Below, piece by piece: positions 1-64,000 of a stretch of 64,000 nucleotides of DNA; position 1 is the first letter of the stretch, and every line of letters begins with the position of its first letter. The stretch spans positions 27,903-91,902 of the IMG/VR virus record IMGVR_UViG_3300047548_000496; one strand, written 5' to 3'. The notes under the pieces are model-generated. The model was not told the origin of the DNA, ran no database searches, and saw nothing but the letters and a program-made list of their open reading frames with translations. The position numbers and the translations under genes were made by a program. Origin of the DNA: a virus.

Positions 1-144
1 TTCTTTAGTTAGTTCTGTTTTATCCTTAATGCTTCTCGGCCACTTACCCGAACCCATATAACCGTCATCTAAATTTTTTGTGCTGTGCCGTCCTATATAA
101 TAACGCCCGTTTGTATGTACAAGTTTATAAATGTAGTGTATCAT
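1..144 (-). CDS. GIY-YIG family endonuclease, partial (N-terminus only)
   Basis: The reverse strand is open from an ATG at 144 to the window edge (48 codons), so the 3' part lies outside. The start reads MIHYIYKLVHTNGRYYIG followed by RHS, L-DDGY-GSG. This matches the GIY-YIG nuclease core: the first Tyr motif (YIYKL), then YYIG, then the conserved DGY-GSG turn common in phage homing endonucleases. A late promoter (GATAAATA) lies exactly 5 nt before the ATG, with no Shine-Dalgarno. It probably cuts DNA at a homing site; whether the rest is intact cannot be seen. Confidence 0.75.
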   Translation of the reverse strand, partial: MIHYIYKLVHTNGRYYIGRHSTKNLDDGYMGSGKWPRSIKDKTELTKE

Positions 145-149
145 GTTCT

Positions 150-157
150 TATTTATC
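150..157 (-). promoter_or_regulatory. T4-type late promoter, N5-ATG arrangement
   Basis: GATAAATA on the reverse strand, 5 nt before the ATG of the GIY-YIG gene. T4 late transcripts start about 6 nt after this octamer, which would place +1 on the start codon. Confidence 0.65.
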
Positions 158-181
158 ATTGAACTGTAGGAATGGACAAAT

Positions 182-961
182 ATGGCTAATTATTCACTCA
201 ACAATGCAGGTATGAATGCAATATCTGGAATTTCCGCACAATCTATTCAGACAATAAATTTGAATAGTTTGGCTAATATATCGTCTGATGGTTTATTGGC
301 ACAAATTAACCCTCATGTAAAAAAATATCAAGTAATTGAGATTGAGGAAGACTTGCTAGCACTTAGTACTACTTGGAAGCGCTTGCGTGACCAATGTAAA
401 AACGGCGGTCCTCATCCTAACATTTCTAAATTAGTTGATAGGGAACTATTCAGTAAGGTTACTGAACAAGACCGTGAACAAGCAAACATGATACGAGACT
501 ACTACAGCAAGAAAATTGTTATGTGGAAGTTGAAGGATCAACAACTCACTAAATTCCGCGAGGACATGAATAGTTTTATTCATAGTAACGGAAAAGTTTT
601 CAAAGAAGATATGTATCCACTGGTTTATCGTTTGCCAGAATTTTATGAATATGATACTCAATTTGAATCTATTTCCAATGAGCATTCTAAATTAATTACC
701 GATAATCCAAAAGGTAAAATCGAGAAAAAATTAAAACTTCAAAAAACATTTAATGTCGATAGTAGCAGAACTGGTAAACGAAAAGAATATTGGTTTAGTG
801 ATGAAAATGACAATTTGGTTTTAATGTCATTCAGAACGGATAATAGTCTATTATCATTATTGGATAGATGTGTCGAGAACATACTTCCTGTTAAAGCATT
901 TTATTCAAAAAGGACACGGGATAATGTAGATTATTATACCGTTGATAAGTACACATTCTAA
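182..961 (+). CDS. hypothetical protein (259 aa)
   Basis: I do not recognise this protein. It is hydrophilic, with no signal peptide or membrane segment. Residues 50-150 look helical with many charged residues (EEDLLALSTTWKRLRDQ, then DYYSKKIVMWKLKDQQ). The C-terminus is mixed and ends DYYTVDKYTF. The ATG at 182 follows a GTAGGAA ribosome site. The gene stands alone between a divergent endonuclease gene and an intrinsic terminator that begins at its stop codon, so it is a single-gene unit. Its promoter is not clear; TTATAAAT near 124 could be late-type. Confidence 0.7.
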   Translation: MANYSLNNAGMNAISGISAQSIQTINLNSLANISSDGLLAQINPHVKKYQVIEIEEDLLALSTTWKRLRDQCKNGGPHPNISKLVDRELFSKVTEQDREQANMIRDYYSKKIVMWKLKDQQLTKFREDMNSFIHSNGKVFKEDMYPLVYRLPEFYEYDTQFESISNEHSKLITDNPKGKIEKKLKLQKTFNVDSSRTGKRKEYWFSDENDNLVLMSFRTDNSLLSLLDRCVENILPVKAFYSKRTRDNVDYYTVDKYTF

Positions 962-980
962 AAGGCCCGACGGGCCTTTT
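960..980 (+). terminator. intrinsic terminator
   Basis: Perfect stem AAAAGGCCC / GGGCCTTTT with loop GAC, overlapping the stop codon of the 259-aa gene. The downstream T-run is part of the stem. Confidence 0.85.
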
Positions 981-1012
981 AGTATTACACAAAAAGTATT
1001 CATTTTTGAGGC

Positions 1013-1041
1013 TTGACAATAAATCAGTTTGGGCATACAAT
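1013..1041 (+). promoter_or_regulatory. sigma-70-type early promoter 1
   Basis: TTGACA (1013-1018), 17 bp spacer, TACAAT (1036-1041). The -10 box runs into a perfect 14-bp palindrome (1038-1051). It drives the 79-aa gene. Confidence 0.88.
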
Positions 1042-1051
1042 ACATGTATTG
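1038..1051. promoter_or_regulatory. palindrome at promoter 1, possible operator
   Basis: CAATACATGTATTG is a perfect 14-bp palindrome overlapping the -10 box and likely +1. The same core recurs at promoter 2 (1334-1345). It could bind a dimeric repressor or form a 5' hairpin. Confidence 0.5.
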
Positions 1052-1071
1052 ATTGATTAAAGGAGCATGTA

Positions 1072-1311
1072 ATGACCGAATTCGAATCTAAGTGCTATGG
1101 TATGTCTGTAGAAGATATCCGTACACAGTACATGAAAAGTATTACCGCTCGTTTCTCGGGTCTAGAAATGGTTGTTATGGGTATCATGTCTGACTGCCAA
1201 GAAATGCTTGCAATGGGCGCAGGCCCTCGCTCGGTTGAATACGTTCGTAAACAAATGAACGTTGCCAAATATATCCTGTCTGAAATGCAGGAAGCCAAAC
1301 AAACGGTTTGA
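1072..1311 (+). CDS. hypothetical early protein (79 aa)
   Basis: Small, probably all-helical protein rich in Met (M-S-V-E-D-I-R, then LEMVVMGIMSDCQEMLAMG). No known domain is recognised. It has a strong ribosome site, AAAGGAG, 6 nt before the ATG, and its own consensus promoter, so it should be abundant early. The stop codon TGA (1309-1311) lies inside the -35 box of the next promoter. It may belong to the group of small early host-takeover proteins, but nothing in the sequence proves that. Confidence 0.75.
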   Translation: MTEFESKCYGMSVEDIRTQYMKSITARFSGLEMVVMGIMSDCQEMLAMGAGPRSVEYVRKQMNVAKYILSEMQEAKQTV

Positions 1312-1336
1312 CAATAAATGGGCATTCTGCTATAAT
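1308..1336 (+). promoter_or_regulatory. sigma-70-type early promoter 2
   Basis: TTGACA (1308-1313), 17 bp, TATAAT (1331-1336). The first 12 bases (TTGACAATAAAT) and a 28-nt stretch from the -10 to the ribosome site are identical to promoter 1. Confidence 0.9.
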
Positions 1337-1345
1337 ACATGTATT
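1334..1345. promoter_or_regulatory. palindrome at promoter 2, possible operator
   Basis: AATACATGTATT, a perfect 12-bp palindrome in the same position relative to the -10 box as at promoter 1. Confidence 0.5.
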
Positions 1346-1368
1346 GATTGATTAAAGGAGCTTTTTCA

Positions 1369-2373
1369 ATGTCTGTTATTCGTGTTCTGTCTGGTTCTTA
1401 TCGCAACGAACCCGTGAAAGGTGAAATCTTCACTCTCGTCAAAGGCTACCAACTTGGTGCCAAAGGTGGTTTCGTGACTGTTAAGAACGAAGGTCAGTTC
1501 CCCGGTCGACCTGCTGAGGTCCGTGTGCAAGTTGACAATCAGGAATGCATTCAATTCATGGCAGGTCGTGACACTGTGAAGGTTGAAGCTCCTAAGGAAA
1601 CTGATGAACAGGCAATGGATCGTATTGCTACTCGCTTTGCTGTCCTTGATGAAATGTCTGCCGCATGTATCGCAGGCAACATCCGTGCTATGATTGTGAC
1701 TGGTCCTGCAGGTATCGGTAAGTCACACGGTGTGACTACTCAAATGGAAAAGGCATCGATGTTTGACCAAATTGCAGGCAAGCGTCCTCGCTTTGAGATT
1801 GTCAAAGGTGCTATTTCTGGCATCGGTCTGTTCGCTACATTGTACAAGTATTCCGACAAGAAAAACGTTCTGGTGTTCGATGACTGCGATGTGTGGGAAG
1901 ATCAGGACGCTATTAATGTGTTGAAGGGTGCATTGGATAGTGGCAAGACCCGTCGTATCAGTTGGAACAAGGACAGTCGCCTGTTGCGTGACGAAGGCGT
2001 TCCCAATCAATTCAACTTCAACGGGTCTATAATTTTCATCACTAACAAGACCTTTGACAACAAAAAGGCAAGCAAGATTCAACCTCACTTGGATGCTCTC
2101 CAAAGTCGTTGTCACTTTCTTGACCTGACTGTTGACAGTGAGCGTGACAAGATGCTCCGCATCAAGCAAGTTCACCGCGATGCTGATGGTGGCCTGTTCA
2201 AAGACTATGATTTCACTCAGGAACAAACTGATGAAATTATGTCATTCATCGAAGTCAATCATGCTAAATTGCGTGAAGTGTCACTGCGTATGTGTCTCAA
2301 GATTGCTGACCTTGTCAAGATTTCCGCTAACTGGCGTGAACTGGCCAAGGCAACTTGTATGAAACCTGCTTAA
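1369..2373 (+). CDS. AAA family ATPase
   Basis: A 334-aa P-loop ATPase. Walker A is GPAGIGKS at residues 112-119 and Walker B is VLVFDDCD near 167-174. A sensor-1-like stretch SIIFITNK comes near residue 222, followed by a region with SRCHFLDL like an arginine-finger segment. The start is the ATG at 1369, 8 nt after AAAGGAG (1354-1360); an upstream in-frame TTG at 1348 precedes this site and is not used. The role is not known. Related AAA proteins are common among T4-like early genes. It is driven by promoter 2 and followed after 19 nt by a 60-aa gene. Confidence 0.85.
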   Translation: MSVIRVLSGSYRNEPVKGEIFTLVKGYQLGAKGGFVTVKNEGQFPGRPAEVRVQVDNQECIQFMAGRDTVKVEAPKETDEQAMDRIATRFAVLDEMSAACIAGNIRAMIVTGPAGIGKSHGVTTQMEKASMFDQIAGKRPRFEIVKGAISGIGLFATLYKYSDKKNVLVFDDCDVWEDQDAINVLKGALDSGKTRRISWNKDSRLLRDEGVPNQFNFNGSIIFITNKTFDNKKASKIQPHLDALQSRCHFLDLTVDSERDKMLRIKQVHRDADGGLFKDYDFTQEQTDEIMSFIEVNHAKLREVSLRMCLKIADLVKISANWRELAKATCMKPA

Positions 2374-2392
2374 TCATTGAAAGGAAGCAAAA

Positions 2393-2575
2393 ATGAAACA
2401 GCGTAAGCTAACCCCAATTCAATCTAAGGCCTTGATGCGTAAGGTTACAGGATTGACTGATGTAGATTATCAACCAACACAAACCTTGGCATTCACTACA
2501 GTGAATGATAAAAAATATCGTTTGGTATATGATACCGATCTTAAATTCACTGGTTTGGCTCATAGGATTTACTAA
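2393..2575 (+). CDS. hypothetical small basic protein (60 aa)
   Basis: Short protein with a basic N-terminus (MKQRKLTPIQSKALMRKVTG) and a beta-like end. Ribosome site GAAAGGAAG lies before the ATG. It is transcribed with the AAA ATPase and ends shortly before a terminator. No family is recognised. Confidence 0.65.
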   Translation: MKQRKLTPIQSKALMRKVTGLTDVDYQPTQTLAFTTVNDKKYRLVYDTDLKFTGLAHRIY

Positions 2576-2624
2576 TTACTGCCGTGTGAAGGCGGGGCAA
2601 TGTCAATAAGTCCCCCACCTATCT

Positions 2625-2650
2625 GAAAAGGAGACTTTGGTCTCCTTTTC
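2625..2650 (+). terminator. intrinsic terminator
   Basis: 11-bp stem GAAAAGGAGAC / GTCTCCTTTTC with loop TTTG. The following T-run is weak, but the stem is perfect and closes the early block. Confidence 0.75.
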
Positions 2651-2663
2651 TTTGCCTGTTTAT

Positions 2664-2692
2664 TTGATTTTCAAAACAATATTAAATATAAT
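2664..2692 (+). promoter_or_regulatory. sigma-70-type promoter, N6-ATG (leaderless) arrangement
   Basis: TTGATT (2664-2669), exactly 17 bp, TATAAT (2687-2692), then 6 nt (GTTAAG) to the ATG at 2699. A normal start 7 nt after the -10 would fall on the A of ATG. Confidence 0.75.
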
Positions 2693-2698
2693 GTTAAG

Positions 2699-3712
2699 AT
2701 GCTTTTCTCGACACTTGATGAATTGGCTACATGGATGCTTACCAATATTAGATTGAGTAGGTATGATGACCAATTTATAAACAATCTAACACTGTATATT
2801 ACTAGTCAAAAAAGGATTACGACCAATCAGGATACACTATTTAAAAGAGTCGCAAGGAAGTACCACAGGCAGTTTTCCCATCACAAAATTAATGTAGAAA
2901 ATGAATTATTATTGCATTGGTCAGTTGATGTAGTTGAAAGTTTACCCGAGTATACAGGGGCAAACATAAAGATAGAGAATGATAAAATAATTTTTCGTAG
3001 TCCCTACAATAAAAATTTTCTTGCTGCACTTAGAAAAAATACCCCATACAGCCTAGTGTGGGTTAAAGAAAAAAAACAATACGAAGCCAATTACAGCCCT
3101 ACAGTATTGAAACAATTGATATATTTGTCAGCGGAACATTATACAGTGCTAAATTATTGTGACACTGTTACACAAATAATCAACACTCTTAGCGAATATG
3201 ATTCAGTTAAATATTGGGTTCCCACGTTAGTATACAACAAGGGCTATTACATTGCCGCAATAAATGAACATGTATATGAGGCAACAAAACATATTGAATT
3301 GTCAAGTGACCTAAAATCAATCGCTCAGTTGGTTAAGTATGGTATCACTGTAGACCAATCAGTTAAGGATGAATTGTTAAAAACAGAACATGAAGACCGT
3401 GTGAAGTTAGCAACAGAATTTCATGCAACTGTAGAATTGCGTGATATAAAAACAATAATGAGTTGGTTAAAAGAGTTTGGATGTGACGCAATCAATGAAA
3501 GCAAAACATTGTTAACTACCCCTTGGAATATATCATTAGCTTCTGAATGTGGTATTGATATTTGTAGAACAACAAAATCACTGCGTGATTATAAAAATCC
3601 AGTCGCAGTATATCTGCGCGGTAGCATACAGATGTTTGAAACAAAACCTATAAAATTGATGAAAATCATAAGGGTAGTGAACTCGGAACCAGTTAATTTA
3701 GGACCTAAATGA
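2699..3712 (+). CDS. conserved phage protein with HARP-like segment, upstream of UvsW
   Basis: A 337-aa protein. The region around residues 89-140 (KIIFRSPYNKNFLAALRK, then W-x-x-x-K-K-x-Y-x-A) has the pattern of the HARP and related domains found before SNF2-type helicases, where a short hydrophobic strand and PY precede a helix. The rest is not recognised. It overlaps uvsW by ATGA, so the two are translationally coupled and may act together on branched DNA. No Shine-Dalgarno is present; the promoter lies 6 nt before the ATG. The HARP assignment is tentative. Confidence 0.6.
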   Translation: MLFSTLDELATWMLTNIRLSRYDDQFINNLTLYITSQKRITTNQDTLFKRVARKYHRQFSHHKINVENELLLHWSVDVVESLPEYTGANIKIENDKIIFRSPYNKNFLAALRKNTPYSLVWVKEKKQYEANYSPTVLKQLIYLSAEHYTVLNYCDTVTQIINTLSEYDSVKYWVPTLVYNKGYYIAAINEHVYEATKHIELSSDLKSIAQLVKYGITVDQSVKDELLKTEHEDRVKLATEFHATVELRDIKTIMSWLKEFGCDAINESKTLLTTPWNISLASECGIDICRTTKSLRDYKNPVAVYLRGSIQMFETKPIKLMKIIRVVNSEPVNLGPK

Positions 3713-5166
3713 AAGAATGTAAACTAATAATTAAAGATGAAGTAAATGTAAAACTAGAGGGGCTTGAACTGGCTGACCGTAAAACATTAATGAAGATGTT
3801 TGAATACGAAATGCCAGGTGCAAGATATCTTCCTGCAGTTAGATTAGGACGTTGGAATGGTAAGGTCAGTTATTTTGCATTGGGTGGTAGCACATATATC
3901 AATCTATTACCTGAGATTTTGCCACTATTAGATCAAGCAGGTTATGATATTCAGTTAGAAGATTTGCGTGAGTATACGACAACCTTCAATTTTAACAAAG
4001 TGTCCGAGTCTCTGTTTTCTCAGCATGTTTGGCCTAAGAAGCATCCTAAGGAAGGTCAACCAATTGAATTGCGTGACTATCAAGTAGAGGTAATCAACCG
4101 TTTCTTAGAGAATCCTCAATGTATTCAGGAAGTTGCAACTGGAGCAGGCAAGACTATCACAACAGCCGCACTTAGTTATAGCGTTCAGAACTATGGACGT
4201 AGTATTGTTATTGTCCCCAACAAGTCACTGGTCACACAAACAGAAGAAGATTATAAAAACGTAGGGCTTGATGTTGGTGTGTATTTCGGTGACAGAAAAG
4301 AGATAGGTAAAACACACACTATCTGTACTTGGCAAAGTCTAAACAATTTATTGAAGAAAACAAAAGCAGGTGAAACTGAAATATCTATCGGGGAATTCAT
4401 CGAGGACGTAGTATGTGTGATTGTTGACGAGGTTCACCAAGCAAAAGCAGACGCACTAAAAACACTAATGACTAGCGTGTTCAGTCATGTGCCCATCAGA
4501 TGGGGTTTAACTGGAACTATTCCAAAAGCAAAGTTTGAAGCACAAGCATTGTTTGTTAGCATTGGTCCTGTTATCGGTAAACTTGCTGCAAGTGAGTTAC
4601 AAGAACGAGGAGTACTTGCACAATGTCATGTGAATATTGTACAATTAAAAGATGATGTAGAATTTACAAACTACCAAAGTGAATTGAAGTATCTTACTGA
4701 GGACAAGAAACGTTTAGATGCTATCAGTGAACTTGTGTTGAAAATCAATCAGACAGGAAATACATTGATTCTTGTAGATAGAATTAGTGCAGGAAAAGAA
4801 TTAGTTGACAGATTACCGGGCTCTGTGTTTGTCAGTGGAGAAACAAAATTAACCGAAAGGAAAGAAGAATATGACGAAGTTGCTATTTCCAATGACAAAA
4901 TTATTGTGGCAACTTATGGGGTCGCGGCTGTTGGTATTAATATACCTCGTATCTTTAACTTGGTTCTGTTGGAACCTGGCAAGTCGTTTGTTAGAGTTAT
5001 TCAGTCAATAGGTCGAGGTATTAGAAAAGCTGAGGACAAAGACTTTGTCCAAATTTGGGACATAACATCAAGCTGTAAGTTTGCTAAACGTCACTTGACC
5101 CAAAGAAAGAACTTTTACAAAGAAGCTAACTACCCTTTTGATATTGAAAAACTTACTTATAAGTGA
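3709..5166 (+). CDS. uvsW: UvsW-like superfamily 2 DNA helicase
   Basis: 485 aa, close to T4 UvsW (about 500 aa). Residues 1-110 match the UvsW N-terminal domain (DRKTLMKMFEYEMPGARYLPA, RLGRWNGKVSYF). Motif I is TGAGKT (144-149), motif II DEVH (240-243), motif III GLTGT, and motif VI QSIGRGIRK. In T4, UvsW unwinds R-loops and branched DNA, shifting replication from origin-dependent to recombination-dependent. It lacks its own promoter and is coupled to the preceding gene by a 4-nt overlap. All key motifs are intact. Confidence 0.94.
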   Translation: MKECKLIIKDEVNVKLEGLELADRKTLMKMFEYEMPGARYLPAVRLGRWNGKVSYFALGGSTYINLLPEILPLLDQAGYDIQLEDLREYTTTFNFNKVSESLFSQHVWPKKHPKEGQPIELRDYQVEVINRFLENPQCIQEVATGAGKTITTAALSYSVQNYGRSIVIVPNKSLVTQTEEDYKNVGLDVGVYFGDRKEIGKTHTICTWQSLNNLLKKTKAGETEISIGEFIEDVVCVIVDEVHQAKADALKTLMTSVFSHVPIRWGLTGTIPKAKFEAQALFVSIGPVIGKLAASELQERGVLAQCHVNIVQLKDDVEFTNYQSELKYLTEDKKRLDAISELVLKINQTGNTLILVDRISAGKELVDRLPGSVFVSGETKLTERKEEYDEVAISNDKIIVATYGVAAVGINIPRIFNLVLLEPGKSFVRVIQSIGRGIRKAEDKDFVQIWDITSSCKFAKRHLTQRKNFYKEANYPFDIEKLTYK

Positions 5167-5172
5167 TAAGAT
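5144..5172 (+). promoter_or_regulatory. possible sigma-70-type promoter, N6-ATG
   Basis: TTGAAA (5144-5149), 17 bp, TAAGAT (5167-5172), then 6 nt to the ATG at 5179. The boxes are weaker than in the other cases, and the -35 lies inside uvsW. Confidence 0.4.
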
Positions 5173-5178
5173 ATAACT

Positions 5179-5679
5179 ATGCGAATACTTACATTAGACA
5201 ATGAACCATATAATTTAGAGAATCTTCCTGAAGAAGTGGACGATCTTAGATTTGCCATACTTGACAATTCGAACCCCAATTCAGTTGATTATCATTATAT
5301 ACCTTTAATCTTTTTGGAAAGTTTCAATAGCCCCGCGCTTGTTCTACGCATCGGAAATTCAGTAATTAAAATGCCTGTTGATTGGCAGATATTGATAGGT
5401 GAAAAAGAGCACGGAGACTTAGAAACATTACCATTGACTAGTATTAATGATCGAGGCTTCAATGCATTTGAGTTTAACCCACTAACTAGTTTCAGACCAG
5501 ACTTTCTACCTATCGAAATCATTGACATTTATCATGATGTAACTTGGTACGCACCTCGACTACGTAATGGTCAGTTTTTGTGTGTTCCGATTGATGAAGG
5601 TCATAAGCCCAGATGTGTTTACTTTGTTAAAGAGATTAGTAGAAACTGTGAGATTGTAAATTACTCTCAAGCATTTTGA
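5179..5679 (+). CDS. conserved hypothetical protein (166 aa)
   Basis: Mostly beta-type soluble protein (LRFAILDNSNPNSVDYHYIP, then VLRIGNSVIKMPVDW). It contains P-L-T-S-I-N-x-R-G-F-x-A-F-x-F-N-P and ends NCEIVNYSQAF. I do not recognise a family with a known role. It lies between uvsW and the probable clamp-loader subunit, so a place in DNA metabolism is plausible but only from context. The stop overlaps the region just before the next start by 3 nt spacing. Confidence 0.7.
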   Translation: MRILTLDNEPYNLENLPEEVDDLRFAILDNSNPNSVDYHYIPLIFLESFNSPALVLRIGNSVIKMPVDWQILIGEKEHGDLETLPLTSINDRGFNAFEFNPLTSFRPDFLPIEIIDIYHDVTWYAPRLRNGQFLCVPIDEGHKPRCVYFVKEISRNCEIVNYSQAF

Positions 5680-5681
5680 TT

Positions 5682-6275
5682 ATGGCAACTAAAAAAGAAC
5701 CAGTTTCAAAAGAAGAAAAACTAGAAAAACAAGATATAAACTTGTTTGAAGTTCTTGCGGCATTGGATAGAAAAGATTACACATATTATGATTCACTGTC
5801 AGAAGAACAACAAAAGAAAATTGTGCCGTTTATGCTTACTAAATGGATGAGCGCAATCAAAGGTAGTGAAGGTCTTTCTAGATATTATGTTATGAGTACA
5901 AATGAATACGCAAACAAATATCTATTCAATGAATATGTATCTAAACATCCTAAATTGCAATGGCTGATGTTGTGCGCTAGCAGTCCTAGCTTAGGAAAAC
6001 AATTTCATCAGTGGATACCTGAAATCAGCGTAAAAGTTTCTAAATTAGAAGAAGCGGCTAATTTAAAAAGCGTAAAAGAATATTACAAAAAGATTTATCC
6101 CAAAGCCAGTGATGATGATATTGGTGCAGTGAGTGAAGCATTTGTAGAAGAACAAAAACGAAAAAGATATTTGGCTCAACTGTTTCCCGAATTAAAAGTT
6201 GCAGACATAGAAGTACTTAACCAGATTACAACAGATGAACAAATTGCTCAGTACGAAAGAGACCGTGGAAACTGA
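5682..6275 (+). CDS. probable clamp-loader small subunit, gp62-like
   Basis: 197 aa starting at the ATG at 5682; an in-frame TTG at 5676 overlaps the previous gene and is less likely. After a lysine-rich N-terminus comes NLFEVLAALDRKDYTYYD, then V-P-F-M-L-T-K-W-M and MSTNEYANKYLF, then SLGKQFHQWIP. This order (short helix, P-F-hydrophobic, hydrophilic -N-x-Y-x-N, WLML, LGK..HQWI) is that of gp62 from T4-like phages (187 aa in T4). gp62 joins four gp44 subunits to load the sliding clamp. The gp44 gene lies about 52 kb away here, whereas in T4 the two are adjacent. Assignment is by remembered pattern. Confidence 0.65.
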   Translation: MATKKEPVSKEEKLEKQDINLFEVLAALDRKDYTYYDSLSEEQQKKIVPFMLTKWMSAIKGSEGLSRYYVMSTNEYANKYLFNEYVSKHPKLQWLMLCASSPSLGKQFHQWIPEISVKVSKLEEAANLKSVKEYYKKIYPKASDDDIGAVSEAFVEEQKRKRYLAQLFPELKVADIEVLNQITTDEQIAQYERDRGN

Positions 6276-6963
6276 CAAACCGTTGAAATATGGTTGTGAT
6301 TTTTGCGGCAGAGAATTTGCTAGAGAATCAACAATAGCAAAACATATTTGTGAATACAAACAAAGATGGATGAATAAAGACCTACATGGTAATCGTATAG
6401 GTTTTCAGTCATGGGTTCAGTTTTACAAAAAGAATACTAACTCTAAGAAAACTAAGACCTACGAAGAATTCATCAAGTCAGCATATTACACTGCATTTGT
6501 AAAATTCGGAACGCACTGTGTAGATATAAACGCTATCAACATACCAAGATATGTTGATTGGTTGTTGAAAAATCAAATTAAGATTGACACATGGACAAGT
6601 GATACAACTTACACAAAGTATCTGATTGAATATCTTAAAACAGAAGATCCATTAGATGGTATTGCCAGAAGTGTAGAGGCTACGATTAAGTTGGGAGAGA
6701 ATGCAGGCATATTACCCAAAGATGTTTTACGTTATGGCAATACAAATCGCATTTGCTATGAAATTACTAAGGGCAAGATTAGTCCATGGATGCTTTATCA
6801 AAGCAACAGTGGTATTGAATTTTTAAGCAAAGTCAATGATATTCCAGAACAAGCTAAAATAATAATGGATTATATTGATCCAGAACAATGGGCATTAAAA
6901 TTTCACAGAGAACCAGAAAATGTCAGAACAGCCAAAGAGATCCTCAACGCTGGCGGGTATTAA
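6265..6963 (+). CDS. C2H2 zinc-finger-containing phage protein
   Basis: The N-terminus carries one finger, C-D-F-C-x(10)-H-x3-C (Y-G-C-D-F-C-G-R-E-F then T-I-A-K-H-I-C), followed by about 190 residues of helical protein (SAYYTAFVKFGTHCVDINAI, RYVDWLLKNQIKIDTW, GKISPWMLY). This layout is conserved in aquatic T4-like phages, but I know no proven function. A GTG at 6265, 3-4 nt after AAAGAGA, gives 232 aa and an 11-nt overlap with the gene before; an ATG at 6235 would overlap by 41 nt. DNA or RNA binding through the finger is likely. Confidence 0.7.
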   Translation: METDKPLKYGCDFCGREFARESTIAKHICEYKQRWMNKDLHGNRIGFQSWVQFYKKNTNSKKTKTYEEFIKSAYYTAFVKFGTHCVDINAINIPRYVDWLLKNQIKIDTWTSDTTYTKYLIEYLKTEDPLDGIARSVEATIKLGENAGILPKDVLRYGNTNRICYEITKGKISPWMLYQSNSGIEFLSKVNDIPEQAKIIMDYIDPEQWALKFHREPENVRTAKEILNAGGY

Positions 6964-7174
6964 TGTTGAGCACGATTATCGTGTAAGGATACCTTTTAAT
7001 CTAATACATGACATAACGACAGGTCAAAATACTTGGAATGAATCCTGCGCTAAAGCAATAGAAATGTTTGGGTTGCCGGGTGACAAATATTCATGGAGAT
7101 TCACAAAAGAATATATTGAGTTTTGGTTCCGTGAAGAAAAAGATGCAATGATGTTTGAACTATGTTGCGGATAA
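6920..7174 (+). CDS. small LRW-family protein, member 1 (84 aa)
   Basis: First and most degenerate gene of the tandem array. The family pattern is visible: an acidic helix (ESCAKAIEMFG), then a hydrophobic strand, then FREEKDAMMFELCCG, where other members end F-x-LRW. The ATG at 6920 overlaps the upstream gene by 44 nt, so a shorter start is possible. Function unknown. Confidence 0.6.
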   Translation: MSEQPKRSSTLAGINVEHDYRVRIPFNLIHDITTGQNTWNESCAKAIEMFGLPGDKYSWRFTKEYIEFWFREEKDAMMFELCCG

Positions 7175-7578
7175 AAGCTAGAATTCGTAAATGGAAAGCC
7201 GAGCGCAAACTCAAAAAGAGTGGGTATGAGAATTGGCGTCAATATAAACACAACCGTGATTCTGGAGTAGAACAGTATGCCCAATGCGTAGAAGATTTCT
7301 ACCTTGATTACCCATATGTCTACGCTTGTAAAAACCCAACCCATTACGCATATCAATGTTTAGATGATTTTGGTCTCGGTGTTCAGCGTTTTGGGTTCGA
7401 TGAAATGAACGATTGGTGTCACGAAAAGATAAGGTGGAACTTTCGTTGTGATATGCATAGGGTTTATGAGAACCAATGGGGAAGAATGGAGTTGAATGAT
7501 ATCGGCGGATATGATATAATATACTTTGCATTCAAGCGTGAACAAGATTTTACACACTTCTTACTAAGATGGGCTTAA
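7162..7578 (+). CDS. small LRW-family protein, member 2 (138 aa)
   Basis: The longest member. It has a basic N-terminal extension (MLRIKARIRKWKAERKLKK) and then the family domain: FDEMNDWCHEKI, a strand region, and the ending FAFKREQDFTHFLLRWA. It overlaps member 1 by 13 nt and member 3 by 10 nt, which implies translational coupling. The extension is unique in the array and could bind nucleic acid; that is inference only. Confidence 0.7.
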   Translation: MLRIKARIRKWKAERKLKKSGYENWRQYKHNRDSGVEQYAQCVEDFYLDYPYVYACKNPTHYAYQCLDDFGLGVQRFGFDEMNDWCHEKIRWNFRCDMHRVYENQWGRMELNDIGGYDIIYFAFKREQDFTHFLLRWA

Positions 7579-7817
7579 AGAAAATCTACATGATGTATCA
7601 CACACCAAGAACAATAGAAGTTCTTAATTGGTTTTATGATACGTTCGGTGAACCACAAGAATGGAGTGCAATAGTATTGGAGCCTGTTCAATTGAAACAT
7701 GGTTATCAATGGGCTAATGGTAAACACCATGACGGTGACTGGGACGAATTTGATACGGTTCCTGTAATTTGGTGTACAGAAAAAGCGTTTATGATGTATT
7801 CTTTGAGGTGGTTATAA
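7569..7817 (+). CDS. small LRW-family protein, member 3 (82 aa)
   Basis: Contains the helix-FG-P element (IEVLNWFYDTFGEPQEWS), a loop with GKHHDGDWDEF, and the ending CTEKAFMMYSLRWL. Start ATG at 7569 inside the end of member 2. Function unknown; the same fold as its neighbours is expected. Confidence 0.72.
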   Translation: MGLKKIYMMYHTPRTIEVLNWFYDTFGEPQEWSAIVLEPVQLKHGYQWANGKHHDGDWDEFDTVPVIWCTEKAFMMYSLRWL

Positions 7818-8068
7818 TGGAACAAGGTAGCTTTACATACAAGACTGAAAAATATTACGGTAGCAAGAAAAATGTCCACACCATTTCTTGGAAGGGGAAG
7901 GGCGAAGTTGATAGCGCAGAGATTCAGAAATGGTGCATTGACAATTTCGGGCAACCTGGCTACCAAGAAGAACACGGTGAAGCACGATGGCTAGACCATA
8001 CTGATTTTGGTGAAATCTTTTTGTGTAAAGATGAAGACTTGACCTTCTTCTTACTCAAGTGGACATGA
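7817..8068 (+). CDS. small LRW-family protein, member 4 (83 aa)
   Basis: Starts at the ATG of a TAATG junction (7817); longer in-frame versions run through the preceding gene. Pattern: SAEIQKWCIDNFGQPGY, an acidic strand, then CKDEDLTFFLLKWT, with K in place of R in the terminal motif. Function unknown. Confidence 0.73.
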   Translation: MEQGSFTYKTEKYYGSKKNVHTISWKGKGEVDSAEIQKWCIDNFGQPGYQEEHGEARWLDHTDFGEIFLCKDEDLTFFLLKWT

Positions 8069-8298
8069 GAAGAATTCATTTTGAAGGCCCTACATGGCAT
8101 GACACCAAACCCGGTTGGCACGAAATCGAGTTGAACCTAAACGGGCAACCAAAACGCTATCGTGAAATTATAGAATGGCTGTATAATAGTATAGATAAGC
8201 CCGAAAGGCATTGTAGGTGGTTTGAAACTAGTGTAGGAATTAAAATCAAGTTTAGGTATGAACGGGACTATATTTTGGCAATGTTGAGGTGGAAATGA
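8065..8298 (+). CDS. small LRW-family protein, member 5 (77 aa)
   Basis: ATGA overlap with member 4 fixes the start at 8065. Contains YREIIEWLYNSIDKP, then RWFETSVGIKIKFRYERDY and the ending ILAMLRWK. Function unknown. Confidence 0.73.
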   Translation: MRRIHFEGPTWHDTKPGWHEIELNLNGQPKRYREIIEWLYNSIDKPERHCRWFETSVGIKIKFRYERDYILAMLRWK

Positions 8299-8648
8299 GA
8301 GTAAGCATTTGGTATCGCACTGAATTACAGCAACCTAGTAAGTCAGGTTACTATCTAAGTTATCGTGGATGGGGCATCGGTGGCAAGGCTGATGGTGATA
8401 GCGATTGGGGTTATGTCTATTACGATAAGAAAAAAAATCAATGGAGTGACTACAAAAGCGAGGATAGTCACTATGCTATTGTCTATTACTGGACTGATGC
8501 TACACCTGATGATTGGACAGACCAAGACCCTCCTAGCGTCAGCCTACACATACTAAAAGCACAACATAATGTAGCCCTGGAAGATGCGTGGAAAAAAGTT
8601 GTAGAAGCAATTGACCAATACAACATGATTAAAGAGTTGGTGAAATGA
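8295..8648 (+). CDS. DUF551-like small protein inside the array (117 aa)
   Basis: Starts at an ATGA junction (8295). It differs from its neighbours: P-S-K-S-G-Y-Y-L-S-Y-R-G, then VYYDKKKNQW, then YYWTDATPDDW. This order resembles the DUF551 type of short phage and enterobacterial proteins (P-x-x-G-Y-Y-L ... W ... V-x-x-W-x-P). The C-terminal 45 residues form a helix. Function unknown. Confidence 0.65.
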   Translation: MRVSIWYRTELQQPSKSGYYLSYRGWGIGGKADGDSDWGYVYYDKKKNQWSDYKSEDSHYAIVYYWTDATPDDWTDQDPPSVSLHILKAQHNVALEDAWKKVVEAIDQYNMIKELVK

Positions 8649-8947
8649 AACAAGGCGATATCATTAAACTTATTGAAGAAATTGCCGATGGGTTAGCAAA
8701 AAAGATTAAACATGATAAAGCAATGTTTGAGATAAAAACAAATACTAAGTATAAGTTCAGCCGTAACTGGTATCAAGCATATTTCGACCTTAAAGACTAT
8801 GATGCTGTAGATGAATGGTGTGAACAACAGTTTGGAAAGCATCCTAAGAATCCTGATGCTTGGAGTCGCTGGTGGCACAAGTTTGAGGACAGTATTCTGT
8901 TCCGTGATGAAAAGGACTATGTGTTGTTCACGTTGAGGTGGAGTTGA
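8645..8947 (+). CDS. small LRW-family protein, member 6 (100 aa)
   Basis: ATGA start at 8645. An N-terminal helix (IIKLIEEIADGLAKKIK) precedes the family domain: YDAVDEWCEQQFGKHPKN, AWSRWWHKFEDSILF, RDEKDYVLFTLRWS. It is one of the clearest family members. Function unknown. Confidence 0.74.
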   Translation: MKQGDIIKLIEEIADGLAKKIKHDKAMFEIKTNTKYKFSRNWYQAYFDLKDYDAVDEWCEQQFGKHPKNPDAWSRWWHKFEDSILFRDEKDYVLFTLRWS

Positions 8948-9225
8948 TGAAATTATTTTATAGTAGTGCTGGGGCAAGCAATCCTAGCTTTGTGTATAAA
9001 TTCAAAGTTAAAAAGTGTACAACTGAAATGTATGAGTGGGCTAGCAATTATCCCGAAAAAGGCCCCTTCAGCCGTTGGTATGTAGAATGGAATACTATGA
9101 AAATGGATAGCGGCAAAAATTACGATGTAATACAGATTGAACACAGCGAAGCAGCCAAAATATTCAAAATTGCATTCGCGGGTGAATATGAAGATATCAC
9201 TATGAAAGAATATAGGCTTGATTGA
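8947..9225 (+). CDS. small LRW-family-related protein, member 7 (92 aa)
   Basis: TGATG junction sets the start at 8947. The middle keeps TTEMYEWASNYPEKGPFSRW, like the helix and W-S-R-W of member 6, but the C-terminus has diverged (EAAKIFKIAF, then YRLD). It is either a relative that lost the LRW end or one extended past it. Confidence 0.62.
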   Translation: MKLFYSSAGASNPSFVYKFKVKKCTTEMYEWASNYPEKGPFSRWYVEWNTMKMDSGKNYDVIQIEHSEAAKIFKIAFAGEYEDITMKEYRLD

Positions 9226-9436
9226 AGTCAAACTGATAGATAAACTTCCTATTGAGTTTTTGGTCATTGTAAATGAACTCAAAGAAAAGGGATATGTTCA
9301 AGGCGTAGACTTTGACTTTGCCTATCATCCACCCAAATTTGATGACTTTTCAGGTGATGCAGTCTATAATAGATGTGTAATCTTTACTTTTTATAAAGAA
9401 GAATTAGCAACATGGTTCAGTCTAATATACCATTAA
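9218..9436 (+). CDS. small LRW-family-related protein, member 8 (72 aa)
   Basis: Probable TTG start at 9218, overlapping member 7 by 8 nt. IEFLVIVNELKEKGYVQG and the ending FTFYKEELATWFSLIYH follow the family pattern (strand, acidic residues, aromatic end) without LRW. Confidence is lowered by the rare start. Confidence 0.55.
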   Translation: MIEVKLIDKLPIEFLVIVNELKEKGYVQGVDFDFAYHPPKFDDFSGDAVYNRCVIFTFYKEELATWFSLIYH

Positions 9437-9687
9437 CAATAGATCAAGTAATCAAAGAGAAAGTCGATGAAATGCAAAAGGGTATCGACAATGATGTTAT
9501 GAGAGCCTGTTTAGTCGAAAGTGGCTGGACACAAGTAGAATTCTACTATACCAATAATAAACACGCAATTGATGTGCTAAATTGGATCGGTGACAATGTG
9601 AAAGAAAATCAGTGGTCACGGTTGAACAGTTACTTTGTATTCCGCAAGAAAAAAGATGCGGAGTGGTTCATGTTACGATGGCTATAA
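9412..9687 (+). CDS. small LRW-family protein, member 9 (91 aa)
   Basis: ATG at 9412 within the end of member 8. After a 45-residue helical lead comes HAIDVLNWIGDNVKENQWSR and YFVFRKKKDAEWFMLRWL, a clear family ending. Function unknown. Confidence 0.7.
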   Translation: MVQSNIPLTIDQVIKEKVDEMQKGIDNDVMRACLVESGWTQVEFYYTNNKHAIDVLNWIGDNVKENQWSRLNSYFVFRKKKDAEWFMLRWL

Positions 9688-9688
9688 A

Positions 9689-9910
9689 ATGGAATATACT
9701 ATAGTCGAAGATGGGTGTGACTGCTATCCTTGGCATGAAGTTTATGCTTTGTTGCCGCATAAAACTGTGACTGGTAAGAGAGTTTGGTTACAAAAAGTGT
9801 ATAAGCGTAAAGTGTGGGTTGTATGGGGCACAGGATTTCATATGGAACCAGAAGTGCAATATGCTACTGCATTTGATTTATTAGTTTATGACAACAAGTA
9901 TAATCCTTAA
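9689..9910 (+). CDS. small basic protein, paralogue of the 34002 gene (73 aa)
   Basis: Starts at the ATG 2 nt after the stop of member 9. It does not belong to the LRW family. It shares PW-E, a K-R-x-W-L-x-K-x-V-Y-x-R core and a Y-x-x-x-F-D-L-L end with the 64-aa protein at 34002-34196, so the two are paralogues. The core looks like a small beta sheet. Function unknown. Confidence 0.65.
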   Translation: MEYTIVEDGCDCYPWHEVYALLPHKTVTGKRVWLQKVYKRKVWVVWGTGFHMEPEVQYATAFDLLVYDNKYNP

Positions 9911-10109
9911 ACATGGGTTAGGTGCCCGTGAAGAACAATGGTTAGCAAAGAATGTGGGGCCTAGAATGCATTATATTCACAATAGCATAGGTGGACAGGG
10001 CTGGATAGCTAAACGTGAATGGACTCCTGGAATGGTTAGTAGAGAATGGGTTCTGACATTTGAAGATGAACGCTATGCTACATTTTTTAGATTGATGTTT
10101 CCAGAATGA
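9888..10109 (+). CDS. small LRW-family-related protein, member 10 (73 aa)
   Basis: ATG at 9888 overlaps the gene before by 23 nt. It contains EEQWLAKNVGP and the ending WVLTFEDERYATFFRLMFPE, which matches the family's strand, acidic pair and F-x-L ending with LMF for LRW. Function unknown. Confidence 0.62.
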   Translation: MTTSIILKHGLGAREEQWLAKNVGPRMHYIHNSIGGQGWIAKREWTPGMVSREWVLTFEDERYATFFRLMFPE

Positions 10110-10372
10110 ATATATCTAAAGACTTTCAGGATTATGATGACGATGGTCCAGAAATGGAATTTCGAAAAAACCGCTGGAACTATTGGTCTGCTCTTAAACA
10201 AGCACGCCAAGAATATATGAAAACAAAAATAGAGTTTGATGCGTATGAGTTTGAAGATTGGCTCGAAGCAATATATGGTATAAAGATGAACATCGTCAAC
10301 GGTAATATCACAGATGGTTATAAAATTATGGATGAAGCCAAATACACATTTTTTCTATTGAAATTCCAATGA
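10106..10372 (+). CDS. small LRW-family-related protein, member 11 (88 aa)
   Basis: ATGA junction. A 40-residue charged lead is followed by AYEFEDWLEAIYGIKM and MDEAKYTFFLLKFQ, the family helix and a variant LKF ending. Function unknown. Confidence 0.66.
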   Translation: MNISKDFQDYDDDGPEMEFRKNRWNYWSALKQARQEYMKTKIEFDAYEFEDWLEAIYGIKMNIVNGNITDGYKIMDEAKYTFFLLKFQ

Positions 10373-10713
10373 ATAACAATCATCCATTTAAGATCACACA
10401 GTACGATAGATTTATCACTGTGACATGGCCTAATATGAATGATGTCAGGGAAAAAGTTACTAAATTAAAATTAATAGAGGCAGCATTTCAACAATCCAAA
10501 GCAGTTGAAGTAGGCTTTGTGTTAGAACTCAACAATAAAGAATATGATATCATGTGGATCAATTCTTTTCTTAGTTTGACTGAAAATGATTATGTGAATT
10601 ATATACAAGATATGTATGTTATTAAGGGTGTTGCATATAGAGAGAAAACAGATGCAGAGAAGTTCTACAATTGGTTAGAAGGAAAGTATATATGGCAATT
10701 ACTCAAGGAATAA
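10369..10713 (+). CDS. small array protein, possible LRW-family relative, member 12 (114 aa)
   Basis: ATGA junction at 10369. KITQYDRFITVTWPN and a long helix precede MYVIKGVAYREKTDAEKFYNWL, which recalls the strand, acidic residues and aromatic helix of the family, with an extra 12 residues after it. Family membership is uncertain. Confidence 0.58.
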   Translation: MNNNHPFKITQYDRFITVTWPNMNDVREKVTKLKLIEAAFQQSKAVEVGFVLELNNKEYDIMWINSFLSLTENDYVNYIQDMYVIKGVAYREKTDAEKFYNWLEGKYIWQLLKE

Positions 10714-10970
10714 ACGGAACATTCGTTTCATACAGCGAAATGGATGACCCAATCTATTTTCGTAAATTCAAAAAGACCGTTCCACTTGACGGATCATGGG
10801 AAACCCGTGTATTCTATGAGATAACTAAGTTTCCATTGGGTCGCAAAGAAACAGAACAATGGCTAGAAGACCATTATGGTAAGTTGAAATATAGCGACAG
10901 TTGGTGGAAAACATTTAACGGTATATGTATGAATGAAAAGATATACATACACTACAAATTATTGGAGTAA
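10692..10970 (+). CDS. small LRW-family-related protein, member 13 (92 aa)
   Basis: ATG at 10692, 8 nt after AGAAGGA; a longer upstream frame exists but lacks a ribosome site. RKETEQWLEDHYGKLKYSD and WWKTFNGICMNEKIYIHYKL follow the family plan. It is the last gene of the array and is followed 2 nt later by the exonuclease gene. Confidence 0.62.
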   Translation: MAITQGINGTFVSYSEMDDPIYFRKFKKTVPLDGSWETRVFYEITKFPLGRKETEQWLEDHYGKLKYSDSWWKTFNGICMNEKIYIHYKLLE

Positions 10971-10972
10971 GT

Positions 10973-11533
10973 ATGGCGGCGGATATAATGATTGATATTG
11001 AAAGTTTGAACACAACACCTGATTGTGTTATTCTATCTATCGGCGCGGTTAGATTTGATCCTCGAGGCAACGGTGTTGTTGAACGATTAGAACTTAAACC
11101 TACAGTCGAGGATCAAACTGAAATATATAATAGGAGTATTAACGATGATACAATCAGATGGTGGTCAGAACAAAATCCTGCTGCCCTTGAAGAAGCATTC
11201 AGCGAAGAAGGTAGAATCCCATTTGCCGAATGTATGGAGATCCTATACAAGTTTTGTTGGAATCGCCGTGCTGTGTGGAGTAATGGTGCCCCCTTCGATT
11301 TGGTCGTTATGGAACATGCTTGGAGACAAACAAGCGATAAACCTAATCCCATCCCCTGGCCTTTCTGGACAATGCGAGACACAAGAACACTGTGGGAAAT
11401 CGCAGGAGTCAAACTCAAAGACGGAGGACACGTTACAAGTCACAAGGCTGTAGAAGATGCTGAACGACAAGCCATCGTTGTTCAACAAGCATACATGAAA
11501 TTAATGAAAGCAGGATTGGCAGAATCACGATGA
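10973..11533 (+). CDS. DEDD 3'-5' exonuclease, DexA / Rv2179c-like
   Basis: 186 aa. Exo I is MIDIES with the D-x-E pair near residues 8-10, followed by SIGAVRFDPRG. Exo II is NGAPFDLVVMEHAW, and exo III is SHKAVEDAERQA with the H and D. This is the RNase-H-fold exonuclease group that contains T4 DexA and the Rv2179c-like exoribonucleases. It degrades DNA or RNA from the 3' end with two metal ions. Ribosome site GGAG lies 6 nt upstream. It ends in an ATGA overlap with a zinc-binding protein gene. Confidence 0.88.
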   Translation: MAADIMIDIESLNTTPDCVILSIGAVRFDPRGNGVVERLELKPTVEDQTEIYNRSINDDTIRWWSEQNPAALEEAFSEEGRIPFAECMEILYKFCWNRRAVWSNGAPFDLVVMEHAWRQTSDKPNPIPWPFWTMRDTRTLWEIAGVKLKDGGHVTSHKAVEDAERQAIVVQQAYMKLMKAGLAESR

Positions 11534-11736
11534 ATGTCGAAAGAGAAAACACTTGGAGAACATTGCAAGGTCTTAAACCTATACAATCTTGGAAATGTAG
11601 ACTTGGATGGCATCGTTGGACTAATTATGAAATTCACGATAGGTCACATGATTTTATGGGACCAGTTGCAAGATGCCATTGTGCTGATTGCGGATTACCT
11701 AGAATAGAGCCTCCCTACACAAAGAGTAAAAAATGA
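11530..11736 (+). CDS. small zinc-binding protein (68 aa)
   Basis: Contains W-K-C-R-L-G-W-H-R-W near residues 21-30 and C-H-C-A-D-C-G near 48-54, which together supply C/H and CxxC zinc ligands. The layout resembles DUF1660-type phage proteins (C-x-x-G-H-x-W ... C-x-x-C-G). Function unknown. It overlaps both neighbours by ATGA. Confidence 0.7.
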   Translation: MNVERENTWRTLQGLKPIQSWKCRLGWHRWTNYEIHDRSHDFMGPVARCHCADCGLPRIEPPYTKSKK

Positions 11737-12305
11737 AACTAGATGCTGATATTGACATTGACTTTGGTGACAGAGATAAGTTGTTGAAACTTATTGCTCA
11801 TACATCTGCGGCTATGCGTAATGTTAAACCCATGCGTAAACATAACACGGGTGTCTATGTTACGGACATTCCGTATGATTCAGTAAATGACATGGCTAGT
11901 ATTGATTACACCGAGGCTGAAAAACGTGGTTATTTTAAACTAGACTTGTTAAATGTTCATGTTTACGAGCAAGTACGTGATGAACAGCATTTAGTTGAAT
12001 TGATGCAAGAACCAGACTGGTCTAAATTAAATGATAAAGAATTTGTTGAAAAACTGATTCACTTAGCGAATCATTATAATTCTATACAAAAAATGCCTGA
12101 ACCCATTGATAGTATCCCTAGACTAGCAATGTTCTTAGCCGCTATTCGTCCAGCTAAAAAGCATTTGATTGGATTACCCTGGAAAGAAGTCGCAAAGACT
12201 ATATGGGATAAAGGTGATGATGGGTACAGTTTTAAGCGTTCGCATGCCGTTGCTTACGCACATTTGGTAGTAGTTCATATGAATCTACTTACGGCATCCT
12301 CTTAA
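11733..12305 (+). CDS. mini DnaE-like protein: catalytic palm part of Pol III alpha
   Basis: 190 aa that read as a condensed C-terminal palm of bacterial DnaE. It opens with DADIDIDFGDRDKLLKLI, matching the DnaE P-D-x-D-x-D-F motif with the first two catalytic Asp (around D8 and D10). Then come HNTGVYV (DnaE H-x-G-G-V-x-I), G-Y-F-K-L-D-L-L-N with the third Asp (D71), A-A-I-R-P (DnaE A-L-x-R-P-G-P) and SFKRSHAVAYA (168-176; DnaE F-N-K-S-H-x-x-A-Y-A). The finger inserts, beta-binding and OB regions are missing. The preceding DnaE motif GRGS is in another gene at 55654. Activity is inferred, not shown. Confidence 0.8.
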   Translation: MKLDADIDIDFGDRDKLLKLIAHTSAAMRNVKPMRKHNTGVYVTDIPYDSVNDMASIDYTEAEKRGYFKLDLLNVHVYEQVRDEQHLVELMQEPDWSKLNDKEFVEKLIHLANHYNSIQKMPEPIDSIPRLAMFLAAIRPAKKHLIGLPWKEVAKTIWDKGDDGYSFKRSHAVAYAHLVVVHMNLLTASS

Positions 12306-12669
12306 CTAACGTAATGCTCTTGCGTTTGGTCCTACGCTTGTTTAGTTCACTGATACTACATATAGGACCATGAATAATAGTCAGACTTTTATTGTTAAAA
12401 GTCCTTAAATAGGGCTTGAAAATACTCCATTCATCTTTCAGGAATAGGTTTATGGGGATAAGTCTATTACTTTCCCACCACCAAATATCTCCTAATTCTA
12501 GGAATTTTTCTTTAATTAGAGGGTCTACTATGGCCCCATAATCGTATATTGTAGTGACAACATCATCCCTATTCTGTACTATACCCACGTAATCTTGGTT
12601 TGAGTGCGAACATACTGTTATGAACGGGTGATTTTCACTTAATTTTTTAAAAAATTCGTTGTGTATCAT
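12289..12669 (-). CDS. conserved phage protein, reverse strand (126 aa)
   Basis: Conserved-looking protein with SNQDYVGIVQNR, then KFLELGDIWWWESNRLIPI, FLKDEWSIFKPYLRTF and a basic end KRRTKRKSITLVKR. I believe relatives occur in other T4-like phages but know no function. A late promoter (GATAAATA, 12689-12696) lies inside the longest open frame, so the ATG at 12669 is chosen over one at 12711. It is convergent with and overlaps the DnaE-like gene by 17 nt. Confidence 0.68.
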   Translation of the reverse strand: MIHNEFFKKLSENHPFITVCSHSNQDYVGIVQNRDDVVTTIYDYGAIVDPLIKEKFLELGDIWWWESNRLIPINLFLKDEWSIFKPYLRTFNNKSLTIIHGPICSISELNKRRTKRKSITLVKRMP

Positions 12670-12688
12670 TATTATTTTTAGACCGAAA

Positions 12689-12696
12689 TATTTATC
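12689..12696 (-). promoter_or_regulatory. T4-type late promoter
   Basis: GATAAATA on the reverse strand, 19 nt before the ATG at 12669. It is divergent from the late promoter at 12722. Confidence 0.55.
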
Positions 12697-12721
12697 ATTG
12701 GACACAACCATAATATATTTT

Positions 12722-12729
12722 GATAAATA
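12722..12729 (+). promoter_or_regulatory. T4-type late promoter within a short inverted repeat
   Basis: GATAAATA, 8 nt before the ATG at 12738. It overlaps TGATAA (12721-12726) / TTATCA (12733-12738), which can pair in read-through RNA and cover the A of the start codon. Confidence 0.65.
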
Positions 12730-12737
12730 TCATTATC

Positions 12738-13526
12738 ATGTATTCAACCCAAGTATTTGTTTATACACAAAGACAAATTGTTGTCTTGCTATCAGGGACT
12801 TCTCCAAGGAGCTATATGCCTCAGTATGCCAAACCATTAACCCTACACAAAGGTGTAGATAACCAAATTCAATTTCAGTTCTTGAACCAAGAACAGAAAC
12901 CCGTAGATATCACAGGAAAAGAAATTACCTGCAGAATTTTAAATAGTACTGGCACAACTGTCCTAATCAAAAAAGCATTAACTGTACAATTAGGATTAAC
13001 AGGTATTGCTGCACTATATCTAGATCCAGGTGAGTTAGAAGAAATTGACGCACAGAAATGCTATTACACATTAGAAATTCCAGTGGGAACATTTGATTAT
13101 CCAGTATTTGTTGACCAAAATGCAGCCGGCCGCGGAGATATGAACATTGTTAATAGTATATTACCTAGCTTTGTTCCTAGTACAGAACTAACAATTCCCT
13201 CTGGTCAAGCATTTGCAAATACTGGTTGGATCCCAAATACATATTATGTTCCCGATCCAAACTCAGCAGTGTATTATACCAGTGTTTATACCACGACTAA
13301 CAACCCGACACTTACTATTCAAGCAACATATACTGATTTTTATGGTAATGTAATGGTCGAAGGATCAACTGATATTGATAGTGATTGGTATCCAGTTAGC
13401 CCATTATTCAATTATACCGATACCACAGAAACTTTCCATTATAATGTAACGGGATATCATCCTTATATCCGCATAGGATTTGTAAGTAATGCGGGCGTAG
13501 TAACCAATATATTGGTAAGATCATAA
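12738..13526 (+). CDS. virion structural protein, BppU-like N-terminus
   Basis: 262 aa. Residues 30-135 (LTLHKGVDNQIQFQFLNQEQ, PVDITGKEITCRIL, EIDAQKCYYTLEIPVG) show the beta pattern of BppU-type baseplate or fibre-attachment domains: a strand, F-x-D-x-D-x-x-G-P, and an extended sheet. The C-terminal half is Thr- and Tyr-rich beta structure. It is likely a neck, baseplate or fibre-linked virion protein. The late promoter 8 nt upstream fits a virion role. The exact position in the particle is unknown. Confidence 0.7.
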   Translation: MYSTQVFVYTQRQIVVLLSGTSPRSYMPQYAKPLTLHKGVDNQIQFQFLNQEQKPVDITGKEITCRILNSTGTTVLIKKALTVQLGLTGIAALYLDPGELEEIDAQKCYYTLEIPVGTFDYPVFVDQNAAGRGDMNIVNSILPSFVPSTELTIPSGQAFANTGWIPNTYYVPDPNSAVYYTSVYTTTNNPTLTIQATYTDFYGNVMVEGSTDIDSDWYPVSPLFNYTDTTETFHYNVTGYHPYIRIGFVSNAGVVTNILVRS

Positions 13527-13527
13527 C

Positions 13528-13556
13528 TTGATTGTGTAACTAAAATATGTTACACT
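13528..13556 (+). promoter_or_regulatory. sigma-70-type promoter, N6-ATG (leaderless) arrangement
   Basis: TTGATT (13528-13533), 17 bp, TACACT (13551-13556), then AACTTA and the ATG at 13563. No Shine-Dalgarno. Confidence 0.75.
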
Positions 13557-13562
13557 AACTTA

Positions 13563-14540
13563 ATGTTTGATATTCTGTCTTTAATTCCAGGCAAGAAAAA
13601 ACTTACCCACGGTGGCTGGCATAGCTTTAATGCTATCTGCTGTCACCATCGTGGGCACACTGCTGACAAACGAGGTCGCGGTGGTATTAAGTTTGACGGA
13701 CAAACAAATTGGTCATATCACTGCTTTAATTGTAACTTCAAAACAGGCTTTGTGTTGGGTAGAAGCATTAGTAGAAATACGAGACAATTATTGTCTTGGT
13801 GCGGTGTAGATGAATCGCAAATTGGCAAGTGGAGTTTAGAAAGTTTACAACAAAAAGATTTCTTGGATTTCACACTGCCCAAGAAAAAAGAAAAGAAGAT
13901 AAAATTCAAAGACCATCAATTGCCCGAAAATGCTGTGTTGATTGATGAAAATAACCCATCGCACAAAATATATATAGACTATCTCAGGGCCAGAGGCATA
14001 AGTAATACTGAATATCCTTTCATGGTTACTACTGATGACGTTGGTCGAATGGGTAACCGCATCATTATACCATACACTTATAAAAATAAGATTGTAGGAC
14101 ATACAAGTAGATTCTTAGATAATAAAATACCCAAATACATTAACGAACAACAGCAAGGTTATGTGTTTGGTTATGATTTTCAATTACCCGATCAAAGTGT
14201 TACTATATTGGTCGAAGGTATCTTTGACGCATTGAGTTTAGGTTGTTGTGCATTGACACACAATTCAATCAATGAAGGTCAAGCAGAATTACTAGCACAA
14301 TTAAATAGACAGATTATTTTTGTCCCAGACCGAGACAAATCAGGACTTGAAACTTGTGAGAGAGCTATTCAATTAGGTTATAGTGTCAGCATCCCACATT
14401 GGGATAAAGACATAAAAGATGTAAATGATGCCGTTGTAAGATATGGTAGACTACCAACTTTACTAAGTATATTAGAGTCTGCTACAATGAGCAAAATTAA
14501 AATAGAATTGAGGAAGAAACAAATTGAAAAAGGACTATGA
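13563..14540 (+). CDS. DNA primase, gp61-like
   Basis: 325 aa (T4 gp61 342 aa). The N-terminal zinc-binding domain uses C26, C27/H28 and C54-x2-C57. The Toprim core has LVEGIFDA with E218 and FVPDRDKSG with D256 and D258. It makes RNA primers on the lagging strand and works with the gp41 helicase encoded next. The start is the ATG at 13563 with the promoter 6 nt upstream and no ribosome site. It overlaps the helicase gene by 17 nt. Confidence 0.94.
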   Translation: MFDILSLIPGKKKLTHGGWHSFNAICCHHRGHTADKRGRGGIKFDGQTNWSYHCFNCNFKTGFVLGRSISRNTRQLLSWCGVDESQIGKWSLESLQQKDFLDFTLPKKKEKKIKFKDHQLPENAVLIDENNPSHKIYIDYLRARGISNTEYPFMVTTDDVGRMGNRIIIPYTYKNKIVGHTSRFLDNKIPKYINEQQQGYVFGYDFQLPDQSVTILVEGIFDALSLGCCALTHNSINEGQAELLAQLNRQIIFVPDRDKSGLETCERAIQLGYSVSIPHWDKDIKDVNDAVVRYGRLPTLLSILESATMSKIKIELRKKQIEKGL

Positions 14541-15975
14541 AGATAATAGTTACCCAGTTGAGAAGCAAAAATATTTTTTACGAATGATGTTAACTAACGC
14601 AGAGTTGTTTACCCGTGTTACTAACATCTATAATGCAATCAATTTTGATAAATCAATCAGACCTGTTGCTGAGTTTATCAAACACCACGCTGACGAATAC
14701 AAGATACTACCTGAGTTTGAACAAGTAGAAGCCGTTACAGGGATTAAACTTGATCCTATTCAAAACTTAAATCAAGGACATTATGATTGGTTTTTGGAAC
14801 AGTTTGAAAAATTTACTAAACGACAAGAACTAGAACGTGCGATTTTAAAGAGTGCTGACTTGCTTGAAAAAGGTGAATATGATCCTGTTGAAAAATTAAT
14901 CAAAGATGCGGTACAAATAAGTCTACAAAAAGACATGGGTATGGATTACTTTGCTGATCCACGTGGTCGGTTGTTAGCATTGAAATCTAATAATGGTCAA
15001 GTCAGTACAGGTTGGCCTAGCATGGACAAGAAACTATATGGTGGTTTTAACCGCGGTGAACTGCAAATCTTTGCAGGAGGCTCAGGTTCTGGTAAGAGTT
15101 TGTTCATGCAAAACTTAGCAGTTAATTGGACTAGTATGGGACTGAACGGAGTATATATCACACTAGAACTTAGTGAAGGCTTGTGTTCTATGCGTATTGA
15201 CTCCATGACCACTGAAACATCTAGTCGTGAAATTTTCAAATCAATTGATGATATTGAAATGAAAATTAAAATGATGAGTAAGAAGTATGGTAAGTTCCGT
15301 GTCAAATATATGCCGGCACAAAGTAATGTCAACGATATCAGAGCATATTGTAAAGAACTACAGATCCAAACAGGTATGAATATTGACTTTTTGTGTATTG
15401 ACTATTTGGACTTATTGATGCCAGTATCTGCAAAAGTCAGTCCGAGTGATTTGTTTGTTAAAGACAAATATGTTGCAGAAGAAGTGCGTAACTTAGCAAA
15501 AGAGTTAAATGTATTATTAGTAACAGCATCGCAGTTGAATCGTAGTGCTGTAGAGGAGATTGAATTTGACCACAGTCATATTAGTGGCGGTATTAGTAAA
15601 ATCAATACTGCGGACAATGTATTTGGAATCTTTACATCCAGGTCTATGCGTGAGCGCGGGCAGTATCAATTGCAATTGATGAAAACTCGTAGTAGTAGTG
15701 GTGTAGGACAAAAGATTGAACTTGAATTTAATGTAGAAACATTAAGGATTACCGATCCTGATCCTGAAGGTTACGGGGAACAACAATCTAAGTTTAAACC
15801 TAGTCCCAGCCCCAATGACATTATGAATAGGTTAAAGCCCCAATCTACAATAGTTTCTACTGAACCTATAGTTGACCAGAATACAGGAGAAGTCTTGGAA
15901 CCGTCAAACAAGAAGGTTGTTGTGGACGTTCAGGGATCAAAACTCAAGACTTTATTGAATAGTTTAAAGAAATAA
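14524..15975 (+). CDS. replicative DNA helicase, gp41-like (DnaB family)
   Basis: 483 aa. Walker A is GGSGSGKS (185-192) after FNRGELQIFA, as in RecA-fold DnaB helicases. DnaB-type motifs follow: VYITLELSEG, FLCIDYLDLL (Walker B) and VTASQLNRSA. The unusual TTG start at 14524 is supported by GAGGAAG at 14510-14516, 7 nt upstream. It unwinds the parental duplex 5'-3' on the lagging strand. It is co-transcribed with primase; the C-terminal 60 residues are disordered. Confidence 0.95.
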   Translation: MKKDYEDNSYPVEKQKYFLRMMLTNAELFTRVTNIYNAINFDKSIRPVAEFIKHHADEYKILPEFEQVEAVTGIKLDPIQNLNQGHYDWFLEQFEKFTKRQELERAILKSADLLEKGEYDPVEKLIKDAVQISLQKDMGMDYFADPRGRLLALKSNNGQVSTGWPSMDKKLYGGFNRGELQIFAGGSGSGKSLFMQNLAVNWTSMGLNGVYITLELSEGLCSMRIDSMTTETSSREIFKSIDDIEMKIKMMSKKYGKFRVKYMPAQSNVNDIRAYCKELQIQTGMNIDFLCIDYLDLLMPVSAKVSPSDLFVKDKYVAEEVRNLAKELNVLLVTASQLNRSAVEEIEFDHSHISGGISKINTADNVFGIFTSRSMRERGQYQLQLMKTRSSSGVGQKIELEFNVETLRITDPDPEGYGEQQSKFKPSPSPNDIMNRLKPQSTIVSTEPIVDQNTGEVLEPSNKKVVVDVQGSKLKTLLNSLKK

Positions 15976-15987
15976 AAACGGCTTCAG

Positions 15988-15995
15988 ACTAAATA
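15988..15995 (+). promoter_or_regulatory. T4-type late promoter
   Basis: ACTAAATA, 7 nt before the ATG at 16003. The leader would be at most a few nt. Confidence 0.6.
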
Positions 15996-16002
15996 CTATA
16001 TC

Positions 16003-16257
16003 ATGCAAAAACAAACTCGCAGTCTTTTAGAGGAATTAGAGGCCATTGGTAATAATCGTGATACCGCTCACATTATTGAGAGCAGGGGTCACAACATTAT
16101 TACTAGCGCCATCAATTTAATTGAAATGATTAATAAATACTATTCTCCTGATCAGGCTGAGATTTTAGAAAGAAAATTATTGAGTGCCATTAAAAGCAAG
16201 GATCAATCTAGATTTTCTAAGTCTATAAAAAAGAATAGTAAAAATGAACCCATCTGA
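16003..16257 (+). CDS. conserved hypothetical late protein (84 aa)
   Basis: All-helical small protein: E-S-R-G-H-N-I-I-T-S-A-I-N-L-I-E-M-I, then E-I-L-E-R-K-L-L-S-A-I-K-S and a lysine-rich tail. The pattern recurs in T4-like aquatic phages near head and tail genes, but the role is unknown. It overlaps the next gene by 14 nt. No ribosome site is seen, and the late promoter is only 7 nt away. Confidence 0.7.
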   Translation: MQKQTRSLLEELEAIGNNRDTAHIIESRGHNIITSAINLIEMINKYYSPDQAEILERKLLSAIKSKDQSRFSKSIKKNSKNEPI

Positions 16258-17389
16258 TGAACTATCATTGCTAAAATCTAAGATTGAAGAATTAAGTCTT
16301 TTTGAAGGTAAAGGTCATTTAGACCATCCTGAGGATTTGATATTTTTAGATGGAACTCAGGGCGCTAATCATGCTATACAGGCATCAGTGGCCACAGTTA
16401 ATAATCCACAAACAGTTACTATCAAATGGGATGGATATCCTGCATTAATTTTTGGTCGTGGAACTAATGGTAAGTTCACTATAATGGACAAACACATGTT
16501 CAATAAAAAAGATTTATCAGGAAGACAAGTCTTTAGTCCAGAACAGTTTGTTCAGTATGACCGAGCACGTGGAGTAGACCGCACTGGATTACATCAAATA
16601 ATTAACGAAATATGGCCTGGTCTAGAAAAGTCAGACCGTAGCAAAGGGTACTATTGGGGTGACCTACTATTCAGTCAGCCACTGCAAGACCAAAACGGTA
16701 TGTATAAGTTTAGAGCCAATCCCAATGGTATCACATATACCGTAGATACAGATAGTGAAGTAGGGCAGTTATTTAAAGGAAAGCAAGCGGGAATAGTTGT
16801 TCATCAATTTATTCCTGCTACAGCAGTGACCACTGACGAGGCAACTCCTTTAGATGGCACTATAGGTAGTTTAAAAAATAATAGCAATGTTGCTATTGTT
16901 CCTGCCAAGATGCCTATAACTCCTAAACTAAAGTTGAATAACAGTTTAGTCAAAAAAGCACAAGCTGCTATTGCTAAGTACGGCAAAGATGTGGATCAGA
17001 TGCTAAATACTGCTCCACAGGCAGCATCTGCCTTTCGTACTATGTTTACTACCTACATCAATAAAAAGATTGTTGCAGGAGATTTGAACAATTTAGTAGA
17101 TGGTTTTATGGAATTCTTCAATAGCCGTCCAATGACCGAAACTATGCGTCAAAAGTTAACACAACATTTACAAGCTAACAAAGCAGGACTAATAGGGGCA
17201 TTCACCATTTGGGCTGCACTATATCAATTAAAAATGTCTATTGTTGACCAATTAAACAGAGCAGCAGAGGCTAGCCCCGTTAAGGGTTATTTACAAGACG
17301 GCACACAAACTCAAGAAGGTTTTGTCAGTCAAGGGTTAAAATTCGTTGATAGAATGGGTTTTTCACGCCAAAATCTTGCAGGCCGATAG
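16244..17389 (+). CDS. KxDG-motif protein, ligase/nucleotidyltransferase-like
   Basis: 381 aa. TIKWDGYPALIFGRG has K61-W-D63-G64, the signature of the covalent nucleotidyltransferase superfamily (ATP/NAD ligases and capping enzymes). It is followed by YYWGDLLF (motif III-like) and QAGIVVHQF near 183-188 (motif IV-like, with A in place of the usual E before G). The C-terminal 150 residues are helical. T4-like cyanophages carry proteins of this type with no known role. The start overlaps the 84-aa gene. Whether it still transfers AMP is uncertain. Confidence 0.65.
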   Translation: MNPSDELSLLKSKIEELSLFEGKGHLDHPEDLIFLDGTQGANHAIQASVATVNNPQTVTIKWDGYPALIFGRGTNGKFTIMDKHMFNKKDLSGRQVFSPEQFVQYDRARGVDRTGLHQIINEIWPGLEKSDRSKGYYWGDLLFSQPLQDQNGMYKFRANPNGITYTVDTDSEVGQLFKGKQAGIVVHQFIPATAVTTDEATPLDGTIGSLKNNSNVAIVPAKMPITPKLKLNNSLVKKAQAAIAKYGKDVDQMLNTAPQAASAFRTMFTTYINKKIVAGDLNNLVDGFMEFFNSRPMTETMRQKLTQHLQANKAGLIGAFTIWAALYQLKMSIVDQLNRAAEASPVKGYLQDGTQTQEGFVSQGLKFVDRMGFSRQNLAGR

Positions 17390-17417
17390 CCCAAAACCAA
17401 GATTTTTTTCTACCAGG

Positions 17418-17425
17418 ACTAAATA
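17418..17425 (+). promoter_or_regulatory. T4-type late promoter
   Basis: ACTAAATA, about 45 nt upstream of the 140-aa structural gene, which has a normal ribosome site (AAAGGAA). Confidence 0.65.
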
Positions 17426-17470
17426 AGTGTATGAATCTATATGATTCAAACATTTTAAAGGAATAATATC

Positions 17471-17893
17471 ATGGCAGGATTTACACGTACTCATGGTGAT
17501 GCACAACCAGTATTTGCAATGGACGTTCAGAACGGTCCAGTAGCTTCTTCAGCAGCAGCAAACGGTACAACTACTAACTTCATCGGTCCAGCAATGGACT
17601 TCTTCGGTTTCGACCTAGGTGCTGCTCCAACAGACCAATTAGGCGTTGACGAAATGGTTGCTCAAGTTCTAGTTTCTATCGAGCAATTAGCTACAGTTAT
17701 GATGTACAGCGTAAGCGCAACAGCTAACGTGACAAACATGTCTGTTGCTGTATACCCAGTTGGTGCATACACAGCGGCTGCCCTACAGACACAAATTCGT
17801 GCTCTAGGTACAGTTAACGGTTATGACCTAAGCGGTGCAACAGTAACTAACGTTGGTTTCCGTCTAGCTTCTACAGCTACAAGCGCAAGCTAA
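17471..17893 (+). CDS. small, probably abundant virion protein (140 aa)
   Basis: Ala-, Thr- and Val-rich protein of low charge (MAGFTRTHGDAQPVFAMD, then QLATVMMYSVSATANV). The codon choice is regular (GTT, GCT, CTA), unlike its neighbours, as in highly expressed genes. It has its own late promoter, a ribosome site and a strong terminator, so it is a single-gene unit made in quantity. A head decoration or tail protein is likely; no family is recognised. Confidence 0.7.
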   Translation: MAGFTRTHGDAQPVFAMDVQNGPVASSAAANGTTTNFIGPAMDFFGFDLGAAPTDQLGVDEMVAQVLVSIEQLATVMMYSVSATANVTNMSVAVYPVGAYTAAALQTQIRALGTVNGYDLSGATVTNVGFRLASTATSAS

Positions 17894-17910
17894 TCAGTTG
17901 TTTATCAACA

Positions 17911-17939
17911 GAAAAATCCGAGATTTATTCTCGGATTTT
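17911..17939 (+). terminator. intrinsic terminator
   Basis: Stem AAAAATCCGAG / CTCGGATTTTT with a 7-nt loop and a T-run, after the 140-aa gene. Confidence 0.9.
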
Positions 17940-17946
17940 TTTTGCC

Positions 17947-17954
17947 TCTAAATA
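17947..17954 (+). promoter_or_regulatory. T4-type late promoter, N5-ATG arrangement
   Basis: TCTAAATA, exactly 5 nt (TAGAT) before the ATG at 17960, directly after the terminator. Confidence 0.6.
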
Positions 17955-17959
17955 TAGAT

Positions 17960-18424
17960 ATGAGTTTTAAAGTAAGTTGCTATACACTATTTGATATCAC
18001 TCAAACGGGTGTAATCAATAGAAGTCGTCCCGGTCCAGAAGATGAACCTGATGTATGGCTACACAAAAGAAATACGCAATGTAATTTTGATACAATATTG
18101 CAAGTAATTTCATTACGCAGCCAACCAGAAGAAATTGGAATTCCCAAATTAATTAAAATCAAATTCAATGAATTTGATAATTTTGGGTTTTTGTTTAGTC
18201 AGGAACCCGACGAAGAATATAATTGCTGGACATTTGATTTTACCATACATCATCCTAGTGTATTCTATGATGGTATTACAGAATTAGGTCATTTATACGC
18301 TGATTGCGATCAGGTACCTATGATAAAAACAAATACAACATGGGATAAACTTCCTGCGTTTTTGGACTCTACGGATGAATTACGTAACATTTATTTTAAG
18401 GTGATTGAAAATGAGGATAACTGA
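17960..18424 (+). CDS. conserved T4-like phage protein (154 aa)
   Basis: Begins MSFKVSCYTLFDITQTGV, then NRSRPG, then RNTQCNFDTILQVISLRSQP. This block is shared by T4-like aquatic phages, but its function is not known to me. The rest is beta-rich and acidic. The ATG at 17960 matches the conserved start; an in-frame TTG at 17942 lies upstream of the promoter box. With the late promoter 5 nt away and no Shine-Dalgarno, the mRNA would be leaderless. It overlaps the next gene by 14 nt. Confidence 0.72.
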   Translation: MSFKVSCYTLFDITQTGVINRSRPGPEDEPDVWLHKRNTQCNFDTILQVISLRSQPEEIGIPKLIKIKFNEFDNFGFLFSQEPDEEYNCWTFDFTIHHPSVFYDGITELGHLYADCDQVPMIKTNTTWDKLPAFLDSTDELRNIYFKVIENEDN

Positions 18425-18899
18425 GACAGAAATTGAAAGAAAATTAAATCGAATAATTTCTTATAGGGAAATGAATGATTTGCAGTCAATTTCTATATTT
18501 GAACTGTCACCTAATTACTATTCTGTATTTGGTAAATATTATATCAATAAAAAATCAAAAACATCGGTAGAAGTATTAGAATTAAATGGGGAATTAGTTC
18601 ATACTTTTTTTAGTATGCGTAATGCAATTTGTTGGTGTATAAATGATTTGCGTGGAAAATATATTTCAGCGAATAGAGTAATTACATTAGACAAAAACAT
18701 ATCCAATGAAGAAGCTCAAATAGCAGTACACAAATTATTGTTTAAAAAAGCTAAAAACACAGATGACAAATTGATTTTTTTGGCTAAATTGAATGAAGAA
18801 AAGCTAAAAAGAAGCAAAATGATGGGTGAATTAGAGTCATACATCATAGAATCCAACTATTGGCAACAAAGTAAGTTTAACTTAAAAACCGAATATTAA
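18411..18899 (+). CDS. conserved hypothetical protein (162 aa)
   Basis: ATG at 18411, 9 nt after AAGG. Residues 60-80 (FSMRNAICWCINDLRGKYIS) and the long C-terminal helix (EEAQIAVHKLLFKKAKN, ELESYIIESNYWQQSKF) form a pattern seen in other T4-like phages. No motif gives a role. It is coupled to the preceding gene and probably late. Confidence 0.68.
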   Translation: MRITETEIERKLNRIISYREMNDLQSISIFELSPNYYSVFGKYYINKKSKTSVEVLELNGELVHTFFSMRNAICWCINDLRGKYISANRVITLDKNISNEEAQIAVHKLLFKKAKNTDDKLIFLAKLNEEKLKRSKMMGELESYIIESNYWQQSKFNLKTEY

Positions 18900-18909
18900 A
18901 GCCAAAAAT

Positions 18910-18917
18910 GATAAATA
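18910..18917 (+). promoter_or_regulatory. T4-type late promoter
   Basis: GATAAATA, 27 nt before the ATG at 18945. Confidence 0.65.
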
Positions 18918-18944
18918 AGATATACTAGTCTTAGGACCCTAACT

Positions 18945-19655
18945 ATGAAATTAACAGATTTTGATAAAAAGCCAGTAGAAGTTGCTCAAAGAGCACTAAA
19001 AGAACATTATGGTAGATCCATTGATGTTAGCAAAATGTCTTACGCACAAGTAAGAACAATGCTCAGTAAAGTTCGTGGATTAATGAACGAATCAAAAGCA
19101 AGCAGCGACTACTACAAAGATAACTCAGCATACATGAAACTAGTTTTCATGGAGCAAGCACTAAGCAAGCAATTTGCTCAACTAAGCGCAAATCGTCCTC
19201 GCATTGTTGTCGAAAATGAAGAAGTTGAAAAGTCTCAGACTATTCTTGCTGCTCAAGATATGGTTGATTCTATTCAAAAGATGGTTGAGCAAGTTTCTGA
19301 CATGATTGTCAAAGAATTGCCTGCACTAGTTGATAGCGTTCAAAGTGAAATCGGTGTCAATGAAAGCCAACAGTTTCAGCAGCAGGCCAGCGAGGCATTG
19401 ACTTCCCTGCAAGCAGCATTGACACAAAGCCAAACAACAATGAAGGAAGCCGTCAATGGCATCACCGGTCAAGGTGGCATGGGAGCATTTGATGCTGGCG
19501 CCGACATGGGAGCAGATGCAGATATGGGCGGAGAAGAATTTGCTGACATAGGTGCTTCTGAAGAACTTCCCGGAGGCGAGGAAGAAGTTGATCTAGACAT
19601 AGGTGCTGAAGAAGAACCTGAAGATGTTGGGTCAGTAGGCCGCGCCAAAAGATAA
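18945..19655 (+). CDS. conserved acidic virion- or prohead-associated protein (236 aa)
   Basis: N-terminal helices (YAQVRTMLSKVRGLMNE, YMKLVFMEQALSKQF) are followed by MVEQVSDMIVKELPALVDSV, a segment conserved in T4-like aquatic phages. The last 60 residues are disordered, Gly-, Asp- and Glu-rich and strongly acidic. Such acidic tails are typical of prohead core or internal proteins. The late promoter supports a virion role. The function is inferred from composition and context. Confidence 0.62.
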   Translation: MKLTDFDKKPVEVAQRALKEHYGRSIDVSKMSYAQVRTMLSKVRGLMNESKASSDYYKDNSAYMKLVFMEQALSKQFAQLSANRPRIVVENEEVEKSQTILAAQDMVDSIQKMVEQVSDMIVKELPALVDSVQSEIGVNESQQFQQQASEALTSLQAALTQSQTTMKEAVNGITGQGGMGAFDAGADMGADADMGGEEFADIGASEELPGGEEEVDLDIGAEEEPEDVGSVGRAKR

Positions 19656-19656
19656 T

Positions 19657-19977
19657 ATGAGATTATTTGAGTTCACCGACAGTCCACTAGTGGTTGGGTT
19701 GGTAGCAAGTACTAACCAGCTTAAACACGAAATAGATAGTGGTAAAGCAAGACCTGATTGGACTGTAGCAGAACTATTGAATTATTATAAAGATAATGAT
19801 ATCATTATCGACAAGAGCGATTTGTATAATATGATTAAACAACCTCCCCTAAATAAGTATATTACAAATATACAAGGGGACAATGTAGTTTTCAAAGGAC
19901 AATCAGAACCGGGTGAGCAAAAGCCTGACGAGAAGAAAAAGGTTGTTCAGCAAATGGCTAAAAAAGCAATGAAATGA
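19657..19977 (+). CDS. conserved hypothetical protein (106 aa)
   Basis: Starts 1 nt after the previous stop. It has a small helical body (WTVAELLNYYKDNDIII, DLYNMIKQPPLNKYI) and a lysine-rich tail. The pattern W-T-V-A-E-L-L-x-Y resembles a DNA-binding or assembly helix but is not diagnostic. It overlaps the Fe-S carrier gene by ATGA. Confidence 0.62.
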   Translation: MRLFEFTDSPLVVGLVASTNQLKHEIDSGKARPDWTVAELLNYYKDNDIIIDKSDLYNMIKQPPLNKYITNIQGDNVVFKGQSEPGEQKPDEKKKVVQQMAKKAMK

Positions 19978-20294
19978 TAACTCTGACAGACAAAGCAAAA
20001 AGTAAAATACAACAACAAATTAAAAAGCGTGGCAAAGGCCTGGGTATTCGTGTAGGAGTTAAGACTACAGGTTGCTCAGGTTTAGCTTATGTGCTTGAGT
20101 ATGTTGACAATCCAGTAGAGGGTGATATCGCTGTTGATTGCGAGGGTTGCTCATTGTTTGTTGATCCTAAAAGTTGCCCATATGTTCAAGGTATGACTAT
20201 TGATTTTGTTAGAAATGGACTTAATGAAGGTTTTGAATTTAGCAATCCAAACGAGCGTGACCGTTGCGGTTGCGGGGAAAGTTTCAGAGTATAA
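19974..20294 (+). CDS. A-type iron-sulfur cluster carrier (IscA/ErpA/HesB family)
   Basis: 106 aa, the usual length for IscA. The three cluster-binding cysteines are present: C34 in TTGCSGLAY and C98/C100 in CGCGESF. Between them lie LEYVDNP and LFVDPKS as in the family. It would hand Fe-S clusters to target proteins in the cytoplasm. Extra cysteines occur near residues 56-67. It overlaps the previous gene by ATGA. A phage copy may support host or phage Fe-S enzymes during infection; that role is inferred. Confidence 0.93.
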   Translation: MITLTDKAKSKIQQQIKKRGKGLGIRVGVKTTGCSGLAYVLEYVDNPVEGDIAVDCEGCSLFVDPKSCPYVQGMTIDFVRNGLNEGFEFSNPNERDRCGCGESFRV

Positions 20295-20297
20295 GTA

Positions 20298-20326
20298 TTG
20301 ACAATGATTGATTCTTGTGCTAGAAT
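20298..20326 (+). promoter_or_regulatory. sigma-70-type promoter, N6-ATG (leaderless) arrangement
   Basis: TTGACA (20298-20303), 17 bp, TAGAAT (20321-20326), then TAAAGA and the ATG at 20333. Confidence 0.82.
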
Positions 20327-20332
20327 TAAAGA

Positions 20333-21019
20333 ATGTATATTCCAAACAAATATAATTATGTTTCAATTAATAGGGAAACAATAAATGGTGAACGAAGATA
20401 CGCTACACCTGACGGTGAGAAACTACCTAGCGTAACTACGATACTTTCTGCAACAGCCCCAAAAGAAAAACTTCAAGCATTGCAGGAATGGCGCAATCGT
20501 GTGGGCCATAAACAAGCACAGGCAATCACTACAGAAGCTGCAGGCCGTGGCACACGAATGCACAAGTGGTTAGAAGATTATGTAAAAACAGGAGTTATAG
20601 GTGTCCCCGGAAGCAATCCATACAGCATCCAAAGCCATAAAATGGCATCTACCATCATTTATGAAGGACTTAGTAAATGTAATGAATATTGGGGGACAGA
20701 AGTTCCCCTTTATTTTCCTAAAGTATATGCCGGAACAACTGACCTGGTTGGCGTTCATGATGGTAGTCCTGCTATCATGGATCACAAGCAATCTAACAAA
20801 TTGAAAAAGCGTGAGTGGATCGAAGACTATTTCCTACAGTTAGCAGCGTACGCCAATGCACACAACGAAGTACACGGTACAAATATTCGCAAGGGTGTCA
20901 TTTTTATGTGTACCGCAGACAATATCTACCAAGAATTCATCGTTGAGGGTAATGAATTTGATGAGTGGACAAACAAATGGTTTGAACGGGTTGAAAAATA
21001 TTACACACAGTTCTTGTAA
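20333..21019 (+). CDS. PD-(D/E)XK exonuclease, RecB/Cas4-like
   Basis: 228 aa. Motifs: LPSVTTILS at the start, GRGTRMHKWLEDY (the RecB-type G-T-x-x-H helix), then YAGTTDLVG (catalytic D) and AIMDHKQS (D-x-K), then DYFLQLAAYANA (Q-x-x-x-Y). These are the five elements of RecB-family nucleases. It probably processes DNA ends in recombination or host DNA breakdown. It has its own early-type promoter within a late region and no ribosome site. Confidence 0.88.
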   Translation: MYIPNKYNYVSINRETINGERRYATPDGEKLPSVTTILSATAPKEKLQALQEWRNRVGHKQAQAITTEAAGRGTRMHKWLEDYVKTGVIGVPGSNPYSIQSHKMASTIIYEGLSKCNEYWGTEVPLYFPKVYAGTTDLVGVHDGSPAIMDHKQSNKLKKREWIEDYFLQLAAYANAHNEVHGTNIRKGVIFMCTADNIYQEFIVEGNEFDEWTNKWFERVEKYYTQFL

Positions 21020-21028
21020 TGGATTTTA

Positions 21029-21036
21029 GATAAATA
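21029..21036 (+). promoter_or_regulatory. T4-type late promoter
   Basis: GATAAATA, 27 nt before the tail-fibre ATG at 21064. Confidence 0.68.
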
Positions 21037-21063
21037 AGTATAAATCTGCAAAGAATTACACTT

Positions 21064-23658
21064 ATGGCTATTATACAAATTTCAAAAATCCAACAAAGAT
21101 CCGGAAACTTAGTCGATCTACCACAACTTGATGAAGCTCAATTTGGTTGGGCTACAGACGCTAAGAAATTGTTCATTGGTAAAACCACAGGAAACATAGA
21201 AAATATTGAAGTATTAACTAGTTATTCCAATATTAGTTTCAGCCAAATTGATGGGTCTGACGGCGGCAATTTTAATATTAGCAACGCTACTAATGGACAA
21301 ATACTGACATATGTAGAGTTAACAAATACTTGGGAGAATTGGACAGGAAATGCATCTCAACTAAGTAATTCAAAAATACAATTAGGTGATGTTTCAAACA
21401 TCAGTATAGAAGGCGGCGCAACTGGCTATGTCTTAGAAACAGATGGTGTAGGTAATCTTGCCTGGACAAGTAAGGGAACATTAAGGTCGGCCATTTATGG
21501 GTTATCAAATGCAACTCCCATAATAATGACAGTTGAAAATACTACTCCATATACAAATAAATTACCAGTTACTATTAGTGGCGCAAATGCAGATAATGCT
21601 AACTCAATTGTAAATGGACAAACCTTCTTTGTTAAACTATCAGTAGATTTCCCTACAACTGGAAATGTTGAATTATATACCTCCTCTAATTTAGATATGG
21701 CTAATGCGGCAGTAGGTACAGGGTTAAACAACTATGTTTCAAATTCAGGTATAGCAACTGCACTATTAAGTGCTGGGGTAGTACCCAATGCAGGCGGCTC
21801 CGTCAATACTATACAGTTTAATAACAGTGGAATATTAGACGGTTCGGCAAACTTTACTTTTTCTGGTGGAAACTTAGTAACATTGAATGGTAATCTTATT
21901 GCTGGTAATGTGAACGGTGGAAATCTAGTATCAGCAAATTACGTTTCGGGTGTGTTGACTACAGCATCACAACCTAACATTACTGCTACTGGTGTATTAG
22001 CAAATTTAAGTATTAGTGGCAACATCAATGTTGGGGATATAAATGTTTCTGGTAATATAATACCCACTGCAAATGTAACTTATAATTTAGGTAATTCTAC
22101 TAACGCATTTAAAGATTTGTATCTTTCTGGTACAAGCATTTCACTAGGAACGCAAACAATAACGTCAAACGTTAACGGAGTAATATTATCTAATACAGTT
22201 TTTGCATCTGCTTTAAGTATAACCGGTAATGCAGATATTGGAAATATTAATACTAGTGGCACAATAAGTTCTACTGGTACTGCTACAGTTGGTAATTTAA
22301 GCACAGGTGGCACAATAACTTCTACTGGTACTGCTACAGTTGGTAATTTAACTACTAGTGGTACAATAACTTCTACCGGTACTGCTACAGTTGGTAATTT
22401 AACTACTGGTGGTACAATAACTTCTACTGGTAATATTGCCGGTGGAAACTTAACAACAAATGGAAACGTAACGGCTAATAACATTTCTGCTACTGGTAAC
22501 GTTACCGCTGCAAATTTTATCGGATCAGGTAATGGATCTCCTACTATTAATAGTGCAAGCACTTTAACTATTTCTGCTAATTCAGGGGTGACATTAGGCA
22601 ATGTTACTATTTTATCTACTGGCTCCAATACTACCGCAGGAACAATTGTTGGTAATTGGACGTTAGATGGAAGTTTTAATGCATCAGGTAATTTGGGTAC
22701 ATCTGGTAATTTGAGTTCAACTGGTAATTTAAATATTACTGGTAACATGACAATTGCTACGAGTCCTGTTTTAAATAGTAAATTTGGTGTAATATCTTCT
22801 GGAAGATTATTGGGAGTATACACTAATAGAGTCGGTATTGGTAGTTATTATGCTGATTATAATGGTACTAATGATATTACATCTGCTGATGCTACTAGCG
22901 TAAGTAGACTAGGTACTATTTTGGATACCGGAATAGCTTCATCAAATACTTCTGTTGCATTCGGTACCAGTTACGGCAGCAATCCGGCAGGTCTAGCATT
23001 TGTTTCTGGTACTGCACAGGACGTACTTAGAATCGCTACTGGTTTACCGCCTACTTATACGGGAAATATCAATGCTGTTTTATTGGGGTACCCCAGCGGT
23101 GGACCAAGAATTCTAGTGCAGAATTATGCACTTGTCGATGATTCACCGAATACTATCACTCATGTTGCTACTACACATAAATTTGTAGGAGAATTATCAA
23201 CAACAAATATTACAACCGGCGCAAACACGACCGCAGGAAGTTTGACAGGAAATTGGACATTAACAGCAGGATCTCAATTACAAGCAACATACGCTGACTT
23301 GGCTGAATATTACGAAGCTGATGCTACTTATGAACCAGGAACAGTTTTAGAATTTGGCGGACTAAAAGAAGTTACATTAGCTGAAGATGAAACAACTAAA
23401 GTAGCAGGTGTTGTTTCAACCAATCCGGCTTATGTGATGAATACCAACTGTAAAGGGTTTGCCGTAGCTATTGCTCTGCAAGGAAGAGTTCCAGTAAAAG
23501 TTAAAGGCAATATAAAGAAGGGTGATATGATGGTTAGTGCTGGTGATGGATTTGCAAGACCCACAAATAGCCCTAAATTAGGTACTATCATAGGAAAAGC
23601 ATTGGCTGACTTCAATGGAATTGAGGGTATAATAGAAATTGCTGTAGGAAGATTGTAA
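21064..23658 (+). CDS. long repetitive tail fibre protein
   Basis: 864 aa. The N-terminus (ISKIQQRSGNLVDLPQLDEA, FGWATDAKKLFIG, ENIEVLTSYS) is the virion-attachment module of T4-like aquatic phage fibres. The middle is a beta-helix-like Gly/Asn/Thr repeat region; residues 400-470 contain three to four 17-residue repeats (T-I-T-S-T-G-T-A-T-V-G-N-L-T-T-G-G) encoded by near-identical 51-bp units. The C-terminus (YADLAEYYEADATYEPGTVL to GIIEIAVGRL) is a domain found at the end of many phage fibres. It should bind the host surface. The gene is late. Confidence 0.88.
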   Translation: MAIIQISKIQQRSGNLVDLPQLDEAQFGWATDAKKLFIGKTTGNIENIEVLTSYSNISFSQIDGSDGGNFNISNATNGQILTYVELTNTWENWTGNASQLSNSKIQLGDVSNISIEGGATGYVLETDGVGNLAWTSKGTLRSAIYGLSNATPIIMTVENTTPYTNKLPVTISGANADNANSIVNGQTFFVKLSVDFPTTGNVELYTSSNLDMANAAVGTGLNNYVSNSGIATALLSAGVVPNAGGSVNTIQFNNSGILDGSANFTFSGGNLVTLNGNLIAGNVNGGNLVSANYVSGVLTTASQPNITATGVLANLSISGNINVGDINVSGNIIPTANVTYNLGNSTNAFKDLYLSGTSISLGTQTITSNVNGVILSNTVFASALSITGNADIGNINTSGTISSTGTATVGNLSTGGTITSTGTATVGNLTTSGTITSTGTATVGNLTTGGTITSTGNIAGGNLTTNGNVTANNISATGNVTAANFIGSGNGSPTINSASTLTISANSGVTLGNVTILSTGSNTTAGTIVGNWTLDGSFNASGNLGTSGNLSSTGNLNITGNMTIATSPVLNSKFGVISSGRLLGVYTNRVGIGSYYADYNGTNDITSADATSVSRLGTILDTGIASSNTSVAFGTSYGSNPAGLAFVSGTAQDVLRIATGLPPTYTGNINAVLLGYPSGGPRILVQNYALVDDSPNTITHVATTHKFVGELSTTNITTGANTTAGSLTGNWTLTAGSQLQATYADLAEYYEADATYEPGTVLEFGGLKEVTLAEDETTKVAGVVSTNPAYVMNTNCKGFAVAIALQGRVPVKVKGNIKKGDMMVSAGDGFARPTNSPKLGTIIGKALADFNGIEGIIEIAVGRL
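22261..22440 (+). repeat. 51-bp tandem repeats in tail-fibre gene
   Basis: Units start at 22261, 22312, 22363 and (diverging) 22414. The first three differ by only a few bases over 51 bp. They encode 17-residue repeats and could change copy number by slippage or recombination. Confidence 0.85.
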
Positions 23659-23662
23659 AAAT

Positions 23663-25675
23663 ATGAGTGAGAAAAAAGTTTATCAGATTGGATGTTATAC
23701 TGAAGCCGGCTGGGATATAGTTCATGAATTACTAACTAGAGATGGAACATTAGAAGATAATATTCCTCCTAGGAGTGTTGAATTAGTAGACTATAAAGAG
23801 CATAGTCCAACTAGATCAACTTATCTTTTGTCTGATGAAGAAGCCGAAGAATTAAAAAAACGTCCTGAAATTAAATTTGTCAATATAGATTATACTAGCT
23901 ACGGAGATCAATACAAACCACCGGCAAAAGATTTGTATTGCGACTATAGATATTCATCTAATGTAAAGTCTTATAGAAATTTTTATTCTCCCAATCAATT
24001 GCCTGCATCTCCGACTTCGGCAGACTTGAACAGAAATGGGTATCAATTATATAGGTGTACACAAAAATTAAATCCATGGGCGGGTGTAAGTGACACTACA
24101 GTTTTTAATGATAGAATACAAAAAACCGGTACTGGTCTAGGAGTAGATGTTATAGTAAGTGATGACGGGTGTTGGTTTGGTCACTCTGAATTTCAAAACA
24201 ATACAGGATCTGGTCCTACTGATTATATAGGTGGTAATGTATTGCCCGGAAACGGTACATGTGATTTGTTAGATTTATATCTGGACAGTCCTTATTATAT
24301 TGACCCAGACTGGTTCAACGCAGATCCTGCAACTAGGCTAATTACAAGATGGGATGGAACCATTGTTCCAGTTGAGCAAGTCGCTAGAGATTGGTGGAGT
24401 AATCCCACAAAAAGGTCAGCCAAATTTGCAGGAATAGGAACTGTTCCGGAGCGCACTGCATATACAAGAGATACTTGTAATGGATCTAACACATTTAAAC
24501 TGGGGATATTTGCTCAAGGAACACATGGAACACCGTGTAGTTCTTTAGCATATGGTAGAACACTAGGATGGGCATATAATGCCAATAAATGGGCTGTCAA
24601 TATTCTTGGTTTAAACTCTATATCAGAAGAATCATATTTTGATATGATGAAAATATTTCATCAAAATAAACCAATAAACCCTTCTTATGGAAATAAAAAC
24701 CCTACAATAAGTTCTAATAGTTGGGGATACAGATATGCAATAAGTACGTTTAGTTCATTTAATACTTATTACTATCGTGTAGGAACTACTGGTTCGGGAG
24801 GGATTAATAAACCCACTCTCCCTGGTTTTTTATATTATTTAGGTTATTTTGATAATTCAAGAATTTCTAGTGAAATGCTAGATAACTCAATTAGTGAAGC
24901 TGGAAAAGAAATGATAGATTCCGGGGTTATTTTTGTCGCGGCAGCCGGCAACAATAATCAAAAAATAGTAGGATCAAATCATCCTGATTACAATAATTAT
25001 TGGGCAAATAATCAGAATGTACCTCTAGCAAATGCAACCTACACTGATTACTATGATAGGGTATATTACCAAACATCAAGCCGCCGCGGTTATCCTACCC
25101 AGTTAGGGAAATATACCAATACAGGTTCGGTTGTATATCCTGTAATTGCAGTTGGCGCATTAGATGGACGTATGTACTCTCCTAATACAATAGAATATAT
25201 AGCCAACTATAGTATGCGGGGCGAGTCAGTTGATTTATATGCTCCCGGAGATGGTGTTTTGGCTGCAAGTACGTGGCAGGCAGATTCTGGCTATACACAA
25301 TATAATAGGGCAGATACGTATCCTGGTGCTAATTTTACATTTCAGGATATATATTTTAATGGTACTAGCGCAGCATGTCCTGTCACAACAGGTTTAATTG
25401 CCACCGCATTACAATACAATAGAAATTGGACTTGGCAAGATGTTAAAGCGTGGATAAACACATTAGAATTGCAGACTGAATCTGCTTTTTATCAAGGACC
25501 AGATCCCAATACTGCTGAAAGTCCAGACTGGAGTAGTTTTACTAGTCTAATGGGAGGCTCAAGACGTATATTATATAACAATGTCACAATACCCACGCCT
25601 CCGGTTGTAACTAATCTTCGTATAGCTGGATCAGGACTTCGACTTGGTGGTAATGGTTTAACAATCAGTTTGTAA
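23663..25675 (+). CDS. subtilisin-like serine protease (peptidase S8)
   Basis: 670 aa. The catalytic triad is visible in order: D167 in VIVSDDGCW, H288 in GTHGTPCSS and S569 in NGTSAACPVTTG. The oxyanion Asn is N430 in AAAGNNNQ. No signal peptide is seen, so it is probably not exported by Sec. The N-terminal 150 residues could be a propeptide or attachment part. It starts 4 nt after the tail-fibre gene and lies among late structural genes, so it is likely built into the virion or used in maturation or host-surface attack. Confidence 0.9.
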   Translation: MSEKKVYQIGCYTEAGWDIVHELLTRDGTLEDNIPPRSVELVDYKEHSPTRSTYLLSDEEAEELKKRPEIKFVNIDYTSYGDQYKPPAKDLYCDYRYSSNVKSYRNFYSPNQLPASPTSADLNRNGYQLYRCTQKLNPWAGVSDTTVFNDRIQKTGTGLGVDVIVSDDGCWFGHSEFQNNTGSGPTDYIGGNVLPGNGTCDLLDLYLDSPYYIDPDWFNADPATRLITRWDGTIVPVEQVARDWWSNPTKRSAKFAGIGTVPERTAYTRDTCNGSNTFKLGIFAQGTHGTPCSSLAYGRTLGWAYNANKWAVNILGLNSISEESYFDMMKIFHQNKPINPSYGNKNPTISSNSWGYRYAISTFSSFNTYYYRVGTTGSGGINKPTLPGFLYYLGYFDNSRISSEMLDNSISEAGKEMIDSGVIFVAAAGNNNQKIVGSNHPDYNNYWANNQNVPLANATYTDYYDRVYYQTSSRRGYPTQLGKYTNTGSVVYPVIAVGALDGRMYSPNTIEYIANYSMRGESVDLYAPGDGVLAASTWQADSGYTQYNRADTYPGANFTFQDIYFNGTSAACPVTTGLIATALQYNRNWTWQDVKAWINTLELQTESAFYQGPDPNTAESPDWSSFTSLMGGSRRILYNNVTIPTPPVVTNLRIAGSGLRLGGNGLTISL

Positions 25676-25681
25676 TAAATA
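25674..25681 (+). promoter_or_regulatory. possible T4-type late promoter
   Basis: AATAAATA, 19 nt before the ATG at 25701, overlapping the protease stop codon. Confidence 0.45.
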
Positions 25682-25700
25682 CAATACAGGAATACAAAAA

Positions 25701-25988
25701 ATGGCGTCATACATATATACCGCGACAGGCTCTAGTCAAAAATCAGCCGCAATTCAAACAGATAAGGTTAGAATCTCTACAACAACATCAGCTATAGCAA
25801 TCGCCATTGGTGATGCCAATGTAACTGCTAATTTGACAGCATGTGAAATAGTTCCATCTAACACGGTTCTTAACAGTGTTATTGTTGGGCAAAATAATTA
25901 TATAGCATTTATTAATGTCGCAGGGACAGCAGGTGCTTTTAGTGTTACTGAATTAGGTGCTAATCATCCCGAAACTGGCACCGAATAA
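25701..25988 (+). CDS. small structural-type protein (95 aa)
   Basis: Ser-, Thr- and Ala-rich beta protein (YIYTATGSSQKSAAI, TTTSAIAIAIGDANV) with few charges. It could be a small virion or adhesin-linked protein. It has a ribosome site (CAGGAA) and a possible late promoter. No family is recognised. Confidence 0.6.
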   Translation: MASYIYTATGSSQKSAAIQTDKVRISTTTSAIAIAIGDANVTANLTACEIVPSNTVLNSVIVGQNNYIAFINVAGTAGAFSVTELGANHPETGTE

Positions 25989-26000
25989 TTGTCCATTTCT

Positions 26001-26008
26001 GATAAATA
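26001..26008 (+). promoter_or_regulatory. T4-type late promoter
   Basis: GATAAATA, 84 nt before the ATG at 26093. The transcript would carry a structured leader of about 79 nt. Confidence 0.7.
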
Positions 26009-26017
26009 TATAGTACG

Positions 26018-26071
26018 CTCTTAATTCTGAGAGTTTATGCGGTCCCCGCCGCGTAGTGGAATAGAACCCAC
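26018..26071 (+). promoter_or_regulatory. structured 5' leader with three small hairpins
   Basis: Within the late-mRNA leader: CTCT/AGAG (26018-26033), GCGG-TCCCCG-CCGC (26039-26052) and GTGG-x8-CCAC (26056-26071), followed by AAGGAG and the ATG. Stacked short hairpins before a strong ribosome site may protect the RNA or tune translation. Confidence 0.45.
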
Positions 26072-26092
26072 ATATCAACAAGGAGAAAACAA

Positions 26093-27109
26093 ATGGGACG
26101 TCCTTTAAAAATCGCTAAGGCTCAAGCAGTCTTAACAATCACAGATACAACAGCAGCAACAGATACAGTTACAGTATCTCAAGATATTTCAGCACCACCA
26201 ACAGGTGTTGGCATTATTGCAGGTATGCCATTTGTAGTTGCATCAAACGTTGGTGGTCTAACAGCTAACACAACATATTGGGTTTTAGAAGTTATCGATG
26301 CTAATAATTTCACAGTTTCAGCAACTGATTTAAGTGCAAATAGAACTCGCACACCAGTATCATTGTCTGACACAACATCTCAAACAGTCTCCGCTTCCGT
26401 CGGTGTAGTTGACGCTTATTTCAACAATCCAAACGGTGGCGCAGGTTTCCCAGCAACAAACGCTAACACATACAGTGTAGTTGGTGGTAATACAGCTATT
26501 ATTGGTCCACAAGTACTAGCACGTGTTGCTATTGCACAAAATGGTGTAGGTACAATTACAGTAGCCGACGATAGTCCAAACATCACTGGTGTAGGTACAG
26601 ACTTTGCTAACACGTTGACAGATGGAACAGTAATTACAACAGCAGATGGCACATTATTAGGTTATGTAACTGATATCGCTAATGCTAACGCTACATTTGC
26701 TACGTTTGCAGCTAACAGCTTGTCTAATGCTACAAATGTGAGTTTCGTATTTGCTAACAATGAAGCAGGATTTATTGTTCGCCAAAAAGGTAAACAGAAA
26801 TATCTAGTACAAGGTACAACTTCAGGTTTAGTTGGCGCTTGCTTTACAGCTAACCTAGCTAATGCTGATTTATATCCAGGTACTATGAACATTGTTGGTA
26901 CATATGCTAATGCTGCTACAGAAAACGTACAGTCATTAAGCGATCACAATGCAGAATTGTTTACAGCAACCTCTGGCATAACAGCACTGCCAAACGAAAC
27001 TGCAAACATCAATAATAGCTCACCAGCATACAGCACGTTCAACACTGCTTACGATGCTGATACATACGGTGGTCAACCATACCCAATCGTAACTATTTCT
27101 AATGCATAA
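26093..27109 (+). CDS. virion structural protein (338 aa)
   Basis: MGRPLKIAKAQAVLTITDT, followed by Thr-, Val- and Ala-rich beta sequence with little charge. The N-terminal block is one I associate with structural proteins of T4-like aquatic phages. Codon use is regular, and the ribosome site AAGGAG is strong after a long leader, suggesting high expression. It may be a head-decoration or fibre-type protein; its place in the particle is not known. Confidence 0.7.
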   Translation: MGRPLKIAKAQAVLTITDTTAATDTVTVSQDISAPPTGVGIIAGMPFVVASNVGGLTANTTYWVLEVIDANNFTVSATDLSANRTRTPVSLSDTTSQTVSASVGVVDAYFNNPNGGAGFPATNANTYSVVGGNTAIIGPQVLARVAIAQNGVGTITVADDSPNITGVGTDFANTLTDGTVITTADGTLLGYVTDIANANATFATFAANSLSNATNVSFVFANNEAGFIVRQKGKQKYLVQGTTSGLVGACFTANLANADLYPGTMNIVGTYANAATENVQSLSDHNAELFTATSGITALPNETANINNSSPAYSTFNTAYDADTYGGQPYPIVTISNA

Positions 27110-27111
27110 TT

Positions 27112-27423
27112 ATGCCAGCAGCAAAGACTATTAAAATGCCTAAGACAGAAACTGAGGTAGCAATCTTGCAAGTACAAGTTAAAAACATTGAAAATGATGT
27201 TTCTGAAATAAAATCAGAAATAAAAGATGTTAAACAAGGCCTTGTGGAAAATATGGAAGAAACTAAAAAACTTCTTAGAGATATGAAGGATGCTAGTACC
27301 AATGCTCACAAGGCAATGTCTGAAAAAATCTCTGCGCTAGAAAAATGGCGATGGATGATGATGGGCGCTGGCGTAGTCATAGGATCTTTGGGATTCGATA
27401 CGCTGGGAAAGCTGTTCAAATAA
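27112..27423 (+). CDS. coiled-coil protein with C-terminal membrane segment (XhlA-like)
   Basis: 103 aa. Residues 12-75 form a heptad coiled coil (TEVAILQVQVKNIENDVSEI then EIKDVKQGL). They are followed by W-R-W-M-M-M-G-A-G-V-V-I-G-S-L-G-F, a single membrane helix, and a short tail. The plan (coiled coil then C-terminal TM) is that of XhlA-type haemolysin or holin-associated proteins. A lysis or membrane-tether role is possible, not certain. A terminator begins at its stop codon. Confidence 0.65.
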   Translation: MPAAKTIKMPKTETEVAILQVQVKNIENDVSEIKSEIKDVKQGLVENMEETKKLLRDMKDASTNAHKAMSEKISALEKWRWMMMGAGVVIGSLGFDTLGKLFK

Positions 27424-27449
27424 AAAAGGACTCTTAGGAGTCCTTTTTT
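27422..27449. terminator. bidirectional intrinsic terminator
   Basis: 12-bp stem AAAAAAGGACTC / GAGTCCTTTTTT, loop TTAG, with A- and T-runs for both strands. It contains the stop codons of the convergent genes (27421-27423 plus, 27434-27436 minus). Confidence 0.93.
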
Positions 27450-27850
27450 GTTAAAGTCAATAATTTAGATTGTACAACATCAAAATTTACGGTGTTAAAC
27501 AATCCAGGATGTAATGGTTTAGGATACTGATTATCACCTACCCAAGCATATCCGCAATGCTCATCATTTAGTATGGGCGTAAACTCTTTATCAACTTCAC
27601 AAAAGAATGTATGATATGTGAATGAATGATTTACAAATTTTTGAATTGGAATTAATTTTGCTTTTTTGGGAAAGTACCCAATTTCTTCCATACACTCACG
27701 TTCAACACCTTCAATAAGTGTCTCACCTTCTTCAATCTTACCACCTGGTATACCCCAGTTACCGGGATTTTTGTGGTCAGTTCTCAACAGATATAGATAC
27801 CTGTCTGTCTTTTTTGAATAAAAGAAAACTCCTGCTGAAGTATTACTCAT
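27434..27850 (-). CDS. Nudix hydrolase
   Basis: 138 aa. The Nudix box is complete: G-x5-E-x7-R-E-x2-E-E-x-G, seen as GKIEEGE, then RECMEEIGY. It follows NWGIPG, as in nucleotide-pool and dinucleotide Nudix enzymes such as T4 NudE. It hydrolyses nucleoside diphosphate derivatives. Start chosen at 27850 (MSNTSAGVFF); an ATG at 27865 is also possible if it is read from the gp15 transcript. A late-type box lies 5 nt before 27850. It ends inside the shared terminator. Confidence 0.9.
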   Translation of the reverse strand: MSNTSAGVFFYSKKTDRYLYLLRTDHKNPGNWGIPGGKIEEGETLIEGVERECMEEIGYFPKKAKLIPIQKFVNHSFTYHTFFCEVDKEFTPILNDEHCGYAWVGDNQYPKPLHPGLFNTVNFDVVQSKLLTLTKKDS

Positions 27851-27868
27851 ATTATGATTTATCATAAT
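27851..27868 (-). promoter_or_regulatory. late-type promoter box inside an 18-bp palindrome
   Basis: On the reverse strand GATAAATC lies at 27863-27856, 5 nt before the ATG at 27850. It sits in ATTATGAT-AA-ATCATAAT (27868-27851), a perfect 8-bp inverted repeat. The last A of the octamer is C, so promoter strength is uncertain. Confidence 0.45.
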
Positions 27869-29241
27869 TAAATCACAATAGAATAATCTCCTTGGTCATA
27901 CCAACCTTCGTATGATTTCATCCAAACACCATCGGGTGTATAGCGATATTGAATACCTGTGGTTAGATTAGTTACGTATTCCACTGTGTCACAGGCTTGA
28001 CTGTCAAAAGAAACGAACCACTGGCCTGAGGTGGCATCATATTCAACAATGTCGTTAGCGTTAGCTATTAAATCACCCCACGCTACTGTAGAATCTCCCT
28101 CACTACCAATTGACTCTACCAACAAGTATCGAACGCCATTGACAGGTCCTGGCAATCCTGCATTCGGCCCCGAGATTAGAGGGTTAATTACACTGTTTAC
28201 TGGTCCAAGTGTATTTTGGGGAAGGGTATCTGGGTCAATATTATAGATTAGTAATCTATCATCAGTTGGATCTTGTACAATAGTACCAACAATATCTGTA
28301 TCCATATATGGATTTTGCAGCCATATTTGACTAATACCCGGTCTGATGGTTCCGTATACATTCAATAATGATGACCAATATAAACTGGTATTAGGTGGGT
28401 TAGGATAATTTAAATCAATGTTACTCACGAAGGGAGCATTATCCGCAGGTAATAATTGAAGTCTATTGCCCATCAATAATACTTTATAACCATAAGGCGT
28501 AATTTTTTGTCGAGTTCCTAACAACAAGTCATCATTTTGAATATCTTGTAATGCTGTTCCTTTGTAGATACTGGCGATAATTTTCTCAATGACACCCATC
28601 TTCTTGAGTTTAGCAGCAGTACTAATCCATATAGGCATGTAAAATTTCCAACTCATTACATCGATGGGGTTCGCAGTACCTTGTGGTATTGTTCTACTAC
28701 TGAATGTTAATCCATCTTGATATACAACTGACAACGAAGTCCAATCAATAAAGTTATCAGTAGATTGAATCTCCATACTAGGATTAAATAATGTTCCTAA
28801 CTGTTCGATTAATTCTAGTTTTTGATTATAGTTTGTAGTCCAAAAATCAACTGTTACTCTTAATGTATATGGTACAGGCATCAGTCTTTCGACTGTAAAT
28901 GCTTGACCTTGAACACTTTCATATTGCCCTGTATCTTCGTTGTATTTTCTTTGTCTAACGTTGATTCTATCAATATAAGTAGGATCTTGAGTTCTGCGCT
29001 GGTCATACTCTAGACCACTTATATAGTATGTAATCAAGGGTGCGCTAGGTAAATTACTTGCAGAGTTATTTGCTATTACTGTAGAGGCTTGACGACTTTG
29101 GTCACCGTACATTATAGGCACTCGCACTAATATGTCGTTCCCATTAGGATCTTTGCCTTTAGTGACATACCAATTGCTAAAAATTTTTGCAAATTGAATT
29201 AAAAATCTGCGTATCTGATTATCGTAAAAAAACTGTGCCAT
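27868..29241 (-). CDS. tail sheath stabilizer and completion protein, gp15-like
   Basis: 457 aa. The N-terminus MAQFFYDNQIRRFLIQFAKI matches T4 gp15 (F-Y-N-S-S-F-R-R-Y ... L-F-S-N). Then come VRVPIMYGDQSRQAS and YTLRVTVDFWTTNYNQKLEL, also gp15 features. The C-terminal 200 residues are extra compared with T4 (272 aa) and include beta-rich, Tyr-rich sequence. gp15 caps the tail and connects it to the neck. The ATG at 29241 lies 1 nt after the gp14-like stop, so the two are one operon. Confidence 0.82.
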   Translation of the reverse strand: MAQFFYDNQIRRFLIQFAKIFSNWYVTKGKDPNGNDILVRVPIMYGDQSRQASTVIANNSASNLPSAPLITYYISGLEYDQRRTQDPTYIDRINVRQRKYNEDTGQYESVQGQAFTVERLMPVPYTLRVTVDFWTTNYNQKLELIEQLGTLFNPSMEIQSTDNFIDWTSLSVVYQDGLTFSSRTIPQGTANPIDVMSWKFYMPIWISTAAKLKKMGVIEKIIASIYKGTALQDIQNDDLLLGTRQKITPYGYKVLLMGNRLQLLPADNAPFVSNIDLNYPNPPNTSLYWSSLLNVYGTIRPGISQIWLQNPYMDTDIVGTIVQDPTDDRLLIYNIDPDTLPQNTLGPVNSVINPLISGPNAGLPGPVNGVRYLLVESIGSEGDSTVAWGDLIANANDIVEYDATSGQWFVSFDSQACDTVEYVTNLTTGIQYRYTPDGVWMKSYEGWYDQGDYSIVI

Positions 29242-29242
29242 A

Positions 29243-30958
29243 TTATAAAATCGGTGGTAGTGGATCTGGAGCAATAGTCAATATTGATGACAATGGCTGA
29301 GATTGTGTTGTCGTTGTTCCATCAGTTAGAACGGTTACATTACTGTTATTTATGAAGCTAGATAGTTGTGATTGATCTCCATCCATCAATCCAGTATCTG
29401 TTCTTACATTTTCACTAATTCTAACCCATATGACTCCGTCCCAACGATATAATATTTGCGGCAAATAGTCTATTCTTAGGAAATAATCTCCAACTTGTGG
29501 ATTTTGTGGGAAGCTGATGCCTGCTCCGGTCGGGTAACCATTTGGAGCCTCTGATGTACCAGTCAAATAACCTGCACTATAACCGAAACTTCTTGGACTT
29601 GAACGTGCAATATATTGGAATCTAGGATCACAATCCGCACGATAGTCCATTTCTTGAGTTATGTTACCAGTAAATCCCGGTGCTTCTGGGTTTTGATCTG
29701 CAAATGCGTATGTATTATCGGCAGTACCATATGGACCAGTTATGGTCATCATACTATCGACAGTCAATATAATATCATTTTCAACTGCGCCTGAACCCCC
29801 GTCTGTCATCATTGGGGCTATTTCTTGGACTAAAAGCGAAGTTGTGATGTTTGTTTGACTGGAAGGTATTCCTGGAAATGCAGTGTCTAATATTTGATTC
29901 CATATTTTAGCTACTGTAGCAGCCGGTATTCTTAGATAAGGACTATCATTAACATATTTGGCATTGCTATAAATTTCAACTACCGGCGAAGGTGCACCGT
30001 CCTGTGCTGCACTCGTTACAACGTTAACTGGTGGTGCAGGTTGATTTAATTTATCTGATAATAGATTATCCTCTTCATAGGGGCCGTATGTAGGAACAAT
30101 ATATAGGTTGCTCGTGTCATAACCTGATTTAGGTAATAACCGTTTAGCCTCGTCGAGGTTAGCATTATTGATTTCAAGATTTTTATTATATGTAGACAAT
30201 ATATCTTTGAGATTTTGTTCTTCCGTTAATTTCCAATATGTTTCATTGGGTGGATTAATTCCTGCAGGCACTTCAATAATCGATTCGTAATTTTTATCAC
30301 CGTAACTAATAATATAACCCGGTGGATATGTTTTATCTTTATCCCATAATCCTAAATAATTATCTTGATTAATGGGCTCTTGTAATATTTGACTGAATTC
30401 TTGACTATCAACCAATGGCTCACATTTAATGCGCCATAAATGAGGGAACCAAGTTTGACTAAAACCCTCGCTGGCAAAATTAGCATCAGTAATCTGGTAA
30501 AATCTTTTTAATGCTACTGGAATAGTTTCTCTTAATGGATTATAATCTAATAAATGGGGTAATTCTAATACATCACCGACCATTAACTTTCTACCAACAA
30601 TATCAATCATATCATTATAATGTACATTAATGAATATAATATCGTTGTTTAAAAATAATCCAAATTGACTTAAATCGAAATCTAAATTCTGCACATTATA
30701 ATGTCCACGTAATCTATATACATTTGGATCATATGTCCTATCTCTATTTTCTAAAAATAGTAAATCCTGTATATTAGTAGGACTTAATGTAGCATATTCA
30801 GGTTGAGTATAATCTATGCTCTGACCTTGATTTGTTGGTCCTAAATACTTGTGAATATATAAATCCGTGCCGCCCACACGCAATTCTTCGGATATTGTTC
30901 TATCAAAGAAACGGTAATCGTTTTGTTTATTTGGGCGGTATAGTGACAATTTTGGCAT
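29243..30958 (-). CDS. neck protein, gp14-like
   Basis: 571 aa, larger than T4 gp14 (256 aa). The N-terminal 180 residues follow the gp14 pattern of aquatic T4-like phages: F-D-R-T-I-S-E-E-L, a G-x-D-x-Y start, LRGHYNVQNLDFDLSQFG, then RKLMVGDVLELPHLLDYNPL. The rest is a long Pro-, Asn- and Gln-rich structural extension. gp14 joins the head to the tail. A late promoter lies exactly 5 nt before its ATG on the reverse strand. Confidence 0.78.
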   Translation of the reverse strand: MPKLSLYRPNKQNDYRFFDRTISEELRVGGTDLYIHKYLGPTNQGQSIDYTQPEYATLSPTNIQDLLFLENRDRTYDPNVYRLRGHYNVQNLDFDLSQFGLFLNNDIIFINVHYNDMIDIVGRKLMVGDVLELPHLLDYNPLRETIPVALKRFYQITDANFASEGFSQTWFPHLWRIKCEPLVDSQEFSQILQEPINQDNYLGLWDKDKTYPPGYIISYGDKNYESIIEVPAGINPPNETYWKLTEEQNLKDILSTYNKNLEINNANLDEAKRLLPKSGYDTSNLYIVPTYGPYEEDNLLSDKLNQPAPPVNVVTSAAQDGAPSPVVEIYSNAKYVNDSPYLRIPAATVAKIWNQILDTAFPGIPSSQTNITTSLLVQEIAPMMTDGGSGAVENDIILTVDSMMTITGPYGTADNTYAFADQNPEAPGFTGNITQEMDYRADCDPRFQYIARSSPRSFGYSAGYLTGTSEAPNGYPTGAGISFPQNPQVGDYFLRIDYLPQILYRWDGVIWVRISENVRTDTGLMDGDQSQLSSFINNSNVTVLTDGTTTTQSQPLSSILTIAPDPLPPIL

Positions 30959-30963
30959 ACATG

Positions 30964-30971
30964 TATTTATC
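30964..30971 (-). promoter_or_regulatory. T4-type late promoter, N5-ATG arrangement
   Basis: GATAAATA on the reverse strand, 5 nt (CATGT) before the gp14-like ATG at 30958. It lies 8 bp from a divergent sigma-70-type promoter. Confidence 0.72.
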
Positions 30972-30979
30972 GGAATAGG

Positions 30980-31008
30980 TTGACAATAAATATGGTCTAT
31001 GTTATACT
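30980..31008 (+). promoter_or_regulatory. sigma-70-type early promoter
   Basis: TTGACA (30980-30985), 17 bp, TATACT (31003-31008). The first 12 bases equal those of promoters 1 and 2 (TTGACAATAAAT). The leader carries AGGAGA before the ATG at 31038. Confidence 0.88.
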
Positions 31009-31037
31009 AGCATTTAGTTGTAAATTTAGGAGAAACA

Positions 31038-32219
31038 ATGGCAACTCGTAAGCGTAATTCTGAGGATCACAGTCAAGTCAAAGCACTGAATCCCAAAAAC
31101 CCTGATACAAAGTACATGGGTGATGAGCCACTATTTGTCATTCAACCTGATAGCGACCGTAGAACTTCTGCACTAAGTAATGCATTCTCTTGGTATAATT
31201 GGTTCTATACTAAAAAAGACGCTAAAGAACTACTTTGTCAATACCTAGATTTCAGCAACCGCCAATCCGAGGCTAAAATTGTACGCCGTGTTGCTGATAG
31301 CGAAATCATTAACACATATTGCTGGCTAGCTAGGATGAAGCTACGTGGTTTGGAACTTAATGAACACGAACTTAGTACCCTCGAAAACGAAATTTCACGA
31401 CTTATTAAAGCTGTACACAAGCCTGAAGTCAAAGAAAGTATTACCTCTGTCACTAAGGAAGTAACAGAAGCACCTGCTCGTCCTAATATTCAGGACATTT
31501 TGCGTGAAAAAGCAAAAGATGCGGCAGGTGAACTTGAAGGCGTTTTTGATGACTTTATTCTAACTGGCAAAGCAAGTTCAAAAACAATGGACGTTGTTGC
31601 ACGATTTAATGTTATGCCACAGCACATCGGTTTGATTACTGAAATTTGGAAGAAAAAACAAAACGAATTTACAGAACTTCAAGGTGGCCTTGATAAACAA
31701 CTAAATGAAGGTTATAATTATCTGACAAAAATTCAGGTTCGCAACATCTTAAAATTTATCGATCAGGTACTTTCTGACCTCAATGCATATATCTCTGTCA
31801 AGAAAGCAAGCAAGGCCCCGCGCAAACGTAAAGAGGTTCCTGTTGAAAAGATTGTCAGCAAACTCAAATACCTCAAGGCATTTAAAGATGCCGCAAGCAA
31901 ACTTGACTTGGTTAGTATCAGCCCTGTAAAACTACACGGTGCAAGCGAATGCTATCTGTACGACACTACGAAACGCAAGTTGGTTTATTTGTGTGCTGAT
32001 GAATATAGCAAAACTTTTACAGTAAAGGGTACTAGTATTCTTGGTATTGACACAAGTAAAAGTCAGATCAAAACTTTACGGAAACCCGGAGATCAATTGG
32101 GTGCATTTTTGAAACTAGGTAAACCGGCCGGAAGAAAGTTTTTTGACGAAATTAAAGCAGCAGGTACTACACCTAATGGCAGAACGAATGAAAATATGAT
32201 TATTCTTAAGGCTTGGTAA
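31038..32219 (+). CDS. conserved hypothetical early protein (393 aa)
   Basis: Hydrophilic protein. Residues 50-130 form helices with conserved Trp and Tyr (FSWYNWFYTKKDAKELLC, TYCWLARMKLRGLEL). A central linker is Glu- and Pro-rich. The C-terminal part includes ASECYLYDTTKRKLVYL and FTVKGTSILGID, a compact beta domain. Basic patches (KAPRKRKE) suggest nucleic-acid contact. I do not know its function. It is made early from a strong promoter and is alone in its unit. Confidence 0.72.
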   Translation: MATRKRNSEDHSQVKALNPKNPDTKYMGDEPLFVIQPDSDRRTSALSNAFSWYNWFYTKKDAKELLCQYLDFSNRQSEAKIVRRVADSEIINTYCWLARMKLRGLELNEHELSTLENEISRLIKAVHKPEVKESITSVTKEVTEAPARPNIQDILREKAKDAAGELEGVFDDFILTGKASSKTMDVVARFNVMPQHIGLITEIWKKKQNEFTELQGGLDKQLNEGYNYLTKIQVRNILKFIDQVLSDLNAYISVKKASKAPRKRKEVPVEKIVSKLKYLKAFKDAASKLDLVSISPVKLHGASECYLYDTTKRKLVYLCADEYSKTFTVKGTSILGIDTSKSQIKTLRKPGDQLGAFLKLGKPAGRKFFDEIKAAGTTPNGRTNENMIILKAW

Positions 32220-32240
32220 CATACTTGATATCTTCAAATT

Positions 32241-32272
32241 CTCTCCTTATTTGATAAATAAAGTAAGGAGAG
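32241..32272 (+). promoter_or_regulatory. hairpin hiding a ribosome site, with a late promoter in its loop
   Basis: CTCTCCTTA (32241-32249) pairs perfectly with TAAGGAGAG (32264-32272), which holds the AAGGAG ribosome site of the gene at 32279. The 14-nt loop contains GATAAATA (32253-32260). RNA started at this late promoter (about 32266) would lack the 5' arm and be translatable. Confidence 0.7.
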
Positions 32273-32278
32273 TTTTTT

Positions 32279-33376
32279 ATGGATGAAATTATTAATATTC
32301 TGAATAAGTGTTCTTTTAAAGGAAAATATGTTACTGTAATTAAACAGGCTAATTTATGGCATTTGATAGAAAATAGCGTTGGTACTGTAGAAGTGTCCGA
32401 TCCAGAAAAAGTTTATTTGTATCTTAACCCTCTTGCGGAAATAACCTGTTCATCCGGTAATAAAAGGAAGTTCAAAGGTGTCCGAATCGGGTACAACTTA
32501 TATTGTGAAAATAAAAAATGCGATATTTGTAATACAAAGAAAAAGCAGGCAGTTAAACAAGGTGTATTTGAAAAATATGGAGTAGACAATGTAGGAAAAC
32601 TACAATCAGCGATTATTAGTAGAGATAAATTTTGGAATGACAAATCTGCCATCGAAGATGCTAATAGTAAAAGAAAACAAACTAATTTGACAAAATATGG
32701 ATGCGAGAATGTTTTTCAGAATGAAAAAATTAAAGAAAATATTAAAAACCTATTCATAGAACGATACGGAGTAGAAAATCCGTCACAATCAGAAATTATT
32801 AAGGAAAAAAAGAAAAATACTTTGACCGAGAATTACGGAGTTCCTTTTGGGCTACAATCACCTATAATCAAAGAAAAAATAAAGACTACGAATACTCGTA
32901 AATATGGCGTTCCGCATATTATGCAGGTTAACGAAATAAAAAATAAAATGATTGCAACCAAAATAGCAAAGGGCTCTTTTGGAAAAAGTAATTCTTCAAT
33001 AGAGGCTACTACCTACTTCAAAAACTATATAAAGACAAAGGGATACAATCTATCACAGGTAGCGTTTAATGATCCTAAAAATGGATTGTATGAATGGGGA
33101 TTCAGGTTCGATAGATGGTACTTGTTTGATTTTGTTGCTTTTGAATTAGGTCATAGAGGAGACTATAAAAAAATTATAGAAATAATAGAATATCACGGAC
33201 CATTCCACTATACAGAATCCGATGTGATGATTAGGGGATCTGAAAAAGCCTATCCATGGAAATCTAATAATACTACAATTTTAGAATCTTACCAAAGAGA
33301 TATACAAAAACAGGAATATGCTGTAAAATATCTTACTACAAACTACAATGTTATATGGAGCGAAAATGACAAGTAA
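32279..33376 (+). CDS. putative homing-type endonuclease with KYG-V repeats
   Basis: 365 aa. Residues 85-230 hold about five 25-residue repeats, each starting K-Y-G-V (or R-Y-G, N-Y-G) and then x2-x-Q-x3-I-K-E-K, which look like DNA-reading modules. The C-terminal domain has FDRWYLFDFVAFELG and IIEIIEYHGPFHY, the D ... E-x-H pattern of Vsr-like or PD-(D/E)XK endonucleases, followed by W-x-S and a basic end. A CxxC pair (CDICNTKKK) lies before the repeats. The layout is that of a selfish free-standing endonuclease. Its expression is guarded by a hairpin. Confidence 0.72.
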   Translation: MDEIINILNKCSFKGKYVTVIKQANLWHLIENSVGTVEVSDPEKVYLYLNPLAEITCSSGNKRKFKGVRIGYNLYCENKKCDICNTKKKQAVKQGVFEKYGVDNVGKLQSAIISRDKFWNDKSAIEDANSKRKQTNLTKYGCENVFQNEKIKENIKNLFIERYGVENPSQSEIIKEKKKNTLTENYGVPFGLQSPIIKEKIKTTNTRKYGVPHIMQVNEIKNKMIATKIAKGSFGKSNSSIEATTYFKNYIKTKGYNLSQVAFNDPKNGLYEWGFRFDRWYLFDFVAFELGHRGDYKKIIEIIEYHGPFHYTESDVMIRGSEKAYPWKSNNTTILESYQRDIQKQEYAVKYLTTNYNVIWSENDK

Positions 33377-33785
33377 TGAAAATCAAGTAAACATGAAAAA
33401 GTATCTTAATTTTGTTGATACTTTGACCTCTAATCCAAGTAAAGAACACGAATTATATTTGAAAAGGTTGAATGAGCTAAAAATACAAGGATGTGATATC
33501 ACTCGGTTAGATACCGCTATTTCCGGGCTAATAGCTGAGTCAGGTGAGGCGATGGAAATCTTGAAAAAGATGAAATTTCAAGGGAAAGAGTGGTCAGAAG
33601 ATATTAGGTACCATTTGAAAAGAGAAGCAGGCGATGTAATTTTTTATTGGATTAACCTTTGTATTGCACTTGGTTATGACCCCAACGATGTTATTGCTGA
33701 GAATGTAGGCAAACTTGAAGCACGATATCCGGGCGGACACTTTGACGCATTCTATAGCGAGAACCGAAAAGAAGGCGACCTGTAA
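33366..33785 (+). CDS. MazG-like nucleotide pyrophosphohydrolase
   Basis: 139 aa. The all-helical MazG fold is shown by AISGLIAESGEAMEILKKMK (E-x-x-E) and then KREAGDVIFYWINLCIALGY (E-x-x-D), the metal-binding pairs, followed by NVGKLEARYPGGHFD. It hydrolyses NTPs or ppGpp-type substrates; phage copies are thought to adjust the nucleotide pool. ATG at 33366 overlaps the endonuclease gene by 11 nt. Confidence 0.88.
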   Translation: MTSNENQVNMKKYLNFVDTLTSNPSKEHELYLKRLNELKIQGCDITRLDTAISGLIAESGEAMEILKKMKFQGKEWSEDIRYHLKREAGDVIFYWINLCIALGYDPNDVIAENVGKLEARYPGGHFDAFYSENRKEGDL

Positions 33786-33786
33786 A

Positions 33787-34005
33787 ATGGCTCCTTGGGA
33801 TGAAGAACTGTACTTGTTCACTCCTGAGGAGTACGAACAGTTACCTGACGGTATTGAACTAACATCAATTAGTGGTGATTCCAAAATCAAGGGCAAAGAT
33901 TACATTGACATGGATACACGATTCGGGCACATCGCCTATGGCGTGAAAGATCCATGGAATCATGAACTCAAAGACTTGTTCTTGATTTTCAAAATCAAAC
34001 AATGA
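33787..34005 (+). CDS. conserved hypothetical protein (72 aa)
   Basis: Starts at ATG 1 nt after the MazG stop. Reads APWDEELYLFTPEEYEQLPD, then KGKDYIDMDTRFGHIAYGV. The K-G-K-D-x-I-D-x-D-T-R-x-G-H-x-A-Y-G block is strongly patterned and likely conserved, but I know no function. It overlaps the next gene by ATGA. Confidence 0.68.
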   Translation: MAPWDEELYLFTPEEYEQLPDGIELTSISGDSKIKGKDYIDMDTRFGHIAYGVKDPWNHELKDLFLIFKIKQ

Positions 34006-34196
34006 GATATGGATATACTCCCAGAAAGACAGTAGTACATCCCTGGGAGCGTTGGTTTGCGTGGTATCCTGTCAAAGTGCATGGAAAACGTACATGGTTA
34101 AAGATAGTATACCGTCGTTGTATTAATACCTATGTTGATATGGAGGACTGGGAACGATACGAATATGGAAATGTATTTGATTTGCTAAAGGACTGA
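34002..34196 (+). CDS. small basic protein, paralogue of the 9689 gene (64 aa)
   Basis: Contains HPWERWFAWYPVKVHGKRTW, L-K-I-V-Y-R-R and Y-G-N-V-F-D-L-L, the same frame as the 73-aa protein at 9689-9910. Function unknown. It is the last gene before a hairpin and the gp13 late promoter. Confidence 0.65.
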   Translation: MRYGYTPRKTVVHPWERWFAWYPVKVHGKRTWLKIVYRRCINTYVDMEDWERYEYGNVFDLLKD

Positions 34197-34225
34197 TTAC
34201 CTGATAAATACATTATCAGGTAATC
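34195..34225 (+). promoter_or_regulatory. 13-bp perfect inverted repeat around the gp13 late promoter
   Basis: GATTACCTGATAA (34195-34207), ATACA, TTATCAGGTAATC (34213-34225). GATAAATA (34203-34210) spans the 5' arm and loop. Read-through RNA would fold and cover the weak AGG ribosome site of gp13; RNA started at the late promoter (about 34216) would not. Confidence 0.7.
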
Positions 34226-34229
34226 CATT

Positions 34230-35030
34230 ATGTCTATACCATCAATAACACCAAACATTCTTTCTACTCCCAATGGCATGACATTGGAAGAGCTAAAACA
34301 AGGATTATTTCAAAATCTACGTTATCGTTTAGGTGACGGAATCATCGACTTAGAATTAGATCCGCAACATTTTGAAGCGGCGTTTAACTATGCTATAAAA
34401 GTATATCGTCAAAGAGCGCAAAACTCTACCGCAGAATCATATACCTTGATGACAACAATCAAGGATATTGACACATATACATTGCCACAAGAATTTATTA
34501 ACGTCAGAGCAATTTTCAGACGTACAGTTGGTCTTGAGACAGGCCCTAGTTCTACTAGCTTTGACCCATTCTCAAGTGCTATTCTAAACACATACTTACT
34601 CAATTACAACTGGGCTGGCGGTATGGCAACATACGATTTTTACGCCGGCTATGTTGAATTAGCTGCACGTATGTTCGGTGGATATGTCATCTACACTTTT
34701 GATCCTGTAACAAAAGTATTGCGTATTGTTCGTGACCCGAAAGGAACAGGAGAACGTGTTCTAATATGGGCGGACGTTCAAAGACCTGAAATTGTACTAT
34801 TACAAGATCCAGGAGCAGGTGTTTGGATTGGTGACTTTACATTAGCAACACTAAAGATAATCATCGGTGAAGCCCGTGAGAAGTTCGGAACAATCGCTGG
34901 TCCAGGCGGCGGCACAACACTAAACGGTACAGCCATGAAGTCAGAAGGAACCGCCCTACAAGCACAATTAATTGACGAACTCAAGCGTTACGTTGATTAC
35001 AGTCAGCCGTTAACTTGGGTCCAAGGTTAA
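34230..35030 (+). CDS. neck protein, gp13-like
   Basis: 266 aa (T4 gp13 309 aa). It contains LKQGLFQNLRYRLGDGIIDL, E-L-D-P-Q-H-F-E-A-A-F-N-Y-A-I-K-V-Y-R-Q-R-A, YTLPQEFINVRAIFRR, and near the end ATLKIIIGEAREKFGTIAG with G-G-T-T-L-N-G-T, all features of gp13 in T4-like aquatic phages. It forms the head-tail connector ring with gp14. It is separated from gp14 and gp15, which lie about 3-6 kb upstream on the other strand. Confidence 0.8.
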   Translation: MSIPSITPNILSTPNGMTLEELKQGLFQNLRYRLGDGIIDLELDPQHFEAAFNYAIKVYRQRAQNSTAESYTLMTTIKDIDTYTLPQEFINVRAIFRRTVGLETGPSSTSFDPFSSAILNTYLLNYNWAGGMATYDFYAGYVELAARMFGGYVIYTFDPVTKVLRIVRDPKGTGERVLIWADVQRPEIVLLQDPGAGVWIGDFTLATLKIIIGEAREKFGTIAGPGGGTTLNGTAMKSEGTALQAQLIDELKRYVDYSQPLTWVQG

Positions 35031-35053
35031 CCTAAACACTTTTCTTTGTCACG

Positions 35054-35086
35054 CTCCTGTCATAGAATAAGTATCTCTGACAGGAG
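35054..35086 (+). promoter_or_regulatory. hairpin hiding the dNMP kinase ribosome site
   Basis: CTCCTGTCA (35054-35062) pairs perfectly with TGACAGGAG (35078-35086), which contains the ribosome site CAGGAG. The loop contains TAGAAT (35063-35068), a possible sigma-70 -10 box with only a weak -35. Late read-through from gp13 would be silenced; a local early start would not. Confidence 0.62.
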
Positions 35087-35093
35087 TTTCCAT

Positions 35094-35723
35094 ATGATTT
35101 TAGGTGTAACTGGACGTATAGGTTCTGGCAAGGATACAATTGCAGATTATCTATGTACATTTCACGGATTTAAAAGAGTTAGTTTTGCAGCGTCATTGAA
35201 AGATGCTGTAGCAGCAGTGTTTAATTGGGACAGAGAATTGCTTGAAGGGTCTACTAAATCAAGCAGAGAATGGCGAGAACAAATAGACGAGTGGTGGTCT
35301 GACAGACTAGGAATGAATATTACTCCTAGATGGGTTCTTCAATATTGGGGTACAGACGTTCTTAGAAACAATTTTCACAGTGATATATGGGTTGCTAGCG
35401 TAGAAAACAAACTACGAACTACTAAAGACAATATAGTGATAACCGACTGCCGTTTTGCTAATGAAGTCGAAGCGATCAAAAGAGCAGGCGGAATTACTTG
35501 CAGAGTTGAGCGCGGTGAACTACCCGAGTGGTACCAATATGCCATAGATCATAATAAAGGCCCCTCACATGTGGGCTGGTCATTAGGAAAATCTCGCCTT
35601 GACAAACTAAAAATACATGCTAGTGAATATTCTAGTGTTGGTCTAGAATATGATTATTATATTGATAACAATAATACTATTGACGATTTACACAAACAAA
35701 TCAACTCAATAATCAACTTCTAA
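35094..35723 (+). CDS. deoxynucleoside monophosphate kinase, gp1-like
   Basis: 209 aa (T4 gp1 241 aa). P-loop GRIGSGKDTIADYL near residues 8-20; R-V-S-F-A-A-S-L-K-D-A-V follows as in gp1 (L-A-x-P-I-K-D-A-L). Also WVLQYWGTDVLRNNF, then NIVITDCRFANEVEAIKRAG, matching the gp1 D-x-R-x-x-x-E region. It phosphorylates dNMPs for phage DNA synthesis. The start at 35094 is set by CAGGAG 7 nt upstream. It is convergent with an HNH-like gene, overlapping by 18 nt. Confidence 0.86.
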   Translation: MILGVTGRIGSGKDTIADYLCTFHGFKRVSFAASLKDAVAAVFNWDRELLEGSTKSSREWREQIDEWWSDRLGMNITPRWVLQYWGTDVLRNNFHSDIWVASVENKLRTTKDNIVITDCRFANEVEAIKRAGGITCRVERGELPEWYQYAIDHNKGPSHVGWSLGKSRLDKLKIHASEYSSVGLEYDYYIDNNNTIDDLHKQINSIINF

Positions 35724-36050
35724 GTCACCTCTGCGCCAGGTAACTTCTTTTTTCTTTACAACCTCAACGCAGTTTAGACAGATACTACGTAGATTGGTAA
35801 ACTTACAGTTATCTAAGTTTCCGTCAATGTGAAACACTGTAATTTGAGTAGGTAGTACACTTTTAAAGCCACATAAATCACATGTGGCTTTTTTCTTATA
35901 TCCTGCAGCCTGCCACCTAGAAGTTCTAGGTTTTTGTTTATTCTTTTTGCGACCACATTCATCACATATACTTCTATAGTGGGTAGTCCCGTTACGCACA
36001 TAATTTATAGCACAAAGATTTTTGTTACAGTGCTTACATATTGGTCTCAT
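35706..36050 (-). CDS. HNH-like zinc protein, reverse strand (114 aa)
   Basis: Four CxxC-type pairs (ICKHCNKN, ICDECGRK, CDLCGFKS, CLNC) frame Q-I-T-V-F-H-I-D-G-N-L-D-N and F-T-N-L-R-S-I-C. This is the His-Asp-Asn layout of an HNH nuclease of the type widely shared in T4-like aquatic phages. The start at 36050 (MRPICKHC) follows a late box GCTAAATA by 4 nt; an ATG at 36092 would add 14 residues. Role unknown; nuclease activity is likely but not certain. Confidence 0.72.
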   Translation of the reverse strand: MRPICKHCNKNLCAINYVRNGTTHYRSICDECGRKKNKQKPRTSRWQAAGYKKKATCDLCGFKSVLPTQITVFHIDGNLDNCKFTNLRSICLNCVEVVKKKEVTWRRGDLEVDY

Positions 36051-36054
36051 GTTA

Positions 36055-36062
36055 TATTTAGC
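36055..36062 (-). promoter_or_regulatory. possible T4-type late promoter
   Basis: GCTAAATA on the reverse strand, 4 nt before the ATG at 36050. Confidence 0.4.
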
Positions 36063-36108
36063 AACTAACCTTCGAAGGTACGGTAAACCCATTATTTTTT
36101 CATTTTTA

Positions 36109-36116
36109 ACTAAATA
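36109..36116 (+). promoter_or_regulatory. T4-type late promoter
   Basis: ACTAAATA, 54 nt before the sheath ATG at 36171, which has an AAAGGAA ribosome site. Confidence 0.65.
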
Positions 36117-36170
36117 ATAGTATGCATTTTAGGTGGTAAACCTCATAATTTTACATAAAGGAAAAACAAA

Positions 36171-39100
36171 ATGGCATTAGTATCTCCAGGCGTAGAAGTT
36201 ACAATCACAGACCAAAGTCAGTATCTTCCAGCCCCAACAAATTCAGTCCCTCTAGTCGTTTTAGCAACAGCGCAAAACAAAGCTAATGCTAGTGGTACGG
36301 GTGTAGCAGCCGCAACAACTGCTGCAAACGCAAATAAATTATATCAAGTAACAAGTCAGCGTGATTTAGTTAACTTATACGGAAAGCCGTTCTTTTACAC
36401 AACAACCAATGGTACTCCTATTCAAGGTTATGAATTAAACGAATATGGTCTATTAGCGGCATATTCATTATTGGGAGTTACAAACCGTTGTTACGTACTC
36501 CGCGCTGATGTTGATTTAGCTAGTTTAGTTGGTCAGACAAGCCGTCCAACTGGTGCACCAGAAAATAATACTTATTGGCTAAATACCTCAACATCTACAT
36601 GGGGTATCTATGAATTTAATTCTACAACTGGCTCGTTTACACTTCAAAATCCTATTGTAATTACAGACTCTGGTTCGTTGTCTGGTGGTTTTCCTCTAGA
36701 TAGCATAGGAAATATAGGCGATTACGCCGTTAACGCTATTCAACCAATCGGGGCGCCTGCTGCAACGACACCGAAGACATTTTTCTATAAAACTTCAAAC
36801 AATGTTTGGGTAACTTTAGGTGGTGGCGCCTGGAGATCAGATATACCTACTGTACAAGGTACTATTTCTAATCCAACACTAAGTCCAACTAGTAATTTTA
36901 CTATCAATGTAAGTGGAATTTGGACAGCTACTGTGAGCGTTGTAGGAACTTCAGTTAATGACGTTGCTACTGCTATTAACAACTTAAACACGCCTACAGT
37001 TATTGCTAGAGTTGTAAGTGGAAAATTACAAATCTTATCAAACCAAATTACATCATCAGGAATACCTTCAATCGTATTAACAGACGGAACAAATACTCCA
37101 TTGGCTAATTTGGGTATTGATGCTGGTACTTATTATCAGCCTGCTCTTGCGTATGGAACTTCCGCACAAATGCCATTATGGTCAGCAAGTCAAACATATC
37201 CTAGACCAACAGGTTCAGTATGGATTAAAATCGGTATTGCTGGAAATGGTTTATATCCTCAACTATCACAATATAAAACTTCTACAGCGTCTTGGACAAC
37301 AAAAAATGTTTCACAGTATAATTCTGATTGGGCAGCCATTGCTAATTTAGACTCTACTGGCGGCGCCCTTATCCCTGCTGGAACAATCTATGGTCAATAT
37401 GATTTTGATGGACAGATATTGACTTCCCCTTACTATTTGTGGGAAAGAATTGCAACAGGTCCTACTGTTGTTACCGGTGATAATAATAGTCCTCTATTCA
37501 ACTCTACAAATTTAGGAACTGCAGGCCCTTATACTTTAAATTTAAGAGTTAGTGTTCCCGCAAGTACTTCATTATCATCAGTATATACAGTTACAATACC
37601 TAATAATGCTGACGCTACTGATTTTGTTACAGCATGGTTCGCAGCAAATATACCATATACATCTGCTAGTGTAACAACAGATGGTGCTATTCAATTGACT
37701 CATACAGAAGGAGGCGTAATTATATTAGGCGACTTGTCAAACCAAGTAAGTAATGGAGTTATCGCTGAAGCTGGATTTTCGATTGGTTCGACACCAGGTG
37801 TAAAATATGGACCAGTGAATCAATATTCATGGACTAATCTTGCATCATCAGGCGGAAGTGGTACTGGGGCAAGATTTGATGTGCTAGGAATCGGTGCCGC
37901 TTATTATCTAAATGGAGATGGAATTAATGTAGGTGGTAGTGGATATACCGTAGGGGATATCATTACTATTAGTGGTACTATCCTAAGTGGTTCCTCCCCG
38001 GCAAATGACTTAAGATTAGTGGTGACATCTGTAGGTGCATCTAATGCTGTTACAGGAGTCGCATATTATTCAGGTAGTGGTGTGGGCGGATATACTACTC
38101 AATTGAGTAATTGGGTAGAATTTGCTTATACTAGCAACGAAGGTGCCCCTGTAATTAATCCTGTAAACAATACCAATTGGTTCTACTCAGTAATCGATGA
38201 AGTCGATATCATGGTTCAAAAGAACGGTTCTTGGGTTGGTTATAGAACAACTGCTTATGATTTTAACGGACATCCGGCAGCTAGTGGATCTGCAAACACT
38301 GATCCAAACGGACCTATTATTTCAGGATCTGCGCCTACTACACAAAGTGATGGTACATCGCTTGTTTGGGGTGATCTATGGATAGACACAAGTGATTTAG
38401 AACTATATCCTGTTATATATCGTTGGCAAGAGGTTAATGGTATCGATCAGTGGGTACTAATAAACAATACAGACCAAGTTAGCCAAAATGGTATAGTATT
38501 TGCTGACGCTCGTTGGTCTAGTTCTGGTGCTATTGATCCTACAAATGATCCCATACCAACAATTACTAGTTTATTAACAAGTAACTATATTGATTTAGAT
38601 GCACCGGAGCCAACTTTATATCCACAAGGCATGTTGTTGTTTAACACTCGTCGTAGTGGTTACAATGTAAAACAGTTTAGAACTAACTATTTTACTGGTG
38701 CTAATTATCCAGATGCAGGATCATATAATCCAGCACAACCTACTAATACTAGTAACTTACCGGCGTACAGCTATACATGGGTTTCTGTAAGTGGTAATCA
38801 AGCAAACGGCGCCCCTTATATGGGCCGCAAAGCGCAGCGTGCAATGGTAGTCCAATCTTTGAGAGCCGCTATTGATACTAACTTAGCGATACGTGATGAA
38901 GATAATTATTTTAACTTAATTGCTTCACCTAACTACCCTGAATTACAACCTAACATGGTTGTATTGAATGCGGATCGTGGTGAAACAGCATTTATCGTTG
39001 GTGACACCCCATTGGGTCTACCTGATGATGCTACTGCAATTCAAGCCTGGGCAACTAATGCAGCAGGTGCAACAAGTACAGGAGAAGAAGGCTTAGTAAC

Positions 39101-39767
39101 ACGCAACACATATTTAGGTTTGTTCTATCCAAGTGGAATTACTAACGATTTAGATGGCAACGAAGTTGTTGTACCAGCAAGTCACATGATGTTACGAACA
39201 ATATTAAACAGTGATACTAAATCTTATCCTTGGTTAGCACCTGCAGGTACTCGTCGTGGTAACATTGATAACGCATTGAATATTGGTTACTTAGACCGCG
39301 ATACCGGAGAATTTGTTGCTATTAAAACACGAATTGGTATCCGCGATGTTCTATATATTAATCAAATCAACCCAATGGTATTCTTTACTGGTGTTGGATT
39401 GTTGAACTATGGTAACAAAGTAAGTTTCAACTCACAATCTGCGTTAGATAGAATCAACGTTGCTCGTTTGATTAACTATGTACGTCGTCAGTTGACAATT
39501 GCTGCTCGTCCGTTTGTATTCGAACCTAATGACCAGCTAACACGTAATGAAATAGCAGGAGTTGTACAAACATTAATGGTTGACTTAGTTGCTAAACGAG
39601 GTATTTACGACTATCTAGTTGTATGTGACGAAAGTAACAATACACCGGCTCGTATTGATAGAAACGAACTATGGATTGATGTTGCAATTGAGCCAGTCAA
39701 GGCTGCTGAATTCATCTATATCCCTGTTCGTGTATTGAATACAGGTGAAATTTCAGGTGTAGTTTAA
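36171..39767 (+). CDS. tail sheath protein, gp18-like, greatly enlarged
   Basis: 1198 aa, nearly twice T4 gp18 (659 aa). The N-terminus MALVSPGVEVTITDQSQYLP with YGLLAAYSLLGVTNRCYVLR, and the C-terminus TRIGIRDVLYINQINPMVFF to FIYIPVRVLNTGEI, are typical of T4-like sheaths. The 500-600 residues between are Ser-, Thr- and Gly-rich domains, with PTGAPENNTYWLNTSTSTWG-type and P-x-P-x-G-S-V-W-I repeats that look like added surface domains. It contracts to drive the tube through the envelope. A terminator follows. Confidence 0.96.
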   Translation: MALVSPGVEVTITDQSQYLPAPTNSVPLVVLATAQNKANASGTGVAAATTAANANKLYQVTSQRDLVNLYGKPFFYTTTNGTPIQGYELNEYGLLAAYSLLGVTNRCYVLRADVDLASLVGQTSRPTGAPENNTYWLNTSTSTWGIYEFNSTTGSFTLQNPIVITDSGSLSGGFPLDSIGNIGDYAVNAIQPIGAPAATTPKTFFYKTSNNVWVTLGGGAWRSDIPTVQGTISNPTLSPTSNFTINVSGIWTATVSVVGTSVNDVATAINNLNTPTVIARVVSGKLQILSNQITSSGIPSIVLTDGTNTPLANLGIDAGTYYQPALAYGTSAQMPLWSASQTYPRPTGSVWIKIGIAGNGLYPQLSQYKTSTASWTTKNVSQYNSDWAAIANLDSTGGALIPAGTIYGQYDFDGQILTSPYYLWERIATGPTVVTGDNNSPLFNSTNLGTAGPYTLNLRVSVPASTSLSSVYTVTIPNNADATDFVTAWFAANIPYTSASVTTDGAIQLTHTEGGVIILGDLSNQVSNGVIAEAGFSIGSTPGVKYGPVNQYSWTNLASSGGSGTGARFDVLGIGAAYYLNGDGINVGGSGYTVGDIITISGTILSGSSPANDLRLVVTSVGASNAVTGVAYYSGSGVGGYTTQLSNWVEFAYTSNEGAPVINPVNNTNWFYSVIDEVDIMVQKNGSWVGYRTTAYDFNGHPAASGSANTDPNGPIISGSAPTTQSDGTSLVWGDLWIDTSDLELYPVIYRWQEVNGIDQWVLINNTDQVSQNGIVFADARWSSSGAIDPTNDPIPTITSLLTSNYIDLDAPEPTLYPQGMLLFNTRRSGYNVKQFRTNYFTGANYPDAGSYNPAQPTNTSNLPAYSYTWVSVSGNQANGAPYMGRKAQRAMVVQSLRAAIDTNLAIRDEDNYFNLIASPNYPELQPNMVVLNADRGETAFIVGDTPLGLPDDATAIQAWATNAAGATSTGEEGLVTRNTYLGLFYPSGITNDLDGNEVVVPASHMMLRTILNSDTKSYPWLAPAGTRRGNIDNALNIGYLDRDTGEFVAIKTRIGIRDVLYINQINPMVFFTGVGLLNYGNKVSFNSQSALDRINVARLINYVRRQLTIAARPFVFEPNDQLTRNEIAGVVQTLMVDLVAKRGIYDYLVVCDESNNTPARIDRNELWIDVAIEPVKAAEFIYIPVRVLNTGEISGVV

Positions 39768-39768
39768 C

Positions 39769-39790
39769 AAGATGCCCTTAGGGGCATCTT
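39769..39790 (+). terminator. intrinsic terminator after sheath gene
   Basis: Stem AAGATGCCC / GGGCATCTT with loop TTAG; no long T-run, so termination may be partial. Confidence 0.75.
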
Positions 39791-39798
39791 ATAATTAA

Positions 39799-39806
39799 GA
39801 TAAATA
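39799..39806 (+). promoter_or_regulatory. T4-type late promoter
   Basis: GATAAATA, 19 nt before the tube ATG, with CAGGAGA ribosome site between. Confidence 0.72.
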
Positions 39807-39825
39807 GTATACAGGAGAAATAAAA

Positions 39826-40461
39826 ATGGCAACAGCCTCTCAATCATTATTCAACATGACCGTCGCTAGCGATAATGCAGGTGGCAACCAAGGTCTGTTG
39901 ATGCCAAAATTACAATACCGTTTCAGAGTTAATTTCTTAAATTTCGGTGTTGGTCAAACAGTTGAGTTAACAAAACAAGTAATTGATGTCACTCGTCCCC
40001 AAGTTAGCTTCGGGGAAATTACTATCCCAGTTTATAACTCTACCTTGTATCTTGCTGGTCGTCACGAATGGCAAGCGTTGACTATTAACGTTAGAGATGA
40101 CGCACAAGGTCAAGTTTCTAAATTAGTTGGTCAACAATTGCAGAAACAATTAGATTTTGTTGAACAAGCAAGCGCCGCAACAGGACAAGATTATAAGTTT
40201 CAAACAAACATTGAAATATTAGACGGTGGTAATGGTACTGTTGCACCGCAAGTATTAGAAACTTGGGAAGTTTATGGATGTTTCTTGCAACAAGCAAACT
40301 ACAATAATTTGGCATACAGTGCAAACGAAGCAGTTACAATTGCCCTAACAATTCGCTTTGATAATGCAATACAGAGTCCTCTAACTTCTGGTGTTGGCAC
40401 AAGCATTGGTCGTGTATTAGGTGGTGCTACTGTAACAGGTATTGGCGCGCCACAAGGCTAA
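39826..40461 (+). CDS. tail tube protein, gp19-like
   Basis: 211 aa (T4 gp19 163 aa). Features: MPKLQYRFRVNFLNFG, then QVIDVTRPQVSFGEI and YLAGRHEWQALTINVRDD, then ETWEVYGCFLQQANYNNLAY. This is the gp19 fold: strand, alpha-loop and long beta hairpin. It forms the rigid tube through which DNA passes. It has its own late promoter and ribosome site, as expected for a protein needed in many copies. Confidence 0.94.
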   Translation: MATASQSLFNMTVASDNAGGNQGLLMPKLQYRFRVNFLNFGVGQTVELTKQVIDVTRPQVSFGEITIPVYNSTLYLAGRHEWQALTINVRDDAQGQVSKLVGQQLQKQLDFVEQASAATGQDYKFQTNIEILDGGNGTVAPQVLETWEVYGCFLQQANYNNLAYSANEAVTIALTIRFDNAIQSPLTSGVGTSIGRVLGGATVTGIGAPQG

Positions 40462-40476
40462 TATCAAGGCAGATAC

Positions 40477-41700
40477 ATGAGTGGATTTTTTCAAAATTTA
40501 TTAAAAGATACCGTAAAGGGTTTTTTTGGTAATGAATATGTAAGAGATTATACTCATGCTGCCAAAACTTTTAGGTCGAATGCATATCAATACGCACCTA
40601 AATTAAAATTTTTATTTCATGTATACTTTGAAATTAACCCTGCTGTCTATGCCAAAGGCATAGCCCAGGGTTCTAATTTTGGTCTTGCTGTAAAAACAAT
40701 CGATTTACCTAAATATTCGATTGATACAGCAATCATGAACCAATACAACAGAAAAAGACTAGTACAAACTAAAATTAAGTATCAACCCATTACCGTAGTA
40801 TTCCATGATGATAACGGTAATATAGTCAACGATATGTGGTATAATTATTATACCTATTACTTTCAAGATGCGAATAAACCAGTAGTATCAAGTGCAGGTA
40901 GACAAACCACTAATGTCAGTAACAGTGGTTCAATCGATTTTAATTCTAGAAACTTATACAAACCTGATATATCAGGAGACGAAGATTGGGGATTCATTGG
41001 AGAAACTAGTACCCCCGCCGGAACAGCTAGCCAATTGGCACAGGGTATAAGTAAAATTCCTTTCTTTAAAAGTATACAAATATTTGGATTTAACCAACAT
41101 AATTTTATACAGTACACATTAATTAATCCAGTAATCACGGCGTTTAACCACGATACATATGATTATAGTCAAGGCAATGGCACCATGTCAAATACAATGA
41201 CAATTGACTATGAAACAGTTAAATATGCAGAGGGTGCGCTCGACGGCAGATCGCCAAGTAATATTGTCACTGGTTTTGGATTGGACGCAAATTATGACAG
41301 GACACCAAGTCCTATTCAGCGTCCCGGTGCTAATGGTACTATATTAGGTCAAGGTGGATTAGTAGATGCAGCGGGTGGTTTTATTAATGATTTGTCGAAT
41401 GGAAACATATTGGGTGCAATTCGTACTGCCGGAACTGCATATAATACTTTTAAAAATAAAGACTTAAAGCAAATAGCAACTTCTGATGTAAATTCTATTT
41501 TAACCAATGCGGTACAGCAACAACTACCGAGCGCCGTAAGAACAAATACATATTATCCCGGTTATGGGACAACTCCAAATAATGTTGCCGGCGCACCAAA
41601 CTCAGGCCTTTCACAACCACCACAAATTTCAAGTACAGGAACGGGTGTCAATACAGCAGTACAACCCGCCGGCAAACAAACTATTCCTGGTCAAAAATAA
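40477..41700 (+). CDS. tail-tube-like virion protein (407 aa)
   Basis: Begins FFQNLLKDTVKGFFGNEYVR, then DYTHAAKTFRSNAYQYAPKL, KFLFHVYFEINP, then KTIDLPKYSIDTAIMNQYNR and YQPITVVFHDDNGN. The last parts follow the same order as gp19 (short strand, K-x-x-D-x-P, then N-x-Y-N-R-K). The protein therefore looks like a tube relative with an extended, Asn- and Gly-rich C-terminus. It could cap the tube at the baseplate or end the tail. Late, right after gp19. Confidence 0.72.
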   Translation: MSGFFQNLLKDTVKGFFGNEYVRDYTHAAKTFRSNAYQYAPKLKFLFHVYFEINPAVYAKGIAQGSNFGLAVKTIDLPKYSIDTAIMNQYNRKRLVQTKIKYQPITVVFHDDNGNIVNDMWYNYYTYYFQDANKPVVSSAGRQTTNVSNSGSIDFNSRNLYKPDISGDEDWGFIGETSTPAGTASQLAQGISKIPFFKSIQIFGFNQHNFIQYTLINPVITAFNHDTYDYSQGNGTMSNTMTIDYETVKYAEGALDGRSPSNIVTGFGLDANYDRTPSPIQRPGANGTILGQGGLVDAAGGFINDLSNGNILGAIRTAGTAYNTFKNKDLKQIATSDVNSILTNAVQQQLPSAVRTNTYYPGYGTTPNNVAGAPNSGLSQPPQISSTGTGVNTAVQPAGKQTIPGQK

Positions 41701-41705
41701 TCTTG

Positions 41706-41713
41706 CATAAATA
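41706..41713 (+). promoter_or_regulatory. T4-type late promoter
   Basis: CATAAATA, 16 nt before the ATG at 41730; CGGAG lies between as ribosome site. Confidence 0.62.
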
Positions 41714-41729
41714 CTCTACGGAGATTTAT

Positions 41730-42089
41730 ATGGCAAAAATTATTGATTCACGAACACAACTCGATCAAACAGTTCAAATTTTTGATGAATTCTATGAATT
41801 TAATTTAGTTGTAAGTGGTAGTGAATATGATATTGTTTTTTCATATTTCAAAAGTATCTGCGATACTACCCAAATTGCAGGAAATTTTACTGTCAAATTA
41901 TTTAGAATTTCTCAAGAAACTCAAATCCCTGTTTTAGACTTACTAAGATATATTCAAGGTAAAACACAGCTAGAAACAAATACCGTTATAGCATATTACC
42001 TAAACAGTTTTAAATCAAAAACTTCTCTTTATGGATTTGGTACTTTGCCACAACCAAATGAATCCGTTCAAAGAAACATAGTTCAATAA
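41730..42089 (+). CDS. conserved T4-like phage protein (119 aa)
   Basis: Contains FDEFYEFNLVVSGSEYDIVF, S-Y-F, then GNFTVKLFRISQETQIPVLD, LLRYIQGK and IAYYLNSFKSKTSLYGFG. This order is shared by proteins next to tail genes in aquatic T4-like phages. The role is not established; a tail assembly helper is possible. The ATG at 41730 follows CGGAG; an upstream in-frame ATG at 41703 lies before the promoter. Confidence 0.7.
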   Translation: MAKIIDSRTQLDQTVQIFDEFYEFNLVVSGSEYDIVFSYFKSICDTTQIAGNFTVKLFRISQETQIPVLDLLRYIQGKTQLETNTVIAYYLNSFKSKTSLYGFGTLPQPNESVQRNIVQ

Positions 42090-42536
42090 ATGGGTAACTG
42101 GGCACAAGGGACATTTGCTCCCAAGAATCCTGAAAAGTATGTAGGCAAACATGCTCCAAGATATCGTAGTGGCTGGGAACTAAGAGTAATGATGTTTTTA
42201 GATGAAAATAAACACATCAATCATTGGGCTAGTGAAGCGATATCCATTCCTTATAGAAACCCATTAACCGGGAAACTCTCAAGGTACGTACCTGATTTTT
42301 TTGTAGTATACGAAAATAAATTTCACCAGATGAAGGCAGAAATTATTGAGGTTAAACCAAAAAGTCAAACTTCATTAAAAGAAGCAAGAACAAGACAAGA
42401 TCAAGCACATGCTATAGTAAACCAGGCTAAATTTATGGCTGCAATGGCTTATTGCAAACAACATGGTTATGTTTTTAGAGTTATAAGCGAGGATTCTATT
42501 TTTATGAATACCAAAAGTAATCCTAAAAAGAGATAA
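42090..42536 (+). CDS. head completion protein, gp4-like
   Basis: 148 aa (T4 gp4 150 aa). F-A-P-K-N-P-E-K-Y-V-G near the start, then YRSGWELRVMMFLDENKHI, W-A-S-E-A-I-S-I-P-Y, RYVPDFFVVYEN and EIIEVKPKSQ. The E ... P-D ... E-V-K set is the nuclease-like core of the gp4 (gp50/65) family. T4 gp4 finishes DNA-filled heads before tail joining. Starts directly at the previous stop codon. Confidence 0.92.
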   Translation: MGNWAQGTFAPKNPEKYVGKHAPRYRSGWELRVMMFLDENKHINHWASEAISIPYRNPLTGKLSRYVPDFFVVYENKFHQMKAEIIEVKPKSQTSLKEARTRQDQAHAIVNQAKFMAAMAYCKQHGYVFRVISEDSIFMNTKSNPKKR

Positions 42537-42539
42537 ATA
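42532..42539 (+). promoter_or_regulatory. T4-type late promoter
   Basis: GATAAATA at the end of the gp4 gene, 61 nt before the HNH gene. Confidence 0.62.
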
Positions 42540-42544
42540 AAAGT

Positions 42545-42574
42545 GTAGTTCGCGGAATGGGGATTCCCAACTAC
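42545..42574 (+). promoter_or_regulatory. structured leader of the HNH endonuclease gene
   Basis: Outer stem GTAGTT / AACTAC and inner hairpin GGAAT-GGGG-ATTCC within the late leader, followed by AAGGAG and the ATG at 42601. The compact fold may tune translation of the endonuclease or mark its mobile 5' border. Confidence 0.5.
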
Positions 42575-42600
42575 TCTAACGCTACAAGGAGCAATCAGCA

Positions 42601-43344
42601 ATGATATTTATCAATAACCGCTATACAGCAATCTATTATAGAATAATTGAAAATTCAATTCAACAAGAATCTACAAAGGATGGTAAAGAACGCCATCATA
42701 TAATACCTGAGTCATTTTTTATTAATAGGTCACGTCCGGGCCCGAAAGGTTGGCTAACCGGTAATCCCGAAGATTGTTCTAATATAGTATTTTTAACTCC
42801 ACGTGAACATGCTTTTTGTCATAAATTACTAGTACGAATGACAATAGGAAAAATGAAATCTAAAATGATTCTAGCAATTTGGCGAATGTTGAATAGTAAA
42901 CACACAAAGTTGTTTTCTTCAAAAGATTATGAAAAGTATAGATTATTGTTCATTGATGCAATCAAAGTTATGAATACCGGGAAAAGAAAACCTTTAAGCA
43001 ACGAACATAAATCAAATATATCAAAATCATCTAAAGGGACTCCTAAGACTGATCTCGCAAAAAACAACATGAAATTAGCATGGACGTCAAGGGATAGAAC
43101 AGTAAAACAATCTACTAGGGAACTTAACAGAATTGCTAGTAATAGATATTGGTCTTCTGATGAGGCGAGAAAAGTCCAGTCTGAAAAAAGAAAACAATTT
43201 ATCCACTCAAATCCTTCCATAATAGATGACCAAATAAAAAATCTTAACAAATTAAGTAAGTGTGAACATTGTGATAAAACTATGAATCTTGGAAACTATA
43301 AAAGATGGCACGGACCCAAATGTAAACTAAATAAACTACTATGA
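42601..43344 (+). CDS. HNH homing endonuclease
   Basis: 247 aa. The HNH core is ERHHIIPESF, then NIVFLTPREHAFCHKLLVRM (N ... H-x3-H). A NUMOD3-like DNA-binding motif follows (LSNEHKSNISKSSKG), and a C-terminal zinc pair C-E-H-C ... H-x3-C. It sits between gp4 and the probable small terminase gene, a head-gene junction where such elements insert without damage. It probably spreads by cutting DNA of related phages. It overlaps the next gene by ATGA. Confidence 0.88.
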   Translation: MIFINNRYTAIYYRIIENSIQQESTKDGKERHHIIPESFFINRSRPGPKGWLTGNPEDCSNIVFLTPREHAFCHKLLVRMTIGKMKSKMILAIWRMLNSKHTKLFSSKDYEKYRLLFIDAIKVMNTGKRKPLSNEHKSNISKSSKGTPKTDLAKNNMKLAWTSRDRTVKQSTRELNRIASNRYWSSDEARKVQSEKRKQFIHSNPSIIDDQIKNLNKLSKCEHCDKTMNLGNYKRWHGPKCKLNKLL

Positions 43345-43826
43345 CAAAAAAATTGCAGGAATTATTTGAATTACCAGAAGATGACCTAAAAGAGGTAAAT
43401 GAATCTTTAATCGAAAAAGCTGAGGCTGATTTAATCACTGAAGAAGCATATAATACCATAGACAAAATAGAAAAAGCACTACCGCAAGTTAAAGGATTAG
43501 AAGCTAGTGACGGTGAAATGGACGAGTTAGCGCAACTTGCAACAAGTAGCTATAAAGACTTGATGGATTTGGGAATGCAAGTTGATAGTCGTTTTGCTAG
43601 CGAAATCTTCAATAGTGCGAGTTCTATGCTAGGACATGCTATCACGGCAAAGACAGCAAAAATTAATAAGAAGTTGAAGATGCTAGACTTGCAGTTAAAA
43701 AAAGCACAACTAGACCAAAAAATTGCCGGAAAAACGGAAGAAATTGAAGCAACCCCATTGGGTGAGGGTAAGAGTTTGGATCGAAATGAACTACTTAAAA
43801 TGCTAGCTGCTAAAAAAGACGAATAA
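43341..43826 (+). CDS. probable small terminase subunit, gp16-like
   Basis: 161 aa (T4 gp16 164 aa). Two long helices form the core: DELAQLATSSYKDLMDLGMQ, then SRFASEIFNSASSMLGHAIT and a lysine-rich helix (KINKKLKMLDLQLKKAQLD). The length, helical pattern and place after gp4 fit the DNA-recognition subunit of the packaging motor. The large subunit gp17 is not in this window. Assignment is by pattern, with no diagnostic motif. Confidence 0.62.
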   Translation: MTKKLQELFELPEDDLKEVNESLIEKAEADLITEEAYNTIDKIEKALPQVKGLEASDGEMDELAQLATSSYKDLMDLGMQVDSRFASEIFNSASSMLGHAITAKTAKINKKLKMLDLQLKKAQLDQKIAGKTEEIEATPLGEGKSLDRNELLKMLAAKKDE

Positions 43827-43827
43827 A

Positions 43828-43835
43828 GATAAATA
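43828..43835 (+). promoter_or_regulatory. T4-type late promoter
   Basis: GATAAATA directly after the gp16-like stop codon, 19 nt before the ATG at 43855. Confidence 0.68.
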
Positions 43836-43854
43836 CTGAATATAGGAATAACAA

Positions 43855-44484
43855 ATGAAAAGCCTAAAACAATATATTGTAGAAAGTGTTCACACATACA
43901 ATTACACGATTAAAATTGCCGGTAATGTAGACAAAAACTGGCTAGATATGTTCAAGTACAACTTGAAGAAATTTGATCCTGTAAAGATTGATGAACCAAA
44001 GACTACACCTATTCAGAAAGATCCATACGGATTTCCCAACATACACAACCAACCTGTTACTATCATTAAAGCAGAATTTCGTTACCCAGCTAACGAACCC
44101 ATGATTCAACAAATTGCTCAATTGTTAGGTTATCAAGTTGATATGGTTCGTGTAATTGGATCAGACTATGACGATAGCATCAACAGCGAAGCAGAAGGCT
44201 ATGCTAATGAAATGAGTCATAATCCATTATTGCTACATCCTGAACTAGAAGAACAACCTGGTGCTAAGGAAGCAAATAAGAATTATTCTGATAGCTATTT
44301 AAGCTCTATCAAAGACCAAGCTAAAGACAGTAAAATTGACATTCCATATGCAGGTACAAAGACTCCTGATGCATTTGATCCATTCAAACCTTATTTGGCA
44401 AATGATCCAAGAGGAATGAAGAGCCCAATGTCAACAATTAAACGTCCACCAAAGCCTGCAACAGGTGCAAGCGCATCAAAATAA
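43855..44484 (+). CDS. conserved virion-associated protein (209 aa)
   Basis: Opens MKSLKQYIVESVHTYNYTIK, IAGNVDKNW, then FDPVKIDEPKTTPIQKDP and QPVTIIKAEFRYPANEP. This is a small alpha/beta domain seen in aquatic T4-like phages. The C-terminal 80 residues are Pro-, Lys- and Ser-rich and disordered. The MKSLKQYI start is like short virion-targeting leaders in T4-like prohead proteins. Its exact role is unknown; context suggests head assembly. Confidence 0.65.
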   Translation: MKSLKQYIVESVHTYNYTIKIAGNVDKNWLDMFKYNLKKFDPVKIDEPKTTPIQKDPYGFPNIHNQPVTIIKAEFRYPANEPMIQQIAQLLGYQVDMVRVIGSDYDDSINSEAEGYANEMSHNPLLLHPELEEQPGAKEANKNYSDSYLSSIKDQAKDSKIDIPYAGTKTPDAFDPFKPYLANDPRGMKSPMSTIKRPPKPATGASASK

Positions 44485-44496
44485 GAGGAATTAAAA

Positions 44497-46761
44497 ATGA
44501 ACTTCAAAGATATGTTAGAAAAGATTAGTCTACTAAGTGAAGCTACTAAAGAAACGCCAACGGGTAAAGTACACAAGGCTGAGCCAGGTGGATATGGTCG
44601 TAAATATGATACCGATGAAGAAGGTGATGAAAAAAAAGCAGCCAAGGCAGATGCACCTAAGCGTGGACGCGGCCGCCCCAAGAAAGGCGCTGATGATGCA
44701 GGTGAAGTAAAAACATACGATACAAAAACATTGGGTGGTGTATTTGGTGGTGGAAAGAAACCCAAAAAAGAAGTAGGTAAAGTTTCTAAAAAGCATAGTT
44801 TAAAAGAATATTTTGATTCATTAGATTCTGCACTTAATGAGATGCAAACGCAACAACCTATTCCGGTTGTTAGTAAACAGGGCGCTACACAATCAACCGG
44901 TGCAGGTTTTATTCATATCGATGATACCAGCCCTGCAGGCAAAGCAATGAGCGATGCTTTAGGAAAATTGGCACAACAAAAGAAAGCACAGATTGTTGTT
45001 CCTACGGCACAACAAGCTACACAACAAAAGCCCACGGCTACTGCAGGCGGTGCAACAAATCAACCTGCCATGTCTGAAAAGTGGGAAGGTGGCGCAGAAG
45101 TTGAGAAGACCGGTGAGTATGCAGGTAAAACAACTGCTGAATTAAAATCTATGTTAGCTAAACTACATAAGAGTGGTCCTCACAAGCGAGGAAGTCCCGA
45201 AGAAAAGAAAATGCATCAAATCAATTTTGCACTACGAGCAAAGGGTGGTTGGAAAAAAGGTGAAGGTGCGGCATCTAGAGAAGATATGGCAGAAGCAGAC
45301 ATGCCACCGCAGGATTCAATGGCAAGTCCATTAACACTAGAAGGAAAAGGTTCTAAACCTGATTTCTTAGATTTAGACAAAGACGGCAACAAAAAAGAAT
45401 CAATGAAGAAGGCCGCAAAAGACAAAAAGAAAGTTGATGAAGGTATGGAACATAAACTAAAGGCGGCACGCCATGCAGGCAAGGCACATGCTTTAGCTAA
45501 AGAGGGTTACAACTGCCGTTACGATGACATGGAAGAAGCAAGACACTATCACGAAGGCTATAAAGAAGGCTTGGATGAGTGCTATGGACAAATGCCAATT
45601 CAAGGTTATGTAGGTGAAACAACTCCACCTGCAACAGTTCCTGGTATGGCTAATCAAGCGGAACACGACGATGTAGAAGAAGGAAATGCTTTTACAGCAG
45701 CACTAGCTAAAACACCAAAAGGTGGTAAGTTCAGTGTAGGCGGTAAGACATTTACAGACAGAACAAACTATGATGCCAAAGTAACAGAAAGCCCATTTGC
45801 ATTCGAAGCATGGGATAACCAATTATCTGCTTTACTTGAAGGTAAAGAAGAAGTTGCCGAAGGCATGACTGTTTCTATCAGCAAGGGTCAACAAGGCATG
45901 CCCGACTCTGTTTCAGTAACAGCGCAAGACCAAGAAGCTGACCAACTATTAGGTCTAATCAAACAAGCAGGTTTGGGTCTATTTGGTGGTGACGAGGCAC
46001 AACCAACAGCTTCTAGTCCAATGTCTCTACAACCAGCAGACGGGGAACATGGCGCTGAAGAAATTGGCGTTGTTGGTGACCATGATGGTATGATGGATTT
46101 AATAAAGAAGGTTACTGGTGCTTCGGTTGGTCCACAAGGCGGCGAAATCTCTGCTGACCACGATGCCGACTACGAAGAAGAAGGTGGTGAAACTCATGAC
46201 CATGAGCACACTGATGAAGAAACATGCAACGAATGTGGTATGTACGAGTCAAAATGCGAGTGTGACCATGAAAAAGTTGATGAAGTTGAGTCAGAAGATC
46301 AAATGACTTATCAAGTTGCAGAAGATAATCCTCCTGACAGTGGTGCAGAAGAATTTCAAGCAATGGATCAAGAAATAGCACAAGATAATGCAGCAGCTAG
46401 TTCACATGGTGGTGCACAAAATTCTAACTTAGAAGAAGAATCTGAGGAAGAAGAAGACGACCATGCAGAAGAAGCCGGTGAAAAAGTTACTAAAGACATT
46501 GAATACGATGACAAGAAAGACAAGAAACTTGACGAATGGGCTAACGAAGCAGGTAAAAAAGGTACAGATACTACATTTGAGCAAGACATTGATTACATGA
46601 TGAATGTAATCACAGGTGGTTTGAACAAGCGTAAAGTTACTGGTCAGACAACTATCCCTGTTATCGCAAGTCAAACAAACAGACAAGTTTCTCACAATAC
46701 TACTGATATAAACGAATCAACAGATGATGTTGCAGCATGGAAAAAACTAGCAGGTATTTAA
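44497..46761 (+). CDS. very large acidic AT-hook protein, probable prohead or internal head protein
   Basis: 754 aa, low complexity. Near residue 50 lies KRGRGRPKKG, an AT-hook that grips AT-rich minor grooves. Then come basic Lys-rich stretches, a K-P-D-F-L-D-L-D-K-D-G-N-K segment, a Cys cluster (C-N-E-C-G-M-Y-E-S-K-C-E-C) near 580, and long Glu/Asp runs near 640-660. It ends AWKKLAGI. The mix of DNA-binding and acidic scaffold-like parts suggests a core or internal protein packaged with DNA. RBS is GAGGAA. A strong terminator follows. Function inferred. Confidence 0.65.
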   Translation: MNFKDMLEKISLLSEATKETPTGKVHKAEPGGYGRKYDTDEEGDEKKAAKADAPKRGRGRPKKGADDAGEVKTYDTKTLGGVFGGGKKPKKEVGKVSKKHSLKEYFDSLDSALNEMQTQQPIPVVSKQGATQSTGAGFIHIDDTSPAGKAMSDALGKLAQQKKAQIVVPTAQQATQQKPTATAGGATNQPAMSEKWEGGAEVEKTGEYAGKTTAELKSMLAKLHKSGPHKRGSPEEKKMHQINFALRAKGGWKKGEGAASREDMAEADMPPQDSMASPLTLEGKGSKPDFLDLDKDGNKKESMKKAAKDKKKVDEGMEHKLKAARHAGKAHALAKEGYNCRYDDMEEARHYHEGYKEGLDECYGQMPIQGYVGETTPPATVPGMANQAEHDDVEEGNAFTAALAKTPKGGKFSVGGKTFTDRTNYDAKVTESPFAFEAWDNQLSALLEGKEEVAEGMTVSISKGQQGMPDSVSVTAQDQEADQLLGLIKQAGLGLFGGDEAQPTASSPMSLQPADGEHGAEEIGVVGDHDGMMDLIKKVTGASVGPQGGEISADHDADYEEEGGETHDHEHTDEETCNECGMYESKCECDHEKVDEVESEDQMTYQVAEDNPPDSGAEEFQAMDQEIAQDNAAASSHGGAQNSNLEEESEEEEDDHAEEAGEKVTKDIEYDDKKDKKLDEWANEAGKKGTDTTFEQDIDYMMNVITGGLNKRKVTGQTTIPVIASQTNRQVSHNTTDINESTDDVAAWKKLAGI

Positions 46762-46775
46762 TTAAAACTTGTACA

Positions 46776-46804
46776 AAATACCCGGCTTAGCCGGGTATTT
46801 TTTT
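46776..46804 (+). terminator. intrinsic terminator
   Basis: Stem AAATACCCGGC / GCCGGGTATTT with loop TTA and a T-run. Confidence 0.92.
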
Positions 46805-46828
46805 GGGTACGACACTTTATGAAAAAAC

Positions 46829-46836
46829 GATAAATA
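46829..46836 (+). promoter_or_regulatory. T4-type late promoter
   Basis: GATAAATA, 20 nt before the fibre ATG at 46857, with AAGGTG as ribosome site. Confidence 0.7.
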
Positions 46837-46856
46837 CTTAATAAGGTGATTTAAAA

Positions 46857-49800
46857 ATGGCACAACAGAACATTGACTTTGGTTCATTTCCAGACGATCC
46901 GTCAGCAGATGCAATAAGAACTGCGTTTTCGAAAGTACAAAATAATTTTACACAATTGTTTGATGCAACATCCGGCGCGGCAGTTACATCGGTTAACAGA
47001 AGCCCGGGAGCAGGTATAACAGTTAATTATCCAACTGGAAACGTAGTAGTATCTGCAAATATCGCTAATATCACAGTATCATCGCCCAACTTACTATTTG
47101 GTACTAGCTTGGGTGTTTTAGCCAGTTCTTTAATATATACATCATCTACTCAAACATTATACATTGTTGTACCCAACACCTTTAGTGTAGGTAATATAGT
47201 CGCTTCAGGTAATATTAGCGTAGGAAATACTCTCACCGTTTCAAAATCTTCCAATTTAGGTAACACTGCAACTGCCAACTATTTTATAGGTTCTGGTAAT
47301 AACTTATCTAATATACAAGGGGCAAATATTTCTGGCCCAGTAGGCAGCGCTGTCACTGCACAAACAGTAACCTCAAATGCTCAACCAAATATCACATCAA
47401 CAGGTACATTAATATCAGTATCTGTATCAGGTAATGCTAACATTGGAAACATTGGTACTGTTGGAATAATTACTGCTACTGGTAATATCACGGGTGGCAA
47501 TTTAATAACAGGTGGTAGTCTATCAGTTACTGGTAATTCCAACGTAGGTAATATAGGTGCAACATTATTTGTAGGTGATTTATCTAGTACCGGAAACAGT
47601 AATGTAGGTAATATAGGTGCAACATTATTTGTAGGTGATTTATCTAGCACCGGAAACAGTAATGTAGGTAATATAGGTGCAACAGGTGTATATGCTACTA
47701 CAGTAAGTGCTACAGGTAATGTAACTGCAGGTAATATTATTACTACGGGTTCAATCACAGGTTCAGGTGGTAATATATCTGGAGCTAATTATGTAATTGC
47801 TAACTATTTTAGTGGAAGTGGTAATAATCTAAGTAATATTCAAGCATCAAATATCACCGGTACAATCGCAAATGCAAACTATTCCTTATATGCAGGTACA
47901 GTTCTAACAAATTCTCAACCAAATATAACTAGCGTTGGTACATTAACATCATTATCAGTTTCAGGTAATGCCAATATTGGTAATGTAGGGGCAACCTTAT
48001 TTGTAGGTAACTTGACTGGTACTGGGAACAGTAATGTTGGTAATTTAGATGTGATCGGAGTATATGCGGTCACACTAAGTGCTACAGGAAACGCCAATGT
48101 AGGCAACATAGGTGCAACATATTTAATCGGCAATTTATTCAGTGTCGGGGATAGTAATGCTAACAATCTAGCTGCTAGCGGGTTTATTTCAGCGAATGGT
48201 AATATCACCGGTGGTAATTTAATAACAAGCGGTAATTTATCTGTTACAGGAAATGCTAATATTGGTAATGTTGGTGCAACATTATTTGTAGGTAATTTGA
48301 GTGGTACTGGAAACAGTAATGTAGGTAATATAGGTGCTACCGGTGTATATACTACCACGTTAAGTGCTACGGGTAATGTAACTGCAGGTAATATTGATAT
48401 CACAGGTTCAATCACAGGTTCAGGTGGTAATATATCTGGTGCTAATTATGTAATTGCTAACTATTTTAGTGGAAGTGGTAATAATCTAAGCAATATCCAA
48501 GCATCAAACATAACAGGCGTTATCGCAAACGCAAATTATTCTTTATATGCAGGTACCGTCATTACTGCCTCGCAACCAAATATCACTAGTGTAGGTACAT
48601 TAACATCATTGTCAGTTTCAGGTAATGCCAATATTAGTAATATTGTAGGTGGCAATCTAGTAACAAGTGGTTTGATTACTACTACTGGTAATATCAATGG
48701 TGGAAATTTATCAATAACAGGAAATACAAATTTAAATAATTTATCAGTATCTGGTAATCTGACTGCCGGAAGTATTATTATTGATAGCATTGTTAATGGA
48801 ACCAGTAATGTTGATATTACAAATCCTAACGGTAACATTACGATGGGTGTCAGTGGTATTCCTAATATATTTACAGCTACTAGCACCGGTATTGTTATAA
48901 CAGGAACATTAACTGCTAGTGGCAACAGCAATGTAGCTAATTTAGAGGCTACCGGTTCAATTACCGGTGCTAATGTTATTGGTGGTAATTTAATATCAAC
49001 TGGTATTTTATCGGTTACAGGAAATGCTAATATTGGTAATGTCAGTGCAACATTATTTGTTGGTAATTTATCAAGTACTGGTAATAGTAACATAGGTAAT
49101 TTAAGTGCTAGTGGATACATAACTGCCTTTGGTAATATTTCCGGTGGTAACTTAATAACAAGCGGTAACTTATCTGTTACTGGCAATAGTAACATAGGTA
49201 ACATAAATGCTACTCAAATTAATGCTACAGCAAATATTACTGCACCGCAATTAATTTCAAATGTAACTACTGGCACTCCTCCCTTAATAGTCACATCAAC
49301 AACTCAAGTTGCTAACTTAAATGTTGCAACTGCAGGAGCAGCTACGACAGCTGGCACAGTTACAACAGCCGCACAACCTAATATAACTAGTTTAGGTACC
49401 CTAACTGAGTTAACAAGTACAGGAAATATTAATTTTAATGGTGCTTCAAACATATCCTTAGCAAATGCCAATGTACTACGAATAGGTGGCGGCAGCCTAA
49501 ACACAGTATTGATAAGTGATGGTACGGGTGGAGTAAATTGGGGATCATACTCAGGTTTACCGATTGGTGGATCCAATACTCAAATTCAATTTAATGATGT
49601 CGGACTTTTCCAAGGCTCTGCAAATCTCACATTTAATAAAACAACAAACACATTATCTGCAACAAACATTACATCTAGTACTTTAAGTGCTACCGGAAAT
49701 GCCAATGTAGGTAATTTGGGTAGTATAGGTACTATTATTGCTCAAGGAAATATAAATGCCGGCAACTTAGGAACCGGTGGTTCACTAACAGTCACAGGAA

Positions 49801-50417
49801 CGGCAAATGTAGGTAATTTAAACTCATTGGGATCGTTGTCCGTCGCCGGTATAAGTAACCTTGGTGTAGTAGGAAACGTATACATCTCAGGTGGTGTTAA
49901 TGGATATGTGTTGAGCACTGATGGGTCTGGTAACTTAAGTTGGGTAGCACAATCCGGTGGCGCATCAATTACAGTAACTAACGATACTACTACAAACAGT
50001 GATTTATTTTATCCCTCTTTGGCAACAGCAACATCAGGTAATTTAACTGGGGTCACAGTTTCAAGTACAAATATGTATTTCAATCCCTTTACAGGACAAC
50101 TAAACGCTGTTAACTTTAATTCATTATCAGACGAGAATAGAAAAGCAAATATTACAATTATCACTGATTCACTAAACAAAATAATGGAATTAAAGGGAGT
50201 TACTTTTAATTTTATTGACAGCAATGAACCTAGCGCAGGCCTGTTAGCGCAGGACATTCAAAAAGTATTACCGGAAGCTGTTAAATACACAAAAGAAACG
50301 GATACACTAAGCGTTAACTACAACGGAGTAATAGGAATGTTAGTCGAGGCAGTAAAAGAATTAGTATCTAAAGTTAATATCCTTGAAACTAGATTGAAGG
50401 AGAATGGAATACAATGA
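46857..50417 (+). CDS. long repetitive tail fibre with C-terminal S74 chaperone domain
   Basis: 1186 aa. The N-terminal part (IDFGSFPDDPSADAIRTAFS, KVQNNFTQLFDATSG) is an attachment module of T4-like fibres. The middle 900 residues repeat S-V-T-G-N-A-N-I-G-N-V-G-A-T-L-F-V-G-N-L and related units. The C-terminus (LSDENRKANI, GLLAQDIQKVLPEA, LSVNYNGVIGMLVEAVKEL) is a peptidase S74 intramolecular chaperone, with the Ser and Lys of the self-cleaving dyad in S-D-x-x-x-K. It trims itself after trimerisation. It overlaps the endolysin gene by ATGA. Confidence 0.92.
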   Translation: MAQQNIDFGSFPDDPSADAIRTAFSKVQNNFTQLFDATSGAAVTSVNRSPGAGITVNYPTGNVVVSANIANITVSSPNLLFGTSLGVLASSLIYTSSTQTLYIVVPNTFSVGNIVASGNISVGNTLTVSKSSNLGNTATANYFIGSGNNLSNIQGANISGPVGSAVTAQTVTSNAQPNITSTGTLISVSVSGNANIGNIGTVGIITATGNITGGNLITGGSLSVTGNSNVGNIGATLFVGDLSSTGNSNVGNIGATLFVGDLSSTGNSNVGNIGATGVYATTVSATGNVTAGNIITTGSITGSGGNISGANYVIANYFSGSGNNLSNIQASNITGTIANANYSLYAGTVLTNSQPNITSVGTLTSLSVSGNANIGNVGATLFVGNLTGTGNSNVGNLDVIGVYAVTLSATGNANVGNIGATYLIGNLFSVGDSNANNLAASGFISANGNITGGNLITSGNLSVTGNANIGNVGATLFVGNLSGTGNSNVGNIGATGVYTTTLSATGNVTAGNIDITGSITGSGGNISGANYVIANYFSGSGNNLSNIQASNITGVIANANYSLYAGTVITASQPNITSVGTLTSLSVSGNANISNIVGGNLVTSGLITTTGNINGGNLSITGNTNLNNLSVSGNLTAGSIIIDSIVNGTSNVDITNPNGNITMGVSGIPNIFTATSTGIVITGTLTASGNSNVANLEATGSITGANVIGGNLISTGILSVTGNANIGNVSATLFVGNLSSTGNSNIGNLSASGYITAFGNISGGNLITSGNLSVTGNSNIGNINATQINATANITAPQLISNVTTGTPPLIVTSTTQVANLNVATAGAATTAGTVTTAAQPNITSLGTLTELTSTGNINFNGASNISLANANVLRIGGGSLNTVLISDGTGGVNWGSYSGLPIGGSNTQIQFNDVGLFQGSANLTFNKTTNTLSATNITSSTLSATGNANVGNLGSIGTIIAQGNINAGNLGTGGSLTVTGTANVGNLNSLGSLSVAGISNLGVVGNVYISGGVNGYVLSTDGSGNLSWVAQSGGASITVTNDTTTNSDLFYPSLATATSGNLTGVTVSSTNMYFNPFTGQLNAVNFNSLSDENRKANITIITDSLNKIMELKGVTFNFIDSNEPSAGLLAQDIQKVLPEAVKYTKETDTLSVNYNGVIGMLVEAVKELVSKVNILETRLKENGIQ
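47533..47692 (+). repeat. 60-bp tandem repeats in fibre gene
   Basis: Three consecutive copies of a 60-bp unit (containing AACATTATTTGTAGGTGATT in the first two) with very few base differences between them, around 47541-47680. Confidence 0.85.
47640..48660 (+). repeat. 657-bp-offset internal duplication in fibre gene
   Basis: The stretch around 47650-47990 recurs at 48307-48650 with a constant offset of about 657 bp (219 codons) and only scattered differences, including the block encoding ITGSGGNISGANYVIANYFS. It is an in-frame segment duplication. Confidence 0.8.
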
Positions 50418-51037
50418 TTACACTAGAATTATTACAGGCAATGTGCCCTAAAACAAGAAAGTCAGTTTTAGAAGGTTATATTGAACCTCTTAATACTGTA
50501 GCAGAATATTATGACATGTTTGAAAATCCAAAGCGTGTTGCGGGATTTTTAGCACAAATTGCACATGAGTCAGGTGGATTCAATGCTGTAGTTGAAAATT
50601 TAAATTATTCTGCTAAAGGTCTAATGACCATATTTAAAAAATATTTTCCTACAGAAGAACTTGCAAAACAGTATGAACGTAAGCCTGAAAAGATTGCTAA
50701 TCGTGTTTATGCTAATCGCATGAGTAATGGTGATGAAGCAAGCGGAGATGGTTGGAAATTTAGAGGTCGTGGATTGATTCAATTGACAGGTAGAGCAAAT
50801 TATACAAAGTTTGCACAAGATTTAGACATGTCTATAGAAGATACAATAGCATATTTAGAAACACCTAACGGTGCTGTAGCAAGCGCAGGATGGTTTTGGG
50901 ATAATAACAAATTGAATCAATTTTGTGATAGGGATGATTTTGTTACGTTGACAAAACGTATAAACGGTGGTACTATTGGTCTTGCCGATAGACAACATCA
51001 TTATCATATAGCACTACAACATTTAGGCGCACATTAA
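50414..51037 (+). CDS. endolysin, glycoside hydrolase family 19-like
   Basis: 207 aa. GH19 features: FLAQIAHESGGFNAVVENLN with catalytic E52, NYSAKGL, then NRVYANRMSNGDEASGDGWK, F-R-G-R-G-L-I-Q-L-T-G-R-A-N-Y and SAGWFWDNNKLN. GH19 phage lysins cut the glycan chain of peptidoglycan. There is no signal sequence, so release would need a holin (candidate at 61216). It is coupled by ATGA to the fibre gene, which could also mean a tail-linked lysin. Confidence 0.92.
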   Translation: MITLELLQAMCPKTRKSVLEGYIEPLNTVAEYYDMFENPKRVAGFLAQIAHESGGFNAVVENLNYSAKGLMTIFKKYFPTEELAKQYERKPEKIANRVYANRMSNGDEASGDGWKFRGRGLIQLTGRANYTKFAQDLDMSIEDTIAYLETPNGAVASAGWFWDNNKLNQFCDRDDFVTLTKRINGGTIGLADRQHHYHIALQHLGAH

Positions 51038-51038
51038 T

Positions 51039-53537
51039 ATGGCACAACCAATATGGAATACCGCTGCAGGATTTATAGGTAGTTTTCCTGCGTCAATTTA
51101 CACTACATTTCAGTTAAGTGCCAGTCCAGTGTTACCTGCAGTATCTCTAACTTATACATTAATTAGCGGATCATTACCTAGCGGAATGACTATTGATTCT
51201 AATGGATTAATCAGTGGGACCCCCGGTATTGTTACTACCAACATAACTTCAACTTTTGCTGTTAGGGTCATTGATAATTTAGGAAATTTAAGAGATAGAA
51301 CCTTTGACATGACCATTACAGGTTCTGCTATCCCGCAATTTGTTACACCAAACGGTAGTATATTGACAACGCCCGATAGCATATGGGTTGAAAACCCAAT
51401 TGCATATAGTAATCCTAAATCAGATAACCCGGTAATAATTCAAGTAAAAGAAGGATCGTTGCCTCCTGGTCTAGAAATAGACACTTTGGGTATCATCAGA
51501 GGTTACGCCGATCCTCCAGTGTTAGTGACTACACAATCTTTAGTTACAACAACTGCATTCCTGACCGCAAATTCCAACAATTCAATAACAGTTGGATCCA
51601 CTACAGGATTTACTGTTGGTAGACCGATTGTTTTTAGTGGATCAACTTTTGGGAACATAAACGCTAACGTGACTTACTATATCAAATCTATATTGAATAG
51701 TACAACATTTACAATAACCGATACACAAAACGGGCCTACATACGTATTAACAGACGGTAATGGATCAATGCTAGTTACGTTACCTGCTGTCTCTACTGGA
51801 AATCCAGTAATTAGAACATATTCATTTACATTAGAATTATCTAGTCCTTTAGGGACTGACACCGCTGAATACTCTATAACTGTTATAAATCAAAATACTC
51901 CGTTCACGCAAGGCAACCCCAATCCGCAGCCACCAAACAGTAGATTACCGGTATTGTTTAACACAAGACCGCCAACATATGACATTAATGATACCGATCC
52001 ATATTATGGGTACTACATATTACCACCAGTATCTCCTATACAATCAGCCAATATGGGAAATTTTAAAAGCGGAGAATATTTTTCATTTAAAATGATAGGA
52101 CATGATTTTGATGGTAGCCCAATTAAATACTCATATAGTGATTTGCCAATGGAATTGACTGGTGATGTTGATACCGGTTGGATAACAGGAAATCCGTCAT
52201 TGTCAACTGATGGACTTAGTAACTACAGTTTTAGAGTAGGCGTGTATAAAGCAGATGCACCAGAATATGCAAGCCCGTTCTATAACTTTAATTTCACATT
52301 ACAGCGCAATATCACTGGAGAAATTATTTGGATTACAGGTAGTGATTTAGGACAAATATTAAATGGAACCATAAGCACACTATTTGTTAAGGCTACCAGT
52401 GATGTAGAATTAAGTTATGCGGTTGTATCTGGAAGTTTACCACCTAATTTAACTTTATCTAGTAACGGAGAAATTATAGGAAGAGTAGCAGATCAACCAA
52501 CAGATAACTATTTAAATCCCGGAGATACTAGTAGTTATACTTTTACTATACAGGCTTACTCTACCATATATCCTTCTATAGTTTCTGAAAAAACATTTAC
52601 AGTGACAGTATTGCAAGAGTTTGAGCAACCAACAGATATTCTATATATTAAGGCTGCGCCTCCTGTTTTTGATAGAATTATATTAGAACAATTATTAACA
52701 GATGAAACAATAATACCTACAAATTATTTATATAGACCGGATGACCAGTATTTTGGCAAGGCGACAAGTGTGATATACGAACATGCGTATGGTATATATG
52801 CAAGTGACATACAACAATATTTGGCTGCAGTAACTAGAAATCACTATTGGCGTTATTTAACTTTAGGAGAGTTAAAAACTGCTATTGCTAGAAATGATAC
52901 AGGCGATATCATATATGAAGTTGTATACAGTGAGGTAATTGATAATTTAGTAAATCCTCAAGGTGTAAGCATACAAACTCCAATAGTATGGCCTAGAAAA
53001 ATAGATTTAGGATTGGGTCCCTGGTATACTAGCATGACTGATATATATACAAGTTATGTAGAAATTTTGGGACAACAATTTTATACTAGTTTAACTCCTG
53101 GCTATGCAAGGATATTATATCCAAATAGTTTATACAACATGCGAAATAGAGTTGCTAATGTATTGGGGCAAGAATACAACAGTAAACTTTTACCACTATG
53201 GATGACTAGTCAACAAATAAACGGTAACACATTGGGGTATACGCAGGCTTGGGTCATAGCTTACACTAAACCTGGCTATAGTGAAATAGTAAAAAACAAT
53301 ATTCAAACTAAATGGAAGGATCCTGTTGGAAATCCATATACATTAAATTTAATTAATTTTCAAATTGATAGGTTTACTGTAGATAAATCAGCAACATATA
53401 ATTATGATAACAACACCGATCCTGATGCCTGGACTGGGCTTCCTAGTGCAGACCCTGCTCCGAATCCATTAGATAGTAAAGATTTTTATGTCTTATTCCC
53501 AAGACAAACTATTTTACCGGATGAAACCCAATACTAA
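51039..53537 (+). CDS. large virion protein with Ig-like domains
   Basis: 832 aa. At least two putative-Ig repeats of the type Y-x-L-x-S-G-S-L-P-S-G-M-T-I-D-S-N-G-L-I-S-G-T-P occur near residues 38-65, 130-155 and 445-470. They are separated by Thr- and Asn-rich beta sequence. The C-terminal 250 residues (RNHYWRYLTLGELKTAIARN, then KIDLGLGPWYTSMTDIYTSY) form a different domain, maybe for particle attachment. It is probably a baseplate or fibre-linked surface protein. It starts 1 nt after the endolysin gene. Confidence 0.75.
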   Translation: MAQPIWNTAAGFIGSFPASIYTTFQLSASPVLPAVSLTYTLISGSLPSGMTIDSNGLISGTPGIVTTNITSTFAVRVIDNLGNLRDRTFDMTITGSAIPQFVTPNGSILTTPDSIWVENPIAYSNPKSDNPVIIQVKEGSLPPGLEIDTLGIIRGYADPPVLVTTQSLVTTTAFLTANSNNSITVGSTTGFTVGRPIVFSGSTFGNINANVTYYIKSILNSTTFTITDTQNGPTYVLTDGNGSMLVTLPAVSTGNPVIRTYSFTLELSSPLGTDTAEYSITVINQNTPFTQGNPNPQPPNSRLPVLFNTRPPTYDINDTDPYYGYYILPPVSPIQSANMGNFKSGEYFSFKMIGHDFDGSPIKYSYSDLPMELTGDVDTGWITGNPSLSTDGLSNYSFRVGVYKADAPEYASPFYNFNFTLQRNITGEIIWITGSDLGQILNGTISTLFVKATSDVELSYAVVSGSLPPNLTLSSNGEIIGRVADQPTDNYLNPGDTSSYTFTIQAYSTIYPSIVSEKTFTVTVLQEFEQPTDILYIKAAPPVFDRIILEQLLTDETIIPTNYLYRPDDQYFGKATSVIYEHAYGIYASDIQQYLAAVTRNHYWRYLTLGELKTAIARNDTGDIIYEVVYSEVIDNLVNPQGVSIQTPIVWPRKIDLGLGPWYTSMTDIYTSYVEILGQQFYTSLTPGYARILYPNSLYNMRNRVANVLGQEYNSKLLPLWMTSQQINGNTLGYTQAWVIAYTKPGYSEIVKNNIQTKWKDPVGNPYTLNLINFQIDRFTVDKSATYNYDNNTDPDAWTGLPSADPAPNPLDSKDFYVLFPRQTILPDETQY

Positions 53538-53540
53538 ATA
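53533..53540 (+). promoter_or_regulatory. T4-type late promoter
   Basis: ACTAAATA overlapping the previous stop codon, 19 nt before the ATG at 53560. Confidence 0.6.
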
Positions 53541-53559
53541 ATAGACGGAACGAATAACT

Positions 53560-55356
53560 ATGACAAGCGCAATTAACACGAATGGAATAAATGTAAATTA
53601 TCCAGTACCAGGTATCAATAATAGTTCTCAGGGTTTCAGAGATAACTTTGCTGCCATAAAAACTGACTTGAACACTGCTGCAACTGAAATAACAGATTTA
53701 CAAAATAATGTTGTATTGAAACAAGCATTAAGTGGTACTACCCTTAATAACGATATGGCTAACACATTGATTAGCAATGCTGTTACCCGCGGATTCAGAG
53801 CTAGTACATTTAACTTAGGTAATGCTATTTCAGGAACATTAATAGTTAATGCTAGTTTAGGCGATGTGCAGTATGGTTCAATAACTGGAAATACTACTAT
53901 TCAATTTACCGGTTGGGCACCTTCGGGTACACAAAGTAATGTAGAATTGCAATTGTCCGTAGCTAACAATTTAGCAGTTATATCATTGCCAACACAAGTA
54001 TCAATGGACGGTGGCTATGGAATTGAAACAGTTGAAAACTTTTCAAATGTTTCTGGTACGCCCACACTAACGATTCCATATGGTGCTACCCGTGTGGATT
54101 ATTGTTTTAGCACTATAGACTGTGGTAACACAATAACTATTGAAAATTACAATAGACCTAGACAGACCACACAAATTCAACAAAGAATTCCTAGTCCTAT
54201 AGGTAGACAAGGGGATGTAAACGGCACTGTTTGCGTAGATACTGCCACATCTACTGCTTTTGCTACTTGTACTTCAACTAATGGTACTTATGAAATAATA
54301 ACTTGCGATAGCACTGCAGGATTTTATTTAGATATGCCTATACAGTTTTCAGGTGTAGTTTTTGGTGGAGTTACTGCGGGAACTGTATATTATGTTCGAA
54401 GCATCCCGAGTTCGACAACGTTTACTATATCTTCTGTACCGGGAACAAATTCAGGACCAGCAAGTGCGTTTAATTTAACGTCAGCTAGTGGATCAATGAC
54501 AGTATCACCGGTGAGTTATATTTATGTTGCGACAGGAACATATGATGGTACTACTATAACAAAGTCTGTAACTTCCACCAATGTAGTGACAAATACAGTA
54601 ACCTCAACAAACACAGCTTCCACTGGTAATCTTATTACTGTGTCAAGTACTGCTAACTTTGTCATTGGATATCCGGTATCGTTTTCTGGAACAACAACTA
54701 ATGCTACTGCGACAGCTACATATGCAACAAGTAATGTTATAACTGTATCTACTACTGCAGGAATGATATCAGGAGGAAGAATTACATTTTCAGGAAGTGT
54801 TTTTGGTAATTTATCCGCCACAACATATTACATAAAAAACATATATCCCGGTAACTCTAATATTACTGTAAGTACAACATTTGGTGGTGCAAATGTAGCA
54901 CTAACTTCTGCTACTGGAACTGCTAATATAACATATGGTAATATAATGGGAAATTTATCGACTACTACAAATTATTTTGTACAAAGCATTCCTTCAGGTA
55001 CAACGTTTACTGTTTGTGCTAATACTCCTGGCGGAGCACCGGTGGCATTACTAGATGAAAATGGATCGATGCAAGTCACTGCTGTAACGAATTATAATGT
55101 AACATTAAACAGTACAACCAGTATTGCCAATAATAATCCAATAGTTTTTGAAGGTAATGTGTTTGGCGGAATAGCAGCTAACACTGTTTACTACGTTGCT
55201 AATGTAGAAAGCGGTACTAATATCACAGTATCACAGACCAGATATAATGGTATTGCCGGGCAAAAAATGGCACTAAGTGCTGCTAATGGTACTGCAAGCA
55301 TGACAGCGTATCAGGGAACCAGTATTTGGAAAAGAACTCAATTAAGTTCTTGGTAA
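53560..55356 (+). CDS. tail fibre/structural protein (598 aa)
   Basis: Opens with NTNGINVNYPVPGINNSSQG, FRDNFAAIKTDLNTAATEI, an attachment module shared by T4-like aquatic phage fibres. A trimerisation-type beta domain follows, then two or three copies of a Thr- and Val-rich repeat (T-A-N-F-V-I-G-Y-P-V-S-F-S-G, V-F-G-N-L-S-A-T-T-Y-Y-I-K-N-I) that also occurs once in the 832-aa protein before it. It is likely a host-contact fibre. Confidence 0.75.
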   Translation: MTSAINTNGINVNYPVPGINNSSQGFRDNFAAIKTDLNTAATEITDLQNNVVLKQALSGTTLNNDMANTLISNAVTRGFRASTFNLGNAISGTLIVNASLGDVQYGSITGNTTIQFTGWAPSGTQSNVELQLSVANNLAVISLPTQVSMDGGYGIETVENFSNVSGTPTLTIPYGATRVDYCFSTIDCGNTITIENYNRPRQTTQIQQRIPSPIGRQGDVNGTVCVDTATSTAFATCTSTNGTYEIITCDSTAGFYLDMPIQFSGVVFGGVTAGTVYYVRSIPSSTTFTISSVPGTNSGPASAFNLTSASGSMTVSPVSYIYVATGTYDGTTITKSVTSTNVVTNTVTSTNTASTGNLITVSSTANFVIGYPVSFSGTTTNATATATYATSNVITVSTTAGMISGGRITFSGSVFGNLSATTYYIKNIYPGNSNITVSTTFGGANVALTSATGTANITYGNIMGNLSTTTNYFVQSIPSGTTFTVCANTPGGAPVALLDENGSMQVTAVTNYNVTLNSTTSIANNNPIVFEGNVFGGIAANTVYYVANVESGTNITVSQTRYNGIAGQKMALSAANGTASMTAYQGTSIWKRTQLSSW

Positions 55357-55362
55357 TAAATA
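55355..55362 (+). promoter_or_regulatory. T4-type late promoter, N5-ATG arrangement
   Basis: AATAAATA, exactly 5 nt (TTAGG) before the ATG at 55368, overlapping the stop of the fibre gene. Confidence 0.55.
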
Positions 55363-55367
55363 TTAGG

Positions 55368-55622
55368 ATGCAACACCCATTCATCACTAGCCTAAACGAC
55401 AAGTCTTTAGATGAATTGTCCACGGCTCTAACTGACTTAACCAAAAAATTGAATTTTGCTTATAGGTCTCAAAATGGACCTATGATTCATCAATTGCAAA
55501 TGATTCTAGAAAGCTATAAAGCAGAATACAATAAAAAAATGGATGAGCTTATGAAAAAACAAAACATAAGAACAGCAGTCAAGGTCGAAAAAGAAGGTGA
55601 AATTAGTTCCAAAAATTCTTGA
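55368..55622 (+). CDS. conserved small helical protein (84 aa)
   Basis: Begins MQHPFITSLNDKSLDELSTA and continues LTDLTKKLNFAYRSQNGP, M-I-H-Q-L-Q-M-I-L-E-S-Y-K-A-E-Y. It is all helical with a charged tail. The H-P-F-I ... L-D-E-L start recurs in T4-like aquatic phages, but I know no role. The ATG at 55368 is chosen because the late promoter lies 5 nt upstream; an earlier in-frame start at 55326 would fall inside the fibre gene. Confidence 0.68.
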   Translation: MQHPFITSLNDKSLDELSTALTDLTKKLNFAYRSQNGPMIHQLQMILESYKAEYNKKMDELMKKQNIRTAVKVEKEGEISSKNS

Positions 55623-55647
55623 TATTTTCTATGTAATGTTGTAAACT
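55619..55647 (+). promoter_or_regulatory. sigma-70-type promoter, N6-ATG (leaderless) arrangement
   Basis: TTGATA (55619-55624), 17 bp, TAAACT (55642-55647), then CATAAT and the ATG at 55654. Confidence 0.72.
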
Positions 55648-55653
55648 CATAAT

Positions 55654-56160
55654 ATGAGAACTGACATATACGGGCAACAAATCTATGATGAAATGGAGCT
55701 ATGCTTACTGTATCTGCAGGATCCCTCACGTAAACTAAAAAAAGTTTTCGTAGAAAAAGAAATCAAGTTTGACGATACCCTACAACTACAAAACATCCCC
55801 GAACTTATAAAATACAACAGTAACAACATTTCTATAGAAGAATTTGACACTATAAATCAAAATAATTGGTTTATGCCCGAAGAATATAAATCAATGGACA
55901 TAGCCAAATTTGTATTAGACCAATGCAAAAATGAAGCAGAATTGCAAAGGGCAGGCGAAGAACTGTTGTTGTTTCAAGAAAGGAACATGTTTACATTGTT
56001 GTGCTACTTAAAATATTTGGTAGATACAATGCGTAAAAATAATATTGTCTGGGGTGTCGGGCGAGGATCGAGTGTTGCTAGTTTCGTATTATTTTTGTTG
56101 GGGGTACACCGTATAAATAGTTTGTATTACGACTTGTCTATCGCTGAATTCTTAAAATAA
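55654..56160 (+). CDS. mini DnaE-like protein: GRGS part of Pol III alpha
   Basis: 168 aa. The C-terminal half reads like DnaE just before its catalytic motif: ELLLFQERNMFTLLCYLKYL, then N-I-V-W-G-V-G-R-G-S-S-V-A-S-F (GRGS at 136-139), LFLLGVHRINSLYYDLSIAE and F-L-K at the end. Bacterial DnaE has V-G-P-G-R-G-S-A-A-G-S-L, then D-P-L-x-Y-x-L-x-F-E-R-F-L. The protein stops just where DnaE continues to P-D-x-D-x-D-F, which begins the protein encoded at 11733. The N-terminal 95 residues resemble neither PHP nor another known domain. It has its own leaderless-type early promoter. Confidence 0.82.
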   Translation: MRTDIYGQQIYDEMELCLLYLQDPSRKLKKVFVEKEIKFDDTLQLQNIPELIKYNSNNISIEEFDTINQNNWFMPEEYKSMDIAKFVLDQCKNEAELQRAGEELLLFQERNMFTLLCYLKYLVDTMRKNNIVWGVGRGSSVASFVLFLLGVHRINSLYYDLSIAEFLK

Positions 56161-56169
56161 GGAGAAATT

Positions 56170-56511
56170 ATGAAAAATTACAGAACCGCAATGGGAAAAA
56201 CTGTAGATATGGCTGCATTAGCAGCAAAAAACGAACATACTAGAGCCGTGGGTAATATGAAAGTAAATGCCCGAGGTGACAAAATTGATAGCACCGGACG
56301 AGTCATACAACCAGTAAACGAGCGTGTAACACAAAATTATTCTCACACTGTAGGTAATAGGTCAGCGAATGCTAGTCGTACCCAATCAACTCCGCCCAAA
56401 CCTAAAATTGTAGAAGAACTTACTCCTCAAGAACTTGAGTTGGAAGACAGCCTAGAGGATGATTTAGAAGTTGAGAAAATTAAAGCACAGGAACTAAAAG
56501 GAAAGAAATGA
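56170..56511 (+). CDS. conserved T4-like phage protein (113 aa)
   Basis: Y-R-T-A-M-G-K-T-V-D-M-A-A-L-A-A-K-N-E-H-T-R-A-V-G-N-M is followed by VNARGDKIDSTGRVIQPV. This N-terminal block is one of the best kept among T4-like aquatic phages, yet its role is unknown. The tail is acidic and disordered. RBS AAGGAG lies before the ATG. It overlaps the co-chaperonin gene by ATGA. Confidence 0.74.
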   Translation: MKNYRTAMGKTVDMAALAAKNEHTRAVGNMKVNARGDKIDSTGRVIQPVNERVTQNYSHTVGNRSANASRTQSTPPKPKIVEELTPQELELEDSLEDDLEVEKIKAQELKGKK

Positions 56512-56888
56512 GCGAATATTCTAAACCAGCATTCAGTCCCACGAAAGTAGACAAATTACGGTTCATGTACGACAACATTATTGTTTCGGATATGAAATTT
56601 GATGAACGCATCAGTCGAGGAGGTATCGTTCTTTTGGACGATGACAAGAAAAGTTCTGGTATTCGCCCTCGTTGGGCAAAGATTTATGGTTTGGGTCCTG
56701 ATGTAAAAGATCCACAACTTGAAATTGGGAAATATATTCTTATCAGTCACGGTCGTTGGACACGAGGTATCACTGTTGAAACTCCAGAGGGCAAAGTCAC
56801 GTTGCGTAAAGTAGATCCTAATGATATACTACTTGTGTCGGATGAGCCGATGGAAGATGAAACAATGAGTGATAAGGTTATAGCATGA
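56508..56888 (+). CDS. co-chaperonin, gp31/Hsp10-like
   Basis: 126 aa. YDNIIVSDMKFDERISRGGI is the mobile-loop region. D-D-D-K-K-S-S-G-I-R-P-R-W-A-K-I follows, then GKYILISHGRWTRGITVETP and TLRKVDPNDILLVSDEP, the GroES-type beta barrel of T4-like phages. It works with host GroEL; T4 gp31 is needed to fold the major head protein. The loop R-I-S-R-G-G-I-V-L keeps the hydrophobic I-V-L contact. In an operon with the genes on both sides. Confidence 0.92.
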   Translation: MSEYSKPAFSPTKVDKLRFMYDNIIVSDMKFDERISRGGIVLLDDDKKSSGIRPRWAKIYGLGPDVKDPQLEIGKYILISHGRWTRGITVETPEGKVTLRKVDPNDILLVSDEPMEDETMSDKVIA

Positions 56889-57211
56889 TGAAATGGTTTT
56901 ATAGATGGTTGGCTAGCAAGATTCAAGACAGTCAATATGCTGACGAGGAAGCACAAAATATCGGACTAATAATTGGTTCAAATAAAGTAAATAGAGTACG
57001 CAAAACTACCACCGTCCGTGAAAGTGATGAACTTGGCTCTGAACCAATTGTATTCAAAATGTTCAAAGCAAGTGGTGGCTGGGCTATTGAGTTCAGACAT
57101 TATGATAACAGAAATGACAGGGTAGATACCAATCTTTATGTTGTCAATGATGAAGAAGAACTTGGTAGTCATATTTCTAAAATTATTACTATGGAGGCAT
57201 TAAAAAGATGA
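56885..57211 (+). CDS. conserved hypothetical protein (108 aa)
   Basis: MMKWFYRWLASKIQDSQYAD, then an alpha/beta body (EPIVFKMFKASGGWAIEFRH, Y-D-N-R-N-D-R-V-D-T-N-L-Y-V-V). The amphipathic Trp-rich N-terminus could bind membranes or a partner. No known family. It overlaps the co-chaperonin gene and couples by ATGA to the Bax-inhibitor gene. Confidence 0.68.
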   Translation: MMKWFYRWLASKIQDSQYADEEAQNIGLIIGSNKVNRVRKTTTVRESDELGSEPIVFKMFKASGGWAIEFRHYDNRNDRVDTNLYVVNDEEELGSHISKIITMEALKR

Positions 57212-57894
57212 GTTATTCAGATACATTAGTATATCGTAGTGCGGCTCAAATCAATGAAGCAATGAGTCGTGTGTATGGCTACATGGGACTTGCTACATTA
57301 GTTAGTCTGTTTGTAAGCTATGTTGTAGGTTCTAGTCCAGAACTAGTACAATTTTTCTTTACAGGCTGGATGCGCTATGTAACTATTTTTTTACCATTGG
57401 TGGCAGTATTCCCAATTACCATTGCTTTGAACAGTAACCCACCAAAAGAAATGGCATTATTCATGCTAGTTCTTTTTGCTGGTATAATGGGCTTGAGTTT
57501 TGCAGTAATTTTTGCAGTTTATACAATGGCAAGCATTGTTAGTGCATTTATGGGTTCAGCAGTATTGTTTGGAACTATGAGCTTTTATGGTTATTTTACC
57601 AAACAAAGTTTAGACAGTGTGGGCAAATTCTTATTTGTAGGCTTGATTGCAGTGGTAATTGCTAGTATAATTAACGTCTTTGTGGGTAGTACCGTAGCAC
57701 AAATGGTAATTTCAGCAATTGCAATTATTGTATTCTTGGGACTTACTGCATACGATACACAAAAAATCCGTGAACAATTAATGGATTCTAAGGAGTCAAC
57801 TGTTGCAGAAGTATCTGGAGCATTGACATTATACCTAGATTTTATTAATATATTCTTGTCGTTGTTACAACTTTTTGGCAATAAGAAAGATTAA
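57208..57894 (+). CDS. Bax inhibitor-1 family membrane protein
   Basis: 228 aa with seven hydrophobic segments and short loops. The N-terminus S-R-V-Y-G-Y-M-G-L-A-T is the family start (x-K-V-Y-x-L-x-x). F-F-x-Y-F-T-K and T-A-Y-D-T-Q-K-I match the bacterial YccA/YbhL type, and the end LYLDFINIFLSLLQLFG is typical. In bacteria YccA slows the FtsH protease; BI-1 proteins also act as pH-sensitive calcium leaks. In an operon with co-chaperonin and gp44. A role in holding back host membrane proteolysis is inference. Confidence 0.92.
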   Translation: MSYSDTLVYRSAAQINEAMSRVYGYMGLATLVSLFVSYVVGSSPELVQFFFTGWMRYVTIFLPLVAVFPITIALNSNPPKEMALFMLVLFAGIMGLSFAVIFAVYTMASIVSAFMGSAVLFGTMSFYGYFTKQSLDSVGKFLFVGLIAVVIASIINVFVGSTVAQMVISAIAIIVFLGLTAYDTQKIREQLMDSKESTVAEVSGALTLYLDFINIFLSLLQLFGNKKD

Positions 57895-58818
57895 ATGAAG
57901 AATCAACTTTGGGTAGAAAAGTATAGGCCCGCTTCGGTAGACGAATATGTTTTTGTCGATGATCGTCAACGAGAGCAAGTCGCACAATGGATTAAAGACG
58001 GGTCTATACCCAATCTATTATTCAGCGGGGACCCTGGCACTGGTAAAACTACACTAGCTAAAGTTCTAATTAAAGAATTAGGTGTAGAAGATTATGATGT
58101 GATGGAAATCAACGCAAGTCGTGATAACGGCGTTGACTACATCAGGTTCAAAATTGAGGGCTTTGTGCAAACTATGCCTTTCGGTAAGTTCAAAGTGGTT
58201 TTGTTAGACGAGGCAGATTATCTGTCCCAGCCCGGTCAAGCTATCTTGCGTGGATTGATAGAATCATATTCTGACACCGCACGATTCATATTGACTTGTA
58301 ATTATGACTACAAAATCATCCCTGCATTAAAATCTCGCTGTCATAATATGCATATTGCAAAAACTGATATGACAGAATTCACTGCAAGGGCGGCAACTGT
58401 ATTAGTTAACGAGAATGTAGAATTTGATTTAGATACACTGGATAACTATATTCGTGCCACATACCCGGATTTGCGTAAATGTTTAAATCAACTTCAAGTT
58501 AACAGCAATACAGGTAAGTTGTTATCTGCACAAGCACAAGGTTCTAGTGAACATGAATTATTGTTAGAGGCAACACAATTGTTTAAAGCTGGAAAAATTC
58601 TTGAAGGAAGACAACAGTTAATGCAATATATCGCACTTTATCCTACACGAATTGAGGATACATATAGGTGGATGTACGACAATTTAGATTTGTGGGGCAA
58701 AGATCAGGAAAAGAAAGATGCAAGCATTATCATTATACGAAATGGTCTTGCGAATCTTCCATTAGTTGGAATCCCCGAAATTAGCATGGCAGCAACATTA
58801 GTGGAGTTAACAAGTTGA
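57895..58818 (+). CDS. clamp-loader large subunit, gp44-like
   Basis: 307 aa (T4 gp44 319 aa). W-V-E-K-Y-R-P start; Walker A GDPGTGKTT (45-53); Walker B LLDEAD (103-108); L-T-C-N-Y sensor 1; A-L-K-S-R-C arginine finger. This AAA+ ATPase opens the sliding clamp together with gp62. The partner gene is about 52 kb away. It starts at the codon next to the Bax-inhibitor stop, so the two are co-translated. Confidence 0.95.
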   Translation: MKNQLWVEKYRPASVDEYVFVDDRQREQVAQWIKDGSIPNLLFSGDPGTGKTTLAKVLIKELGVEDYDVMEINASRDNGVDYIRFKIEGFVQTMPFGKFKVVLLDEADYLSQPGQAILRGLIESYSDTARFILTCNYDYKIIPALKSRCHNMHIAKTDMTEFTARAATVLVNENVEFDLDTLDNYIRATYPDLRKCLNQLQVNSNTGKLLSAQAQGSSEHELLLEATQLFKAGKILEGRQQLMQYIALYPTRIEDTYRWMYDNLDLWGKDQEKKDASIIIIRNGLANLPLVGIPEISMAATLVELTS

Positions 58819-59087
58819 GATATTTACTTATTCAATTTCTTAGAAAGCCAGGCGGGCAGATTGATGAACAGGTTACTGTAGCTAAGAGAATAAAACCAGC
58901 GGACCTGCAAACATGTAATGTTATTTTAGATTATGGAACCAAACAACTTCAAAAATGTGTCATTGAAGGTAAAATTGTGGATACAACTTTTGAAAAAATG
59001 GATGCATATTACAAACAAGTTTATCCCAATCTTATCAGTCAATTAGAAAAAGAGGCTGTTATTACAGCCAATCATAAAGGGGCCTAA
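58815..59087 (+). CDS. conserved T4-like phage protein (90 aa)
   Basis: TTG start in a TTGA overlap with gp44. RYLLIQFLRKPGGQIDEQVT, then LQTCNVILDYGTKQLQKCVI and a helix YYKQVYPNLISQLEKEA. This pattern recurs in aquatic T4-like phages; the function is unknown. The 3' end runs into the terminator shared with phoH. Confidence 0.68.
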   Translation: MRYLLIQFLRKPGGQIDEQVTVAKRIKPADLQTCNVILDYGTKQLQKCVIEGKIVDTTFEKMDAYYKQVYPNLISQLEKEAVITANHKGA

Positions 59088-59096
59088 GCCCCTTTA
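59075..59096. terminator. bidirectional intrinsic terminator
   Basis: Stem TAAAGGGGC / GCCCCTTTA with loop CTAA, between the convergent 90-aa and phoH genes. Confidence 0.88.
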
Positions 59097-59097
59097 T

Positions 59098-59922
59098 TTA
59101 AGAATACATTTTCAAAATGTGTTCTATAATTCGATGACGCTGAATATCCCGCGTATCGAATTTGCATGACGCCATGCCCGGAATCACCTCCTTCCCTTTT
59201 TCTAGCCTACTTAGTAAGTCTAGGAGCCCATTCTCAGGCGTGCGTCTATCTGTCTGTTCTACATCGCCAGTAATGACAATCTTGCTACCGATTCCGATGC
59301 GTGTCATAATCATTTTTAACTGACTAGGAGTTGCGTTTTGAGCCTCGTCTAATACAACCCAACTGTTTTTAAAGTTTCGACCTCTACAGAAAGCTAATGG
59401 AGCAATTTCAATAATCTGATCCTCTAGCATTTGTGCGATTTCTTTGGTTGTATAGTATTCTCGCAAAACATCCAATAACGGCCTTGTCCATGGTTCCATT
59501 TTTTGATTGATATCACCAGGTAAGAAACCATGTTTTTCGTCGTCAACACCGACTGCAGGTCTAGTTAAAATGATCCTGTCGCATTCGCCGCTTTTCATTG
59601 CTTTGATGGCAGCTTGCATGGCCAAATACGTTTTCCCTGTCCCTGCTGGTCCCGAAACCACAACTATGTCTGTCTTATCATCAAGTAATGCTATGATATA
59701 TTTTTCTTGATTAATGGATTTGGGGATGAGTTCTACGGGTTTGTGTACCCTTGACCTTTGCGTTGCTTGGTTAAAGTCGATAGTTTTATTCTCATTTGAA
59801 TAGAATGTCTTGCTTTCCTTTTTATTGTGTGAAAAACGTGTGTCTGTACTACGTAATGCGCTAGTTTTTCTTTTGCTCAAGTTATTCTCCTTTGAAAGAG
59901 CATGAGTCCTCATACGACTCAT
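59098..59922 (-). CDS. PhoH-like ATPase
   Basis: 274 aa. SGPAGTGKTYLAMQAAIKAM (Walker A), DRIILTRPAVGVDD, E-K-x-G-F-L-P-G-D, W-V-V-L-D-E-A-Q-N-A (Walker B) and IVITGDVEQTDR are the PhoH signature. The N-terminal 60 residues are basic and disordered. PhoH proteins are RNA or DNA helicase-type ATPases frequent in aquatic phages; the phage role is not settled. The start codon lies in a 7-bp hairpin. Confidence 0.93.
   Translation of the reverse strand: MSRMRTHALSKENNLSKRKTSALRSTDTRFSHNKKESKTFYSNENKTIDFNQATQRSRVHKPVELIPKSINQEKYIIALLDDKTDIVVVSGPAGTGKTYLAMQAAIKAMKSGECDRIILTRPAVGVDDEKHGFLPGDINQKMEPWTRPLLDVLREYYTTKEIAQMLEDQIIEIAPLAFCRGRNFKNSWVVLDEAQNATPSQLKMIMTRIGIGSKIVITGDVEQTDRRTPENGLLDLLSRLEKGKEVIPGMASCKFDTRDIQRHRIIEHILKMYS
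59902..59922 (-). promoter_or_regulatory. hairpin covering the phoH start codon
   Basis: On the reverse strand ATGAGTC (59922-59916) pairs with GACTCAT (59908-59902) around a 7-nt loop, so the first codon lies in the stem. Opening it may control translation. Confidence 0.5.
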
Positions 59923-59948
59923 TTTTATTTAAGGTAGTTAAAACCTTA

Positions 59949-59960
59949 TATACTAGTATA
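59949..59960. promoter_or_regulatory. palindrome in the phoH upstream region
   Basis: TATACTAGTATA, a perfect 12-bp palindrome in the 126-bp gap between phoH and the gene at 60049. It includes -10-like TATACT on both strands; no firm -35 is seen. Confidence 0.4.
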
Positions 59961-60035
59961 CTTTTAACGCAAACTTTTAGCATAAATATTAGGCTAACCC
60001 CAAAATTCTTCAAAAGTTGTATTCGTTGAGAAAAA

Positions 60036-60043
60036 GATAAATA
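60036..60043 (+). promoter_or_regulatory. T4-type late promoter, N5-ATG arrangement
   Basis: GATAAATA, exactly 5 nt (CAACT) before the ATG at 60049. A second box, CATAAATA, lies at 59981-59988. Confidence 0.72.
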
Positions 60044-60048
60044 CAACT

Positions 60049-60657
60049 ATGATTAAAACCGCCGACAGATTTTTTGATGACGTTGATTATGTCAGTATTA
60101 TAGACACTGTAAAGGGTATCTTTACTAGTGACGGGTCTATGGCCGTTCTACTAGATTTTGAACGAGTATTAGACGAAGCAGATTTATATGCCTTCCGTAA
60201 CTGGGAATTAGGAGAGTTGGTTCAGGGCCCCGTAGTAAAACGATACAGTGTAGGCTCCATGTTTATGTGGCCTTATAAATTGATGCCCGATCCTAGGGCA
60301 TGCAAAAGATTAATACATTTAGGTTGTAAAATTTACTGGAAAAAAACGAAAATCAAGGTTCCGGTAGAAGTCCAAGATCCAGACGATTTCCAGCCCGGAA
60401 CACGTTATCCGAAAATGAAACCTAAAACAGTTTGGTTGGTTTATATAGAAATGCCCAAAGAACTTATGGACGATATTCGTGAGGGATCTATTGATTTGGC
60501 AGGACAGAATATTGACTTGAATGAATTAGATGATTCATACGATGAAGATATGCAGAAAGAGGATAGTGACGGTACCGAACAAGGTGGAAATACTCAACAG
60601 TCTACACCTGATATGGGAGGTAACGTTGGAGATAATGAACAACTGCCGGCGATGTAA
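60049..60657 (+). CDS. conserved T4-like phage protein (202 aa)
   Basis: IKTADRFFDDVDYVSIIDTV, F-T-S-D-G-S-M-A-V-L-L-D-F-E-R-V-L-D, YAFRNWELGELVQGP, then MFMWPYKLMPDPRACKRL and PGTRYPKMKPKTVWLVYIEM. This is a strongly patterned protein that recurs in aquatic T4-like phages. No function is known to me. The C-terminal 50 residues are acidic and Gly/Gln-rich. Late, without a ribosome site. A virion or assembly role is the best guess. Confidence 0.72.
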   Translation: MIKTADRFFDDVDYVSIIDTVKGIFTSDGSMAVLLDFERVLDEADLYAFRNWELGELVQGPVVKRYSVGSMFMWPYKLMPDPRACKRLIHLGCKIYWKKTKIKVPVEVQDPDDFQPGTRYPKMKPKTVWLVYIEMPKELMDDIREGSIDLAGQNIDLNELDDSYDEDMQKEDSDGTEQGGNTQQSTPDMGGNVGDNEQLPAM

Positions 60658-60659
60658 TT

Positions 60660-61214
60660 ATGACTAATATATTAAATGAAGGCCTAGACTATCACGACTT
60701 AGAGGGTATCGTTACACCAACGGTTACTGTTGATGAATACGCGGCTAAAATGGGCAAAGATAGCGAAATTGTTACGTTATCTTTCGTTGTTAATAATAAG
60801 CAAGCAGGATCAGATTTGAGTGACTGGTTTGAAAGAGGATATGATTTTGTACTAGATGCACAAGTTAGTGATGGTGAATTAAGTTCAGGAAAATATCTGG
60901 TATTTGTTGAGATGAATCGCAGAACAAGTGTTCCTGAAAGAATTATTAGACTTATAGATGACTTGGAAACATTAACTGACATCCCACTAAAAGATTGGAC
61001 TATTGTAGTAGATGACGAAGAATATGAACCAGATGAGGAAGTGTTAAAACAAGTACTAACGTTATCACCACACCAATACCGCGAAACAGTAGAACCAGAA
61101 AAAGAAGAAGAATTAAACGAAATGCGTGAAAGAGCAGGCTTAGAAGTAAAATCACTTTATACAGATAAGCAAGATGCTGATATCAAAGCATTTAAATCAA
61201 TGGCGGGGTTATAA
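60660..61214 (+). CDS. conserved hypothetical late protein (184 aa)
   Basis: Acidic protein with a central domain (DSEIVTLSFVVNNKQAGSDL, S-D-W-F-E-R-G-Y-D-F-V-L-D-A-Q-V-S-D-G-E, GKYLVFVEMNRRTSVPERI). A helical, Glu-rich C-terminus ends IKAFKSMAGL, a short hydrophobic end like that of the 754-aa acidic protein (AWKKLAGI). Such ends may be shared packaging signals. Starts 2 nt after the previous stop. Confidence 0.68.
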   Translation: MTNILNEGLDYHDLEGIVTPTVTVDEYAAKMGKDSEIVTLSFVVNNKQAGSDLSDWFERGYDFVLDAQVSDGELSSGKYLVFVEMNRRTSVPERIIRLIDDLETLTDIPLKDWTIVVDDEEYEPDEEVLKQVLTLSPHQYRETVEPEKEEELNEMRERAGLEVKSLYTDKQDADIKAFKSMAGL

Positions 61215-61215
61215 C

Positions 61216-61767
61216 ATGGCAACAACAATATTAGCAAAAAAAGCTGGGGCAGAGACTCCAATTGCAACTGATGATGAACACCATCAAGTCTTAGCAGCAG
61301 ATCCATCTATACAACAATTCCCACAAGGTAGTAGTTTTGGTGGATTCAGTTCACCGTCAAGTTCAAGTTTTGGAGGAACACAGATGAATAGTTTTCAATC
61401 TGCGGCAGTGAACAATTTTGCGAATACTCCGGGAACAAATCAACCTCAACCAAATCTTACACAAGCAGGTTCAAATGCAGCACAAGGTGCAGATGTATTA
61501 GTAGCACATGACAAAGATAGCACCGATTGGATTAATAAAAAATGGCGACCAGTTATGGGTTGGGTTTATATGTTAACATGTACTGTTGACTTTGTTTTAT
61601 TTCCCATATTATGGTCTATATTACAAGCCCTAAGTAAAGGTAATGTCACAAGTCAATGGCAACCTCTAACCTTGCAAGGTGCAGGATTGTATCATATTGC
61701 AATGGGTGCCGTTCTTGGTATCGCAGCATATGGTCGTACCAAAGAAAAAATTGAGGGTAAATCTTAA
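61216..61767 (+). CDS. putative holin with long disordered N-terminus
   Basis: 183 aa. Residues 1-95 are Ser-, Gly-, Gln- and Asn-rich and disordered. Then W-I-N-K-K-W-R-P-V-M-G-W-V-Y leads into two or three membrane helices (MLTCTVDFVLFPILWSILQA; G-A-G-L-Y-H-I-A-M-G-A-V-L-G-I-A-A-Y), ending in GRTKEKIEG. The R-P-hydrophobic-W start and the Y-G-R-T-x-E-K end are those of three-TM phage holins. It would release the GH19 endolysin. ATG at 61216, 1 nt after the previous stop. The N-terminal extension is unusual. Confidence 0.75.
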   Translation: MATTILAKKAGAETPIATDDEHHQVLAADPSIQQFPQGSSFGGFSSPSSSSFGGTQMNSFQSAAVNNFANTPGTNQPQPNLTQAGSNAAQGADVLVAHDKDSTDWINKKWRPVMGWVYMLTCTVDFVLFPILWSILQALSKGNVTSQWQPLTLQGAGLYHIAMGAVLGIAAYGRTKEKIEGKS

Positions 61768-61768
61768 T

Positions 61769-61797
61769 TTGACTAAAAACACGTAAGGTGTTATACT
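61769..61797 (+). promoter_or_regulatory. sigma-70-type promoter, N6-ATG (leaderless) arrangement
   Basis: TTGACT (61769-61774), 17 bp, TATACT (61792-61797), then CATTTA and the ATG at 61804. Confidence 0.83.
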
Positions 61798-61803
61798 CAT
61801 TTA

Positions 61804-62619
61804 ATGGATTACTATAAGACATTAGGGGTAGCTAAAACGGCTACTCCTGATGAAATCAAAAAAGCATATCGCAAACTAGCAAGTCAGCATCACCCGGATA
61901 AGGGTGGCGATACCGCTATGTTCCAAAAGATCGAAGAAGCATATCGTATTCTTTCAGACCCACAACAACGTCAACAATACGACAATCCAAATCCATTCGG
62001 ACAACACCCATTTAATAATCAAGGTCCAGGATTCCCGGGCGGCTTCCATTTCAATTTTAATGGCGCTGATTTAAATGACATTTTTAGTCAGATGTTTAAC
62101 CATCATCAGCAACGACACCCAAATTCTCCCCACACATATAGAACCGCAGTTTCTATTACTTTAGAACAAAGTTACATAGGCGGGTCTATGCCATTAAAAT
62201 TACAAACCAATACACAAATGTATACTGTAAGTATTGACATACCCAAAGGAGTTTCAGATGGTGGTCAATTAAGATATGATAATCTCATACCCAATGCATC
62301 TTTAATTGTAGAATTTAGAGTGCAACCTCATTTAAAATTCGAACGCAAGGGTGTGGATTTATATTGTAATCAACAAATATCAGTGTTGGATTTGATTGTT
62401 GGAACCACATTTGAATTCACTACGATATCTGGAAAAACATTAGAAGTTAGGGTTCCTCCCAAAACTCAACCACACAAACAATTAAAAATAGCAGGAGAAG
62501 GTATGCCTATAAATGGCTCTACATTATACGGAGACCAAATCATATTGATTAAACCCTTCGTACCTGATAATATCAGTGACGAGATAACACAAAGTATTTT
62601 GCGTTCCAAATCCAAATAA
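61804..62619 (+). CDS. DnaJ-like co-chaperone (type II, CbpA-like)
   Basis: 271 aa. The J domain covers residues 1-62 with H30-P31-D32, the Hsp70-activating motif. A Gly/Phe/Asn-rich linker follows, then two C-terminal beta domains ([20 protein letters not shown], and [23 protein letters not shown]). The Cys-rich zinc domain of DnaJ is absent, as in CbpA. It would recruit host DnaK. The promoter lies 6 nt upstream and there is no ribosome site. Confidence 0.93.
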
Positions 62620-62622
62620 ATA
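62615..62622 (+). promoter_or_regulatory. possible T4-type late promoter
   Basis: AATAAATA overlapping the dnaJ stop, 21 nt before the clpA-like ATG, which has an AAAGGAAG ribosome site. Confidence 0.4.
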
Positions 62623-62643
62623 TTTTTTTTAATAAAGGAAGTT

Positions 62644-64000
62644 ATGACTAATTCACCAGAAATTGAAAGCATTATCGAACAAGCCATTGTTTATGCTAAA
62701 GAACGCAAACACCAATACTGTACGGTAGAGCACTTATTGCTATCATTGATTACGCATACTCCATTCAAAAAATGTTTGGATAGCTTTGGTGCCGATAGTG
62801 ATATGTTGATTCAGGAAGTTAGCGCATATTTAGATAGTCTACATGCTATCGAAATTAAAAACGTAACTGCCGACGAAGTTCAACCTCGCAAGACAAACAG
62901 CCTTGAGCGCACGATGAACCGTAGCATTACACAAGTATTGTTCACTGGTCGCCGTCAAGTCACAACTATCGATTTATATCTTAGCATTGCATCAGAGGGT
63001 AACAGTCATGCACATTATTTCTTGTTGAAATACGGAGTGAACAAACAAGAATTTGTCACGCATTGGCAAAAAACTTACAAAGGTGCTGAGTTTACTGCCA
63101 AGTTGTCTGAATCCCAAGCTGATGAAATTCTCGAAGAATATACCACAAATCTTACTGACCTCGCAAGGCAAGGCAAACTAGAACCGTTGATTGGTCGTAG
63201 TAAAGAACTTGATGATATTGTTAATGTTCTTGCTAAACGATTCAAAGCAAACGTTCTCATGGTTGGTGATCCGGGTGTTGGTAAAACTGCAATTGCAGAA
63301 GGTCTTGCAAATATGATTGTTGCAAATGAATGTCCTGAATTTATTCTCAATCATGAAGTTTATAGTCTTGAGGTCGGTGCATTGCTCGCAGGAAGTAAAT
63401 ATCGTGGCGACTTTGAAGAAAAAGTCAAGGCAGTATTAGAAGCACTTAACACCAAAAAGAAAGCAATTTTATTCATTGATGAAGCACACACCATGAGTGG
63501 TAGTGGTAACGGTAATGGTGGTAGTGTTGACTTCGCTAACATGATTAAGCCCGCGATTACTAAAGGCACACTAAAAGTTATCGCAAGCACAACATGGGAA
63601 GAATTCTACGAGAGTTTTGAAAAGGACCGCGCACTAATGCGTCGATTCTATCGTGTTGGCATCGATGAACCCAATAAAGAAACTACTATTCGTATTCTAA
63701 CTGGTTTGTCACAGAGACTAAGCGAGTTTCATAATGTTGCCGTTTCAGAAGAAGCAATTACAGCAGCAGTGGATTTGGCTGATCGTTACATTCACGACCG
63801 TAAAAACCCAGATAAATCCATTGATTTGATTGATGCAGCATGTGCTAAACAGCGTGTACTAGACAATAAAGGTGCAATAATTAACAAAGAGTTAATTTAT
63901 GAACAAGTGGAACGGTTCACAGGGGTACCTGCTGATAAACTTCAAGGTGATAACATGGATCGCATACAAACGCTTGAAGTTAACGTTAAAGGTAAACTTT
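62644..64000 (+). CDS. clpA: ClpA-like AAA+ unfoldase, partial (3' end outside window)
   Basis: 452 codons are open to the window edge. The N-terminal Clp-N repeats (EIESIIEQAIVYAKERKHQY, TVEHLLLSLI) are followed by an N-linker. The first AAA module has Walker A GDPGVGKT (208-215) and Walker B FIDEAH (D279-E280), with EVGALLAGSKYRGDFEEKVK. The order and spacing are those of ClpA, not ClpB (no middle coiled coil is seen so far). ClpA unfolds proteins for ClpP. The AAAGGAAG ribosome site supports the start. The second ATPase ring and the IGL-type ClpP loop cannot be checked. Confidence 0.92.
   Translation, partial: MTNSPEIESIIEQAIVYAKERKHQYCTVEHLLLSLITHTPFKKCLDSFGADSDMLIQEVSAYLDSLHAIEIKNVTADEVQPRKTNSLERTMNRSITQVLFTGRRQVTTIDLYLSIASEGNSHAHYFLLKYGVNKQEFVTHWQKTYKGAEFTAKLSESQADEILEEYTTNLTDLARQGKLEPLIGRSKELDDIVNVLAKRFKANVLMVGDPGVGKTAIAEGLANMIVANECPEFILNHEVYSLEVGALLAGSKYRGDFEEKVKAVLEALNTKKKAILFIDEAHTMSGSGNGNGGSVDFANMIKPAITKGTLKVIASTTWEEFYESFEKDRALMRRFYRVGIDEPNKETTIRILTGLSQRLSEFHNVAVSEEAITAAVDLADRYIHDRKNPDKSIDLIDAACAKQRVLDNKGAIINKELIYEQVERFTGVPADKLQGDNMDRIQTLEVNVKGKL

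Follow-up and report, generated by a model that had tools for sequence, protein, structure and literature searches.

We found that a run of 15 small overlapping viral genes consists mostly of members of a large and uncatalogued protein family, and that the codons for the C-terminal Leu-Arg-Trp (LRW) of this family usually appear to have a dual use, ending one protein and providing the translation start signal for the gene that follows. This dual use, as read from codon statistics, is a new finding. The DNA analysed, called the window here, comprises 64,000 nucleotides (G000:C1:27903-91902) of a 91,902-base viral contig, and the replicative helicase of this phage has its nearest relatives in the jumbo myoviruses Paride/PA5oct/MIJ3 and Atu_ph07. 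The array is formed by consecutive plus-strand open reading frames (ORFs) of 72-138 aa (A1-A15) spanning positions 6920-10970. It is bounded by U1 (phrog_11058), an orthologue of Paride_0016 (37% identity) that overlaps A1 by 44 nt, and by the exonuclease-like D1 (table 1). The junctions between A1 and A15 range from +1 to -25 nt, with ATGA overlaps at several of them and no real gaps; an earlier note had described 13 tiny overlapping genes, and was right about the overlaps but not about the count. The start of A4 was set at the ATG at 7817, the longest ORF beginning with a TTG at 7769, and other possible ATG starts were found for A5 (8065), A6 (8295), and A8 (8947).

Table 1. Genes of the array and its flanks (window positions; HH, probability in the leave-group-out test)
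Gene	Position	Strand	Description	Evidence
U1	6235..6963	+	Left flank of the island; conserved, function unassigned	phrog_11058, E 1e-53
A1	6920..7174	+	Family member, degraded ending LCCG	HH 96%
A2	7162..7578	+	Family member, N-terminal extension, ending FLLRWA	HH 98%
A3	7569..7817	+	Family member, ending SLRWL	HH 93.5%
A4	7817..8068	+	Family member, ending LLKWT	HH 99%
A5	8059..8298	+	Family member, ending MLRWK	HH 97%
A6	8289..8648	+	Small non-member, no known function	HH 0.2%
A7	8645..8947	+	Most conserved family member, ending TLRWS	HH 99.5%
A8	8938..9225	+	Probable family member, ending lost	HH 33%, own-orthologue fold
A9	9218..9436	+	Probable family member, ending SLIYH, TTG start	HH 74%
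A10	9412..9687	+	Family member, ending MLRWL	HH 98%
A11	9689..9910	+	Non-member	HH 0.3%; weak phrog_7749 match, E 5.5e-4
A12	9888..10109	+	Family member, ending RLMFPE	HH 93.5%
A13	10106..10372	+	Probable family member, ending LLKFQ	HH 49%
A14	10369..10713	+	Assigned neither in nor out of the family	HH 9%
A15	10671..10970	+	Probable diverged member, ATG start 10692	HH 31%
D1	10973..11533	+	3'-5' exonuclease-like, right-hand cargo of the island	phrog_255 exonuclease, E 6e-40
D2	11530..11736	+	68 aa, part of the island, no known function	Site comparison with Paride
D3	11733..12305	+	Right flank of the island, Paride_0017 orthologue	47% identity

Pairwise similarity inside the window was marginal, the best pairs (A2-A10 and A5-A7) reaching E values of about 1e-5. 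A scan with A7 led to 16 IMG/VR loci, and the FxLRW family was defined in this analysis starting from that gene. Iterating a profile from A7 alone, we gathered 166 members, every one of them on the sense strand of these loci or of the contig that holds the window, and the 816 minus-strand ORFs of this DNA gave no hit. For each array gene, the profile was then rebuilt without the tested orthologue group and the HH probability was scored. By this leave-group-out test A1, A2, A3, A4, A5, A7, A10, and A12 were firm members (93-99%) and A8, A9, A13, and A15 probable ones; A6 and A11 (0.2-0.3%) were outsiders, as were the flanking control genes (0.2-1.1%). Orthologues of A8 retain the family motif, ending in MFKLTWGG at locus L009 and MFLLTWGG at L012. 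A Pfam search with A6 gave no match, and A11 is related to another ORF of the window (34002-34196). Profiles and predicted fold together support common descent for most of the array genes. Thus, the shared plan that the earlier note had seen is beyond chance, and its claim of paralogy holds for the eight firm and probably for four further members but not for the unrelated A6 and A11. The endings it had listed were also recovered: LRW or LKW in A2-A5, A7, and A10, LMF in A12, LKF in A13, LIY in A9, and none of these in the others. The acidic character it had given to the plan is not a general feature, the net charge of the domain having a mean of -1.2 (sd 3.4). With an average charge near zero, DNA mimicry was dismissed.

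The family domain is predicted to fold as beta-alpha-beta-beta-alpha and to end with FxLRW. This was obtained from AlphaFold2 models, made without templates, of A7 (pLDDT 78) and of A8, which was modelled with its own orthologues only and gave the same order at modest confidence (pLDDT 67); the models thus came from different alignments, and they have many BFVD structural neighbours in common. The two checks proposed along with the paralogue claim, profile search and structure prediction, accordingly gave linked members and an agreeing order of the fold. A fold search of the PDB returned nothing above E 0.89 or Z 4.6, and in the comparison with RRM-, KH-, and ferredoxin-like domains the best Z was 4.6 over 55-58 residues. 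The most conserved residues of the profile (L72, W74, and F70) fall in the last helix, which would carry hydrophobic residues on two faces.

The family is new relative to Pfam, PHROGs, and NCBIfam, where a scan of 82 members found no fitting model and a single PUF hit (5e-4). The same 82 members matched 0 families among the PADLOC-DB models of anti-phage defence, and the diversity of their alignment precluded a pattern scan. Probing IMG/VR with the DNA sequence of the gene joint, TTYNNNTTGAGGTGGTCATGA, gave matches in at least 120 stretches; because this probe encodes F-x-L-R-W-S-stop, this count is not independent of the protein motif and indicates scale. Among 80 listed loci, 111 of 120 probe matches were the 3' ends of genes that the profile assigns to the family, and these loci (76 of them further IMG/VR loci) contain 477 family profile hits. 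The compared contigs come from metagenomes and may in some cases be fragmentary or composite. Among cultured jumbo phages, Phosso (Sinorhizobium meliloti) had 29 matches with the first profile and about 40 with the second, Atu_ph07 (Agrobacterium) five weak ones, and Paride and PA5oct (Pseudomonas aeruginosa PAO1) three members each, so that function is testable. The profile was not found in T4, P-SSM2, HTVC008M, RaK2, XacN1, XaC1, or SCTP-2. Other searches were nearly empty: the array region matched none of the named phages at the nucleotide level, tblastn with A1, A7, and the family consensus gave essentially Phosso alone, weakly, and bacterial and archaeal genome contigs yielded no relatives with A2 and A7, queries that detect close relatives only. 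A literature search, mostly outside subscription journals, found no paper on the FxLRW family. Hundreds of its genes in public viral contigs are "hypothetical" and without a family model.

The dual use of the LRW codons was seen in the choice of the Arg codon. In the first set, this codon was AGG in 69 of 79 members (87%) that have an ATG 7-14 nt further on but lack one in the motif itself; among the remaining Arg codons of these genes, AGG made up 85 of 763. With a downstream ATG given precedence in the count, AGG was found in 69 of 87. With one vote per cluster of related members AGG was still found in about 39 of 52 (P = 6e-24 vs. background), a statistical reading of Shine-Dalgarno (SD) function in which the protein and RNA levels of selection are not fully separable. 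An internal conserved Arg column, used as a control, had AGG in 7 of 50. The bias recurred in newly found members that the probe had not picked out (111/129, 86%, vs. 118/1431 elsewhere). Where the next ATG lies just downstream, AGG yields the SD sequence GAGGTGG (TTG AGG TGG xx ATG). Otherwise, the next ATG often lies within the Arg-Trp codons themselves, xG[ATG]G, and the Arg codon is then AGA or CGA, as forced by position. The Leu codon ended in G in 74 of 109 cases with a downstream ATG vs. 11 of 31, which extends the stretch matching the anti-SD. Within the array, A3, A5, and A7 place GAGGTG 3-6 nt before the ATGs of A4, A6, and A8, respectively; the A3 codons TTGAGGTGG would be the SD of A4, with GAGGTG 6 nt upstream of its ATG, and the ATG of A3 in turn sits within the Arg-Trp codons of A2, AG[ATG]G. 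Many other genes of the window have a weak SD or none. Many Phosso members are uncoupled, and there FxLxW is kept and the Arg is often replaced, by Thr or Ala. Leu and Trp would thus be kept for the protein, and Arg in part, at least, for the gene that follows. The LRW codons would then be a clean case in which protein sequence and ribosome-binding site are co-selected. The array has the features of a coupled operon, namely stop-start overlaps and SDs in the upstream coding region. T4-type late promoters (TATAAATA) were fewer than expected by chance across the window and none occurred inside the array, and promoter-like sites were near chance level.

The history of the array was investigated by comparison with related loci. 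The order of the flanking genes and of most window members, A1 included, is conserved in L007, L008, L010, and L014, where other family members are interspersed. Identity of the array orthologues was mostly 60-89%, vs. 59-89% for the flanking genes. Their dN/dS values, mostly 0.06-0.3 and rough because synonymous sites are near saturation in many genes, show at the level of sequence comparison that these orthologues are under purifying selection. For 154 of 163 members the best-matching gene belonged to another phage, and for none was it the adjacent gene; the number of members per locus ranged from about 6 to 21. Judged from these matches, the duplications are old, and what proceeds fast is the turnover of members, by gain and loss, at a single site. 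Neither the serial tandem duplication nor the fast, arms-race-like divergence that the earlier note had proposed agrees with these data, since neighbours are not the closest relatives and the orthologues diverge like their flanks. The low dN/dS and flank-like divergence, in speaking against a fast arms race, also count against an accessory kit. In Paride the corresponding block reads UvsW-U3-U2-U1-D3-m140-o268-primase-helicase. The U1 and D3 orthologues are separated there by 1 nt, so by this comparison the array, D1, and D2 form an island at a single site in the replication block, due either to gain here or to loss in Paride. D1 and D2 had no match among the Paride genes at that site.

Based on these results, we hypothesized that this variable island encodes accessory proteins that bind partners and are expressed from a single coupled operon, a reading that we favor at a little short of even confidence. 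Its members would be small alpha/beta binding modules of about 75 residues, encoded on one polycistronic message. Termination-reinitiation, which is aided by SDs inside the upstream gene (PMC6728339), would carry ribosomes from gene to gene, and the members would be made together. The hydrophobic FxLRW helix, as its sequence pattern suggests, may be a common packing or pairing surface, the rest being free to vary and each member binding its own partner. Rather than being built into the virion, the set might then act on host proteins as an accessory kit, either for takeover or for evading defences; for the array, anti-defence and host-takeover roles are both possible. The binding-protein reading is based on the conserved fold and last-helix residues, the variable remainder, the changing membership, and the annotation of PA5oct, in which ESI-MS/MS notes are attached to several neighbouring genes but to none of the three members (a hint that these are not virion proteins). 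Because the start signal of the next gene lies in the last codons of each gene, members could join or leave as units, and the dual-use joints would offer a route for adding gene cassettes without breaking the operon. With somewhat more reserve, we suggest that the family motif is kept at two levels, protein surface and next start signal, and that such self-joining cassettes form changeable sets of binding proteins at a fixed site. The members of Phosso are scattered over many sites and often uncoupled, so the array is not needed for function.

Other explanations of the array were considered. The paralogues could be subunits of one heteromeric assembly that pair together in proportions set by translational coupling. 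The continuous overlaps with dual-use start signals would suit such an assembly, as would the enrichment of overlapping gene pairs for heteromeric complexes (PMC10666635), the conserved and probably two-faced last helix, and one natural two-domain fusion (L101:2651-3206). However, the wide range of member numbers is odd for a fixed complex and scattered single members occur, and we regard this assembly as unlikely, though deserving of serious weight. Gene neighbourhoods gave a new lead, by which the family might comprise adaptors or clients of a phage chaperone pair, MoxR AAA+/vWA. This pair has been described in jumbo phages of group 2.2 (PMC7824862), with a presumed role in virion assembly. 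In the window's contig and in the related records G001, G002, and G003, the vWA gene is followed at 0.3-0.8 kb by a single-copy member; members stand beside the pair in L019, L180, and Phosso, and in Atu_ph07 they occur within about 4 kb of it. Yet neighbourhood alone is weak ground, about 29 kb separate the big array from the pair in the window's contig, and the vWA gene of Paride has no credible member beside it; a link to the chaperone pair is accordingly improbable.

The predicted fold resembles an RRM without its last strand, which together with low-Z matches to KH and RRM domains and the location of the array in the replication block could indicate small nucleic-acid-binding regulators of RRM-, KH-, or ferredoxin-like type. 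Every Z was below 5, level with unrelated folds, the net charge is near zero to acidic, and no conserved aromatic or basic RNA-binding motif was recognised, which makes such regulators quite improbable. That LRW is conserved as a mere by-product of the ribosome-binding site, without a role in the protein, would account for the strong AGG bias where an ATG follows. It is nevertheless very hard to believe: the Leu is kept using all six codons, LRW is also kept in uncoupled members, and the Phosso members without a coupled next gene keep the Trp within FxLxW.

Several known systems are comparable. Bacillus phage G has a lineage-specific expansion of a zinc-ribbon protein to about 35 copies (PMC7824862), and likewise represents a small domain at tens of copies in a single jumbo phage with unproven function. 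Unlike the zinc ribbon, the FxLRW profile lacks zinc-ligand Cys/His pairs, having one Cys column (35%), and its members form overlapping arrays with dual-use ends. The uncharacterised proteins of Phosso, Atu_ph07, and Paride/PA5oct belong to the same family by profile, but are genome-scattered or in small clusters, often uncoupled, and carry FxLxW or a degraded motif. The overlap lengths, ATGA/TGATG joints, and SDs within the upstream gene are like those of termination-reinitiation systems (PMC6728339; PMC10666635). In contrast to those systems, the SDs of the array appear to be built from the family's own conserved C-terminal codons, gene after gene.

The same array, with 100% identity across the proteins compared, was found in a 139-kb record (contig IMGVR_UViG_3300043399_000524), in which the same phage is assembled to a greater length. 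Despite its location within the coupled array, A9 starts with TTG (window 9218), and its orthologue in the related contig L008 is also preceded by the TTGAGGTGG ending, without a nearby ATG. A relative of A11 was found elsewhere in the window as a small ORF (E 6.5e-5); judging from sequence similarity, these two genes constitute a second small family, unrelated to the FxLRW family, of which the window holds two or more copies.

Where the array ends on the right, three related contigs carry different genes at a site close to the place of the exonuclease-like gene D1 in the window. These genes are possibly variable cargo; the TctC-like gene might alternatively be an assembly artefact.

Coordinates of the features discussed
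Feature	Location	Context
A11 relative, small ORF	window 34002-34196	
ROK-family gene	L008:11060-11896	array right end, related contig
Radical-SAM-like gene	L016:4254-5489	array right end, related contig
TctC-like gene	L010:12408-13331	array right end, related contig
MoxR-type ATPase (phrog_1297) and vWA/DUF2201 (phrog_1314) pair	L002:4098-7629	window's contig, upstream of window
Two-domain ORF, 184 aa	L101:2651-3206	
tRNA-Pyl (annotated), anticodon CTA	L020:940-1015	Phosso

One family member stands alone 0.4 kb past the MoxR/vWA pair and ends in ELKWS, and its orthologues occupy the same position in three other viral loci (L178, L179, and L183). The ORF in L101 carries the family domain twice in a single chain. 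The tRNA-rich region around the Phosso tRNA, which is perhaps an amber suppressor, also contains FxLRW family members.

What the first reader, a model, noticed from the sequence alone, without database searches (positions are those of the whole stretch)
11733..12305. Second half of the split replicase keeps all three catalytic Asp of DnaE
The 190-aa protein begins with D-I-D-I-D-F (first two Asp), has K-L-D-L-L-N (third Asp, D71) and ends with the F-K-R-S-H-A-V-A-Y-A motif of the DnaE fingers. The large finger and C-terminal regions are gone. Keeping every catalytic residue in so short a protein implies selection for metal binding or polymerisation. It is encoded next to a DexA-like exonuclease, which could serve as proofreader.
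Basis: partly seen in the sequence, partly recalled or inferred. Interest (0 to 1): 0.9.

Follow-up and report, generated by a model that had tools for sequence, protein, structure and literature searches.

The report
Split minimal DnaE-like phage polymerase half
This small gene in a jumbo phage encodes the catalytic half of a stripped-down bacterial-type DNA polymerase whose other half lies 44 kb away; the split enzyme was described in related phages in 2021, but I found no report that anyone has tested what it does.

Summary
Window 11733-12305 encodes a 190-aa protein (B) that is a real C-family (DnaE/PolC) palm-plus-fingers fragment. It has all three catalytic aspartates, and these are invariant in 198 of 198 distinct homologues.

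AlphaFold2 models B confidently (pLDDT 93.7). It aligns along nearly its whole length (181-187 of 190 residues) to Pol III alpha 458-836 (Taq) or 399-779 (E. coli). Its partner A (55654-56160) aligns to E. coli 279-393, so together they rebuild one palm and a reduced fingers domain. The PHP, thumb, mid-fingers YQEQ/RRAMGKK motifs, beta-binding and C-terminal domains are absent. Both genes are under purifying selection and occur once each in all eight isolate genomes checked with both models. A family B polymerase is encoded on a longer contig of the same phage.

Iyer et al. 2021 (PMC7824862) already described this split minimal Pol III alpha in jumbo phages, so the window is a new member of a known kind. 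I found no report of a biochemical test. Most likely A and B assemble into an accessory DNA polymerase.

The parts
11733..12305 (+). B half: C-family palm part 2 plus reduced fingers, 190 aa; catalytic D6, D8 (=E. coli D401, D403), D71 (=D555), K69 (=K553), H37 (=H511), R139-P140 (=R639-P640), F167..H171 (=F756..H760)
   Evidence: phrog_11778 E 9.5e-60; 198/198 invariance; E. coli mapping; AF2 pLDDT 93.7; aligns over 1-190 to Pol III alpha
55654..56160 (+). A half: C-family palm part 1 with the GRGS nucleotide-binding motif (G136-R-G-S-S140; G136-S139 = E. coli G361-S364), 168 aa; its C-terminus matches E. coli residue 393
   Evidence: PF07733 E 2e-9; phrog_11127 E 1.3e-38; AF2 pLDDT 88.8; residues 69-168 align to E. 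coli 2hnh/5fkv 277-393 and PolC, Z up to 10.5
12289..12711 (-). Conserved convergent neighbour of unknown function (phrog_11637) whose 3' end overlaps that of B; part of the syntenic block, function unknown
   Evidence: phrog_11637 E 3.9e-31; found on the - strand downstream of B in 241 of 247 loci with enough flank
13563..14540 (+). DNA primase (phrog_47, Toprim), syntenic with B
   Evidence: downstream of B in 70/70 loci with enough flank
14524..15975 (+). DnaB/gp41-like replicative helicase, syntenic with B
   Evidence: 53/53 loci with enough flank
57895..58818 (+). gp44/RFC-like clamp loader, near A
   Evidence: phrog_168 E 1.1e-71; the same neighbourhood of A in Paride and 121Q
10973..11533 (+). 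DexA/Rv2179c-like DEDDh exonuclease upstream of B; a possible but unproven functional partner
   Evidence: phrog_255 E 6.4e-40, PF16473 E 1.3e-31; present near B in 112/135 close relatives, absent there in isolate phages

Best explanation
B is one of two subunits of a phage-specific, minimal C-family DNA polymerase. A supplies the GRGS loop that grips the incoming nucleotide's phosphates. B supplies the three metal-binding aspartates (D6, D8, D71), the catalytic lysine (K69) and a cut-down fingers element. The two chains dock non-covalently along the palm sheet, where DnaE runs from residue 393 to 397, and rebuild one active site. Having no thumb, PHP, clamp-binding or tau-binding domain of its own, the enzyme is probably distributive. 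It most likely does short DNA synthesis (gap filling, repair or lesion bypass, or part of one strand) beside the phage's family B replicase, clamp loader and primase-helicase. Shown: homology, residue conservation, fold, complementarity of the two halves, co-occurrence, purifying selection. Inferred: physical assembly, catalytic activity, cellular role.
For: All catalytic and nucleotide-binding motif residues are invariant across 198 distinct B homologues, and A's GRGSS is invariant across its alignments. The A and B models align to contiguous segments of the same solved chains: E. coli 2hnh, A 279-393 and B 399-779; 5lew, A 305-413 and B 416-806; Taq 4iqj_C, A 296-455 and B 458-836. The split point is fixed: A ends 2 residues after F166 in 50/53 sequences and B begins 5 residues before D6 in 110/132. 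A and B occur once each, in distant genes, in all eight isolate genomes searched with both models (Paride, 121Q, Atu_ph07, SCTP-2, Vibrio 2.275.O, RaK2, GAP32, Phosso). Purifying selection acts on both, with median dN/dS of 0.11 (A) and 0.14 (B). B sits with primase and helicase, A with the clamp loader. Family B polymerase is present in 18 of 22 records, including G001, the longer contig with identical A and B. Iyer et al. reached the same reading independently.
Against: No complex was modelled and no biochemistry was found in the papers searched. The conserved mid-fingers motifs of DnaE (E. coli GIILYQEQ and RRAMGKK, between R639 and F756) and the thumb are absent, so template-directed synthesis is not assured. 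Sequence-only evidence for B is weak outside phages: no Pfam match for the window protein, no solved structure by profile, hhalign probability 30% to E. coli DnaE. The claim for B therefore rests on motifs and fold.
Confidence: 0.65

Rival explanations
1. A and B assemble into a catalytically active nucleotidyltransferase that is not a template-directed DNA polymerase, for example a terminal nucleotide-adding or end-processing enzyme, having lost the thumb and mid-fingers needed to hold template and primer.
For: The catalytic triad, K69 and GRGS are retained, while the thumb (D401 to H511 shrinks from 110 to 31 residues) and the YQEQ/RRAMGKK stretch (R639 to F756 shrinks from 117 to 28) are lost. 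The phage already has a family B polymerase.
Against: The fingers motifs nearest the template and nucleotide (RPxK and F-K-[KR]-[SAP]-H) stay invariant or nearly so, and both genes lie in replication gene blocks.
Confidence: 0.15
2. The pair is a non-catalytic metal- or dNTP-binding regulator, or a mimic of host DnaE that interferes with the host Pol III holoenzyme.
For: The proteins are small and lack most polymerase domains. Conservation of binding residues alone does not prove catalysis.
Against: A binding-only role would not be expected to keep all three metal-ligand aspartates plus the catalytic lysine unchanged in 198/198 sequences. The DnaE regions that contact tau, clamp and epsilon are absent, so there is little surface to mimic holoenzyme contacts.
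Confidence: 0.12
3. B works alone or with another partner (for example the neighbouring exonuclease or the phrog_11637 protein), and A has a separate job.
For: A and B are encoded far apart (44 kb in G001, 180 kb or more in Atu_ph07 and Phosso), each in its own gene block. One 349-kb contig (G011) has A but no detected B.
Against: The halves are exactly complementary on solved structures and co-occur in every isolate genome searched. G011 is a metagenomic contig of unknown completeness.
Confidence: 0.06
4. The genes are decaying remnants of a former full-length phage DnaE.
For: They look like fragments of DnaE, and an earlier genome paper called A's homologue 'truncated' (PMC5259590).
Against: Uniform precise ends, single-copy presence in divergent phages, invariant active-site residues and low dN/dS.
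Confidence: 0.02

Closest known systems
Split minimal DNA polymerase III alpha of 'group 2.2' jumbo phages (Iyer et al. 2021, PMC7824862); phrog_11127 + phrog_11778
   Same: Two distant genes, an N-terminal NTP-binding half and a C-terminal Mg2+/template-binding half, no other Pol III domains, and a family B polymerase in the same genome. Homologues of B in isolate phages are 39-48% identical to the window protein.
   Different: The window's phage is an uncultured relative whose B is distinct from those of the isolates. It lacks the DnaQ-like epsilon (phrog_192) on its known contigs and instead has a DexA-like exonuclease near B.
Bacterial DnaE (Pol III alpha), e.g. E. coli, Taq, mycobacterial
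   Same: Palm fold, D401/D403/D555 triad, K553, GRGS, H511, R639-P640 and FNKSH-type motif.
   Different: No PHP, thumb, YQEQ/RRAMGKK, beta-binding or C-terminal domains; split into two chains; 166 residues of B replace E. coli 401-760.
PolC (Gram-positive C-family replicase)
   Same: Same palm; A aligns to PolC at Z up to 10.5 and B at Z 6.8.
   Different: As for DnaE; no fused exonuclease or OB domain.
Cyanobacterial split DnaE with split intein (recalled, not tested by sequence)
   Same: A C-family alpha subunit encoded by two separate genes.
   Different: The split point differs (E. coli 393/397 here, versus just before the FNKSH motif in cyanobacteria, from memory). There are no intein sequences; both proteins have short precise ends at the junction.

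Membership tests
Phage split minimal Pol III alpha (Iyer et al. 2021) | Separate C-terminal Mg2+/template-binding protein with catalytic Asp residues | tested here: met
   B: phrog_11778 E 9.5e-60; triad invariant in 198/198; fold match
Phage split minimal Pol III alpha (Iyer et al. 2021) | Separate N-terminal NTP-binding protein encoded by a distant gene | tested here: met
   A at 55654-56160, 44 kb from B; PF07733 and phrog_11127; fold match
Phage split minimal Pol III alpha (Iyer et al. 2021) | Accompanied by a family B DNA polymerase | tested here: met
   PF00136 matches at G001:137645-138925, on the 139-kb contig with identical A and B; G000 itself is a fragment without it
Phage split minimal Pol III alpha (Iyer et al. 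2021) | No other Pol III alpha domains encoded elsewhere | tested here: met
   phrog_405 (1190 positions) matches in 22 records fall only in the A and B regions, apart from one weak 27-position match in Phosso (E 0.01); short diverged pieces could be missed and many records are fragments
Phage split minimal Pol III alpha (Iyer et al. 2021) | Jumbo phage genome (>200 kb) | tested here: inconclusive
   The window's own contigs are 92 and 139 kb fragments; relatives reach 490-525 kb
Cellular DnaE/PolC replicative alpha subunit | Catalytic triad plus GRGS nucleotide-binding motif in a Pol beta-like palm | tested here: met
   Across A and B together
Cellular DnaE/PolC replicative alpha subunit | N-terminal PHP domain | tested here: not met
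   No match in A or B and none to positions 1-314 of phrog_405 in 22 records
Cellular DnaE/PolC replicative alpha subunit | Thumb domain and mid-fingers YQEQ/RRAMGKK motifs | tested here: not met
   D401-H511 spans 110 residues in E. coli and 31 in B; R639-F756 spans 117 and 28 (B coordinates)
Cellular DnaE/PolC replicative alpha subunit | beta-clamp-binding, OB and tau-binding C-terminal domains | tested here: not met
   B ends just after the FNKSH-type helix, matching E. coli 779; no phrog_405 match beyond about position 818 in any record
Split-intein DnaE | Intein halves at the split junction | tested here: not met
   A ends 2 residues after F166 in 50/53 and B starts 5 residues before D6 in 110/132
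Active DNA polymerase | Template-directed dNTP incorporation by the A+B complex | not testable with these tools
   Needs purified proteins; no complex prediction is available here

The most novel reading that the evidence does not exclude
A and B form an unusually small C-family polymerase: an active, thumbless, two-chain enzyme that works beside a family B replicase. It would show that the palm and a stub of fingers are enough for template-directed synthesis by the Pol III fold, and would be a candidate for an early or highly reduced state of the bacterial replicase.
Probability: 0.45. Interest if true: 0.75.

Novelty: new member of a known kind. Interest (0 to 1): 0.42.

Why it matters
If A and B reconstitute an active enzyme, they would define the minimal catalytic core of the main bacterial replicase and could explain why these large phages keep two unrelated polymerase families. 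The residue map (D6, D8, D71, K69; GRGS in A) and the exact split point make that directly testable. The pairing itself has been in print since 2021, so the value here is the sharper test, not the discovery.

Tried and rejected
Chance motif or spurious ORF: rejected (198/198 conservation, dN/dS, E 9.5e-60).

Pseudogene: rejected.

Split intein or trans-splicing: rejected, with no extra sequence at the junction.

A third gene carrying the missing fingers, PHP or C-terminal domains: searched with phrog_405 in 22 records and not found; a short diverged piece could still be missed.

Sequence-only link of B to cellular DnaE: weak (no Pfam hit; PDB profile search gave only an unrelated coiled coil; hhalign 30%), so structure was used instead.

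DexA-like exonuclease as an obligatory partner: not supported, because it is not beside B in any isolate phage. The DnaQ-like epsilon (phrog_192) of most isolates was not found on the window phage's contigs, which are incomplete.

The B scan seeded with the Vibrio phage protein returned no relative.

Modelling the A-B complex was not possible with the tools.

Full report
Observation. It matches phrog_11778 'DNA polymerase' with E 9.5e-60. The partner protein at 55654-56160 (A, 168 aa) matches PF07733, the Pol III alpha NTPase domain (E 2e-9), and phrog_11127 (E 1.3e-38).

Conservation. 198 distinct full-length B sequences were gathered from IMG/VR and phage records and aligned. D6, D8, D10, H37, G40, K69, D71, R139, P140, K142, H171 and Y175 are the same in all 198. 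For A, the G-x-G-R-G-S-S motif is invariant or nearly so in every alignment made. Pairwise Nei-Gojobori dN/dS for pairs with dS 0.05-1 has a median of 0.11 for A and 0.14 for B. This is an active-site signature under strong purifying selection.

Residue numbering. In E. coli DnaE the motifs start at P400 (PDFDVDF), H511 (HAGG), K553 (KFDFLG), R639 (RPGP) and F756 (FNKSH). From established knowledge, the E. coli catalytic residues are D401, D403 and D555. Aligning D-x-D-x-D without gaps gives D6=D401, D8=D403, D10=D405 and D71=D555. The mutants to test are therefore D6, D8 and D71, not D8, D10 and D71.

What is kept and what is lost. E. coli 401-760 (360 residues) corresponds to B 6-171 (166 residues). 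The D401-H511 stretch, which holds the thumb, shrinks from 110 to 31 residues. R639-F756, which holds GIILYQEQ and RRAMGKK, shrinks from 117 to 28.

Fold. AlphaFold2 from a 132-sequence alignment gives B with mean pLDDT 93.7 and pTM 0.82, and A from 53 sequences with 88.8 and 0.66. VIA-align places B residues 1-190 on Taq Pol III alpha 458-836 (Z 9.3, 185 aligned, rmsd 4.6), on the chain of 5lew 416-806 (Z 9.2) and on E. coli 399-779 (Z 8.6, 181 aligned, rmsd 5.0). PolC follows at Z 6.8, and the best unrelated chain has 3.5. A residues 77-168 align to PolC at Z 10.5 (rmsd 2.8) and residues 72-168 to E. coli 279-393 at Z 8.8; the best unrelated chain has 2.6. Foldseek alone ranks Pol III alpha first for both but with modest E-values, and A residues 1-70 were not placed on any known fold. 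The two halves cover adjacent stretches of the same chains and meet between E. coli residues 393 and 397.

Precise split. A ends two residues after F166 in 50 of 53 sequences, and B begins five residues before D6 in 110 of 132. There is no intein sequence, so any joining must be non-covalent.

Genome context. A and B are single genes in all eight isolate genomes searched with both models: Paride, 121Q, Atu_ph07 (as G019), SCTP-2, Vibrio 2.275.O, RaK2, GAP32 and Phosso. They are about 30 kb to more than 200 kb apart. B lies upstream of primase (70/70 loci with enough flank) and DnaB-type helicase (53/53), and converges on an antisense gene of unknown function, phrog_11637 (241/247) (for the family). 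A lies near the gp44-type clamp loader. A family B polymerase is present in 18 of 22 records, including G001, the 139-kb contig with identical A and B. No further Pol III alpha piece was convincingly found.

The neighbouring exonuclease. The DEDDh protein at 10973-11533 (PF16473, E 1.3e-31) is found near B in 112 of 135 relatives with enough flank, but not beside B in any of the isolate phages. Several isolate phages instead carry a DnaQ-like epsilon (phrog_192), about 5 kb upstream of B in 121Q, RaK2, GAP32 and the Vibrio phage; it was not found on the window phage's contigs. A proofreading link is possible but untested.

Comparison with what is known. Iyer et al. [quoted passage not shown] They proposed that it may cooperate in synthesis of one strand or in repair. 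The CBB genome paper had noted A's homologue as a truncated 172-aa DnaE (PMC5259590). The window is therefore a new member of that kind. Added here: the corrected residue map, invariance across 198 sequences, the exact split point, independent structural placement of both halves, and evidence that the thumb and mid-fingers motifs are lost.

Most likely mechanism. A and B dock to rebuild one C-family active site and carry out short, distributive DNA synthesis beside the family B replicase. Homology, conservation, fold and complementarity are shown; assembly, activity and role are inferred. The loss of thumb and mid-fingers leaves room for a non-templated nucleotidyltransferase or a binding-only role.

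Limits. No complex was predicted and no experiment was found in the papers searched. The window's genome is fragmentary, and most metagenomic records have unknown completeness.

Noticed in passing
L087:4950-5525 (Atu_ph07, NC_042013 FDI40_gp074): The annotated start of the Atu_ph07 homologue is placed about 27 codons too late (locus 5031 instead of about 4950), so the deposited protein lacks the DIDIDF motif with two of the three catalytic aspartates although the DNA encodes it.
   Followed up: partly
window 12289-12711 (-): A small antisense gene (phrog_11637, unknown function) converges on and overlaps the 3' end of B; it is kept on the opposite strand in 241 of 247 relatives, including distant isolates, while the genes around it run the other way.
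   Followed up: partly
window 7769-10970 (+): A run of about a dozen short, overlapping ORFs (70-120 aa). Several show weak mutual similarity (best E 6e-6) and a shared C-terminal F-x-L-[RK]-[WF] ending, so they may be a tandem family of diverged paralogues of unknown function.
   Followed up: partly
window 57208-57894 (+): A Bax inhibitor-1 family membrane protein (PF01027, E 8e-54) is encoded between A and the clamp loader gene.
   Followed up: no
window 11530-11736 (+): A 68-aa protein with several spaced cysteines (possible zinc ribbon) lies between the exonuclease and B, its stop overlapping B's start codon; it is found in only 8 of 248 relatives.
   Followed up: partly
window 16244-17389 (+): A 381-aa protein of unknown function matches DUF6267 (PF19782, E 4e-39).
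   Followed up: no

Follow-up and report, generated by a model that had tools for sequence, protein, structure and literature searches.

The question raised by this locus is how a gene of nucleotide metabolism can be expressed from a promoter of its own directly behind a structural gene of a virus. In the window (the whole stretch of viral DNA that was analysed, 64 kb in length, part of a 91.9-kb viral fragment), a deoxynucleoside monophosphate kinase gene of the T4 gp1 type (35094–35723, + strand; Pfam PF21448, E 8e-12; phrog_139, E 4.6e-50) follows a gp13-like/head-tail adaptor Ad2 gene (34230–35030, + strand; phrog_211, E 1.9e-21), and no terminator between the two was listed in the promoter and terminator scans. 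The sheath and the kinase of the window resemble jumbo-phage counterparts; among the relatives with the kinase are contigs 260 and 364 kb long, in cultured jumbo phages the gene just 5' of the kinase carries the annotation neck protein or head-tail adaptor Ad2, and for PA5oct, a cultured relative, detection of the kinase by mass spectrometry is indicated.

The kinase leader contains an inverted repeat: CTCCTGTCA (35054–35062) and TGACAGGAG (35078–35086) are perfect complements over 9 bp, and the pair G35053–U35087 extends the stem to 10 bp. The 5' arm is GCTCCTGTCA (35053–35062, + strand); the 3' arm, TGACAGGAGT (35078–35087, + strand), holds the ribosome site, i.e., the Shine-Dalgarno sequence AGGAG (35082–35086, + strand), 7 nt before the ATG (35094–35096). 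The loop, TAGAATAAGTATCTC (15 nt, 35063–35077), begins with TAGAAT (35063–35068, + strand), a -10 box that aligns with TATAAT, TACAAT or TATACT of relatives. The preliminary description had placed a hairpin with TAGAAT in the loop and a covered ribosome site at 35054–35096, and inspection of the sequence found it as described. Folding of the RNA 35040–35110 gave −18.2 kcal/mol (z −2.7; 2 of 200 shuffles equally good), and after shuffling of the 5' part of the leader the native stem score was reached in 0 of 100 cases. The stop codon of the gp13-like gene lies 22–23 nt 5' of the 5' arm, so ribosomes terminating there should not melt the hairpin. No match to Rfam 15 at gathering score was found for the hairpin; the only match in the window was the freshwater-2 RNA (26018–26095).

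The promoter elements were located as follows: CCTAAAC, an upstream promoter element at a fixed distance to the -10 box and largely independent of the upstream gene, 35031–35037 (+ strand); -35 region TTTTCTTT (family consensus TTTACTTT), 35040–35047 (+ strand), 17 bp before the -10 box; expected transcription start 35074–35077 (+ strand), as placed by the general sigma70 spacing of ~6–9 nt after the -10 box. CCTAAAC, TTTACTTT and TATAATAaGTA are common to the leaders of the family, with a constant -35/-10 spacing of 17 bp; when 65 distinct leaders were aligned on their -10 box, TTT at -23 to -21 and TTT at -18 to -16 were 77–97% conserved. By its sequence the promoter of the kinase leader is of sigma70 type. 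Taken alone, the window copy (TTTTCT/TAGAAT) is a weak sigma70 match and does not appear among the sigma70 sites that the scans reported; its assignment as a putative promoter rests on the conservation within the family. Promoters of the form TTGACA-17-TATAAT recur before small genes in these phages, and the kinase promoter is similar to them in kind.

For comparison, 118 distinct kinase leaders were collected from viral contigs (80 kinase-relative loci and two further scans). In 82 of the 118 the ribosome site was covered by a strong stem; 77 of these 82 also had a recognisable promoter and a Shine-Dalgarno sequence, and the -10 box lay inside the hairpin in all 77. The other 36 of the 118 fell below the threshold of stem score, and several of them still have shorter or interrupted stems. 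In an alignment of 30 leaders with a 9-bp stem, 97.8% of the cells were paired, changes on both sides were seen in 6 of 9 pairs, the covariation score was reached by 0 of 500 shuffles, and partners slid by 1–3 columns paired to only 35–49%; like the other counts of this comparison, these are not independent of phylogeny. Non-Watson-Crick cells of the stem comprised 44 G-U and 6 A-C (38 and 7 in the first count), an excess which indicates that the folded strand is that of the mRNA sense. Variable among the leaders are the loop (3–21 nt), the stem (8–18 bp) and the distance to the ATG. An arm-swap test was discarded, the arms having been selected for pairing. As evidence that the hairpin is real, the comparison of leaders outweighs every statistic drawn from a single sequence.

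On a midpoint-rooted tree of the kinase, leaders with the hairpin were found on both sides of the root. The module accompanies the kinase even where another gene lies upstream: at 31 of the 77 loci the co-directional neighbour was not recognised as gp13. In the cultured jumbo phages Phosso, PA5oct, CBB, 121Q, XaC1, GAP32 and SNUABM_50 the module was absent in its kinase form; the cultured jumbo relatives lacking the arrangement are at 44–51% protein identity. Eight leaders have no ribosome site, and all eight are also without the hairpin; 7 of the 8 have a clear -10 box 9–10 nt from the ATG, which implies a near-leaderless RNA. These eight fall in one clade of 12, within which at least three changes are needed; the association of hairpin and ribosome site was judged by this tree count, and a Fisher test, which ignores phylogeny, was not relied on. 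The joint loss of hairpin and ribosome site constitutes natural evidence that the hairpin targets the ribosome site.

We consider it likely, on balance, that the kinase leader acts as a gate that admits translation only from the gene's own promoter. RNA started upstream, at the late promoter of the gp13-like gene or, if transcription reads through from there, at the early-type promoter at 30980, would carry both arms; the hairpin would then pair the Shine-Dalgarno sequence, and loading of the 30S subunit would be blocked. A sigma70-type polymerase would use the -35 region before the hairpin and the -10 box in the loop and would start the RNA at about 35075; such RNA would be devoid of the 5' arm, its ribosome site would be open, and the kinase would be translated only from its own promoter, when that promoter is active, despite the block of structural genes in which it stands. 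The predicted probability of the Shine-Dalgarno sequence being unpaired, calculated for 58 relatives, rose from a median of 0.001 in read-through RNA to 0.706 in loop-started RNA and was higher in the latter in 57 of 58. For the leader identical to that of the window (L002) the predicted values were ~0.00 and 0.24, respectively; that the freed site is only 24% unpaired is attributed to weak pairing within the loop-started RNA or with the gene start.

The promoter is probably active early or middle: its type and the function of the gene, which follows one with a late box, suggest this timing. The preliminary description had taken the upstream gene as late, which agrees with a gp13/adaptor-like structural gene carrying its own late box, and had proposed that the hairpin insulates early from late by blocking late read-through translation and allowing early RNA. 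The insulation itself is retained, the Shine-Dalgarno sequence being covered, the -10 box lying inside the hairpin and loop-started RNA being without the 5' arm; the strict division into late and early is not, since an early-type promoter, TTGACA-17-TATACT (30980–31008, + strand), of the upstream gene 31038–32219 also points towards the kinase. Read-through is possible from the late and perhaps from the early-type promoter, and the gate is for this reason described as own-promoter-only rather than as strictly late-versus-early.

The scans for hairpins over ribosome sites drew on parts of the record that contains the window, and on five related records. In the 91.9-kb record 126 gene starts were examined, and stems of score at least 24 covering the Shine-Dalgarno sequence were found at four of them (0.18–0.35 expected): those of the gp13-like gene, the homing endonuclease gene, the kinase and, upstream of the window, a gene for a virion structural protein (phrog_1645). 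Three of these four strong hairpins carry or abut GATAAATA, and the kinase is the exception. The two further cases cited in the preliminary description, at 34195 and 32241, are real stems of 13 and 12 bp with GATAAATA inside. At the gp13-like gene the hairpin (34195–34225, + strand) covers the ribosome site and covaries in relatives (85.7% of cells paired, 46 double-change cells, 0 of 500 shuffles), and its late promoter box (34203–34210, + strand) is invariant in 35 gp13 leaders. At the homing endonuclease-like gene (DUF7487; 32279–33376, + strand) the hairpin over the ribosome site (32241–32272, + strand) contains the late promoter box at 32253–32260 (+ strand), is followed by TTTTTT and was scored as terminator-like.

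The same description had spoken of a general device for a mixed gene order and had advised a genome-wide search for promoters inside such repeats. The scans bear this out only in part: there are four strong cases, three of them at late boxes. In each genome the late-box form is seen at a few genes, and the sigma70 form is all but confined to the kinase; a 76-aa gene of the related record G005 is the one other candidate, and a weak one. In a search of related records with a covariance model for further copies of the module only kinase leaders scored well, all other matches having E 0.018 or weaker. The 76-aa gene (G005, 208511, − strand) has TTGACA-17-TATACT, the -10 box being within a 13-bp hairpin that adjoins the ribosome site. 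Another possible promoter-in-hairpin start was noted upstream of the window (L082, 1974–2030): late-like box GATAATAAATA, then hairpin TACCCGAG/CTCGGGTA with TATAAT in the loop and the ATG directly after it.

Hairpins that sequester the ribosome site, combined with a late promoter, are an established mechanism at T4 e, soc, 49 and I-TevI (PMC3014915, PMC2988022); the homing endonuclease genes I-TevI, I-TevII, I-TevIII, segB and Aeh1 mobE share the same hairpin anatomy with late promoters, and according to a review the genes under such control are all late genes (PMC2988022). The kinase leader resembles those of e, soc and 49 in that the ribosome site is in a hairpin and the promoter lies inside or adjoins the 5' arm; the sealing of read-through RNA and the open state of the gene's own RNA, as in those genes (PMC3014915), are predicted for it. 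It differs from them in its promoter: theirs are late promoters serving late genes on early or middle transcripts (PMC3014915), whereas the kinase, which functions in nucleotide metabolism and follows a late structural gene, has a promoter of sigma70 type. The hairpin at 32241 is of the same kind as those of the I-TevI type, and the kinase departs from the all-late rule (PMC2988022). As read from their sequences, the hairpins at 34195 and 32241 belong to the ordinary T4 type; the kinase, lacking a late promoter, is filed as a variant predicted to work like the T4 device and standing outside the late set.

An unlikely alternative, although the best placed of those considered, is that intrinsic termination is an additional or the main function of the hairpin, which would hold the next promoter inside it, the sealing of the ribosome site being secondary. 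A run of at least four T right after the stem was found in 32 of the 77 hairpin leaders; the spacer between the Shine-Dalgarno sequence and the ATG of the kinase in relatives is 60% T, vs 26–31% for other genes of these genomes, and contains TTTT in 51%, vs 1–3% of other genes. The TTTTTT and terminator-like score of the endonuclease hairpin at 32241, and a hairpin with T-tract 5' of the kinase in Xanthomonas phage XaC1, point the same way. Against this, 45 of the 77 hairpin leaders have no such T run, the window copy ends TTTCCAT, has no U-tract and was not scored as a terminator, and the eight leaders devoid of a Shine-Dalgarno sequence are devoid of the hairpin as well, which a pure terminator would not require. 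Intrinsic terminators are approached in about half of the relatives by a hairpin with a T-run, and they are departed from by a kinase stem that includes the ribosome site and the promoter box of the next gene. A pure terminator was rejected for the window kinase, there being no U-tract; in the relatives that have one, about half of them, termination may supplement the own-promoter-only gate.

Much less probable is the ordinary T4 late device, in which the box in the loop would be a late promoter, the kinase a late gene and early read-through the RNA that is blocked. T4 offers the precedent, and the adjoining gp13-like gene and the endonuclease gene use exactly this arrangement. The box at the kinase is, however, TATAAT-like with a -35 region at 17 bp and is not a gp55-type, TATAAATA-like box, and GATAAATA, the late box of the group, is absent from the kinase leader though present at those two genes. 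A late promoter in the loop was rejected on these grounds, i.e., no late box and a conserved -35 region.

Still less credible, and very improbable in our estimate, is a DNA operator, with a dyad around the -10 box binding a regulator and no RNA structure. Many relatives do show a near-perfect palindrome centred on the -10 box, but the loop length ranges over 3–21 nt and the arms change by compensation, and fixed spacing with conserved half-sites was not seen; the excess of G-U over A-C (44 to 6), the lack of the dyad in promoter-bearing leaders that have no ribosome site, and the search of related records, in which the module had no further match at E below 0.01, likewise speak against it. It was rejected for the variable loop and the G-U bias. 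That the inverted repeat is due to chance, or has some unrelated structural role, has a negligible claim. Short stems over ribosome sites do arise randomly (at score 20, 1.3–1.6 expected among 126 genes), but the conservation and covariation seen across 82 leaders, together with the leader shuffles, reject this reading.

Protection from read-through is also a property of IS10 and IS50, where RNA from the own promoter is translated and read-through RNA is folded over the ribosome site; there it shields a transposase from random outside transcription, whereas a phage gene stands in a fixed gene order. A literature search for an early-promoter version of the hairpin and for fold-back inhibition in insertion sequences gave nothing usable in the library searched. 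The occurrence of a deeply conserved sigma70 version directly beside the late version suggests that the device is about deafness to the transcription of neighbours and not about lateness. Tentatively, and with slightly more doubt than confidence, promoter-in-hairpin modules of these jumbo phages might be regarded as time-neutral insulators that take an own promoter of any class, let early and late genes be interleaved, can be combined with termination and can be exchanged for leaderless initiation; the latter, if exchanged for the gate in evolution, would likewise ignore read-through RNA. Such modules would explain how time classes are kept apart without terminators in phages of mixed gene order; the promoter-in-hairpin signature could be used to find genes of this sort, and the module could serve as a compact insulator for synthetic operons.

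Candidate leaderless sigma70 transcripts were noted elsewhere: a -10-like box exactly 6 nt before the ATG, with a -35-like box at 17 bp, occurs in the window at 2699, 13563 and 55654, and starts of the same type occur in the related records G003, G005, G006 and G008; genes for a DNA primase and for a DNA polymerase-like protein are among them.

Endonuclease-like genes are found around the kinase. A small HNH-like gene (35706–36092, − strand) is convergent with the kinase in the window and overlaps the end of its gene; an HNH-like gene at the same place was seen in 4 of 4 relatives examined (L026, L027, L060 and L077). In these four, which are separate lineages, an endonuclease-like gene (HNH type by eye) lies directly 5' of the kinase, where it replaces the promoter-hairpin module except in L026; in the latter it displaces the kinase module by ~1 kb, the hairpin being still visible at 1949–2009.

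The freshwater-2 RNA (RF02980, 62.2 bits; window 26018–26095) lies just downstream of the late box TGATAAATA at 26000 and ends at the ATG of the gene 26093–27109, which suggests that late phage genes have this orphan motif of Rfam as a leader. A dispersed repeat, AATAAAAGTGTAGTTCGCGG...CCCAACTACTCTAA.GCTA, with an internal dyad was found in the window at 42532–42612, upstream in the same record near 22826 (G000) and at G001:133316; it is possibly a mobile or structured element.
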